Virus record (IMG/VR): IMGVR_UViG_3300022725_000180
Span: 1 to 31,075 of that record
Origin: a virus
Length of the DNA stretch: 31,075 nucleotides
Reading direction: 5' to 3' (one strand)
The notes under the pieces: model-generated
Database searches by the model: none
Seen by the model: only the letters and a program-made list of their open reading frames with translations
What the model was told of the DNA's origin: nothing
Translations under genes and position numbers: made by a program
Shown here: positions 1 to 31,075 of the stretch, one piece after another
Position numbering within the stretch: the first letter of the stretch is position 1
How the letters are laid out: each line of letters opens with the position of its first letter

Positions 1-192
1 CCCGTCGCTTACCGCCGTTTTCACCGCGATGCTGGGCACGTACTCCTCGGAGCGGCACCTCTTGAGGACCCCTCGGTCGAGGAGCTCCTCTACGAGGACG
101 CCGGAGGTGTAGCCCGCCAGCCGGAACCGGTCCTCCATCGGCAGCTGGTTGATGGTGATCACGTCGTCGTTGTGGGTCTCTTCTTCGGGCAT
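1..192 (-). CDS. Unknown protein, N-terminal 64 residues (cut by left edge)
   Basis: The reading frame opens with ATG at 192 and stays open to base 1, so only the N-terminal 64 residues are present. The product begins MPEEETHNDDVITINQLP and is acidic at first, then continues as a mixed helical segment (VEELLDRGVLKRC). A strong Shine-Dalgarno sequence (AGGAGGG) lies 7 bases before the ATG. It is the last visible gene of the leftward early operon, 61 bases beyond the stop of the 270-residue gene, and a hairpin lies in that gap. In many phages a family A DNA polymerase follows the DUF2800 and ssDNA-binding genes, but this fragment shows no polymerase motif. I do not recognise a family. Confidence 0.7.
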   Translation of the reverse strand, partial: MPEEETHNDDVITINQLPMEDRFRLAGYTSGVLVEELLDRGVLKRCRSEEYVPSIAVKTAVSDG

Positions 193-221
193 GGTATGCC
201 CTCCTGTTTGGTGTGGATGAA

Positions 222-246
222 GGGCGCCCCGATCACCGGGACGCCC
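222..246 (-). other. Intergenic RNA hairpin (10-bp stem, 5-nt loop)
   Basis: Bases 222-231 and 237-246 form a ten-pair stem in the leftward transcript, with one G-U wobble and a five-base loop. It lies between the stop of the 270-residue gene and the ribosome-binding site of the next gene. No run of U follows, so it is not a typical Rho-independent terminator. Partial termination, mRNA processing or protection of a 3' end are all possible. Confidence 0.45.
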
Positions 247-253
247 CGTTGGT

Positions 254-1066
254 TCAGCGACGGCGACGCCGACGCGGAGGTTCTTCGTCCTCGGGCTCGT
301 CCTCGGGTTCTTCCTCGGGCTCGTCCTTGTCCTCGTCCTCGTCCTCGGGCTCGTCCTCGGGCTCGGGCTCGGGCTCAGGCTTCTTCCTCTTGGGCTTCTT
401 GGGCTTCTTCGGAGCAGGCTCGTCATCCTGCTCCTCACCCTCGGCACCCTCGATAAGCCCTTCGACGTCGGCCCAGCCGACGATCTCGATCTGAGGCTTG
501 AAGATTTTCCCCCACGTGCTGTGGATGTACCAGTCGCCCTGAAGCTCGACCACGGGGAAGATGTAGACATCCTCGCCATCCTCGAGCCGCGCGTCGATCG
601 CGTCGATGATCTCGCCGAAGAGGTCGAGACCGCCAGTCGAGGAGGAGGTGTACACGAAGTCCTTCTGGTCGCCGTCGAGCATGCGCCCTTCGATCGACAT
701 CTGAACCTTCCACTCCCACTCGCCCACGTCGGGCAGGTCGTCGTACGACACACCCCCACGTGATACCAGCTCCATCTCGTCGCCGAGCTTGTCGTTCTTC
801 TTCTTCCGCTTGAGCGTCTCCTTGTCGTAGTCGGTCCAGCACACGAACCCCGACTTCAGGGTCGTCGGGTTCAGGATGGCGCGCTCGTCAGCGAAGCTGT
901 CGCCGTCCCTGCCGAGGCTCCAGAACCCGTCCTTGCCGAACTTCAGGTACGGCTTGCCGCCGGTTGGCAGCTTGCGACGTGTCTGCCGCAGGCCGCTGGC
1001 CAACCCGGCGAGATCGGGCACCGCGTTCTCCTTTCGCTTTGCGACCGCTGTCGTTTTCTTCGTCAT
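254..1066 (-). CDS. Phage replication-module protein with acidic tail, possible ssDNA-binding protein
   Basis: 270 residues. The folded part (about 1-205) contains KPYLKFGKDGFWSLGRDG, AILNPTTLKSGFVCWTD and STWGKIFKPQIEIVGW, a pattern I know from a widespread uncharacterised phage family. Residues about 205-264 are low complexity: Lys-Pro-rich, then Glu/Asp/Pro repeats. The protein ends in six arginines. The acidic tail resembles those of SSB proteins, but SSB tails end in an acidic-hydrophobic tip, not an Arg run. The gene lies 9 bases after the DUF2800 nuclease, the place usually held by the DUF2815 ssDNA-binding protein, so an ssDNA-binding role is inferred from position only. AGGAG precedes the ATG. 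The repetitive GAG/GAC/CCC coding of the tail makes it prone to length change. Confidence 0.8.
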   Translation of the reverse strand: MTKKTTAVAKRKENAVPDLAGLASGLRQTRRKLPTGGKPYLKFGKDGFWSLGRDGDSFADERAILNPTTLKSGFVCWTDYDKETLKRKKKNDKLGDEMELVSRGGVSYDDLPDVGEWEWKVQMSIEGRMLDGDQKDFVYTSSSTGGLDLFGEIIDAIDARLEDGEDVYIFPVVELQGDWYIHSTWGKIFKPQIEIVGWADVEGLIEGAEGEEQDDEPAPKKPKKPKRKKPEPEPEPEDEPEDEDEDKDEPEEEPEDEPEDEEPPRRRRRR

Positions 1067-1075
1067 CGTAGTCTC

Positions 1076-2335
1076 CTATTCAAGACGTTTAGCGAGAGCC
1101 GCCCCGAGCTTCTTCGCCTTCTTCGAGGGCACGTCGGCCTCATGCCGGGGGTCGCCCTCCCGTGCGAGCGTGTAGCCCGAGGAGGGCTTCTGCTCGTACA
1201 GCTCTTCGGGCAATTCCTTGCCCATCCTCTTCAGCTTCTCACCCGCCTGCGTCGGCGAGATCAGAGTGACCTTCTGGTAGTCGGCGGCCTTGAGCCCCCG
1301 GCTGGCGAGGCGCTTCTTGATCACCGCGTCGTCCTCCAGCCACTGCTTGCCGCTGGACTTCTTCGGGACCACCTTCCATCCGGGGACGTCCAGCCCGTTC
1401 TCGAGCCGCTCCTGCGTGATGCCGGCGACGTGCTTGGCCCAGCTCTCGGCGAGGCTGGCCAGCTCCATCGCATCGGACAGCAGCGCGCTCATGTCCAGAC
1501 CCTCTTCCCGCTTGCCGTGCTTGGCCGCCTCCAGCTTCTCCAGCTTGGACCCCAGCTTTGCGGCGGCGCCGTAGTGAAGGGGGCAGACGGTCTTGCAGTC
1601 GGCGAACGCGCACCATTCCCCCTCGACGGGCTCGAGCATGCGCGCGTCGCCCTTGCGGATCGTCTCGACCGCGGCGTGCAGCTCGGCGATGAAGTCGTCG
1701 ACCCGGGCGTTGTCGGTGTGCCAGACCATCGGCTCTCGATCATCCAGCTTAGGCTGGGAGATGCACAGGAGGAGCTCCTCGGCGCCTTTGAAAAACTTGG
1801 GCATCGCCGCTCGGGCGCTGGCGCAGTAGAAGAGCAGCTGCTCGTTCTCCTCCGGCCGGACCTGACCCCGGCCAAATTTCCAGTCCCAGATGCCGGCGAC
1901 GTTGCCGCACCGGAAGACGATGTCAGACGTGCCGTAGGCGTCGTCGATGCCGGGGAAGGCAAACCGCTTCTCGACGTAGTAGACGGCGCTCGCGCCCTGC
2001 TCGGCTTCCAGCTGGTCGAGGAAGTCGTCGAACATCTGCAGCGCCGGGGCGCCCAGCGTGTCCCACAGGTCCTCGTCGATGGTGAGGGACCACGCCGGCT
2101 CGGCCCCCTTGGGGGGCTGCTCGTGCGTGAAGGGGAGCAGGTCCGTCGCGGTCCTGTCTTGGTCGAGGATGACCGCGATCATCTCGTGCAGCGCCGTGCC
2201 CTCTCGAGCGTAGGACGAGCCCTTCGACTTCGGCGCCTTCGCCTCGAGGTGGAAGCTGGCGGGGCAGTTGATCCGACGCTTGGCGGTCGACCCGCCGACG
2301 AGGGAGCTGTGCTCTGTTGGTGTCTCTTGGGTCAT
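1076..2335 (-). CDS. DUF2800 Cas4/RecB-like PD-(D/E)XK nuclease
   Basis: 419 residues, the usual size for the DUF2800 family of phage nucleases. Visible motifs follow the RecB/Cas4 order: AREGTALHE with H50, YGTSDIVF with D138, IWDWKFGRG with D151 and K153, and NEQLLFYCASA with Q166 and Y170. These form the metal-dependent DNA-cutting site. One early cysteine (C24, in INCPASF) and three later ones (C242, C247, C251, in WCAFADCKTVCPLHY) match the spacing logic of the 4Fe-4S cluster in Cas4/AddB-type enzymes. The expected role is 5'-end processing in phage recombination and replication. The gene sits between a small membrane protein and the possible ssDNA-binding gene. Its ribosome-binding site AGGAGG overlaps the stop of the upstream gene. 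The C-terminal 150 residues are helical and Lys-rich. Confidence 0.93.
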   Translation of the reverse strand: MTQETPTEHSSLVGGSTAKRRINCPASFHLEAKAPKSKGSSYAREGTALHEMIAVILDQDRTATDLLPFTHEQPPKGAEPAWSLTIDEDLWDTLGAPALQMFDDFLDQLEAEQGASAVYYVEKRFAFPGIDDAYGTSDIVFRCGNVAGIWDWKFGRGQVRPEENEQLLFYCASARAAMPKFFKGAEELLLCISQPKLDDREPMVWHTDNARVDDFIAELHAAVETIRKGDARMLEPVEGEWCAFADCKTVCPLHYGAAAKLGSKLEKLEAAKHGKREEGLDMSALLSDAMELASLAESWAKHVAGITQERLENGLDVPGWKVVPKKSSGKQWLEDDAVIKKRLASRGLKAADYQKVTLISPTQAGEKLKRMGKELPEELYEQKPSSGYTLAREGDPRHEADVPSKKAKKLGAALAKRLE

Positions 2336-2345
2336 GGAGCCCCTC

Positions 2346-2504
2346 CTAGTTGATGATCAGGTCGACGACGCCAAGGCCGAGGACGATGGTGGTGGCGACG
2401 ATGAGCGGCAGCAGGACGAAGAACACCATCCTGCCCGCGAGGCGGAGGCGATCCACGAGCTCGTCTCGCAGATGCGCCCAGTTGATCTTGATGGCCTTGC
2501 TCAT
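2346..2504 (-). CDS. Small single-span membrane protein, 52 residues
   Basis: Translation gives a 20-residue charged N-terminal part (MSKAIKINWAHLRDELVDRL), then a strongly hydrophobic segment at residues 24-52 (MVFFVLLPLIVATTIVLGLG) ending in DLIIN. One membrane span with the N-terminus in the cytoplasm is likely. The ATG overlaps the stop of the 100-residue gene as ATGA, and no good ribosome-binding site precedes it, so it is probably translated by coupling. Ten bases separate its stop from the DUF2800 gene. Function is unknown; small early membrane proteins in phages often block superinfection or disturb host membranes, but nothing here shows that. Confidence 0.72.
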   Translation of the reverse strand: MSKAIKINWAHLRDELVDRLRLAGRMVFFVLLPLIVATTIVLGLGVVDLIIN

Positions 2505-2803
2505 GAGACCACCGCCGCGCCGCCCTTCGGGCCGTCGCGCCCCATCGCCGCCTGCTTGCGCATGTTGCGCATCTGCTTGTGGATGCGGCGCATCTCGGCA
2601 CGATCGCGCTGGCGCGTCCAGACCGGGCTGTCGGGTATCCGGGCCATGTGCTCGCGGTGCGCCTGCAGGCGCTCCTCGGCGCGGTGGTGCCCGGCGCCGG
2701 GACGGCGGACCGCCCCTCGCCGGGAAGCGACGACCAGCCCGAGCGGGGCCATGACGTGCTCCATCCCGTCGAAGCCTCCGTGGTGTTTGAAACGCTTAAC
2801 CAT
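2501..2803 (-). CDS. Unknown basic protein, 100 residues
   Basis: Begins MVKRFKHHGGFDGMEHVMAP. I chose the ATG at 2803 because AGAGAGG precedes it closely. The frame is open further upstream, but only through the AC repeat (reading as His-Thr repeats) and an intergenic hairpin, so the longer form is unlikely. The product is rich in Arg, Lys, His and Met. A helical basic part lies at about 40-85 (RAEERLQAHREHMARI, then QRDRAEMRRIHKQMRNMRKQ). Nucleic-acid binding is possible from composition alone. It is coupled by ATGA overlap to the next membrane-protein gene. No family recognised. Confidence 0.72.
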   Translation of the reverse strand: MVKRFKHHGGFDGMEHVMAPLGLVVASRRGAVRRPGAGHHRAEERLQAHREHMARIPDSPVWTRQRDRAEMRRIHKQMRNMRKQAAMGRDGPKGGAAVVS

Positions 2804-2818
2804 GTGGTCCTCTCTTTC

Positions 2819-2836
2819 GTGTGTGTGTGTGTGTGT
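2819..2836. repeat. (GT)9 dinucleotide microsatellite
   Basis: Nine GT units on the plus strand, read as (AC)9 in the leftward mRNA. They sit immediately upstream of the ribosome-binding site of the 100-residue gene and downstream of the 2840-2864 hairpin. No comparable run was seen elsewhere in the window. Confidence 0.95.
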
Positions 2837-2839
2837 TAG

Positions 2840-2864
2840 GCCCCGAGGGTACCACCCCCGGGGC
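2840..2864 (-). other. Intergenic hairpin (11-bp stem, 3-nt loop)
   Basis: Bases 2840-2850 and 2854-2864 pair over eleven positions in the leftward transcript with one G-U wobble. The loop is three bases and the stem is very G+C-rich. It starts 7 bases after the stop of the 147-residue gene. No U-tract follows, so termination would be partial at best. A GGTACC lies at the loop. Confidence 0.5.
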
Positions 2865-2870
2865 ATCCGG

Positions 2871-3314
2871 TCAACTGTTCTCGGCGGCCTGCACCTCTGC
2901 GATGATCTCCGCCAGCTTGTCAAAGCCCGACTTCTCCTGCTTCCGCTCCACGCACCGGCCGTTCTCCTTGGCGATCCGGTAGAGCTTCTTGGCAAACTGC
3001 GCGTCGGTCTCGCGAGAGACGTTGGTCCGCAGGCCGCGGTGAGCCTCGATGTCGGCCTGCGTGATGACGACGCGCCCCCGGGCGGTCAAGATGTCGCCCC
3101 CGTTGAGCGCCTGCAGCGCGAGGAGCCGCTCGGCGAACTTGTTGACGTCGGCGTCGGTGGTCAGGCCGGGCACGCCGACATACATCGAACCCCAGATGAT
3201 GCCGTTCGTGACGGGGTGCCACGTTTTCTCCCCGAGCGGGTGGTCGGTGATGCGGTCGTACTCCTCTTGGCCGAGGCGTTCGATCATGGCGGTAAAGTCA
3301 AAGTCAAGTGACAT
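2871..3314 (-). CDS. Unknown phage protein, 147 residues
   Basis: Begins MSLDFDFTAMIERLGQEEYD and ends IAEIIAEVQAAENS-like (exactly LAEIIAEVQAAENS). No transmembrane segment or signal peptide. The N-terminal half is mixed, with a Trp/Gly-rich stretch (WHPVTNGIIWGSMYVGVPG, about 32-50). A predicted helix follows (VNKFAERLLALQAL, about 57-70), and a basic C-terminal half (FAKKLYRIAKENGRCVERK) may be a helical bundle. GAAGGAG precedes the ATG. It is the last gene before the hairpin and AC-repeat leader. I do not recognise an assigned function; the sequence resembles hypothetical proteins of other high-G+C phages. Confidence 0.78.
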   Translation of the reverse strand: MSLDFDFTAMIERLGQEEYDRITDHPLGEKTWHPVTNGIIWGSMYVGVPGLTTDADVNKFAERLLALQALNGGDILTARGRVVITQADIEAHRGLRTNVSRETDAQFAKKLYRIAKENGRCVERKQEKSGFDKLAEIIAEVQAAENS

Positions 3315-3348
3315 GGGATAGTCTCCTTCTCTAAGGTTGGGTGGTGGG

Positions 3349-3660
3349 TTACAGGTTTTTCGGCCGGGTGTGCAGCAGGGTCCCGTCGAGCAGGTTAAAC
3401 TCGCGGACGATCTGCTCGGCCCAGATGTCGTTGTCGAGCTGGTCGGAGAAGAGGCCCGCGTCCGTGGACACGGTCACGAAGCGTTCGTGGACGTCGTACT
3501 GCATAGCCTGCAGCAGCTTCCCCGCGGCGTAGGCGCCGGTCTCGGTCAGCGGAAACGTCGCGACCTTCCCGCGCGCGTCACCGAAGATGAACAGGCCGAA
3601 GCGAGGAGCGTCGCCGCTGTAGTAGCAGATGGCGGTGTGGAAGTGGGTCTTGGTCGGCAT
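3349..3660 (-). CDS. Unknown protein, 103 residues, first gene after an internal promoter
   Basis: Begins MPTKTHFHTAICYYSGDAP and contains a beta-rich N-terminal half (FGLFIFGDARGKVATF), a helix (GAYAAGKLLQAMQYDV) and an acidic C-terminal part. It is compact, soluble, and has no catalytic signature I can name. AGGAGG lies 6 bases before the ATG. The promoter at 3700-3728 is 40 bases upstream and faces this gene, so it can be expressed independently of the genes to its right. It would then co-transcribe with 2871-3314 and on to the DUF2800 nuclease. Confidence 0.75.
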   Translation of the reverse strand: MPTKTHFHTAICYYSGDAPRFGLFIFGDARGKVATFPLTETGAYAAGKLLQAMQYDVHERFVTVSTDAGLFSDQLDNDIWAEQIVREFNLLDGTLLHTRPKNL

Positions 3661-3693
3661 GGGAGCCCTCCTGAAAGAAAAAGTTAACGTCGT

Positions 3694-3728
3694 GGTACCT
3701 ACATACGCACACTAGGTACCTATATCAA
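3694..3728 (-). promoter_or_regulatory. Sigma70-type promoter with two GGTACC operator-like palindromes
   Basis: On the minus strand the -35 TTGATA (3723-3728) and -10 TATGTA (3700-3705) are separated by 17 bases. The spacer holds the perfect 10-bp palindrome TAGGTACCTA (3713-3722). A second GGTACC (3694-3699) overlaps the downstream side of the -10. The two palindromes are 21 bp apart, two helical turns on the same DNA face, as expected for a dimeric or tetrameric repressor. The ribbon-helix-helix protein at 6171-6341 is the likely ligand (inference). Confidence 0.7.
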
Positions 3729-3933
3729 CCCCCTCCTCGAGAATTTTTACCGCGTGGAGGTGCGGCTTGTAGTGGACGCCGTCCCTGCGGGTGATGGACC
3801 GGAAGTGCTGGAAAGCTCCTGCCCGGGCCGCCTCGACACTGGGGGCCGTGATTTCGTACCACACGTTGAAGGTGTAGATATGGGCGGGGTCGCTCTTCGG
3901 CAGCGCCTTTACGTTGATCAGGTAGCGGTTCAA
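3712..3933 (-). CDS. Unknown protein, 73 residues, TTG start
   Basis: I place the start at TTG (3931-3933). GGAGG lies 8 bases before it, and its TTGA overlaps the stop of the DUF7768-like gene, giving translational coupling; a longer frame has no ribosome-binding site. The product begins M(L)NRYLINVKALPKSDPA and continues TFNVWYEITAPSVEAARAG, then HFRSITRRDGVHYKPHLHAV. The alternating beta-alpha-beta pattern suggests a small single-domain fold. The stop codon lies inside the TAGGTACCTA palindrome of the next promoter. Function unknown. Confidence 0.68.
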   Translation of the reverse strand: MNRYLINVKALPKSDPAHIYTFNVWYEITAPSVEAARAGAFQHFRSITRRDGVHYKPHLHAVKILEEGVDIGT

Positions 3934-4268
3934 TCGAGTATCCTCCGGGTCTCGACGGGCAGGCCCCACTCATGGGCCACCCGCATGGCGTTCTCCATTC
4001 CGGCCGACACTCCGTAGTCGACGTAGACGACCATCTTGTAGGCGTGGGGGAGCCACGCGAGGCCGGCTGCGATCCCCATCTCGCGGTCCTCCGGTATGTC
4101 GTCGTCGAGCACCAGCGGCTGGGTGTACAGCAGGTGCGAGGCGATAGGCGCCTCCCCTCTCATCAGGCTGTCGCGCAGCGCGCGCCGGGCGTACCGGACG
4201 TTGCGTTTGATGTCCCCGGCGTAGGGGCTCTCGAGGATCACCGGCTTCATCAAATTCGGGCAGGGCAT
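3930..4268 (-). CDS. DUF7768-like protein (deoxyribosyltransferase-like fold)
   Basis: 112 residues from the ATG at 4268, chosen because GGAGG lies 8 bases upstream; the in-frame extension has no such site. The sequence MKPVILESPYAGDIKRNVRY, then RALRDSLMRGEAPIASHLLY, DREMGIAAGLAW and VVYVDYGVSAGM matches a family common in phages and now catalogued as DUF7768. The fold resembles nucleoside 2-deoxyribosyltransferase-like proteins: a strand with SPYAGD binding a nucleotide-like ligand, then helices. The activity of the family is not established. The gene lies directly downstream of the structured RNA element at 4282-4341 and is coupled to the 73-residue gene. Confidence 0.82.
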   Translation of the reverse strand: MPCPNLMKPVILESPYAGDIKRNVRYARRALRDSLMRGEAPIASHLLYTQPLVLDDDIPEDREMGIAAGLAWLPHAYKMVVYVDYGVSAGMENAMRVAHEWGLPVETRRILD

Positions 4269-4281
4269 ATCTCTTCCTCCG

Positions 4282-4341
4282 TTGTGGATCATGAAAGCCC
4301 CGGCGTGATCCACAAACCGCGCCGGGGCCGTTTGTGGATCA
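4282..4341 (-). promoter_or_regulatory. Structured intergenic RNA: pseudoknot or attenuator candidate
   Basis: In the leftward RNA, four segments follow one another: UGAUCCACAAA (4331-4341), GCCCCGGCG (4320-4328), UUUGUGGAUCA (4306-4316) and CGCCGGGGC (4297-4305). The first pairs perfectly with the third over 11 bp, and the second with the fourth over 9 bp, so the stems cross like an H-type pseudoknot. The G+C stem is followed by UUU. A second copy of UGAUCCACAA (4282-4291) ends one base before the GGAGG of the next gene and can pair with the third segment instead. The UGA that opens the first segment is the stop codon of the 309-residue gene. Confidence 0.65.
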
Positions 4342-5268
4342 GTTGCCGTACTCTACCCGGCCCCACTGTCCCTGCGCGAAGGTGATCATTTCGGGCATGC
4401 CCGGCCAGCCTCGACCCGCCATCGCCTCCCAGTCCACGTGGACGACCAGCGTCGAGCCCTCGAAGAGGGGCTCACCCACGGCGCTGAAGATGAGTACGCC
4501 GCGGCCGTCGTAGACGTTGACGTTCCTCATGGGCTCCTCCCCCTCGAAGGTGCCGGGGACCCACTGCGGGCGAGCGGGTTCGCCCACGTATGCCTCCGCC
4601 GCCTCCTCCTCTTTTTCGGTGGCGCCCACGTATGCCTCGAGCTTGTCGGCCACAGCGTCGAGCAGCGTCTCGATGCCCGGCATCTCGTACTCGTCGCCCA
4701 TCCGGTCTATGACCTCCTCGACACCCGAGCCGAACAGAGCCAGAAGCTCGTGTGCGGTAAGGGCGTCGTGATCGAGCTCGCCGTCGAGCAGCTTCGAGCC
4801 GTCCCCGAAGATGTTCTCCCGTATCGCCAGCGCCGCCAAGCCGATCCGCGAAAGGTTTCGCGGGCGCTCCCGCAGGGGTCCCGTCGCATTGAGCACCTCC
4901 GACAAGCTGGGCTCCTCGGCCGCAGCCCGCACCGCTTCCTCCGCGGCCTCCAGCCGCTCGAGCTTATCAGCCGCGGCCTCGATGAAGTCTTTCAGGGTCT
5001 CCTGCTGGGGAGGCGACGGCGCTCTCAGCAGGGTATCCGCGGCGACCGCGATCAGGCCAAGCAGCTCGCGGCACGAGAAGGCGTCGGTGTCGAGATCGCC
5101 GTCCATCAGGCGCCACGCGTCGGAGAAGATGTCGTCGCGGAGACGCCTTGTCGCGGCTTCGACGCGCGAGGGGTCCTCCTCCTCCCTCTCGCTCGCAGCG
5201 TGGAAGCCCGCGGCTCGGAGCGCCTCGTCGAACTTCAGCTCGAGCGTGTTCATGTTTGGGTATTTCAT
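4339..5268 (-). CDS. Acidic helical protein with an internal duplication, 309 residues
   Basis: Two related units are visible, at about 38-110 and 143-215. RDDIFSDAWRLMDGDLDTD with FSCRELLGLI corresponds to RENIFGDGSKLLDGELDHD with LTAHELLALF, and each ends in a helix of the type EAAADKLERLEA or DAVADKLEAYVG. The units are acidic and helical and have DGDLD/DGELD loops. The C-terminal 70 residues (from about 240) look beta-rich. No signal peptide or membrane span. The ribosome-binding site is AAGGAGGGAG, inside a 15-mer also found upstream of the lipoprotein gene at 8556. The stop codon forms the first stem of the downstream RNA element. Function unknown; the repeats could be protein-protein interaction units. 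Confidence 0.8.
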   Translation of the reverse strand: MKYPNMNTLELKFDEALRAAGFHAASEREEEDPSRVEAATRRLRDDIFSDAWRLMDGDLDTDAFSCRELLGLIAVAADTLLRAPSPPQQETLKDFIEAAADKLERLEAAEEAVRAAAEEPSLSEVLNATGPLRERPRNLSRIGLAALAIRENIFGDGSKLLDGELDHDALTAHELLALFGSGVEEVIDRMGDEYEMPGIETLLDAVADKLEAYVGATEKEEEAAEAYVGEPARPQWVPGTFEGEEPMRNVNVYDGRGVLIFSAVGEPLFEGSTLVVHVDWEAMAGRGWPGMPEMITFAQGQWGRVEYGN

Positions 5269-5279
5269 GGCTCCCTCCT

Positions 5280-5777
5280 TCAGGGTTGTTCGTCTTCAAT
5301 CCACTCCGCGATGACTTCGCGGAGCATCTGTTCGGCGTCCTTGCGGTCGCCACGGCGGAGCATATCATGCGCCCAGCGTACGCGGCTGCGATGCGGGGCC
5401 GTGACAGGCTCGTCGTTCTCAGTGTCCAAGGGACGACCAGCCGCGTGCCCGCCTGTCGCCGGCAGGGCTTGACCCGGACCTCCTCCAGCACGCGCACCTT
5501 CATCGGCGGCCCGTTGAGTGGTCTGTCCCGGAGAGCTACTCCGGTTTTCCCCTTGATCAGAGGGGCGCGGCTGGTCGTCCGCTGGAGGCAGGCCCAGAGC
5601 ATCGGCGACCTCGTCGACAGCGTCGAAGAGCTCGTCCGTTATCTCCCGGGCCATCGCCTCGGTGTAATCGTAGTCGGCCTTGCGGCCGAGGTTCTTGAGC
5701 AGGCTGATAGCCTTGATCGCTTTCGGCAGCCGGGTGTCCCGGATGCGGTCGAATTTCTCGCGCTTGCTCTCGATCAT
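5280..5777 (-). CDS. Unknown protein, 165 residues
   Basis: The start at 5777 (MIESKREKFDRIRDTRLPKA) is preferred because its ATGA overlaps the stop of the 114-residue gene; the same frame is open further upstream only inside that gene. Residues 1-70 are helical and conserved-looking (AIKAISLLKNLGRKADYDYT, then REITDELFDAVDEVADALGL). Residues about 70-130 are a disordered Pro/Gly/Ser-rich linker, and a short helical C-terminus follows (WAHDMLRRGDRKDAEQMLRE). I recall the N-terminal part as a recurrent hypothetical domain in high-G+C phages but know no function. The stop overlaps the leader of the 309-residue gene. Confidence 0.75.
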   Translation of the reverse strand: MIESKREKFDRIRDTRLPKAIKAISLLKNLGRKADYDYTEAMAREITDELFDAVDEVADALGLPPADDQPRPSDQGENRSSSPGQTTQRAADEGARAGGGPGQALPATGGHAAGRPLDTENDEPVTAPHRSRVRWAHDMLRRGDRKDAEQMLREVIAEWIEDEQP

Positions 5778-6118
5778 GCCATGCCTCCCCGGGGTCCGCG
5801 CTTGCCGAGAATCGGCTTGACCCTTTCGGCGAGCTCGCCGGAGAGGTACAGGGCGCGCATGTGGTCGGCGTTGACGCCGGCCATCTCGCAGACCTCGCGG
5901 AAGTCGCGGCTGTTGCCGCCGAGGAAGGCGTCGGCCTCTCGCTTCGCGTACTGCGCCTGATTGCTGCCGGCGTTCAGCCCGGTGGGCACGCTGTACGCGT
6001 CGCGGATCATCTGGATCAGCACGGCGCACCACAGCTGGCGGCGGCCCCGGTCGGCCCACTCTCGCTGAGCCGCGAGCTCGAAGTGGTTCTGGTCGAAGAG
6101 TAGGTGATCTTTGGGCAT
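5774..6118 (-). CDS. Unknown protein, 114 residues, possible helix-turn-helix
   Basis: Begins MPKDHLLFDQNHFELAAQRE. The C-terminal part contains READAFLGGNSRDFREVCEM followed by AGVNADHMRALY (about 61-92), which has the look of a helix-turn-helix (two helices with a Gly-Val-Asn turn), though no exact family match is claimed. AGGAGG precedes the ATG in a leader of the CCAAAC-AGGAGG type also seen before the first gene of the window. The gene has its own weak promoter at 6150-6181 with a GGTACC element, and is the first gene left of the ribbon-helix-helix regulator. Confidence 0.75.
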   Translation of the reverse strand: MPKDHLLFDQNHFELAAQREWADRGRRQLWCAVLIQMIRDAYSVPTGLNAGSNQAQYAKREADAFLGGNSRDFREVCEMAGVNADHMRALYLSGELAERVKPILGKRGPRGGMA

Positions 6119-6149
6119 GTGAGCCTCCTAGTTTGGGTGGGTGTAGGTA

Positions 6150-6181
6150 GGTACCTTACACCACCCCACCCTAGGATGCAA
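6150..6181 (-). promoter_or_regulatory. Weak sigma70-like promoter with GGTACC element
   Basis: On the minus strand, TTGCAT (6176-6181) and TAAGGT (6153-6158) are separated by 17 bases. The -10 is poor and overlaps the palindrome GGTACC (6150-6155; context TAAGGTACCTAC). A CCTAGG palindrome sits at 6170-6175 over the stop of the regulator gene. The arrangement suggests a repressible promoter for the 114-residue gene and those after it. Confidence 0.45.
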
Positions 6182-6341
6182 CCCCCTCTTCTTCACGCCG
6201 GCCCTCGACCTCGGGCTTCAGTACGTCGTAGACCAACGCGTTCATCGTCTCCGAGATGGTCGCGCCTGTCTGCGCCTTGTTCTCGTGCAGCAGGTCGTGC
6301 ATCTCTTCATCGACGAATATCTTGATCGCTTTCTTTGCCAT
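6171..6341 (-). CDS. Ribbon-helix-helix (Arc/MetJ-like) DNA-binding regulator, 56 residues
   Basis: The product is MAKKAIKIFVDEEMHDLLHE continuing NKAQTGATISETMNALVYDV and a short acidic-basic tail. Residues 4-10 form the antiparallel strand that enters the DNA groove in this family. Residues 11-24 are helix A, and 28-42 (ATISETMNALVYDV) are helix B after the turn. The length is typical of Arc-type dimers. AAGGAG lies 8 bases before the ATG. It is the first gene of the leftward operon, read from the divergent region at 6342-6422, so it is well placed to control its own promoter and the opposite one. The recurring GGTACC palindromes are candidate operators (inference). Confidence 0.83.
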   Translation of the reverse strand: MAKKAIKIFVDEEMHDLLHENKAQTGATISETMNALVYDVLKPEVEGRREEEGVAS

Positions 6342-6363
6342 AGCTTGGGCTCCTTTCTCCGAC

Positions 6364-6393
6364 AGAGTACCGCGATGTAGTACCTGCTTGCAA
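6364..6393 (-). promoter_or_regulatory. Candidate leftward promoter of the RHH gene, sharing a -35
   Basis: The -35 TTGCAA (6388-6393) is its own reverse complement. On the minus strand it is followed after 18 bases by TACTCT (6364-6369), which keeps only the key T, A and T of a -10. The start would be near 6357, giving a leader of about 15 bases containing AAGGAG. GTACC half-sites at 6367-6371 and 6380-6384 flank it. Confidence 0.45.
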
Positions 6394-6397
6394 GCAG
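6384..6397. promoter_or_regulatory. Perfect 14-bp palindrome at centre of divergent control region
   Basis: CTGCTTGCAAGCAG reads the same on both strands and contains the shared -35 element TTGCAA. It is flanked on each side by GTACC elements. It could be an operator or just a symmetric promoter core serving both directions. Confidence 0.7.
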
Positions 6398-6416
6398 ATC
6401 AGTGGTACCCTATACT
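6388..6416 (+). promoter_or_regulatory. Strong rightward sigma70-type promoter, apparently leaderless
   Basis: TTGCAA (6388-6393) and TATACT (6411-6416) are separated by exactly 17 bases, and GGTACC (6404-6409) abuts the -10. The expected start point, 7 bases past the -10, is base 6423, the A of the ATG of the VRR-NUC gene. No ribosome-binding site can fit between them, so the transcript should be leaderless or nearly so. Confidence 0.72.
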
Positions 6417-6422
6417 CCTACC

Positions 6423-6716
6423 ATGAGAGAGGCCCCCGTCGAAGACTATCTGCGCCGAGAGGTAAAGCGGCAGCTCCGCGGGATCGCGGTGAAGCTGAAC
6501 CCGTTCGGCGTCGTCGGCATCCCCGACCGGCTGGTGCTCGGGCCGGGCCGCCTCTTCACGTTCGTCGAGCTGAAGCGCCCCCGGGGAGGCGTGGTCAGCG
6601 GAAAGCAGGAGAGGTGGCACACCCGCCTCAGAGACTGGGGCTTCGAGGTAGAGGTCCTGAGCAGCAAGGAGGCAGTCGATGACTGGATCAAATCGAAGCG
6701 TCCGCTGGGTGATTGA
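6423..6716 (+). CDS. VRR-NUC domain nuclease
   Basis: 97 residues, a stand-alone VRR-NUC domain as is common in phages. It runs MREAPVEDYLRREVKRQLRG, VVGIPDRLVLGPGRLFTFVE, then LKRPRGG. D35 in GIPDR and E49/K51 in FVELKRP are the PD-(D/E)XK metal-binding residues, with Q62 further on. Members cut structured or branched DNA and often sit beside an SNF2-type helicase, as here. I use the ATG at 6423. An in-frame GTG at 6402 lies inside the promoter spacer and would not be transcribed from the -10 seen. First gene of the plus-strand operon; it overlaps the next gene by 38 bases. Confidence 0.9.
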   Translation: MREAPVEDYLRREVKRQLRGIAVKLNPFGVVGIPDRLVLGPGRLFTFVELKRPRGGVVSGKQERWHTRLRDWGFEVEVLSSKEAVDDWIKSKRPLGD

Positions 6717-7002
6717 GCACCGGCAGACGGGCGAGTGGCTCGGGACAAACACCCGGCTCACACATCTCGACGAGGCGGAGTTTGGCGCGCGGGTTCCGCT
6801 CCTCTTCCACGAGCTTCGCACGGCGAAACACACGTGGATACAGTACGGCTTGAGGCAAGAGTATTTCGAGGCCGGCGTGAGCTTGCGCAAGCCACTCGGG
6901 AACATCAAGCCGGGGGCGAACGCGTCGGCAAAGCCCCCGATCCTGTTCAAGCAGATCATGCTGGTCGACACCCTATTCTCAGTGTGGGACAGAGATGCGT
7001 AA
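6679..7002 (+). CDS. Unknown protein between nuclease and helicase, 107 residues
   Basis: Begins MTGSNRSVRWVIEHRQTGEW and ends QIMLVDTLFSVWDRDA. AAGGAGG lies 6 bases before the ATG, inside the 3' end of the VRR-NUC gene. The N-terminal part looks beta-rich (VRWVIEHRQTGEWLGTNTRL); the central part has helices and aromatic residues. No motif recognised. It overlaps both neighbours, so expression is coupled to the nuclease and the helicase and a role in the same DNA process is likely by context. Confidence 0.75.
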   Translation: MTGSNRSVRWVIEHRQTGEWLGTNTRLTHLDEAEFGARVPLLFHELRTAKHTWIQYGLRQEYFEAGVSLRKPLGNIKPGANASAKPPILFKQIMLVDTLFSVWDRDA

Positions 7003-8431
7003 TCGCTCGGACCTCCGCCCCGGACAGGAGCAGCTCGTCGACCTGTTCAAGGACTACCTCGCCGGCATCGCCGTGCTCGGCTGCGGCGGGGGCAAGACCG
7101 TGGCCTCGATGACCGCGATCCTCGACCTCGTGGAGGAGGGCGAGATCGACTACGCCATCGTGCTCGCGCCGCCGATGGTGGTCTCGACCGCGTGGCCCGC
7201 CGAGCCGTACCGCTGGCACCACCTGCACGGCCTCAACCTGATCACGCTCACCGGCACGCCGAAGCAGCGCGAGAAGAAGCTGACCACCGCCGAAGGCAAG
7301 GCGATCTTCACCTGCTCGATCGACAACGTGGTGTGGCTGCTCGACCGGCTGGAGGAGCTGGACTGGCCATACGACCGCACGATGCTGGTGATCGACGAGA
7401 TCACGAAGCTGAAGTCGCCGTCGTCGAAACGGCGCAAGCGCCTGCAGACTGATGCCGGCCGGTTCAACGCGGTCTGGGGTCTGACCGGCACGCCGCGGCC
7501 GAACGGGTACGAAGACCTCTTCGGCCCCATCAAGCTGGTCGGCGGGCAGGACGTGTGGGGCGTGCGTGACTTCGACACGTGGCGCGAGACCTACTTCATT
7601 AAGCAGGACTACCACGGCTACGTGTACAAGCCGAACGAGATGCTGGTCGACCGTCTCGACAAGGTCGCCCGCAAGTATATGTTCGTCCTCCCCGACGGTG
7701 ACCTCGAGACGCCCGAGGTGCTCGAGGGCGAGAGCTTCGACCGGTGGGTCGGGCTCGGCGATGAGCAGCGCGAGGCCTACGACGAGATGGTCGAGGAGAT
7801 GCTCGTCGATCTGAGGGCCGAGTACGGCGACCTCCCCGACGAGCAGCTCGCGGAGCTCGTCATCGAGGCGATGTCGCAGGGCGTGGTCAGCGGCAAGCTG
7901 ACGCAGATCGTGCAGGGCTTCATGTACGTGGGCGACGAGGACGACCGCAGCGCGCATCACTTCCCGGCGAACCCGAAGATGACCGCGCTGCAGGAGCTGC
8001 TCGAGGAGATCGGCGGCGACCACGTGGCCATCGCCTACCATTACAAGGAGGAGCTCGAAGCTCTGCGCAAGGTGCTCGGCAAGAACACCCCGGCGCTGGG
8101 CGCGGAGACCAGCTCGAAGCAGGCCGCCGACATCGTCGACCGCTGGAGCCGGGGAGAGATCGACCGCCTGCTGGTGCACCCCGCGAGCATGGGGCACGGC
8201 GTTGACGGTTTACAATTCGGCGGGCATCATCTAATATGGTACCACCCGTCGTGGAGCGCGGAGATGACCTACCAGACCATCAAACGCTTCCAGCGGCCGG
8301 GTCAGGCCCACCCCGTCAGAAACTGGCGGATACTGGCTGACGATACGAACGACGAGATCAAGGACGCGCGCGTGCACAACAAGCTGATGGAGGCCGCCGC
8401 GTTCCTTTCAAAGTTACCCCGAGCGGGGTAG
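6995..8431 (+). CDS. SNF2-type superfamily 2 helicase/translocase
   Basis: 478 residues, the usual length for phage SNF2-like ATPases. Motifs in order: Walker A as LGCGGGKT (about 28-35), Walker B VIDEITKLK (D134, E135), motif III GLTGTP (162-167), motif V HPASMGHGVDGLQFGG and motif VI KRFQRPGQ (430-437, arginine fingers). It should use ATP to translocate on or remodel DNA in replication or recombination, with the VRR-NUC nuclease as likely partner. It overlaps the previous gene by 8 bases. The stop codon lies in a small hairpin (8415-8430). Confidence 0.93.
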   Translation: MRNRSDLRPGQEQLVDLFKDYLAGIAVLGCGGGKTVASMTAILDLVEEGEIDYAIVLAPPMVVSTAWPAEPYRWHHLHGLNLITLTGTPKQREKKLTTAEGKAIFTCSIDNVVWLLDRLEELDWPYDRTMLVIDEITKLKSPSSKRRKRLQTDAGRFNAVWGLTGTPRPNGYEDLFGPIKLVGGQDVWGVRDFDTWRETYFIKQDYHGYVYKPNEMLVDRLDKVARKYMFVLPDGDLETPEVLEGESFDRWVGLGDEQREAYDEMVEEMLVDLRAEYGDLPDEQLAELVIEAMSQGVVSGKLTQIVQGFMYVGDEDDRSAHHFPANPKMTALQELLEEIGGDHVAIAYHYKEELEALRKVLGKNTPALGAETSSKQAADIVDRWSRGEIDRLLVHPASMGHGVDGLQFGGHHLIWYHPSWSAEMTYQTIKRFQRPGQAHPVRNWRILADDTNDEIKDARVHNKLMEAAAFLSKLPRAG

Positions 8432-8452
8432 GCGCGCCGGACGCCCTCCGGC
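8415..8452 (+). other. Two tandem hairpins at the 3' end of the helicase gene
   Basis: TACCCC (8415-8420) pairs with GGGGTA (8425-8430) across a GAGC tetraloop at the stop codon. GCCGGA (8436-8441) pairs with TCCGGC (8447-8452) across five bases. There is no U-tract after either. They may slow transcription or stabilise the 3' end; termination is uncertain. Confidence 0.4.
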
Positions 8453-8506
8453 ATCTAATCAGAGGAGCCCGGAAAGCGATCTGGTCCTTCTGAGACTACC
8501 GTCCCG

Positions 8507-8532
8507 GGGGCCGGGCTTACCACCCGGTCCCC
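8507..8532 (+). other. Hairpin in the leader of the first lipoprotein gene
   Basis: GGGGCCGGG (8507-8515) pairs with CCCGGTCCCC (8523-8532), with one bulged base and a seven-base loop. It ends 24 bases before the ATG at 8556. I found no convincing promoter in 8453-8540, so the lipoprotein genes are probably read through from the helicase. Confidence 0.4.
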
Positions 8533-8555
8533 ACCCAACCCTGAAGGAGGATAAC

Positions 8556-8969
8556 ATGAGACTGACTACTGCTACCTTCGCGGCCATCGCTGCGCTCGGG
8601 CTGTCCGCGTGCCAAGTGCAAGGCGAGCCCTTCCTGCCCACCGACCTCGACTACAGCCACCAGAGCTACGAGGAGTATGGCGGGCAGTGGGCGTGGCTCA
8701 CCTGCGAGAACATCGACGAGATCGCCGCACAGGTGGCCGCCATTCGGCACCTGACCGACAAGTCCCTCGACACTGCGCTGGCCGAGGTCATGGGGTCTAA
8801 GACCGCCACGGCCCCGGTCAAGCGTGTGGTCATGCAGGTGACCCGCGACGCATGGGCGCATCCGCGCGCTGTCGAGGGCGCTGTCGAGAACGCGATCGCC
8901 GACTTCCGCGACGAGATCAGCACGCAGTGCGAGAGCCGCCACGGCTACTCGACCCGGAGCCGCCAATGA
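8556..8969 (+). CDS. Predicted lipoprotein, 137 residues
   Basis: Begins MRLTTATFAAIAALGLSAC: a positively charged N-terminus, a hydrophobic core and the lipobox LSAC with Cys19, so signal peptidase II cleavage and lipid anchoring in the cell envelope are expected. The mature part is about 119 residues, mostly helical, with two further cysteines (in WLTCENIDEIAAQ and STQCESRHG) that could form a disulphide. A very strong ribosome-binding site (AAGGAGG) precedes the ATG. Its ATGA overlap with the next lipoprotein gene suggests the two act together. Function unknown; envelope proteins in this position often alter phage exclusion, but that is inference. Confidence 0.8.
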   Translation: MRLTTATFAAIAALGLSACQVQGEPFLPTDLDYSHQSYEEYGGQWAWLTCENIDEIAAQVAAIRHLTDKSLDTALAEVMGSKTATAPVKRVVMQVTRDAWAHPRAVEGAVENAIADFRDEISTQCESRHGYSTRSRQ

Positions 8970-9403
8970 GACGGCTCGCAATGATCGCTGCCGTAGCCCT
9001 ATCGGGCTGCGGCGGTGCCCTCGACATCCACGACCGCGATGGCGAGGATCGCCTGACAATTCACTACGACGAGGGCGGGTCGATCGCCCGGTATCGCACC
9101 GAGGTCGGGCGGGCGCTCTTTTACGGCACGCAGGTCCGCATCACCGGCCCGTGCATCAGCTCTTGCACGATGTATCTTGCGCTACCGCCCGAGCAGCTCT
9201 GCCTGCATCCCGACGCCCCCTTTTGGTTCCACCGGGGCGGAGCGACAGACGAGGGGTTGGCCGTCCTGCGGGCGCACTACTTCCCCGAGTTGCGGGAGTG
9301 GTTCGACGAGCACGCCGCGCAGCACCGCATGTCCAGCGTCAAGCTGACAGGCCGCGAAATCGTGGCCCTGAACCCAGAGAAAGTGAGGCTTTGTGATGAC
9401 TGA
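8966..9403 (+). CDS. ClpP/crotonase-like periplasmic lipoprotein
   Basis: 145 residues from the ATG at 8966 (ATGA overlap with the previous stop). The start MRRLAMIAAVALSGC carries a lipobox ending at Cys15. The body has GTQVRITGPCISSCTMYLAL (about 54-73) and APFWFHRG (84-91). This resembles small ClpP-like periplasmic proteins of alphaproteobacteria, in which the serine of the Gly-Pro-Cys-x-Ser-x-Cys-Thr loop (S65 here) and a following His (H89) are the likely catalytic pair. The C-terminal MSSVKLTGREIVALNP also fits that family. Proteolysis at the envelope is the best guess, not proven. It overlaps the MazG-like gene by 8 bases. Confidence 0.72.
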   Translation: MRRLAMIAAVALSGCGGALDIHDRDGEDRLTIHYDEGGSIARYRTEVGRALFYGTQVRITGPCISSCTMYLALPPEQLCLHPDAPFWFHRGGATDEGLAVLRAHYFPELREWFDEHAAQHRMSSVKLTGREIVALNPEKVRLCDD

Positions 9404-10190
9404 CGAGATCGACATGAGCCGGGAGGCGGTGGAGCGGGTCATAAACGACCCTGTTCGCAGCTTATACCTGCTCAACGAAGAGAAGCTTCTGCTTAGCACC
9501 CTTCTCGAAGCCAAGGAAGCCGCAGAGGCCGCAGGCGAGCAAGCAAAGACGCTCTACCATGAGACACTACAGAGGGCGGTGGCTGCCGAGGCCGAGCGGG
9601 ACGAAGCACACATTGAGAATGAATATCTGCGGCAGAAGTATGCGGGCTCATTTCAAGAGCGCGTCCAGCCTTGGATGATGGAGTGCTTTGGCCCTGAAAT
9701 CAGCGCAGACAAGGTGGAGCGCAATCATCGTTTCCTCGAAGAAGCCTTAGAACTCGTGCAGGCGAACGGGTGCTTGCAGCACGAAGCTCATCAGCTTGTG
9801 GAGTATGTCTATGGCCGCGATGAAGGTGAAATCAACCAAGAGGTTGGTGGCGTCATGGTCACTTTGGCCGCGCTCTGTCTTGCCGTAGGCGAGGACATGC
9901 ACGCTGCCGGTGAAAAAGAGCTGGCCCGCGTCTGGACAAAGGTCGAGAAGATAAGAGCGAAGCAAGCTGCCAAGCCAAAACATTCGCCGCTGCCACAGGC
10001 CGCCCCCGCCCCTGTGTCGGTGGGGGAGCTGCGGTCGCACATAGCGCGCCTGACCTCTGCGGGCGATGCGTTCGCGGCATACATGCACCCGAACGAGGGA
10101 GAGGCGCGCGCCCACCACATGAGGGCGTATCGAAAATGGGAAGCCGCAAAGCAAGCCGCCCTCCGCGCGCGCGGGGCTACATCCTCTTGA
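9396..10190 (+). CDS. MazG-like nucleotide pyrophosphohydrolase with long N-terminal helix
   Basis: 264 residues. The core (about 84-200) contains FQERVQPWMMECFG, ERNHRFLEEALELVQANG, EYVYGRDEGEINQEVGGVMV and KVEKIRAKQ. This matches the MazG-like all-alpha NTP pyrophosphohydrolase family; E115, E116, E119, E145 and E149 are candidate Mg2+ ligands. Such enzymes hydrolyse (d)NTPs to monophosphates. Residues 1-80 are a charged coiled coil, and 205-264 form an extra helical tail. I choose the ATG at 9396 over the GTG at 9393 because GAGG is 7 bases from it. Two 60-base lines I counted (9601 and 9781) are about 47-48% G+C against about 70% nearby, a sign of recent transfer. The 3' end overlaps the convergent gene by 14 bases. 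Confidence 0.82.
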   Translation: MTDEIDMSREAVERVINDPVRSLYLLNEEKLLLSTLLEAKEAAEAAGEQAKTLYHETLQRAVAAEAERDEAHIENEYLRQKYAGSFQERVQPWMMECFGPEISADKVERNHRFLEEALELVQANGCLQHEAHQLVEYVYGRDEGEINQEVGGVMVTLAALCLAVGEDMHAAGEKELARVWTKVEKIRAKQAAKPKHSPLPQAAPAPVSVGELRSHIARLTSAGDAFAAYMHPNEGEARAHHMRAYRKWEAAKQAALRARGATSS

Positions 10191-11295
10191 GCAGGTGCGA
10201 GCAGGTCCCGTGCTCGGCGTCGAATGACATCGACATCATGCCGCACGTGTCCGCGAACCCCATGTGGCTGGCGTGCTGGTCGATCCGGCACAGGGCCGGT
10301 GTCTGATACCAGTGCAGCGCGCCGAAGGTGTCGGAGGCCGCGTGGTGCTTGTGCGAGGTGAAGAAGTAGTGGAAGTCGCTGCGGCCGAACTCCCGGCGGA
10401 ACCGGTAGGGTAGGCCCAGCGCCATCTTCTCTGGCTTCTGCCCGTCGCCGTGGTGCGCCGCGATGAACAGCCGCTTGTGCTGGTAGCAGAAGAAGGGGTC
10501 CTCGTCCTCGATGACGGTGACCCGGGGGTTGTCCCGGTATCTCGCGCGCATCCCCGCGACCAGCACCGCCGGGGTGTTGTGGTCGTGGTTCCCCAGCTTC
10601 GCCGAGAAGATCACCTTGTCGTGCTTCGCCAGCGCCATCTGTACCTGCCAGTCCGCCTGCTCCTCCGCGGTCAGGAGGTTCTGCTGGTGCGTGCCCTCGA
10701 CCAGCAGCGGGTGCTGGTTCCGCGGCGTGCGGTGCAGGTTGTTGTCGGCGTGCGTCGTGTCCCCGTTCCACAGCACCAGCGCCGTCTCCCCGGCCGGGTG
10801 CGCTGCATGGCAGGCGGTGAACCCCTCGCGCAGCATCTCCACGGCGATCTCCCGGTTGTAGTCCCGGCCCGCCTCCTCGGCCGTCACCGAGGCGCCGAAG
10901 TGCCAGTCGGCCGTGATGAACAGGGTGACGCGGTCTTTGACCGCCTCCTCCTTCTGGACGACGGCCGGCGCAGGCGGGATGTCGAGCAGCCGATCCCGGA
11001 CGGCATCCGCGATCTCGACGGCCGAGGGCGCCTGCTCGGCCGCGCTGTGCATGGCCGAGTACGACACCTTGCCGTCGGGCGTGGTCTTCTTCCACGCGAC
11101 CCGGGGCGGCGTGTCCGCACCGATAGCCTCGGCCGCGTCGCGCAGCGCAGAGGGCGCGCGCTCCCATTGCCGGGCTCGGTGGTACAGCTCGCGGACCGTG
11201 CTCTCGTTGCGGCCGGTGTCTCGCGCGATCTGGCGGAGCGACATGCCGCCCTCGAAGGCCTCGAGGACGGCACGCTGAGCTTCAGTCATACTCAC
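10177..11295 (-). CDS. Helix-turn-helix / metallophosphatase fusion protein
   Basis: 372 residues, GTG start at 11295 chosen for its GTGA overlap with the upstream stop and AGAGGG 9 bases before. Residues 3-42 form a helix-turn-helix (GGMSLRQIARDTGRNESTVR, like sigma region 4 or transposase domains). Residues about 122-340 are a calcineurin-like metallophosphatase: ITADWHFG (D130, H132), WNGDTTHADN (D179), LGNHDHNT (N236, H237), AAHHGDG (H281/H282) and TSHKHH (H315, H317). Two metals and hydrolysis of a phosphoester, perhaps in DNA or nucleotides, are expected. Last gene of the late/lysis strand, converging on the MazG-like gene. In T7 the corresponding place holds terminase; here it does not. 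Confidence 0.88.
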   Translation of the reverse strand: MSMTEAQRAVLEAFEGGMSLRQIARDTGRNESTVRELYHRARQWERAPSALRDAAEAIGADTPPRVAWKKTTPDGKVSYSAMHSAAEQAPSAVEIADAVRDRLLDIPPAPAVVQKEEAVKDRVTLFITADWHFGASVTAEEAGRDYNREIAVEMLREGFTACHAAHPAGETALVLWNGDTTHADNNLHRTPRNQHPLLVEGTHQQNLLTAEEQADWQVQMALAKHDKVIFSAKLGNHDHNTPAVLVAGMRARYRDNPRVTVIEDEDPFFCYQHKRLFIAAHHGDGQKPEKMALGLPYRFRREFGRSDFHYFFTSHKHHAASDTFGALHWYQTPALCRIDQHASHMGFADTCGMMSMSFDAEHGTCSHLLKRM

Positions 11296-11636
11296 AGGAG
11301 ATCGCCCTCTGCTGTTACGCTCTCGTAGCCGGTGCCGGCTCCGATGCTGCAGGCTTGCCCTGCCAGCGGGTGGCCCTCGGGCGGGAGCAGGAGGAGTGTC
11401 CAGCTACCGTTATCGGTGTTAGCCCACATCTCCAGAGTGCCCCCGTCGTTCATCTTCCCGGTCGATTGTAGCGTCTCGCCGTAGCGTTTCTCCGCGTGCT
11501 CGAGCCAGACGCTGTGCTGCACGCAGCGCAGGCCCAGCTGTTGGCTCTCGGCGCTGGTGGCCCAGCCCATCGCGACGAGTACGAAGACCAAGCCCCCGAT
11601 GAGCCATGCGATTGCGTCGTTGTTGTGCTGTTTCAT
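11292..11636 (-). CDS. Small secreted or membrane-anchored protein, 114 residues
   Basis: MKQHNNDAIAWLIGGLVFVL opens with a hydrophobic segment (about 9-27), either an uncleaved anchor or a signal peptide ending near ATSAES. The exported part has two Cys (in LRCVQHSVW and GQACSIGAG) and a beta-rich centre (TLEMWANTDNGSWTLLLLPP). This resembles a family of small periplasmic proteins of unknown role. AAGGAGGG precedes the ATG. Its start overlaps the stop of Rz1 (ATGA), and its stop overlaps the next gene, so it belongs to the lysis operon. Confidence 0.75.
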   Translation of the reverse strand: MKQHNNDAIAWLIGGLVFVLVAMGWATSAESQQLGLRCVQHSVWLEHAEKRYGETLQSTGKMNDGGTLEMWANTDNGSWTLLLLPPEGHPLAGQACSIGAGTGYESVTAEGDLL

Positions 11637-11860
11637 TGCACCCTCCTTCCAGTAACAGCCTCGAAGATGTCGTAGGCACGCCCGACAGACCGCTGGGTCT
11701 CAGGCGTGTCCTGCCTCGAGCGCGTGGGGAGGCTGCTCTCCCACGCGTCGAAGATCGCTGTCTCAGTCGCGGTACCCGCGGTCATCGTCGTCGAGCACGC
11801 CGTTGCCGTCAGCATCGCGAGCGCGGCGGCGTATCTCGTCAGCCCTTTCACGGTCGGCAT
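11633..11860 (-). CDS. Rz1-like outer-membrane spanin lipoprotein
   Basis: 75 residues with signal MPTVKGLTRYAAALAMLTAT and lipobox ending at Cys22. The mature part (about 53 residues) has AIFDAWESSLPTRSRQDTPE, similar to Rz1-type lipoproteins of Proteobacteria phages with a D-T-x-E-T-x-R pattern. It starts inside the Rz gene in a different frame, sharing 98 bases, the classic Rz/Rz1 arrangement. AGGAG lies 9 bases before the ATG. Rz1 in the outer membrane would bind Rz to fuse inner and outer membranes in the last step of lysis. Confidence 0.78.
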   Translation of the reverse strand: MPTVKGLTRYAAALAMLTATACSTTMTAGTATETAIFDAWESSLPTRSRQDTPETQRSVGRAYDIFEAVTGRRVQ

Positions 11861-11999
11861 CTATGAACTCCTGTTCCTTGTCCTCGGCGCCGTCGTGGCG
11901 CCACTTGGCCCGGAGGCCGACGAACGCCGCGAGGCCGATTGCGACGTAGATGAAAGCACGCCGGAGGGGCGCAGGGATGAGGGCCCAAAGCCAGCTCAT
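11763..11999 (-). CDS. Rz-like inner-membrane spanin
   Basis: 78 residues from the ATG at 11999 (ATGA overlap with the holin-like gene). MSWLWALIPAPLRRAFIYVA continues IGLAAFVGLR as a membrane span at about 14-30. A charged helix follows (DKEQEFIDADRERADEIRRR, about 40-60) and an acidic tail (DGNGVLDDDD). N-terminal anchor plus periplasmic coiled coil, overlapped by a lipoprotein gene in another frame, is the signature of i-spanins. The periplasmic part is short compared with lambda Rz (153 residues). Its last residues, DADGNGVLDDDDRG, resemble a calcium-loop pattern but this may be chance. Confidence 0.76.
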   Translation of the reverse strand: MSWLWALIPAPLRRAFIYVAIGLAAFVGLRAKWRHDGAEDKEQEFIDADRERADEIRRRARDADGNGVLDDDDRGYRD

Positions 12000-12175
12000 T
12001 CCGTCCGCCCCACCGGCGTGTCGGTCGCCATGCGCAGGGCGATGTTGCCGGCGATGAAGGCGATGAGCCAGTAAGGCATCCACTCCTCGGGGATGCGGTA
12101 CGCGGCGTTCGCCACCTCCATCGCGGGGACGACCGCGTTGGCGATGTTAAAGATGATCGTGCGGTAACCCTTCAT
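11996..12175 (-). CDS. Holin-like small membrane protein, 59 residues
   Basis: The start at 12175 (MKGYRTIIFNIANAVVPAME) overlaps the endolysin stop as ATGA; an ATG three codons earlier lacks that logic. Two hydrophobic segments are visible: about 6-23, and 34-51 (MPYWLIAFIAGNIALRMA), followed by TDTPVG. The short length, two spans and position directly after the endolysin fit a class II-type holin that makes lesions in the inner membrane to release or activate the endolysin. Sequence alone does not prove the function; the 113-residue membrane protein upstream is an alternative or a partner. Confidence 0.7.
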   Translation of the reverse strand: MKGYRTIIFNIANAVVPAMEVANAAYRIPEEWMPYWLIAFIAGNIALRMATDTPVGRTE

Positions 12176-12780
12176 CTGTTCCACCCCTCCAGCAGGTTTT
12201 CGATGAGCTCGGCCAGCCGGGCGAGCAGCCCTTTAGGCCTGTCAGGCTCGGCCGGGGCCGCCGTATCCTCCGCCCTGACAAGCAGCTGCCGGACCGCCAG
12301 CAGGAACGGGTCGACATCGGCGTGTGCCTTGTTGAGGCCGTCCCCCGCGTAGTAGCTCCGCCCCTTGTTCGGGCCGGTGACGACCGGGAGTGAGGCCCAC
12401 TCCTTGGCGAGCGAGTTGGCGAAGGTGGACACGCGCATCCGCCCCTCGAGGTAGTCGACGAGCCCGCGGCGCTTGAGCAGCTGCAGGGCGAGGCGGTCCT
12501 GTGTGACCTCGTCGAAGATGTCTGTCCGGCGGACCCCCGCCTCACGATACAGCCCGCGCAGGGTGTCCTCCAGTATCTGGTATCGACCCGAAGCCTCGCT
12601 CATGTAGTGGTGGTCGATGCTGTCCTGCCAGTTGAGCACCTCCTGCACGGTCATCTGCGTGAGCGCCTTGGGCGGCCGATCCCGGTTGCGGATGCCGCCC
12701 CAGATGGCGTCGTAGTTGCCGCGGCTCTCGTACTTCGCGATGAAGTCCAGCAGCGGCCGAACCTGTCTGATGCTAGTCAT
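12172..12780 (-). CDS. Endolysin, lambda R-like muramidase/transglycosylase
   Basis: 202 residues from the ATG at 12780, preceded by GAGGAGGGGG. The sequence LLDFIAKYESRGNYDAI carries the catalytic Glu (E18). SEASGRYQILEDTLRGLY, FDEVTQDRLALQLLKRRG and LAKEWASLPVV follow in the order seen in lambda endolysin gpR (E, G-R-Y-Q, D-x-x-A-L-Q, W-A-S-L-P). It should cut the glycan strands of peptidoglycan. The enzyme domain ends near residue 160; the rest is a helical extension (GLLARLAELIENLLEGWNR) that could be amphipathic. There is no signal peptide, so a holin is needed. Overlaps its neighbours by 8 and 4 bases. Confidence 0.9.
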   Translation of the reverse strand: MTSIRQVRPLLDFIAKYESRGNYDAIWGGIRNRDRPPKALTQMTVQEVLNWQDSIDHHYMSEASGRYQILEDTLRGLYREAGVRRTDIFDEVTQDRLALQLLKRRGLVDYLEGRMRVSTFANSLAKEWASLPVVTGPNKGRSYYAGDGLNKAHADVDPFLLAVRQLLVRAEDTAAPAEPDRPKGLLARLAELIENLLEGWNR

Positions 12781-13114
12781 TGCCCCCTCCTCCTCTGGTG
12801 GCGTTCCGATTGGCGATCGCGCTGAGCAGCGCGTCAAGCCGGGCGTTGGTGTCCCGGTTCATTACGCGCTGCTCGTCGCGTATCTCGTGCAGGTCCTTGG
12901 TCAGCCGGGCGGTGACCACGTCGAGATCGCCCTTGTGGACGGTGTCATCCCGGACCCGGTCGATCTTCTGGTGCACTATGCGGTCGCGCTCAGCCACATC
13001 CGCCTCCACGCCCCGGATCAGCTTGAGGGTGCGCGCAAAAGCGCCCACTAGGATGGAGGCCCACCCCAGCGTCATCGTCACCCCGATACCAACCAGCCAT
13101 TGTATCTGCTCCAT
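12773..13114 (-). CDS. Membrane-anchored coiled-coil protein of the lysis cassette
   Basis: 113 residues from the ATG at 13114 (GAGGGAAGAG just before it). One or two close membrane segments at about 4-38 (EQIQWLVGIGVTMTLGWASI, then LVGAFARTLKLI) are followed by a heptad-like charged region from about 45 to 105 (VEADVAERDRIVHQKIDRVR, then LTKDLHEIRDEQRVMN). It is the first gene of the lysis set, directly before the endolysin. It could be a holin, antiholin or structural accessory; no exact family recognised. Confidence 0.76.
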   Translation of the reverse strand: MEQIQWLVGIGVTMTLGWASILVGAFARTLKLIRGVEADVAERDRIVHQKIDRVRDDTVHKGDLDVVTARLTKDLHEIRDEQRVMNRDTNARLDALLSAIANRNATRGGGGND

Positions 13115-13130
13115 CTCTTCCCTCTTTGTG

Positions 13131-14765
13131 TTACACCGCACCGGTGATGAGTGTGTACGTGACGCCCCCGAGCGAGAACGCCCGGCGGTTCTCGAGCTCT
13201 ATCTCGCCGTCCTTGACGCTGATGGAGAAGTCTCCGTCAGCGCCCGTCGTCCCGGCGAGGTCGGTGTCCGCGGCCATCACGGTTGTGCCGGACGCGGTGT
13301 TTGAGTAGTGGACCACCGGGACCGTATCCGCGGAGAAGCCCACGATGGCGCCGACGCCGGCGTTGTTGTCGCCGATGATGAGCACCCCGGTTCGTCGACT
13401 TCCGAGGTCGATGGTGTAGGTGCTGTCGTCCGGCATGACGGGCACGGAACCGGCGGTCTCGATGACGCCTCCGCCGGCAAAGCCACGCGCCATGCGGAGG
13501 TCGGCGTTCTTCAACGCCTCCGCGAACACGTGGCCCCAGCCCTCGGAGCTCGGGTGGTTCTGGTCGTTGCCGCCGGTAACCCCTCCGCCGTCATCCGTCG
13601 ACCCGTAGAAGTCTGTGAAAGACAGCTCGGGGACAGTCTCGACAAAATTGCCGTAGTAGTAGCTGCTGATGGTAAAAGGCTTGTTGCGACCGTCGAGGTA
13701 GGACAGCTCCGGTTCGAACCGGCCGCCGGCCCGGGTGATGACCCCGCCGTAAATCTCGGTCCCTTCGACCACCACGCTGCACCAGCAGCCGCGGACATAG
13801 ACCTCAAAGGACATCATGTCCCCAGAGGTCGGCGCCGGGACGGAGCTCACCGTCTTGTTGTACCGCCCCGGGTAGAGCGAACCCGGGAAGCTGTCGTCCA
13901 TGACGAACTCGACCGCCACGTTGCCGCCGTCGTCGAATATCTCGAGCCAGCTCTCTGCGTTATTTTCGCTCTGGCTCAGGGTCAGCTTGATCCGGCTGGT
14001 CCACATGGAGCCGGTCGGCGCCATCAAGAAGGTCAGGCCGAAGTCCCGGTCACACTCGCGGAAGGTCTGCGGGGTCGTACCGCTCTCGCTGAACTGGTCG
14101 CGGCGGAGGTGGGTGCGGTCGGGGTCGAAGCCCGCCACCTGCCGGCACATGGCCCTGCCGACGTCGATGTAGCCGAAGTCGTACATCTGGCAGAAGGTCC
14201 GCACCTGCTCGGCGACGAACAGGCGCCCGTTCTGAGCCACCGTGCCGCCGATGTTGGTGGTGTCGCTGTAGAGGTGGGGGACCATGTTAGTCACGAAGAC
14301 GATGTCGCAATCCTGCAGGTTCGGGTACGTGGCCGACTGCGCGCGGAACTGCAGCATAACGTCGATGAAGTTGGTGGCCGAGAATATGTCCCGGTCGTTC
14401 ATGCCGAAGTTGATGAAGATCACATCCGGGTCGAGCAGCTCGAGGGCGTCGGCCCAGCTGTCCGCGGCCGTGTTCACCCCCGGCCACGCGGGGACAGTCA
14501 GCCCCGTGTCGTCGAGGGTCGGGTACTTATTGTCGCTCAGGTGGTCGAAGCGCGAGGCGCCCAGCGCGCGGTTGTACCACACCGGCGTGAGGTTTGCGTT
14601 CTGGATCGCGAACTCGCGGCGAAGCACCCCGTACAGCGAACCGCTGTCGCTGAAGGTGGTTGTCGGCTCCTCGGTGGCGATGCTGTCGCCCACCAGCACG
14701 CAGACCGGCGACTGTTTGCCGGCTCCTTTCGTGAGGTGGCGTTCAGGGATCAGGGTGCGGCTCAT
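13131..14765 (-). CDS. SGNH-hydrolase tail protein (carbohydrate esterase)
   Basis: 544 residues from the ATG at 14765 (GAGGAGAGAC upstream). SGNH blocks: CVLVGDSIA (S28), NRALGAS (G69), INFGMNDRD (N123) and DQNHPSSEGWGH (D401, H404). The catalytic Ser and His are thus separated by a beta-rich insert at about 240-390 (RIKLTLSQSENNAESWLEIF, then SFEVYVRGCWCSVVVEGTEI), probably a lectin-like sandwich. The C-terminal 110 residues are a separate beta domain (TYTIDLGSRRTGVLIIGDNN). Directly after the tail fibre gene, this protein likely removes acyl groups from capsule or lipopolysaccharide during adsorption. Confidence 0.88.
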   Translation of the reverse strand: MSRTLIPERHLTKGAGKQSPVCVLVGDSIATEEPTTTFSDSGSLYGVLRREFAIQNANLTPVWYNRALGASRFDHLSDNKYPTLDDTGLTVPAWPGVNTAADSWADALELLDPDVIFINFGMNDRDIFSATNFIDVMLQFRAQSATYPNLQDCDIVFVTNMVPHLYSDTTNIGGTVAQNGRLFVAEQVRTFCQMYDFGYIDVGRAMCRQVAGFDPDRTHLRRDQFSESGTTPQTFRECDRDFGLTFLMAPTGSMWTSRIKLTLSQSENNAESWLEIFDDGGNVAVEFVMDDSFPGSLYPGRYNKTVSSVPAPTSGDMMSFEVYVRGCWCSVVVEGTEIYGGVITRAGGRFEPELSYLDGRNKPFTISSYYYGNFVETVPELSFTDFYGSTDDGGGVTGGNDQNHPSSEGWGHVFAEALKNADLRMARGFAGGGVIETAGSVPVMPDDSTYTIDLGSRRTGVLIIGDNNAGVGAIVGFSADTVPVVHYSNTASGTTVMAADTDLAGTTGADGDFSISVKDGEIELENRRAFSLGGVTYTLITGAV

Positions 14766-14775
14766 GTGTCTCTCC

Positions 14776-16623
14776 TCAATACCAGCGACCGATTGCAGAG
14801 AGCCATGTCGTAGCCCCCGTTCGAGAACCCGAGGTGTTCCATGCGTTGAAATCACACGATGTCAGACCAACACCCCCAGCATCCACGCTGAATATACGAG
14901 CACCCGCGTTTGCCGGGGTTCCAGAGACAGTCGGGAGTGTAGTGAAAGCGGCAGGGAAGGTCCACGTTTCAGGGCCAGCCGCATCGGCGTTCATGACGTG
15001 CCAGCACTGCATGGTCCCGTCGGCCCACTTGGTGTATTCACCGTCCGCATTGCTGCCGCGCTCAATGACAGCGCCCGTGGGCGTCCCGCCGCTTTCGCTG
15101 ACGGTCCCGACGATGTTGGTCTCGTTGTACGCCGTGCGCCAGTCCGTCCACACGCCGCCCTGTCGGGTCCGGGTGTAGAGGTTCCCCTCCTCTGAACCGG
15201 GGAAGTGCGCGAGGAATATCTGGGTCTGCGCCCCCGTGCCGTTCCACTCGGTCGTGAGCAGGGTGCCAGCGATGTTGCTCGGCCCCGGCTTATCGGTGTC
15301 CGTGGTGGCTACCTTCGAGAAGCCCCACGGCGCGTCGTCGAGGGAGCCGTCCACCAGCGGGGGCGTCGCCCCCAGCCCGAAAGCGCCGACCGCCATCAGC
15401 CGGCCCGCCGTCTCGTCGGTGGCGCTGTCTTGCACCCGGGCCACGATCTCGAAGCCGTCGGGGATGTCGCCGCCGACGCTGGCGCCGGATGAGGCGCGGA
15501 GGATCACACCCTCCGCGTGCACCATCATCCCGTCGGGCCACGTGTTGCCGCGGTCTACCGCCTGTTGCAGGCGCGACAGCAGGCTGTAGTTGGCGCCCGC
15601 CTCGTAGACCTTGGCGATCGCGCCGGTGTAGTGATGATCGGCCGCGAACTGGTCGGCGACCTCGAAGACCGAGCCGTCGGCGAGCAGCAGGTAGTCCCCG
15701 CTCTCGATGCCGTTCTCCTCGTCGTTCGGGTCGTACGCGAGGGTCGTGTCAGCCAGCAGCGCCGGCAGATCGCGGATCAGGGCGAGCTGGCCGTACTCGG
15801 GGAAGACCTCGTCGACCGTCCGGCCGTAGCGTGCGATCAGGCGGCCCGGCGCCTGTATCGGATCGCCGGTCAGCGTGACGACCTTGTCCGTCAGCTCGAA
15901 GTCGCTGAGCGTGTAGCTCTTGAACGTGCCGTCCGCCAGCTCGCCGAACAGCTGCAGGCGAGCCTTGCTGAGCGGTGCGTGCGACAGCGTAAACTCGGTG
16001 TCCCCCGTCTGGGATGTCACGTCGAAGACATCCTCGAAGGCGATGGTGGTCAGCGCGGCGCCGACCACCTGATTGGCGAAGCCCTCCGCCGCCTCGATCT
16101 CTTCGGCCGTTGGCCCGTTGTCGAAGCCGCCGGATGCGTTCCAGATGATGGACCGGCCGGTGGAGGGGGCCGGCAAGTTGAGCGTACCCGGGGTGATACC
16201 ATCGCCGTCGAACACGTCCGCCTTCAGCGCCCGGTCGAGCTCTTCGCGGATGGAGCGCAGGTGCATGGTCAGCTTGTCGAGGCTGTTCTCCAGAAGCTCC
16301 AGCTTCAGGCGACCTTGGTTCGAGTACCGCGTCTCTTGGTTGTAGTCACCCTTGTAGGTGATCGCCAGCTGCGAGCCGCTGGGAGCGAGCGCCGCGTCCG
16401 TCAGGGTGATCTGCCCGCCGCCGTCGTTGCCGACGCCGGAGACGGTGTAGTCCGTGGTGAGCGTCAGCTCGGTCTGCGTGCCGTCGCTCTCCTTGACGGT
16501 GACGAGGAGCTCGTCCTCCGCCTGTATCTGGAAATCGTAGTCGAACACGGTGGCAAAACCGGTCCCGGTATACGGGCCGGACTTGAAGAGCGGGTCGCCA
16601 TTGCCGTCGATTGTCTCAATCAT
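14776..16623 (-). CDS. Tail fibre protein, T7 gp17-like N-terminus
   Basis: 615 residues; T7 gp17 has 553. Residues 1-150 resemble the tail-attachment domain of T7-type fibres: FDYDFQIQAEDELLVTVKES, TTDYTVSGVGNDGGGQITLT, then QETRYSNQGRLKLELLENSL and a helix (LDKLTMHLRSIREELDRAL). The middle is a beta-rich shaft. The C-terminal tip (about 510-615) has RGSNADGEYTKWADGTMQCW and TWTFPAAFTTLPTVSGTP, as in receptor-binding ends of many fibres. The tip is coded with less G+C than the shaft. AGGA precedes the ATG. The gene follows the giant gp16-position gene by 33 bases, in T7 order. Confidence 0.9.
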   Translation of the reverse strand: MIETIDGNGDPLFKSGPYTGTGFATVFDYDFQIQAEDELLVTVKESDGTQTELTLTTDYTVSGVGNDGGGQITLTDAALAPSGSQLAITYKGDYNQETRYSNQGRLKLELLENSLDKLTMHLRSIREELDRALKADVFDGDGITPGTLNLPAPSTGRSIIWNASGGFDNGPTAEEIEAAEGFANQVVGAALTTIAFEDVFDVTSQTGDTEFTLSHAPLSKARLQLFGELADGTFKSYTLSDFELTDKVVTLTGDPIQAPGRLIARYGRTVDEVFPEYGQLALIRDLPALLADTTLAYDPNDEENGIESGDYLLLADGSVFEVADQFAADHHYTGAIAKVYEAGANYSLLSRLQQAVDRGNTWPDGMMVHAEGVILRASSGASVGGDIPDGFEIVARVQDSATDETAGRLMAVGAFGLGATPPLVDGSLDDAPWGFSKVATTDTDKPGPSNIAGTLLTTEWNGTGAQTQIFLAHFPGSEEGNLYTRTRQGGVWTDWRTAYNETNIVGTVSESGGTPTGAVIERGSNADGEYTKWADGTMQCWHVMNADAAGPETWTFPAAFTTLPTVSGTPANAGARIFSVDAGGVGLTSCDFNAWNTSGSRTGATTWLSAIGRWY

Positions 16624-16656
16624 GGGTCCATCCTATCCTATGCGGGCACCTGTGCG

Positions 16657-19600
16657 CTACCTCCCGAGTATCATCGCGAGGGGAGACGGCTCTTCGCCGG
16701 TCACCCCCGCCCCCTCGAAGAGACGCCAGATAGCGGTTGAAGGTATGCCCGGCACAAGGAGGCCAGACAGGTCAATAAGGGACCGGGCATCGGAAGCTGT
16801 AGCCTCGCCAAGTAGAACGTCACTGCCGGAACTGAGGCCTCGCGCGACGGTCTCGGAAATGCCCCCGTACGCGCCGCCCCCGCTGAAGCCTTGCACCGCG
16901 CTCGATGCATCGCGTACGAACGGGAAGACGGAGGCGACGGAAAGGGCGGTCTCTTGCAGCAGGAACTGGCCCCAGTTTTCCTCGTCCTCATCGTCATCCC
17001 CCATTCCCGGTAGCGACATCTTGATCGCATTGTACAGCACAGCCTCGACGGTGAACAGCAGGATCATGTCGGTCGCGCCCTTGAGCACCGCGTACAGCGT
17101 GTTCTTGTTCGGGTCGCGGAAGTCCCGCTGGGTCCGGCCGATCACCTCCTCGGCGACGTTGTACTTGGCGAACATGTACGACCCCAGCGCCGTGAAGAGG
17201 CGCAGGAACTCGTTCTGTCGCTGGGTCTGCCCCAGCGTGCCGCGCTCGATGGCGGAGCGGTCCGCGTAGAGGCCGGACGCCTGCGCCCGGGCGACCATCC
17301 GGTCGGCGTGCTGGGCCGCCTCCATGTCGTCCATCCCCTGCGCCAGCCCTTGGTGGTGGGCGCCCAGCCACGTGGGCATGTCGACGGCGTAGTACTGCAC
17401 CTTCTGCATGGCCCAGAAGCCCGCCTTCATGATCACCCGCAGGGCCTCGTCGGCGGTCCCCCGAATGGGGTCGAACTGCGTGCTGTTTATCAGGTCGAAG
17501 ACGTCCCGCTGGAACGAGGTCTCGCGCTCGCGCATGAACGGCGACCGCTGCTTGACGTCGTTCCCCATGCGGATGCGGCCGCGGGCGGAGAACAGGTACG
17601 TGCTCAGGCCGCGGACCATGTTCCCGGTCCCGATGGTCGCCATCGACTGGGTCAGGCCGGTGAACTGGATGGCGACGGTCGACATGTTGAAGGCGAGCTT
17701 CGACAGGGTGAACCCGCTCTTCAGCCGGCGCATCGTGCCGGCCAGCACGTGCGTGCCGCTGGCCGGGCCGGCAGCCACGTCCTGCAGCCACCACTCGAGC
17801 GCCTCGTAGTCCTCGAGCATGCCGTGCTGCTCGAACAGCCCGCGGACCTCGGGCTCCCGCAGGATCGACCACGACGTGTTGACGGCCTCGCCATAGGCGA
17901 GATCGTGGACCACGTTGTTGACGTGCCCGAAGAGCACGTCCATGCCCAGCTGCAGCGTGCGGCCCCCTCCGCCGGCCGCGCGCTCCTTCGTGTGGCCGTT
18001 CTTGGTCTGAGCCTTGCCGAAGCGCCCGGCCAGCATGTTCTGCATGAGGTCGAGGTTCTCGTCAGCCCGGGCCGTGTCGGTCATCCGGCGGTCGTACTTG
18101 ATGGGGTAGTAGCCGCCGCGGATGCCCTGCCGCGGCATGCCGGGCAGCTGCATCATCAGCTGGGGCTCGACCTTCTCCGGCGCCACGCCCGTGACGCGCT
18201 CCTCGCGCTCCGCGATCATGGGCCAGAAGGTGTCGATGTAGTCCCACGTGGCCTGCACGAAGCGCCAGTCGCGCTCGTCGAGGTTCGACAGGAGCGTCTG
18301 CACCTGCTCCTTGGTGAAGGACCCCCGGCTGTCGCGCGAGGTCAGGCGCTCGAAGTTGTCCTTGTTGCCCACGTTCAGCGCCATGCTGATGAGGTCCCAC
18401 TTCGACATCGCCTCGTCCGAGCCCTCCCAGACCTGCCGGGTGGTCATGCCGCGGCGCTCGCTCTGCGAGTACATGGAGAACAGGTTGTCGAGGTCCTCGG
18501 TCGCCTGCTCGCGCATCTGCATGGCGATGACACTGGCCCGGTCGATGCGGTCCTTGATATGCCGGATCGCCGCACCGCGGTTCGTCCAGCCGTCGATCTT
18601 CCGCAGCACCGTGTCCGCATTGCGGACCAGATTGAAGTAGCCCTTGATGTTGGACATCGTGCGCTCGCCGCGGGTCGGCACCCGGTTGAGGGGTTTGTTC
18701 CTCACATTCTCGTCGAAGGCCTCGCGTATCTCCTCGATCACCTCGCCGCGCTCGCGCGCCTCCTGCGCGTCGATCACCTTCTTCTTCCGGCGAGCCATGT
18801 GCTCGATGTTCTTCAGGCTGTCGAAGACGCCCTGCAGGCGCTGGACGCTGAGCGTCTTGTACGGCTTGCGCTGCGCGTTGGACAGCACGTGGTCCGGGAT
18901 CGCGAGCTCGTTGTCGCGGCCCTCCTGTTTCATCGCGTCGACATAGGCGAGCAGGCGCTCGCGGCGGGCCTCCGCCTTGCCGCTCATCTGGCGGAAGTCG
19001 TAGGTCTCGAGGATGTCGTCGATGGCGCCCAGATACTCCGGGGCGAGGTTCTGCCGCGTGCCCTTCCGCTTGAGCCGGCCAGCGAGGCGCTCGGCCTTGC
19101 CCACCATCTCGGCGGTGTTCTTGCTGGCGATGTAGAGCTGGTGCTGGATCAGCTGCTTCCGCTTCGCCTCGAAGGCCTCGTCGACCCGCCCCTCGGCGAG
19201 GTGGCGCGCGGCCTCCTCCGACAGGCGGCGCTCGGCCGCCTGATAGCGGCTGGTTTGGATCGCCTCCCGGACCGGCATCTTCTGGATGAGGTCCTCCGCG
19301 ATCTGCTTGGCGGCCTGCCGGGAGGTGGGCTTCTTGCTGCGCGAGCCCACGCGGTTGAGAGCGCGCAGCTCGGCCACGATGACCTGCCCGCGCTTCTCGC
19401 CGTGCATCGCGTCCGAGACCACGCTCTCCAGCTCCTCGGGGTCCGCCATAGGATCGCCGACCTCCTCGGCCACGCGCTGCTTGATGGCGCGGCGTATGGC
19501 GTCCCGCGGCCGCGGCGCGTCGATCACGTCCTTGAGCATCTCGGCCCCGGAGTTGTAGCCGAACCAGCCGGCGACCTCGTCGGCCGTCATCCCGCTCCCC

Positions 19601-22600
19601 TTCACGTGCATCGGCCGGCGCCCGCGCGGCAGCCGGCTGGCGACGTCGGGGAACTGCTCGCCGTACTGCTCCTCCAGCAGGTCGGTGTCGAGCCGCAAGT
19701 CGAGAGGCAGGTCAGGCTCCTGCTCCTCGGCGCCGAGCCAGCGGCCGTACGCCAGCCACTGGATCACGCGGTTGTGGCGCTCGCCGTTGACCCGTTCGGT
19801 CTCTTCCTTCTCGATCTCCGCCCGGCGCGCTGCGTACTCGGCGCTGCGCATCTGCTTCTCCACGCGGAGCAGCTCCTTGCGTGCCAGCTGCCGCCCCTCA
19901 TCGCGGGCCTCCTCCGACAGGACGGTGAGCCGGCGGTAGCTGTCCTCGTCGAGGCCGAGCTCGCGCGCCGTCTCCGCAATCTGACTGTTGATCGCGTCGC
20001 GGTCTTGGATGCCGGCGATCTCCTCGTCAGTCGCGACCAGCCGGTCGAAGACGTCGCGGATCGAGGGGTCGAGGTTGACGTTCAGGTTGCGGATGTCCTT
20101 GTACCACCCGACGAGCCACGCGGTGAAGCTCTCGAACAGGGCGCGCATGGTGTTGCTCGGGCTCTTGCCCTCGTACACGTACGCCTCCCAGCCCCGGGCG
20201 AACTGCTCGTGCATGGCCCGGTGGATCGCGGCGTCGACCTGCCCGTTGCCGGTCGTGCCTATCGTCAGATACTCTTCCACCTGCGCCTGCTCGATCGGGG
20301 TCTCCTTCGACGCCTCGGTGGCGATGGCCTCCGAGTTGCGGGTGAACCAGCGGGTGGTCTCCTCGAGCTGCTGCTGGGCGAACTCGAGCCCGTCACGCGC
20401 CTGCCTCTGCAGGTTCCACAGGAAGAAGTGCCCCGTCTCGTGGAGCATCGTGGTCTCGTTGGCGCTGTCAAACAGCTGGATGATCGCCTGCCCGGACAGG
20501 TCCTTCGGCAGGATGATCGAGCCTCGGGGGCCGCTCTTGCGCTCGCGCTGCTGCGCGAGGATGTCGACGTTGTTCGGGTCCCAGTTGCCGCCGTTGAAGG
20601 CAGACTTCACGCTCCCGGGCCGGAAGGCAATGTAGCTCGTGCTGCCGTAGTCCTCGACGACGTTCGTGTATATGACGCCGTCGATCCCGCTTGCCTCGAG
20701 CACGGAGATGATCTCCTCGAGCCGTCCCGCCAGCATCCCGGTCAGCTCTTCGAAGCTGAAGTCCGTGTCCTCCTGCGCGAGATCGCGGAAGCCGCGGCGC
20801 ACGTCGTTCAGAAGGAGCTCAATGGAGTGCATGCTCTTGAACATGACAACGCCGTCCTCGTCAACGAACGCCTGCCCGGCAAGCTCCCGCACCTCGTCTA
20901 TGACAGACCACATCGGGTCCCCCGGGCCTGACGTATCATCCGCCAGTGTGTTTGTAAGCTGGTTCAGCATGTCGGCCGTGGTCGACCAAGCGCCGCCGAC
21001 CCGGAGCCCCTCCTCACCCACGTCGATCGGGTTCTGGAGGCTAAGGTACGCCGGGATCGTGCGCGCGCCGGAGGGGTCCTGCTCCCGGAGAGGCGGGAAG
21101 TGCTCCCTCGCGCTGAGCCGCTGCCGGGCTGCGGCCGTGGTGCCGAAATGAGACAGCGGGAAGAAGCCTTCGAAATCCGCAAACGTGGAGTGGAAGACCA
21201 TCTTGGGCGAGCCGTCTTCGTTCGTGATCTCGCTGTCGGCGAACCACCGGTTGAAATCGCCGGACCGGGTCCAGCTGGCCTCGTTGTCCAGCGTCACCTC
21301 GTCGGGCTCGACATCGACGAACAGCGCCGCCGCGTCGCCGAGCGGGGCGAGGTTCTTATCGCCGCCGCCGGTGTTGAAGAAGCCCTTGTAGCCGGCTTCG
21401 GCGATGAGCTCCTCGTACCGGGCGGTGGCTTGGGTGCTGCTCTTGTGCACCGTGCGGTCGATCTTCTCGCGGAGGTTCTCCGGGTCGACGTGCCACGGGT
21501 ACAGGTCCTGCGGATCGACGCGGACCTCGTGCCGCCAGAGGCCAAGCCCGAACTCCCGCTTGTACCCGTACGGCTTGCCGATGTGCAGGCCGAAGAAGGT
21601 CTTCTTCGGGCCGGCGCGCCGGCGCTCCTCGCCGCGGACTGGCCCGGTTCCGGCGAAGGCCGGGTCAAGATTGTCACGGGCCTCGCTCGACCAGTGGGTC
21701 AGCACGATCTTGCCGTCCTTCAGCTCGGCCCCGAAGTACGTGCCCGGGGCCGACCCGTCGGCCGGGGGCGGGAACTGGAGGTTCAGCGAGAACGCCGGGC
21801 GGCGCTCTCCGTTGGCGTCGCGGCCGAACGGTACGCTGTGATTGATCTGGGTCTCGGCCTCCTTGCCGAAGAAGACGCCGTCGAACGGCACCGGCGGCCG
21901 CCCGCTTGCGTCGGTGTACACGAGGCCGTCCTTGGTCAGGATGCTCTCTTGGCCCCAGACCGCGGCGAGGCCCCGGATGTATGTATCGGACGCGCCCACT
22001 ACGAGGAAGGAGGTGCCGTCCGGCGTGCCGTCGTACATCCCCTTCATCTCGATGAAGTCGAGGCCGGCCTCGGTGAGCTGGCGCTCAAGCTCGGCCGCCC
22101 GGGCGCGGTTGCCCGGCGACTGCCCGGCCCCCTCGCTGTCGACCGTCGCGGAGAGCGCGGCCCACCCGTCACGCTTGAAGCTCTCTTCGGAGAGGTTGGC
22201 CGCGTCGAAGTCCGACAGCTCGGCCGGGCGGTCGTCCGCCATCTGGAAGAACTCGTCACTCTCGATCTCAGGGCTGTTGACCACCCGCGGCGTCTCGACG
22301 GTCGAGAACCGGCTATGCAGCGACGGCAGCTGCTCGAGGAACTGGTTCAGCTTCTCTTGGCTGTCGGTGCCGACGTAGCCCTTGAAGTTGCCGCTGTCCC
22401 AGACCTGCACGACGTGTTGGAAGTTGGCGGTCATCACCCGCTCGAGCTCGGTCTGCGAGACCTGCAGCGCGGTCATGCCCTCGACGGCGTCCTCGCCGGT
22501 CTGGAGCACCTCGGCGCGCTTGGCGGCCAGCTCCTCTTGGGAGAAGAACTGCGCCTTGAACTCGTCCTTCTGGGCCTCGTTGGCGTTGAACTGCTCGGCC

Positions 22601-25600
22601 GGACCGCCGACCTTCTCGGCCGTGTAGAACAGGCCGTCCTCGGTCATCAGCTCCTTGACCCGGGCGATCTGCGCGGAGCGCCCCTTGTCGATGAACTGGA
22701 AGACCATCTGCTCGACCACGACGTCGAACTGCTGACCCTGCGGGTCGAAGCCTTTCATCTCCGTGCCGTCGTCCTCGGTCCAGAGCGTGACGCCCTCGTT
22801 CTCGGCGTCGCTGAAGGCGGACAGGTCGAAGGTCACGCGCTCCGTCTGGGGCGCCTCCTCGAACGTCTTCTGCATCTCGACGTTCGGGTCCATCGAGACG
22901 CCCTCCGCCTCCGGCCCGGAGAGGTCGATCAGCGCCTTGACGGCCGACCCTTCCGACCCGCCGACGCGCAGGAACTTGCCGTCGCCGAGCACCTGCGCGA
23001 GCGCGTACCCGACCGCGTCCTGCATCTCCGAGTAGCCCGGGATCGACGCCTTGATGTGGTCGTCGAAGTTGCCGCCGTACTTCTCGCGCAGCTCGGTGTA
23101 GGCGAGCACAGGCTCCGGCAGGTCGATGACCGGCACGTAGTTGGTGAGGTCCGCCTGCTGGCGCTTGCCGCTGGTGACGTCGCCGAAGAAGTCGGTGAAG
23201 CCCCGGCCGTCACCTTGCAGCTCGGTGCCGCTCACGACATCGTCGCGGACATCAGACTGCTCCGGCTCCGGTGTTTGCTGCTGGAAGAACTCGTTCGAGC
23301 GGCGCTCGAGCTCGATGGCCCGGACCGCCGCCTCCTCGTACGAAAAGTCGCCGCTGTCCTTCGCACCCATGTCGGCGTAGAGACGCTTCTCGTAGTACCA
23401 GATCATCGCCTGAATGTCGGCGATGGTGTACTCCTGCCCGGTGCGCCGCTGGACCTCCGCCTGCGCGGCCTCGGCGACCTTGATCATGAACGCCCGGTCC
23501 GACGGCCCCTCGGGGGCCTCGGCGAGCTTCAGGAAGATGTCCTTGTACAGCGTGTTCGCCGCGGCCTCGGCCTCGGTGCCGTCCTTGAACTTCTTGTCCA
23601 TGTACCGCTGGGCGTACTCGGTGATGTAGTTGAGCGCCTGCTTGTCGGTCAGGTCAGGCCGGCCGATCATGTGCTTGAAGCGGGCCACGCCCTTCGGCAC
23701 CCACTCGCCCTTCTCCTTCTTCCACTCGTCGCCCTTCAGGCCGACGATCCGCGGCAGCACGTCGCCGCGGTAGCGGTTGATCGTGCGGGTCCACCAGAGG
23801 TCCATCGTCAGGTAGCCAGACTGGCCGGACAGGTTCGCGTAGAACGCGCCGAGCTTCGGCCCGAAGACGGCGGACGCACGCGGCACGCGCATGTCCGTCG
23901 GGACCTTGCTCATCGTCGGCAGGCCGAGCTCCTTGAGCCCCTTGTTAGCCTCCTTGACCGTGGTCTCCTCGAGCAGGAACGCGGTCGCGTCCATGACGTT
24001 GCCGTACTCGTCGACGATCTGCCGGAAGCGGGTCAGCGAGTTTTCCGTGTGCCGGGCGCGATCGTTCATGCCCAGCGTCCCCAGCGTGAGGCGGCCGGTC
24101 ATGCGGAAATTCTGGTAGACCTTCGTGGCGTTCTTGAAGTTGTCCAGCACCTTCGTGCCGTTCGAGGTCAGCGCGATGATGACGGTCATCACCGCCCGGG
24201 CCTCCTCCGACGTAGAGATGTCCAGCTCCCGGAGGCCGATCAGCGACGGGTTGACGTTGTCGCCCTTGAACTCCGGGAAGATGTCCGCCATCAGGTCGAG
24301 CGCGGTCTGGAACTTGTGCGTGTACCAGCCCACCGCGGCCGCGTCGGGCGACTGCAGCTCGAACTCGATCTCGTCGGCCATCCAGTTGGCCATCTTCTCG
24401 ATGGTCTTCGGCCCCCGGGTCTTGCGGTTGATCTTGCCGTACTTCTTGCGCTGGCGCGCCTGCAGCTTCAGCGCCACGTCGCGGACGAGGTTCTTCTCAT
24501 CCGGGTTGATGCCCCAGTCTCGAGGGTCCTCCTCGCCGACACGCAGCGTCGCGGTCTGCTCGAAGACCTCTTCGTCGCTGCGGCTCATGTTCGGATCACT
24601 CGGCAGCGCCCGCTCCTCGACCGGCAGCTGGCCGCGGAGCTCGCCCCGGGCGTCCAGCTCGCGGGCCGCTTCGATCACGTCCTCGACGGTGACCTGCGGC
24701 ATGGCCAACCCCTTCTCGTCCAGCAGGTCGCGGATCGCGGCCACGTCGGGCACGTCGGTGACAGAGGCGTCCTCGCTGGTGATGAGCTCCAGCGCCAGCT
24801 GCGGGTCGATCATCGGGCGGGCCGGCGCCGGGCCGACCGTGTCCGCATTGCGCACCGCCGGCAGGCTGTACCGAGTGACGTACTCGTCGATCGAGAGGCC
24901 GGCACGCTCGGCACCGACCTGCGCAGACCGGACAAGAAGTGCGGCCTCCTTGTCAGCCATCGTCGGCGCCCGGCCGGACTGAACCAGCTCGCTGCGGACC
25001 CGCTCATACTCGGTAGCCAGCTTGCCGCGGAGATCACCCACGGCGGTGGTCACCCGGTCGACGCCTTGCGACAGCTCGTCGGTCGTCGCCTGCAGATCGT
25101 CGAGGAACTGCTCGGCGTCAGCTTGCGACAGGTCATCAGGCTTCAGGCGGATGTGCTTGGACAGCTTCGGGTCGACGGTGGAGCCCGCGATCCGGGACGC
25201 GTACACGCCCATCGGGATCACGAAGTCGCTGCCGCTGTCGCGGGCTTGGTTGAACTCCATGATGTCCAGCTCGGGGGTGGCCTCGAAGAACTCCTCGAGG
25301 GTCATGTCCCCGTCTTGGAACATCTCCTCCATGCGCTCGGGGTCGACGTAGATGTTCTCCATCGGGCCGTCTTTGGTGACCGTGTCGATCGCCTTGGCGA
25401 ACGCCTTCCTGTCGCGCTTCTTCAGCTCGCTGGCTTCGATCTTACCGCCGAGGATATTGAACATCTTCTGCCGGGCTTCGGTCTCGCGCGCCTTGCGGAC
25501 CTTGGTGCGGACGTGGCCGCCGGCCATAGCGGTCACCTCGAGAGGTGCGGTGATCGTCTCGGCCATCGCCTCGAGAAGCACCTCGGTCCAGTTGATCTCC

Positions 25601-27054
25601 TCGCCGGCGGCCAGCCGGCCGAAGAGCTCACCCGCGCCACCGGCCGTGCCTTGCGCGAAGAGCTGCAGGACCATGTTGCCGACCGGGCTCTGGGACAGCG
25701 CCTTGCCGGCGACCCCCATGCTGAGCCCGTCGAAGACCCCGACCACGGCGCCGTAGCGGAAAGACTTGTCGCGGAGGCGATCGTAGAACTGCGGGTCGTC
25801 GAGCAGCTTCTGGACGCCTTCGGGAGACGACAGGTCGATGCCGGCGTCAGCCACAAACTCGTTGAACGCCAGACCCTGAGACAGCTCGAAGCTGGCAAGG
25901 CCCGACGTGGCGGCGGCCAGCGCCGGGTTGCGGGTGGTGGCCATGACGGTGGCCGCGGCCACGAAGTTCAGGCCGCTCTCCGCGCCGATCTCCATGAGGA
26001 ACTGGCCGAAGCGAACGGGGTTGTTGACCGCCACGTTGGCGAGGTTGGCGACGCTCTCCATCGGCCCCCCGCCCTCGGACGCCGCGAGCTGTTGCTCGAT
26101 CTCCCGGCGCCAGCGCGCCTTCGGCCAGAGCACGTTACGCTCCAGCTCCTCCCGACCCCGGTCGACGAGGATGTCGGCCTCGGCCTGCGCGAAGTCCTGT
26201 GCCTCCGCCTCGGCCTCCTCGGCGGCGGTGAATGGCCGGCTCATCCGGCTGTTGAGGAAGCGCCACAGCCCTTTCGCATCCGACGACAGCTCCTGCACGA
26301 AGGTTGGCTCCTCGCCGCCATCCTCGGTGCGCACGCCCGCGCCTTCCTCCAGCTGAGTGCCGAGCGCGTTGGCTCGCCGCTGGGCGTCCTGAGCCTCCTC
26401 GAGACGCCCCTGCTCAACGAAGCTGAGCGCCTCCTTCTGGAGCTCCTCCATCTGCTTCTGCAGCGGCGACTGGTCTTCCGCGACCTCTTCGGCCGTGCGC
26501 GGCGCCGCCCCCTGCTGCTCGGCCTCGTCCGCCTGTATCTCCTCCAGCGTGGACGCTCGATCCTCGAGCAGCTCCTTCATCCGCCGGGCGCCGCCCGCAG
26601 CGGTCTTCGCGGTGAAGTTGTCGAACATGGCGTCCGTCTGCCGGGAGAAGGCGTTGCCCGCGCTCTCGAAAAAGCCCAGCGTCTCGAGGTCGTCGACCGC
26701 GAGGGACAGGTCGTCCTGCTCGACAGCCCACTGCGCGATGCGCTGGTTGACCGCGAAGAACTCCTTGTCCCGGCGGCGCTGGACATCCAGCTCGAGGCCC
26801 TTGAGCAGCTCCTCGTCCATCGGCGCCCGGCGGGGGCCAAGGCGGGACAGCTGCGGCGTCTCCTCGATAACGCGGCGCTCACGCGCGAAGCGGTTGGGGT
26901 CGCTCTGACGTGCGACCTCTGCACGCCGGGCGGCCTGCTCGGCAATAGCCTTGCGACGCTCTTCGAGCCTGCCGAGAACGCGTTCCTGCAGCCGATCCTT
27001 GCGGAAGTCGGTAAGCGGTGAGATGGGGCTGAAGCCGGAGTTTATATCTGCCAT
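16657..27054 (-). CDS. Giant polyvalent virion (ejection) protein, 3465 residues, in the T7 gp16 position
   Basis: Lies between the gp15-like and tail-fibre genes, where T7 encodes gp16 (1318 residues). Approximate modules: 1-350 helical; 358-510 hydrophobic segments; 850-1130 DUF7178-like (IIALTSNGTKVLDN, LTMDLWWTRT); 1340-1490 methyltransferase-like Rossmann fold (LRVGGSEGSAVKAL, then SMDPN with D1389, FDVVVEQM); 1700-1925 ART-like (VLTHWSSEARDNLDPAF); 1930-2165 ADP-ribosyltransferase of the polyvalent type (MVFHST with H1955, GSTSYIAFRPGSVKSAF); 2170-2420 zincin (H2205-E-T-G-H2209); 2420-3090 long helices; 3100-3465 membrane-prone end resembling LPD38. The module names come from families described in phage/plasmid polyvalent proteins. 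Delivery into the host with DNA is inferred. The frame is intact; GAAAGG lies 11 bases before the ATG. Confidence 0.88.
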   Translation of the reverse strand: MADINSGFSPISPLTDFRKDRLQERVLGRLEERRKAIAEQAARRAEVARQSDPNRFARERRVIEETPQLSRLGPRRAPMDEELLKGLELDVQRRRDKEFFAVNQRIAQWAVEQDDLSLAVDDLETLGFFESAGNAFSRQTDAMFDNFTAKTAAGGARRMKELLEDRASTLEEIQADEAEQQGAAPRTAEEVAEDQSPLQKQMEELQKEALSFVEQGRLEEAQDAQRRANALGTQLEEGAGVRTEDGGEEPTFVQELSSDAKGLWRFLNSRMSRPFTAAEEAEAEAQDFAQAEADILVDRGREELERNVLWPKARWRREIEQQLAASEGGGPMESVANLANVAVNNPVRFGQFLMEIGAESGLNFVAAATVMATTRNPALAAATSGLASFELSQGLAFNEFVADAGIDLSSPEGVQKLLDDPQFYDRLRDKSFRYGAVVGVFDGLSMGVAGKALSQSPVGNMVLQLFAQGTAGGAGELFGRLAAGEEINWTEVLLEAMAETITAPLEVTAMAGGHVRTKVRKARETEARQKMFNILGGKIEASELKKRDRKAFAKAIDTVTKDGPMENIYVDPERMEEMFQDGDMTLEEFFEATPELDIMEFNQARDSGSDFVIPMGVYASRIAGSTVDPKLSKHIRLKPDDLSQADAEQFLDDLQATTDELSQGVDRVTTAVGDLRGKLATEYERVRSELVQSGRAPTMADKEAALLVRSAQVGAERAGLSIDEYVTRYSLPAVRNADTVGPAPARPMIDPQLALELITSEDASVTDVPDVAAIRDLLDEKGLAMPQVTVEDVIEAARELDARGELRGQLPVEERALPSDPNMSRSDEEVFEQTATLRVGEEDPRDWGINPDEKNLVRDVALKLQARQRKKYGKINRKTRGPKTIEKMANWMADEIEFELQSPDAAAVGWYTHKFQTALDLMADIFPEFKGDNVNPSLIGLRELDISTSEEARAVMTVIIALTSNGTKVLDNFKNATKVYQNFRMTGRLTLGTLGMNDRARHTENSLTRFRQIVDEYGNVMDATAFLLEETTVKEANKGLKELGLPTMSKVPTDMRVPRASAVFGPKLGAFYANLSGQSGYLTMDLWWTRTINRYRGDVLPRIVGLKGDEWKKEKGEWVPKGVARFKHMIGRPDLTDKQALNYITEYAQRYMDKKFKDGTEAEAAANTLYKDIFLKLAEAPEGPSDRAFMIKVAEAAQAEVQRRTGQEYTIADIQAMIWYYEKRLYADMGAKDSGDFSYEEAAVRAIELERRSNEFFQQQTPEPEQSDVRDDVVSGTELQGDGRGFTDFFGDVTSGKRQQADLTNYVPVIDLPEPVLAYTELREKYGGNFDDHIKASIPGYSEMQDAVGYALAQVLGDGKFLRVGGSEGSAVKALIDLSGPEAEGVSMDPNVEMQKTFEEAPQTERVTFDLSAFSDAENEGVTLWTEDDGTEMKGFDPQGQQFDVVVEQMVFQFIDKGRSAQIARVKELMTEDGLFYTAEKVGGPAEQFNANEAQKDEFKAQFFSQEELAAKRAEVLQTGEDAVEGMTALQVSQTELERVMTANFQHVVQVWDSGNFKGYVGTDSQEKLNQFLEQLPSLHSRFSTVETPRVVNSPEIESDEFFQMADDRPAELSDFDAANLSEESFKRDGWAALSATVDSEGAGQSPGNRARAAELERQLTEAGLDFIEMKGMYDGTPDGTSFLVVGASDTYIRGLAAVWGQESILTKDGLVYTDASGRPPVPFDGVFFGKEAETQINHSVPFGRDANGERRPAFSLNLQFPPPADGSAPGTYFGAELKDGKIVLTHWSSEARDNLDPAFAGTGPVRGEERRRAGPKKTFFGLHIGKPYGYKREFGLGLWRHEVRVDPQDLYPWHVDPENLREKIDRTVHKSSTQATARYEELIAEAGYKGFFNTGGGDKNLAPLGDAAALFVDVEPDEVTLDNEASWTRSGDFNRWFADSEITNEDGSPKMVFHSTFADFEGFFPLSHFGTTAAARQRLSAREHFPPLREQDPSGARTIPAYLSLQNPIDVGEEGLRVGGAWSTTADMLNQLTNTLADDTSGPGDPMWSVIDEVRELAGQAFVDEDGVVMFKSMHSIELLLNDVRRGFRDLAQEDTDFSFEELTGMLAGRLEEIISVLEASGIDGVIYTNVVEDYGSTSYIAFRPGSVKSAFNGGNWDPNNVDILAQQRERKSGPRGSIILPKDLSGQAIIQLFDSANETTMLHETGHFFLWNLQRQARDGLEFAQQQLEETTRWFTRNSEAIATEASKETPIEQAQVEEYLTIGTTGNGQVDAAIHRAMHEQFARGWEAYVYEGKSPSNTMRALFESFTAWLVGWYKDIRNLNVNLDPSIRDVFDRLVATDEEIAGIQDRDAINSQIAETARELGLDEDSYRRLTVLSEEARDEGRQLARKELLRVEKQMRSAEYAARRAEIEKEETERVNGERHNRVIQWLAYGRWLGAEEQEPDLPLDLRLDTDLLEEQYGEQFPDVASRLPRGRRPMHVKGSGMTADEVAGWFGYNSGAEMLKDVIDAPRPRDAIRRAIKQRVAEEVGDPMADPEELESVVSDAMHGEKRGQVIVAELRALNRVGSRSKKPTSRQAAKQIAEDLIQKMPVREAIQTSRYQAAERRLSEEAARHLAEGRVDEAFEAKRKQLIQHQLYIASKNTAEMVGKAERLAGRLKRKGTRQNLAPEYLGAIDDILETYDFRQMSGKAEARRERLLAYVDAMKQEGRDNELAIPDHVLSNAQRKPYKTLSVQRLQGVFDSLKNIEHMARRKKKVIDAQEARERGEVIEEIREAFDENVRNKPLNRVPTRGERTMSNIKGYFNLVRNADTVLRKIDGWTNRGAAIRHIKDRIDRASVIAMQMREQATEDLDNLFSMYSQSERRGMTTRQVWEGSDEAMSKWDLISMALNVGNKDNFERLTSRDSRGSFTKEQVQTLLSNLDERDWRFVQATWDYIDTFWPMIAEREERVTGVAPEKVEPQLMMQLPGMPRQGIRGGYYPIKYDRRMTDTARADENLDLMQNMLAGRFGKAQTKNGHTKERAAGGGGRTLQLGMDVLFGHVNNVVHDLAYGEAVNTSWSILREPEVRGLFEQHGMLEDYEALEWWLQDVAAGPASGTHVLAGTMRRLKSGFTLSKLAFNMSTVAIQFTGLTQSMATIGTGNMVRGLSTYLFSARGRIRMGNDVKQRSPFMRERETSFQRDVFDLINSTQFDPIRGTADEALRVIMKAGFWAMQKVQYYAVDMPTWLGAHHQGLAQGMDDMEAAQHADRMVARAQASGLYADRSAIERGTLGQTQRQNEFLRLFTALGSYMFAKYNVAEEVIGRTQRDFRDPNKNTLYAVLKGATDMILLFTVEAVLYNAIKMSLPGMGDDDEDEENWGQFLLQETALSVASVFPFVRDASSAVQGFSGGGAYGGISETVARGLSSGSDVLLGEATASDARSLIDLSGLLVPGIPSTAIWRLFEGAGVTGEEPSPLAMILGR

Positions 27055-27059
27055 GCCCT

Positions 27060-27088
27060 ATAGTACCTTTCTAAGGCTGGATGTGCAA
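27060..27088 (-). promoter_or_regulatory. Candidate promoter before the giant gene
   Basis: On the minus strand TTGCAC (27083-27088) and TACTAT (27060-27065) are 17 bases apart, with an AGGTAC element (27063-27068) overlapping the -10. The predicted start is at about 27053, on the ATG itself, so any transcript would be leaderless and the weak GAAAGG site would be used only by read-through mRNA. It overlaps the 3' end region of the 829-residue gene. Confidence 0.4.
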
Positions 27089-27089
27089 C

Positions 27090-29579
27090 TCACTCTTGGA
27101 TGCGGCGCGGGCCGGGGAAGTTGCCGCTGCTCGTGGTGGTCTCGATGTTGAACCGCTCGTCCGCCTGCTGGCGCGCCTTCTCCTGCATCTCCTCGAGCCG
27201 GGCCGCGTCGATGACCAGCGCCTTGTAAATCTCTGCGTACTGCTCCTGCGTCTGGCCCGGGAAGTCCACGATCAGCTGCTTGCGGATGTCGCTCTCGATC
27301 TCGCGGAACTCTATCTGCGGGTCGATGCCGAAGCTGTCCAACAGCTCGTTCTCGAACTGCTCGACGATCTCGTCGTCGGTCGGCGGGCGGTCCCACCGGG
27401 CTTCGAACTCGCTCTCGATCCGCGCGATCTCCCGCGGGCCGACATCCATTATACCGGCTTGGAGCTCGACCGGCGCGTTGTCCCGACGGACCCGGGCAGT
27501 GTCGAAGAACCGGCGCTCGCCGGCCTTGAGGTTGCCGAGCAGGTTCCGCGGTCCGGGGTCGCCCTCGATGATCGCGGGGATCATGAGCGCATCCATCATC
27601 CGCTGGAGCTCGGACGGCTCGGGCGGGCGGCCCTCCTTGTCGGCGAAGCGCCGCATCCGGCCGCGCATCTGCTGCTGGAAGTCGGGCCAGCGGGTCAGGT
27701 CTTCGCCCATCTCCCGCTTGAACTGGTCCTTCAGCGTCTTCAGGTCCGCCTCGCGGTCGTCGGCCGGGTACACGATGGCCGACCGCCCTTGCGCCGCTAT
27801 CTTGTCCCGGTCTGCCTTCATCTCCCGCTGCAGCTCGAGCAGCGTGGCGTAGTCCCCACTACTCAGCTCGGAGCGCCGCTCGGACAGGTCCATCTTCATG
27901 AACTCGTCCGGGTCCTCGTACGCGATCTCGTCGATCTCGTCGTACGTGGCAGGCACGGTGGTGTCGATCCCGCGCATGTCCTTTTGCTGCTGCTCCCGGA
28001 TAGCGTTGCGCGTGCCGAAGCCCGCCCGCTGGAGCACGTCCTCGGATATTTCTGTCACGTCCCCCGTCTGCTCGTACTGCTTCCACGCCTCCTCGTTGGC
28101 CTGCTTCTGCTGGGCAGTCTTGGCCATATCCTCGGCCTCCATGCGGAGCTGGAGCTCCTGCATGACAGCAGCCCGCAGCTCGGGGTCCTCGATGGCGGCG
28201 GCCTCGGCCATAGCGATGCCGGGGGCCACGACGTTCTCGGTCTGGGTCTTCCGGGAGAACCAGTCCATCGCGCCGCCCACGGTCTTGCCCTTCATCCACG
28301 CGTTCTGGGCGAACCACTGCTTCTGGGTCTGCTCCCCCTTGGTCTCGATCAGGTGCTGCTTCAGGCTCTTCGAGGTCTCCCCCGACAGCGCCGCCTGCCA
28401 CAGGTCAATGGCGCCCTGCGCGCCGAAGTGGTGGGCCATGTACTCGGTCCGCGGCGTGATGGGGACGCCCGCCCCGTTCAGCGCGTTCTGGTTGTTCCGG
28501 CGGAAAGTCCGGTATACCTCCGCCACCTTCTCGAGGTTCTCTTCCCCAAAGCGGGTTTCGAGTATCTGCTGGTCACTCATGCCGACGGACCACGCCGCGG
28601 CGCCGTCCTTCTGCATCTGCTTGACGAGATCGAGATAGGTTCCCTTGGTGAACTGCACAACGCCGCCTGCGCTGCCGTTCGGGTTCTGCGCGTTGACGTC
28701 GCCGCCGCTCTCCGGGGTGTAGATAAACTTGGGGATGCCGAGCCGGGTGAAGCGGTTGTTCTCGACGTCGACGTTCTGCTCGCCCACCCAGTTGCGGGCG
28801 CGCTGGGCAACCCACGCCGGGCGGAGCTGGTCGTGCAGCTTCTGCCAGTTGTCGGTGCCGATCTTGTCCTTGTTCGCCTGCAGGTAGTCCCACGCAGCAA
28901 CAGGGTCGTCGTTGGCCAGCGCCACGACGCGGCCGGAGTGGGCTGCGTCGAGCACGCCCTCGATCTTGTCTTCCGTGGCCTCCGGGCCATCGCCGTTCAG
29001 CGCCGCAAGCCGGCGCACCTCCGCAACCGCGCCGTTCACGTCCTCTTGGAAGAGGTCCTCGCGGGTGTGGTTGGAGACCGCGCTGTCGACGAGGTCCTGC
29101 GCCGAAGCGGCCAGCTCGGCGTTGGTGTAATTCTTGAGCTGCACCCCTTCGTGGTTGATCGTCAGGTCCTTGACCCGGGTGCCGAGCTTGTCGGCCTCGA
29201 CCTCGAACAGCTTGCGCGCCCGGGGCGACAGCGTACCGGCGATCCGCTCGCGCGCATCTTCGAAGCTCTCGACGGTCTGGTCCCGGGCCTCGCCCAGAGC
29301 GTTGCCGCCCTGCTGGAGCAGGTAGCCCGTCTCCGGGTCGCGCATGATGGCGCGCTCGGCGTCACGCAGCTTGCCCAGACCTTTCCGGGCGTCCGCCTCC
29401 GCATGGAGCCCGTCTCGGAAATCCTTGGCCAAGGCGACATCCATGATCCCCTTGCCGAGGTTCTGGAGCGCCTCGCCCATCCCACCATCGAGCTGGGCGC
29501 CGCTGGTCTGGGTGGTGCGGTTCTGCTGGTTCCGCCCGCGAAGACGGACCTGCTCGTTCAACCTTGGTATCTGGACCAT
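27090..29579 (-). CDS. T7 gp15-like internal virion protein with lytic transglycosylase domain
   Basis: 829 residues (T7 gp15: 747), placed between gp14-like and gp16-position genes. A lysozyme-like domain is visible at about 283-400: FIYTPESGGDVNAQNPNGS with catalytic-type E290, then AGGVVQFTKGTYLDLV and EYMAHHFGAQGAIDLWQAAL, the usual E-S-x-x-D, S-A-x-G-x-x-Q-F pattern of SLT-type transglycosylases. The rest is long, charged and helical, fitting an internal-core tube protein ejected at infection. In T7 the wall-cutting domain is in gp16, so its place here is a rearrangement. GGAGGG precedes the ATG; one base separates it from the previous stop. Confidence 0.86.
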   Translation of the reverse strand: MVQIPRLNEQVRLRGRNQQNRTTQTSGAQLDGGMGEALQNLGKGIMDVALAKDFRDGLHAEADARKGLGKLRDAERAIMRDPETGYLLQQGGNALGEARDQTVESFEDARERIAGTLSPRARKLFEVEADKLGTRVKDLTINHEGVQLKNYTNAELAASAQDLVDSAVSNHTREDLFQEDVNGAVAEVRRLAALNGDGPEATEDKIEGVLDAAHSGRVVALANDDPVAAWDYLQANKDKIGTDNWQKLHDQLRPAWVAQRARNWVGEQNVDVENNRFTRLGIPKFIYTPESGGDVNAQNPNGSAGGVVQFTKGTYLDLVKQMQKDGAAAWSVGMSDQQILETRFGEENLEKVAEVYRTFRRNNQNALNGAGVPITPRTEYMAHHFGAQGAIDLWQAALSGETSKSLKQHLIETKGEQTQKQWFAQNAWMKGKTVGGAMDWFSRKTQTENVVAPGIAMAEAAAIEDPELRAAVMQELQLRMEAEDMAKTAQQKQANEEAWKQYEQTGDVTEISEDVLQRAGFGTRNAIREQQQKDMRGIDTTVPATYDEIDEIAYEDPDEFMKMDLSERRSELSSGDYATLLELQREMKADRDKIAAQGRSAIVYPADDREADLKTLKDQFKREMGEDLTRWPDFQQQMRGRMRRFADKEGRPPEPSELQRMMDALMIPAIIEGDPGPRNLLGNLKAGERRFFDTARVRRDNAPVELQAGIMDVGPREIARIESEFEARWDRPPTDDEIVEQFENELLDSFGIDPQIEFREIESDIRKQLIVDFPGQTQEQYAEIYKALVIDAARLEEMQEKARQQADERFNIETTTSSGNFPGPRRIQE

Positions 29580-29580
29580 G

Positions 29581-30093
29581 TCAGCCCTCCGCTGTCACGT
29601 TGGCGCGGTGTTTCAGGATGCCGGAGCCGCCGCTCAGGACCGTGCCGACGGCGCCGATCCGCCCGGCGCTGCGAGACGCTCGGGCGCTGTGCCGGTTGAG
29701 CTTGGCGTTGTTGCGCTGGTTGACCCCCTGTACTTGGAAGTCCTCCGCCTCGCGCTCCGCGTTGGCGCGGATCGTGGCGGCCTCCAGCTCCCCGGCCGTG
29801 GCCGTGGCGACGATCACGTCGAGCGGCGAGCCGAAGCCGAGATCGAGGTTCGCCGCCGTGAAGCTGGCTTCCTGCTGCTGCTTCTCCAGCGTGGTCTCGC
29901 GCTTCTTCTTCTCCTCCTCGAGCTTGCCCCGCTCGATGGCGTCCTTCGCCCGGCGGTCCGCGAGGATCGCGTTCTGCTCGTTCACCTTGGCGTTGAACTC
30001 GGCCGCGTCAGCAGCGGCGTCAGCCTGTCGCATCCCGCCGATGGCGGACACGGCGGTGCTGAGTGCCATCAGCGCAGAAATTCCATCACACAT
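29581..30093 (-). CDS. T7 gp14-like virion core protein
   Basis: 170 residues (T7 gp14: 196). A hydrophobic N-terminus (MCDGISALMALSTAVSAIGG) is followed by a long Ala-rich helix (AAEFNAKVNEQNAILADRRA, KDAIERGKLEEEKKKRE), TLEKQQQEASFTAANLDLGF, and a Gly/Ser-rich end (AVGTVLSGGSGILKHR). This is the pattern of the gp14 family of internal core proteins, which are ejected first and form a channel in the outer membrane. AGAGGG lies close before the ATG. It overlaps the gp13-like gene by 8 bases. Confidence 0.85.
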   Translation of the reverse strand: MCDGISALMALSTAVSAIGGMRQADAAADAAEFNAKVNEQNAILADRRAKDAIERGKLEEEKKKRETTLEKQQQEASFTAANLDLGFGSPLDVIVATATAGELEAATIRANAEREAEDFQVQGVNQRNNAKLNRHSARASRSAGRIGAVGTVLSGGSGILKHRANVTAEG

Positions 30094-30571
30094 CTCGATC
30101 CCTCTCGAATTTCCTGTATTCTACCCCGAAAGGGCTGGTACGAACAGGGCCGACCTTGAAGCCCACGCTGGCCAGATACCGGATCGAGGCTTCGTTCTCC
30201 GCCCACACGATATTGACCAGCCGCGAATACTTATGTCTCAGTACCGATTTAACCACGAGACGGGACCTGTGCACCAGTGTTTTGGAGCAGTCGTACAGGT
30301 GGTCGGTCCCGAGCAGCCACGGCGCGGCAGCACTGCCGATCTGTGACAGGGGGTTGAAGCCGTACATCGCGATCAGCGCGTTGTCCTCAATGCGGCGCAC
30401 GGTGACCGCGTAGTCGGCGTCCTTAAAGGTACGGATGAGCGCGGGTTCGACATGCTGACGAGACAGCAGCTCGACCTCCCTGCGGTCGGGCTCCCGCATC
30501 TCCTCGGCCAGCTGTTCGACGTCGTCGAAGGTGGCCGTGGCCAGTATGAGCTCTCCAACCTCAAGCGCCAA
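30086..30571 (-). CDS. T7 gp13-like protein with acetyltransferase (GNAT) fold, TTG start
   Basis: 161 residues (T7 gp13: 138). I place the start at TTG (30569-30571): GGAG is 7 bases before it, and the first strand and helix of the fold (LILATATFDDVEQLAEEM) would be lost at the next ATG. The C-terminal part RLVNIVWAENEASIRYLASV continues GFKVGPVRTS, matching the GNAT pattern of T7 gp13 (Asn-x-S-x-x-I-R-F-L). Phage members help virion assembly; whether acetyl transfer occurs is unknown. It overlaps the end of the nozzle gene by 11 bases. Confidence 0.8.
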   Translation of the reverse strand: MALEVGELILATATFDDVEQLAEEMREPDRREVELLSRQHVEPALIRTFKDADYAVTVRRIEDNALIAMYGFNPLSQIGSAAAPWLLGTDHLYDCSKTLVHRSRLVVKSVLRHKYSRLVNIVWAENEASIRYLASVGFKVGPVRTSPFGVEYRKFERDRDV

Positions 30572-31075
30572 GAGACCACTCCGGCACGATGGACGTCACC
30601 TCCATCGGGAGGGGGTACGTCTGCCGGACCTCGATGCTGCTGTCGCGCTCCCAGTCACCCTCGATCAGGACCACGATCGTGCCGGTCTGGGTCGGTATCG
30701 GCTCATCTCCGGTAAACTCCTTGTACTCGTTCAGCCAGCCGCCCTCTTGGCCGACACTGAGACCCCGTGTGTCGACCACCTGCAGCGCCACCTCGCTCGG
30801 CACGCGGAAATACCCGACAGCGGAGCCGGCGTTCTGTATGCTGTCGCCGAAGTCAATCGGCAGGGTGACGAGGTACGCGTCGTAGCCAAGGCCGACCGAC
30901 GCGCGATCCGTCTCCTGCTGCAAGGTCACCACACCAAACTGGTCGACCGACAGGCCTTCCTCGACCGCGCCGTCTGCCAGCACCGCCACGTCCTCGCCGG
31001 ACAGGTGGAGCATGCCGCGCATCTCGGTGAACCCGGAGCCGGTGAAGATCAGCCCGCTGTCCACGAAGTGCGCCT
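30561..31075 (-). CDS. T7 gp12-like tail nozzle protein, C-terminal part (cut by right edge)
   Basis: The frame is open from the right edge to the stop at 30561, leaving about 171 residues of the C-terminus. Motifs typical of tail tubular protein B are present: AHFVDSGLIFTG, MLHLSGEDVAVLADGAVEEG, FGVVTLQQETDRASVGLGYD and a final QTYPLPMEVTSIVPEW. T7 gp12 is a 794-residue nozzle that forms the distal tail tube and the docking site for fibres, so most of this gene lies outside the window. The GTG codon at 31064 is internal, not a start. Confidence 0.85.
   Translation of the reverse strand, partial: AHFVDSGLIFTGSGFTEMRGMLHLSGEDVAVLADGAVEEGLSVDQFGVVTLQQETDRASVGLGYDAYLVTLPIDFGDSIQNAGSAVGYFRVPSEVALQVVDTRGLSVGQEGGWLNEYKEFTGDEPIPTQTGTIVVLIEGDWERDSSIEVRQTYPLPMEVTSIVPEWSLGA

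Follow-up and report, generated by a model that had tools for sequence, protein, structure and literature searches.

The window analysed here is the whole of record IMGVR_UViG_3300022725_000180, i.e. 31,075 bases of DNA (approximately 65% G+C) from an uncultured tailed phage, possibly a fragment. It encodes podovirus-type proteins, namely a T7 gp14-like internal virion protein, tail fibre proteins, an endolysin and a DUF2800/PD-(D/E)XK exonuclease. A third of the record is occupied by a single minus-strand ORF of 3465 aa (16657-27054), which is flanked by tail fibre and endolysin-like virion genes. In addition, a VRR-NUC nuclease and an SNF2-type helicase are encoded at 6402-8431 on the plus strand, opposite in direction to their neighbours; in phage L142, the region matching this stretch directly adjoins the exonuclease.

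The element under study lies in a 70-base gap between two genes. Most of the genes near this gap have the minus strand as their coding strand, which is therefore the one on which the element has to be read. The gene upstream encodes a protein of 309 aa that has no Pfam or PHROG match and no relative among viral contigs, genome contigs or phages. The assignment of the downstream gene to DUF7768 is clear (PF24963, E 2e-31; PHROG 355, nucleoside 2-deoxyribosyltransferase, E 1e-24). GC3 is coding-like for both genes, at 0.86-0.89 (0.86 for the 309-aa gene). The genes and the features of the gap are the following:

4339-5268, minus strand: upstream gene, an ORF of 309 aa, whose TGA stop codon forms the first 3 nt of arm A1
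4341-4330, minus strand: arm A1, TGATCCACAAAC (also given as UGAUCCACAAAC), 12 nt, the perfect complement of 4306-4317
4328-4320, minus strand: arm B, GCCCCGGCG, 9 nt, the perfect complement of 4297-4305
4317-4306, minus strand: arm A', GTTTGTGGATCA (also given as GUUUGUGGAUCA), 12 nt, the complement of A1
4305-4297, minus strand: arm B', CGCCGGGGC, followed by UUUC (to 4293), a terminator-like 3' side
4291-4282, minus strand: arm A2, TGATCCACAA (also given as UGAUCCACAA), 10 nt, the third copy of the A motif
4276-4280, minus strand: Shine-Dalgarno sequence GGAGG, 7 nt before the ATG at 4268
3930-4268, minus strand: DUF7768 gene (nucleoside 2-deoxyribosyltransferase-like), 112 aa, with its ATG at 4268

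In the minus-strand RNA, the gap thus reads A1-B-A'-B'-UUUC-A2-C-GGAGG-AUG, with a single G between A1 and B, CG between B and A', nothing between A' and B', and a C between A2 and GGAGG. All of the stems that these arms can form are perfect: 12 bp for A1:A', 9 bp for B:B' (10 bp if one G-U pair is counted) and 10 bp for A':A2. A' has three options, i.e. pairing with A1, pairing with A2, or staying unpaired inside the B:B' loop. The initial annotation, made from the sequence, had described interleaved perfect stems of 11 and 9 bp; the interleaving and the 9-bp stem are as it stated, while the first stem has 12 bp. Its further observations hold as well: the first arm begins with the stop codon of the upstream gene (the TGA of ORF 5268-4339 being the first three bases of A1), a second copy of that arm (A2, 10 nt) lies one base, a C, from the Shine-Dalgarno sequence, and the G+C stem ends in UUU, B' being followed by UUUC. 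All nine pairs of B:B' are G-C, as in the GC-rich hairpin of an intrinsic terminator. As full stems, A1:A' and B:B' are mutually exclusive and both are predicted to be stable, which is the layout of an attenuator. What is supported, then, is the anatomy: the stems interleave and exclude each other, one of them contains a stop codon and another forms a terminator-like hairpin.

Such complementarity had been called unlikely by chance, and the shuffling results agree. When the 111-nt region was dinucleotide-shuffled 3000 times, no shuffle reached the observed 21 crossing pairs (the best had 15). The whole window was shuffled 1492 times, and 7 of these shuffles contained an equally large crossing at some position. 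Among 1.1 Mb of other viral DNA, a single crossing passes the same threshold, and it is more loosely arranged. The arrangement is thus genuine and out of the ordinary, but not extremely improbable: for a scan of 31 kb, the surprise is approximately 1 in 200.

Searches of viral contigs, phages and plasmids by protein, DNA similarity and pattern turned up no gap homologous to this one. At the 80 best DUF7768 loci (58-67% identity) the upstream DNA is unrelated; none of them carries the element, and the 4 that have any crossing of at least 7 bp have none comparable. The nearest phage found by way of the exonuclease is L142 (46%); tblastn against 13.3 kb of it matched neither the DUF7768 gene nor the genes immediately beside it. 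Searched as a DNA pattern, the identical palindrome had no matches; a looser version had 26, every one in an unrelated context, and a pattern of A2 plus the Shine-Dalgarno sequence had 7, none with the upstream arm. A blastn search of the gap against phages and plasmids returned chance-level matches only. The absence of the element from all 80 relatives fits a mutational scar, in which a short gap (TGATCCACAACGGAGG...ATG) gained approximately 49 bp flanked by duplicated TGATCCACAA, the inverted copy being the product of template switching and the whole having no selected function. A1 and A2 are indeed direct repeats that bracket the remainder, and removing one A-repeat unit leaves a compact junction of stop codon and Shine-Dalgarno sequence. 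However, the order A B A' B' is not produced by template switching in one step, and the searches revealed no relative whose gap is empty; we regard this origin as quite improbable.

The hairpin B:B' by itself has many counterparts. The pattern GCCCCGGCG-N10-16-CGCCGGGGCTTT is present in 52 viral-contig stretches, compared to 6 for a scrambled control of matched composition (made from the same letters by reversing the second arm). The loops within the 52 stretches vary widely and several recur in related contigs, which is the behaviour expected of intrinsic terminators. The tail that follows B:B' here, UUUCAUGAUC, has 3 consecutive U and a total of 5 U in 10 bases. Among the tails of similar viral hairpins, of which 46 are distinct, this count ranks low (the others have 4-9), so that at most a weak terminator is expected. 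A simple terminator scan did not list B:B', whose 14-nt loop exceeds the limit of that scan. Rfam covariance models run on 3600-5300 identified no family; there was one chance-level match elsewhere (mir-187, E 0.23).

These data bear on the simplest reading of the gap, that of an ordinary GC-rich intergenic hairpin, B:B', acting as a weak terminator or as a stabiliser of the mRNA end, in which the A arms are of little consequence and regulation does not involve ribosomes. That B...B'TTT is common in viruses with many unrelated loops fits this reading, and the crossing is dispensable for such a role, given that no loop among the 52 other stretches matches its flank over more than 7 nt. Yet a plain hairpin leaves both the perfect 12-bp A1:A' stem and the third copy, A2, unexplained, and so weak a U tract is ill suited to a strong terminator. 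We consider this reading somewhat doubtful.

Energetically, the two main stems are close competitors that become available at different times. A1:A' has a predicted energy of -21.7 kcal/mol at 36 nt of RNA, once A' is complete, and can form before B:B'; the latter, with its loop, is more stable, at -26.2 kcal/mol, and becomes available at 48 nt, once B' is made. At equilibrium, B:B' dominates in the isolated element of 48-76 nt (P 0.98-1.0), whereas A1:A' belongs to the minimum-energy fold when the flanks are longer. This flip indicates that the two states are close and that the equilibrium preference depends on context. Along a nested, pseudoknot-free path from A1:A' to B:B', the predicted barrier is approximately 25 kcal/mol, an overestimate since pseudoknotted intermediates are ignored and real paths are cheaper; on the time scale of transcription, A1:A' would probably still be a kinetic trap. 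When the first 12-16 nt are masked, the sole substantial predicted fold is B:B'.

The folding predictions do not support one proposal of the initial annotation, i.e. that a ribosome masking A1 frees the middle arm to pair near the ribosome-binding site. The predicted probability of A':A2 pairing is approximately 1e-8 or less with A1 masked or not; with A1 masked it is negligible because the freed sequence goes to B:B'. Sequestration of the ribosome-binding site through A':A2 is thus ruled out on energy. The pseudoknot that had also been suggested fares differently in its two forms. Like H-type pseudoknots, the gap has two interleaved perfect stems, here in the order A1 B A' B', but the loops are too short for full stems (1, 2 and 0 nt for stems of 9 and 12 bp) and only trimmed stems fit. 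The loop over the 9-bp stem is one base, and the contiguity of A' and B' means that a 0-nt loop would have to span the 12-bp stem, which is sterically implausible; on these loop lengths the full H-type form is ruled out. A trimmed pseudoknot of 6+9 bp seems possible: a rough calculation, for which loop limits were assumed and a penalty of 7-9 kcal/mol was charged, gives it -25.8 to -27.8 kcal/mol, much the same as for B:B' on its own.

The repeats could also act at the level of DNA. TGATCCACAA(A)C is present three times, in one orientation at two of the sites and inverted at the one between them, with a spacing of 24-25 bp centre to centre, and these copies might form an operator bound by a phage or host repressor. 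The three exact 10-bp copies of TGATCCACAA are confined to this gap, and positions 6341-6171 encode a candidate ribbon-helix-helix protein (weak Pfam matches: Omega_Repress, E 0.014; ParG, E 0.11). Against this, the window has no good copies of TGATCCACAA elsewhere (the next best have 2 mismatches), the gaps flanking the candidate regulator gene carry another palindrome, GGTACC, no sigma-70-like promoter was found in the gap, and an operator leaves B:B' unexplained. ESAS elements of Cluster K mycobacteriophages are many per genome and nearly always come with a 13-bp SAS (PMC3203893). The present element shares with ESAS a position ahead of a translation start and inverted repeats separated by a short spacer, but it is single and no SAS is seen in the gap. 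Several copies per genome, the habit of operator and ESAS-like repeats, are not present in this 31-kb and possibly fragmentary record. Overall, we judge a DNA operator unlikely. TGATCCACA may also bear some resemblance to the DnaA box TTATCCACA.

Separately from the gap, the window contains seven GGTACC palindromes. Four of them (3694, 3715, 6150 and 6404) fall in three minus-strand gaps before genes (3661-3730, 6119-6170 and 6342-6425), often inside AGGTACCTA; the palindrome is a candidate operator or promoter element of this phage. The putative regulator, a 56-aa minus-strand ORF at 6171-6341 (MAKKAIKIFVDEEMHDLLHENKAQTGATISETMNALVYDV...), is ribbon-helix-helix-like on sub-threshold matches, and could bind the GGTACC sites.

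Taken together, the gap holds a real and unusual RNA-capable arrangement, which is most likely a weak intergenic attenuator or terminator. In the form that we put forward tentatively, as possible though short of probable, it would be a weak intergenic attenuator in which B:B'-UUUC, separating the 309-aa gene from the DUF7768 gene, acts as a partial intrinsic terminator and competes with A1:A', an antiterminator-like hairpin that would form earlier, exclude B:B' and overlap the stop codon with its 5' arm. With no ribosome near, A1:A' would fold once A' is transcribed and kinetically block B:B', and polymerase would read through. If a ribosome stood at the UGA, its footprint (approximately 10 nt past the A site) would coincide closely with A1 and stop A1:A' from forming, leaving B:B' free to form. 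A tightly coupled ribosome would be only 10 nt from B, and B:B' itself may then be hindered. In sum, the position of the ribosome would set the downstream dose; since the effects of the ribosome on A1:A' and on B:B' oppose each other, this translational control could act in either direction.

The distances involved make ribosome control of the gap plausible. A ribosome protects approximately 10 nt past the A site, and in E. coli, terminators located 8-9 bp after a stop codon are almost fully repressed by translating ribosomes, those at 17-18 bp give values of 0.12-0.8 depending on sequence, and those at more than 30 bp are fully active (PMC4824070). As B begins 10 nt past the stop codon, the hairpin would lie in the range where translation matters, provided that E. 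coli distances apply; the footprint and polymerase speed of the host may differ. Like intrinsic terminators just past a stop codon (e.g. lambda tR2 in the constructs of Li et al., PMC4824070), the gap has a GC-rich hairpin and U residues a few nucleotides past the stop, in the ribosome-sensitive range, but here a second perfect hairpin containing the stop codon competes and the U tract is weak.

The mutually exclusive hairpins, between which ribosome position would select, liken the proposed attenuator to a further class of elements. In attenuators of the trp and pyrBI type, exclusive hairpins are selected by the position of the ribosome. The pyrBI case is mentioned in PMC4824070. Unlike these, the gap is preceded by a full 309-aa gene as its translated unit, and not by a leader peptide (a short ORF with regulatory codons), and no sensing codons are identified. 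A more elaborate version, in which the gap is a three-way RNA switch, with the stop codon of a full-length gene placed within the antiterminator arm, finishing ribosomes deciding if polymerase reaches the next gene and a trimmed pseudoknot possibly formed en route, seems to us very doubtful.

If the arms have no such part, the gap would be an ordinary weak terminator with a curious loop. If the attenuator is real, it would be a compact phage device that ties the dose of one gene to the translation of the preceding gene, with neither a leader peptide nor a protein, and it would offer a clean system in which to study how a ribosome positioned on a stop codon chooses between overlapping hairpins.
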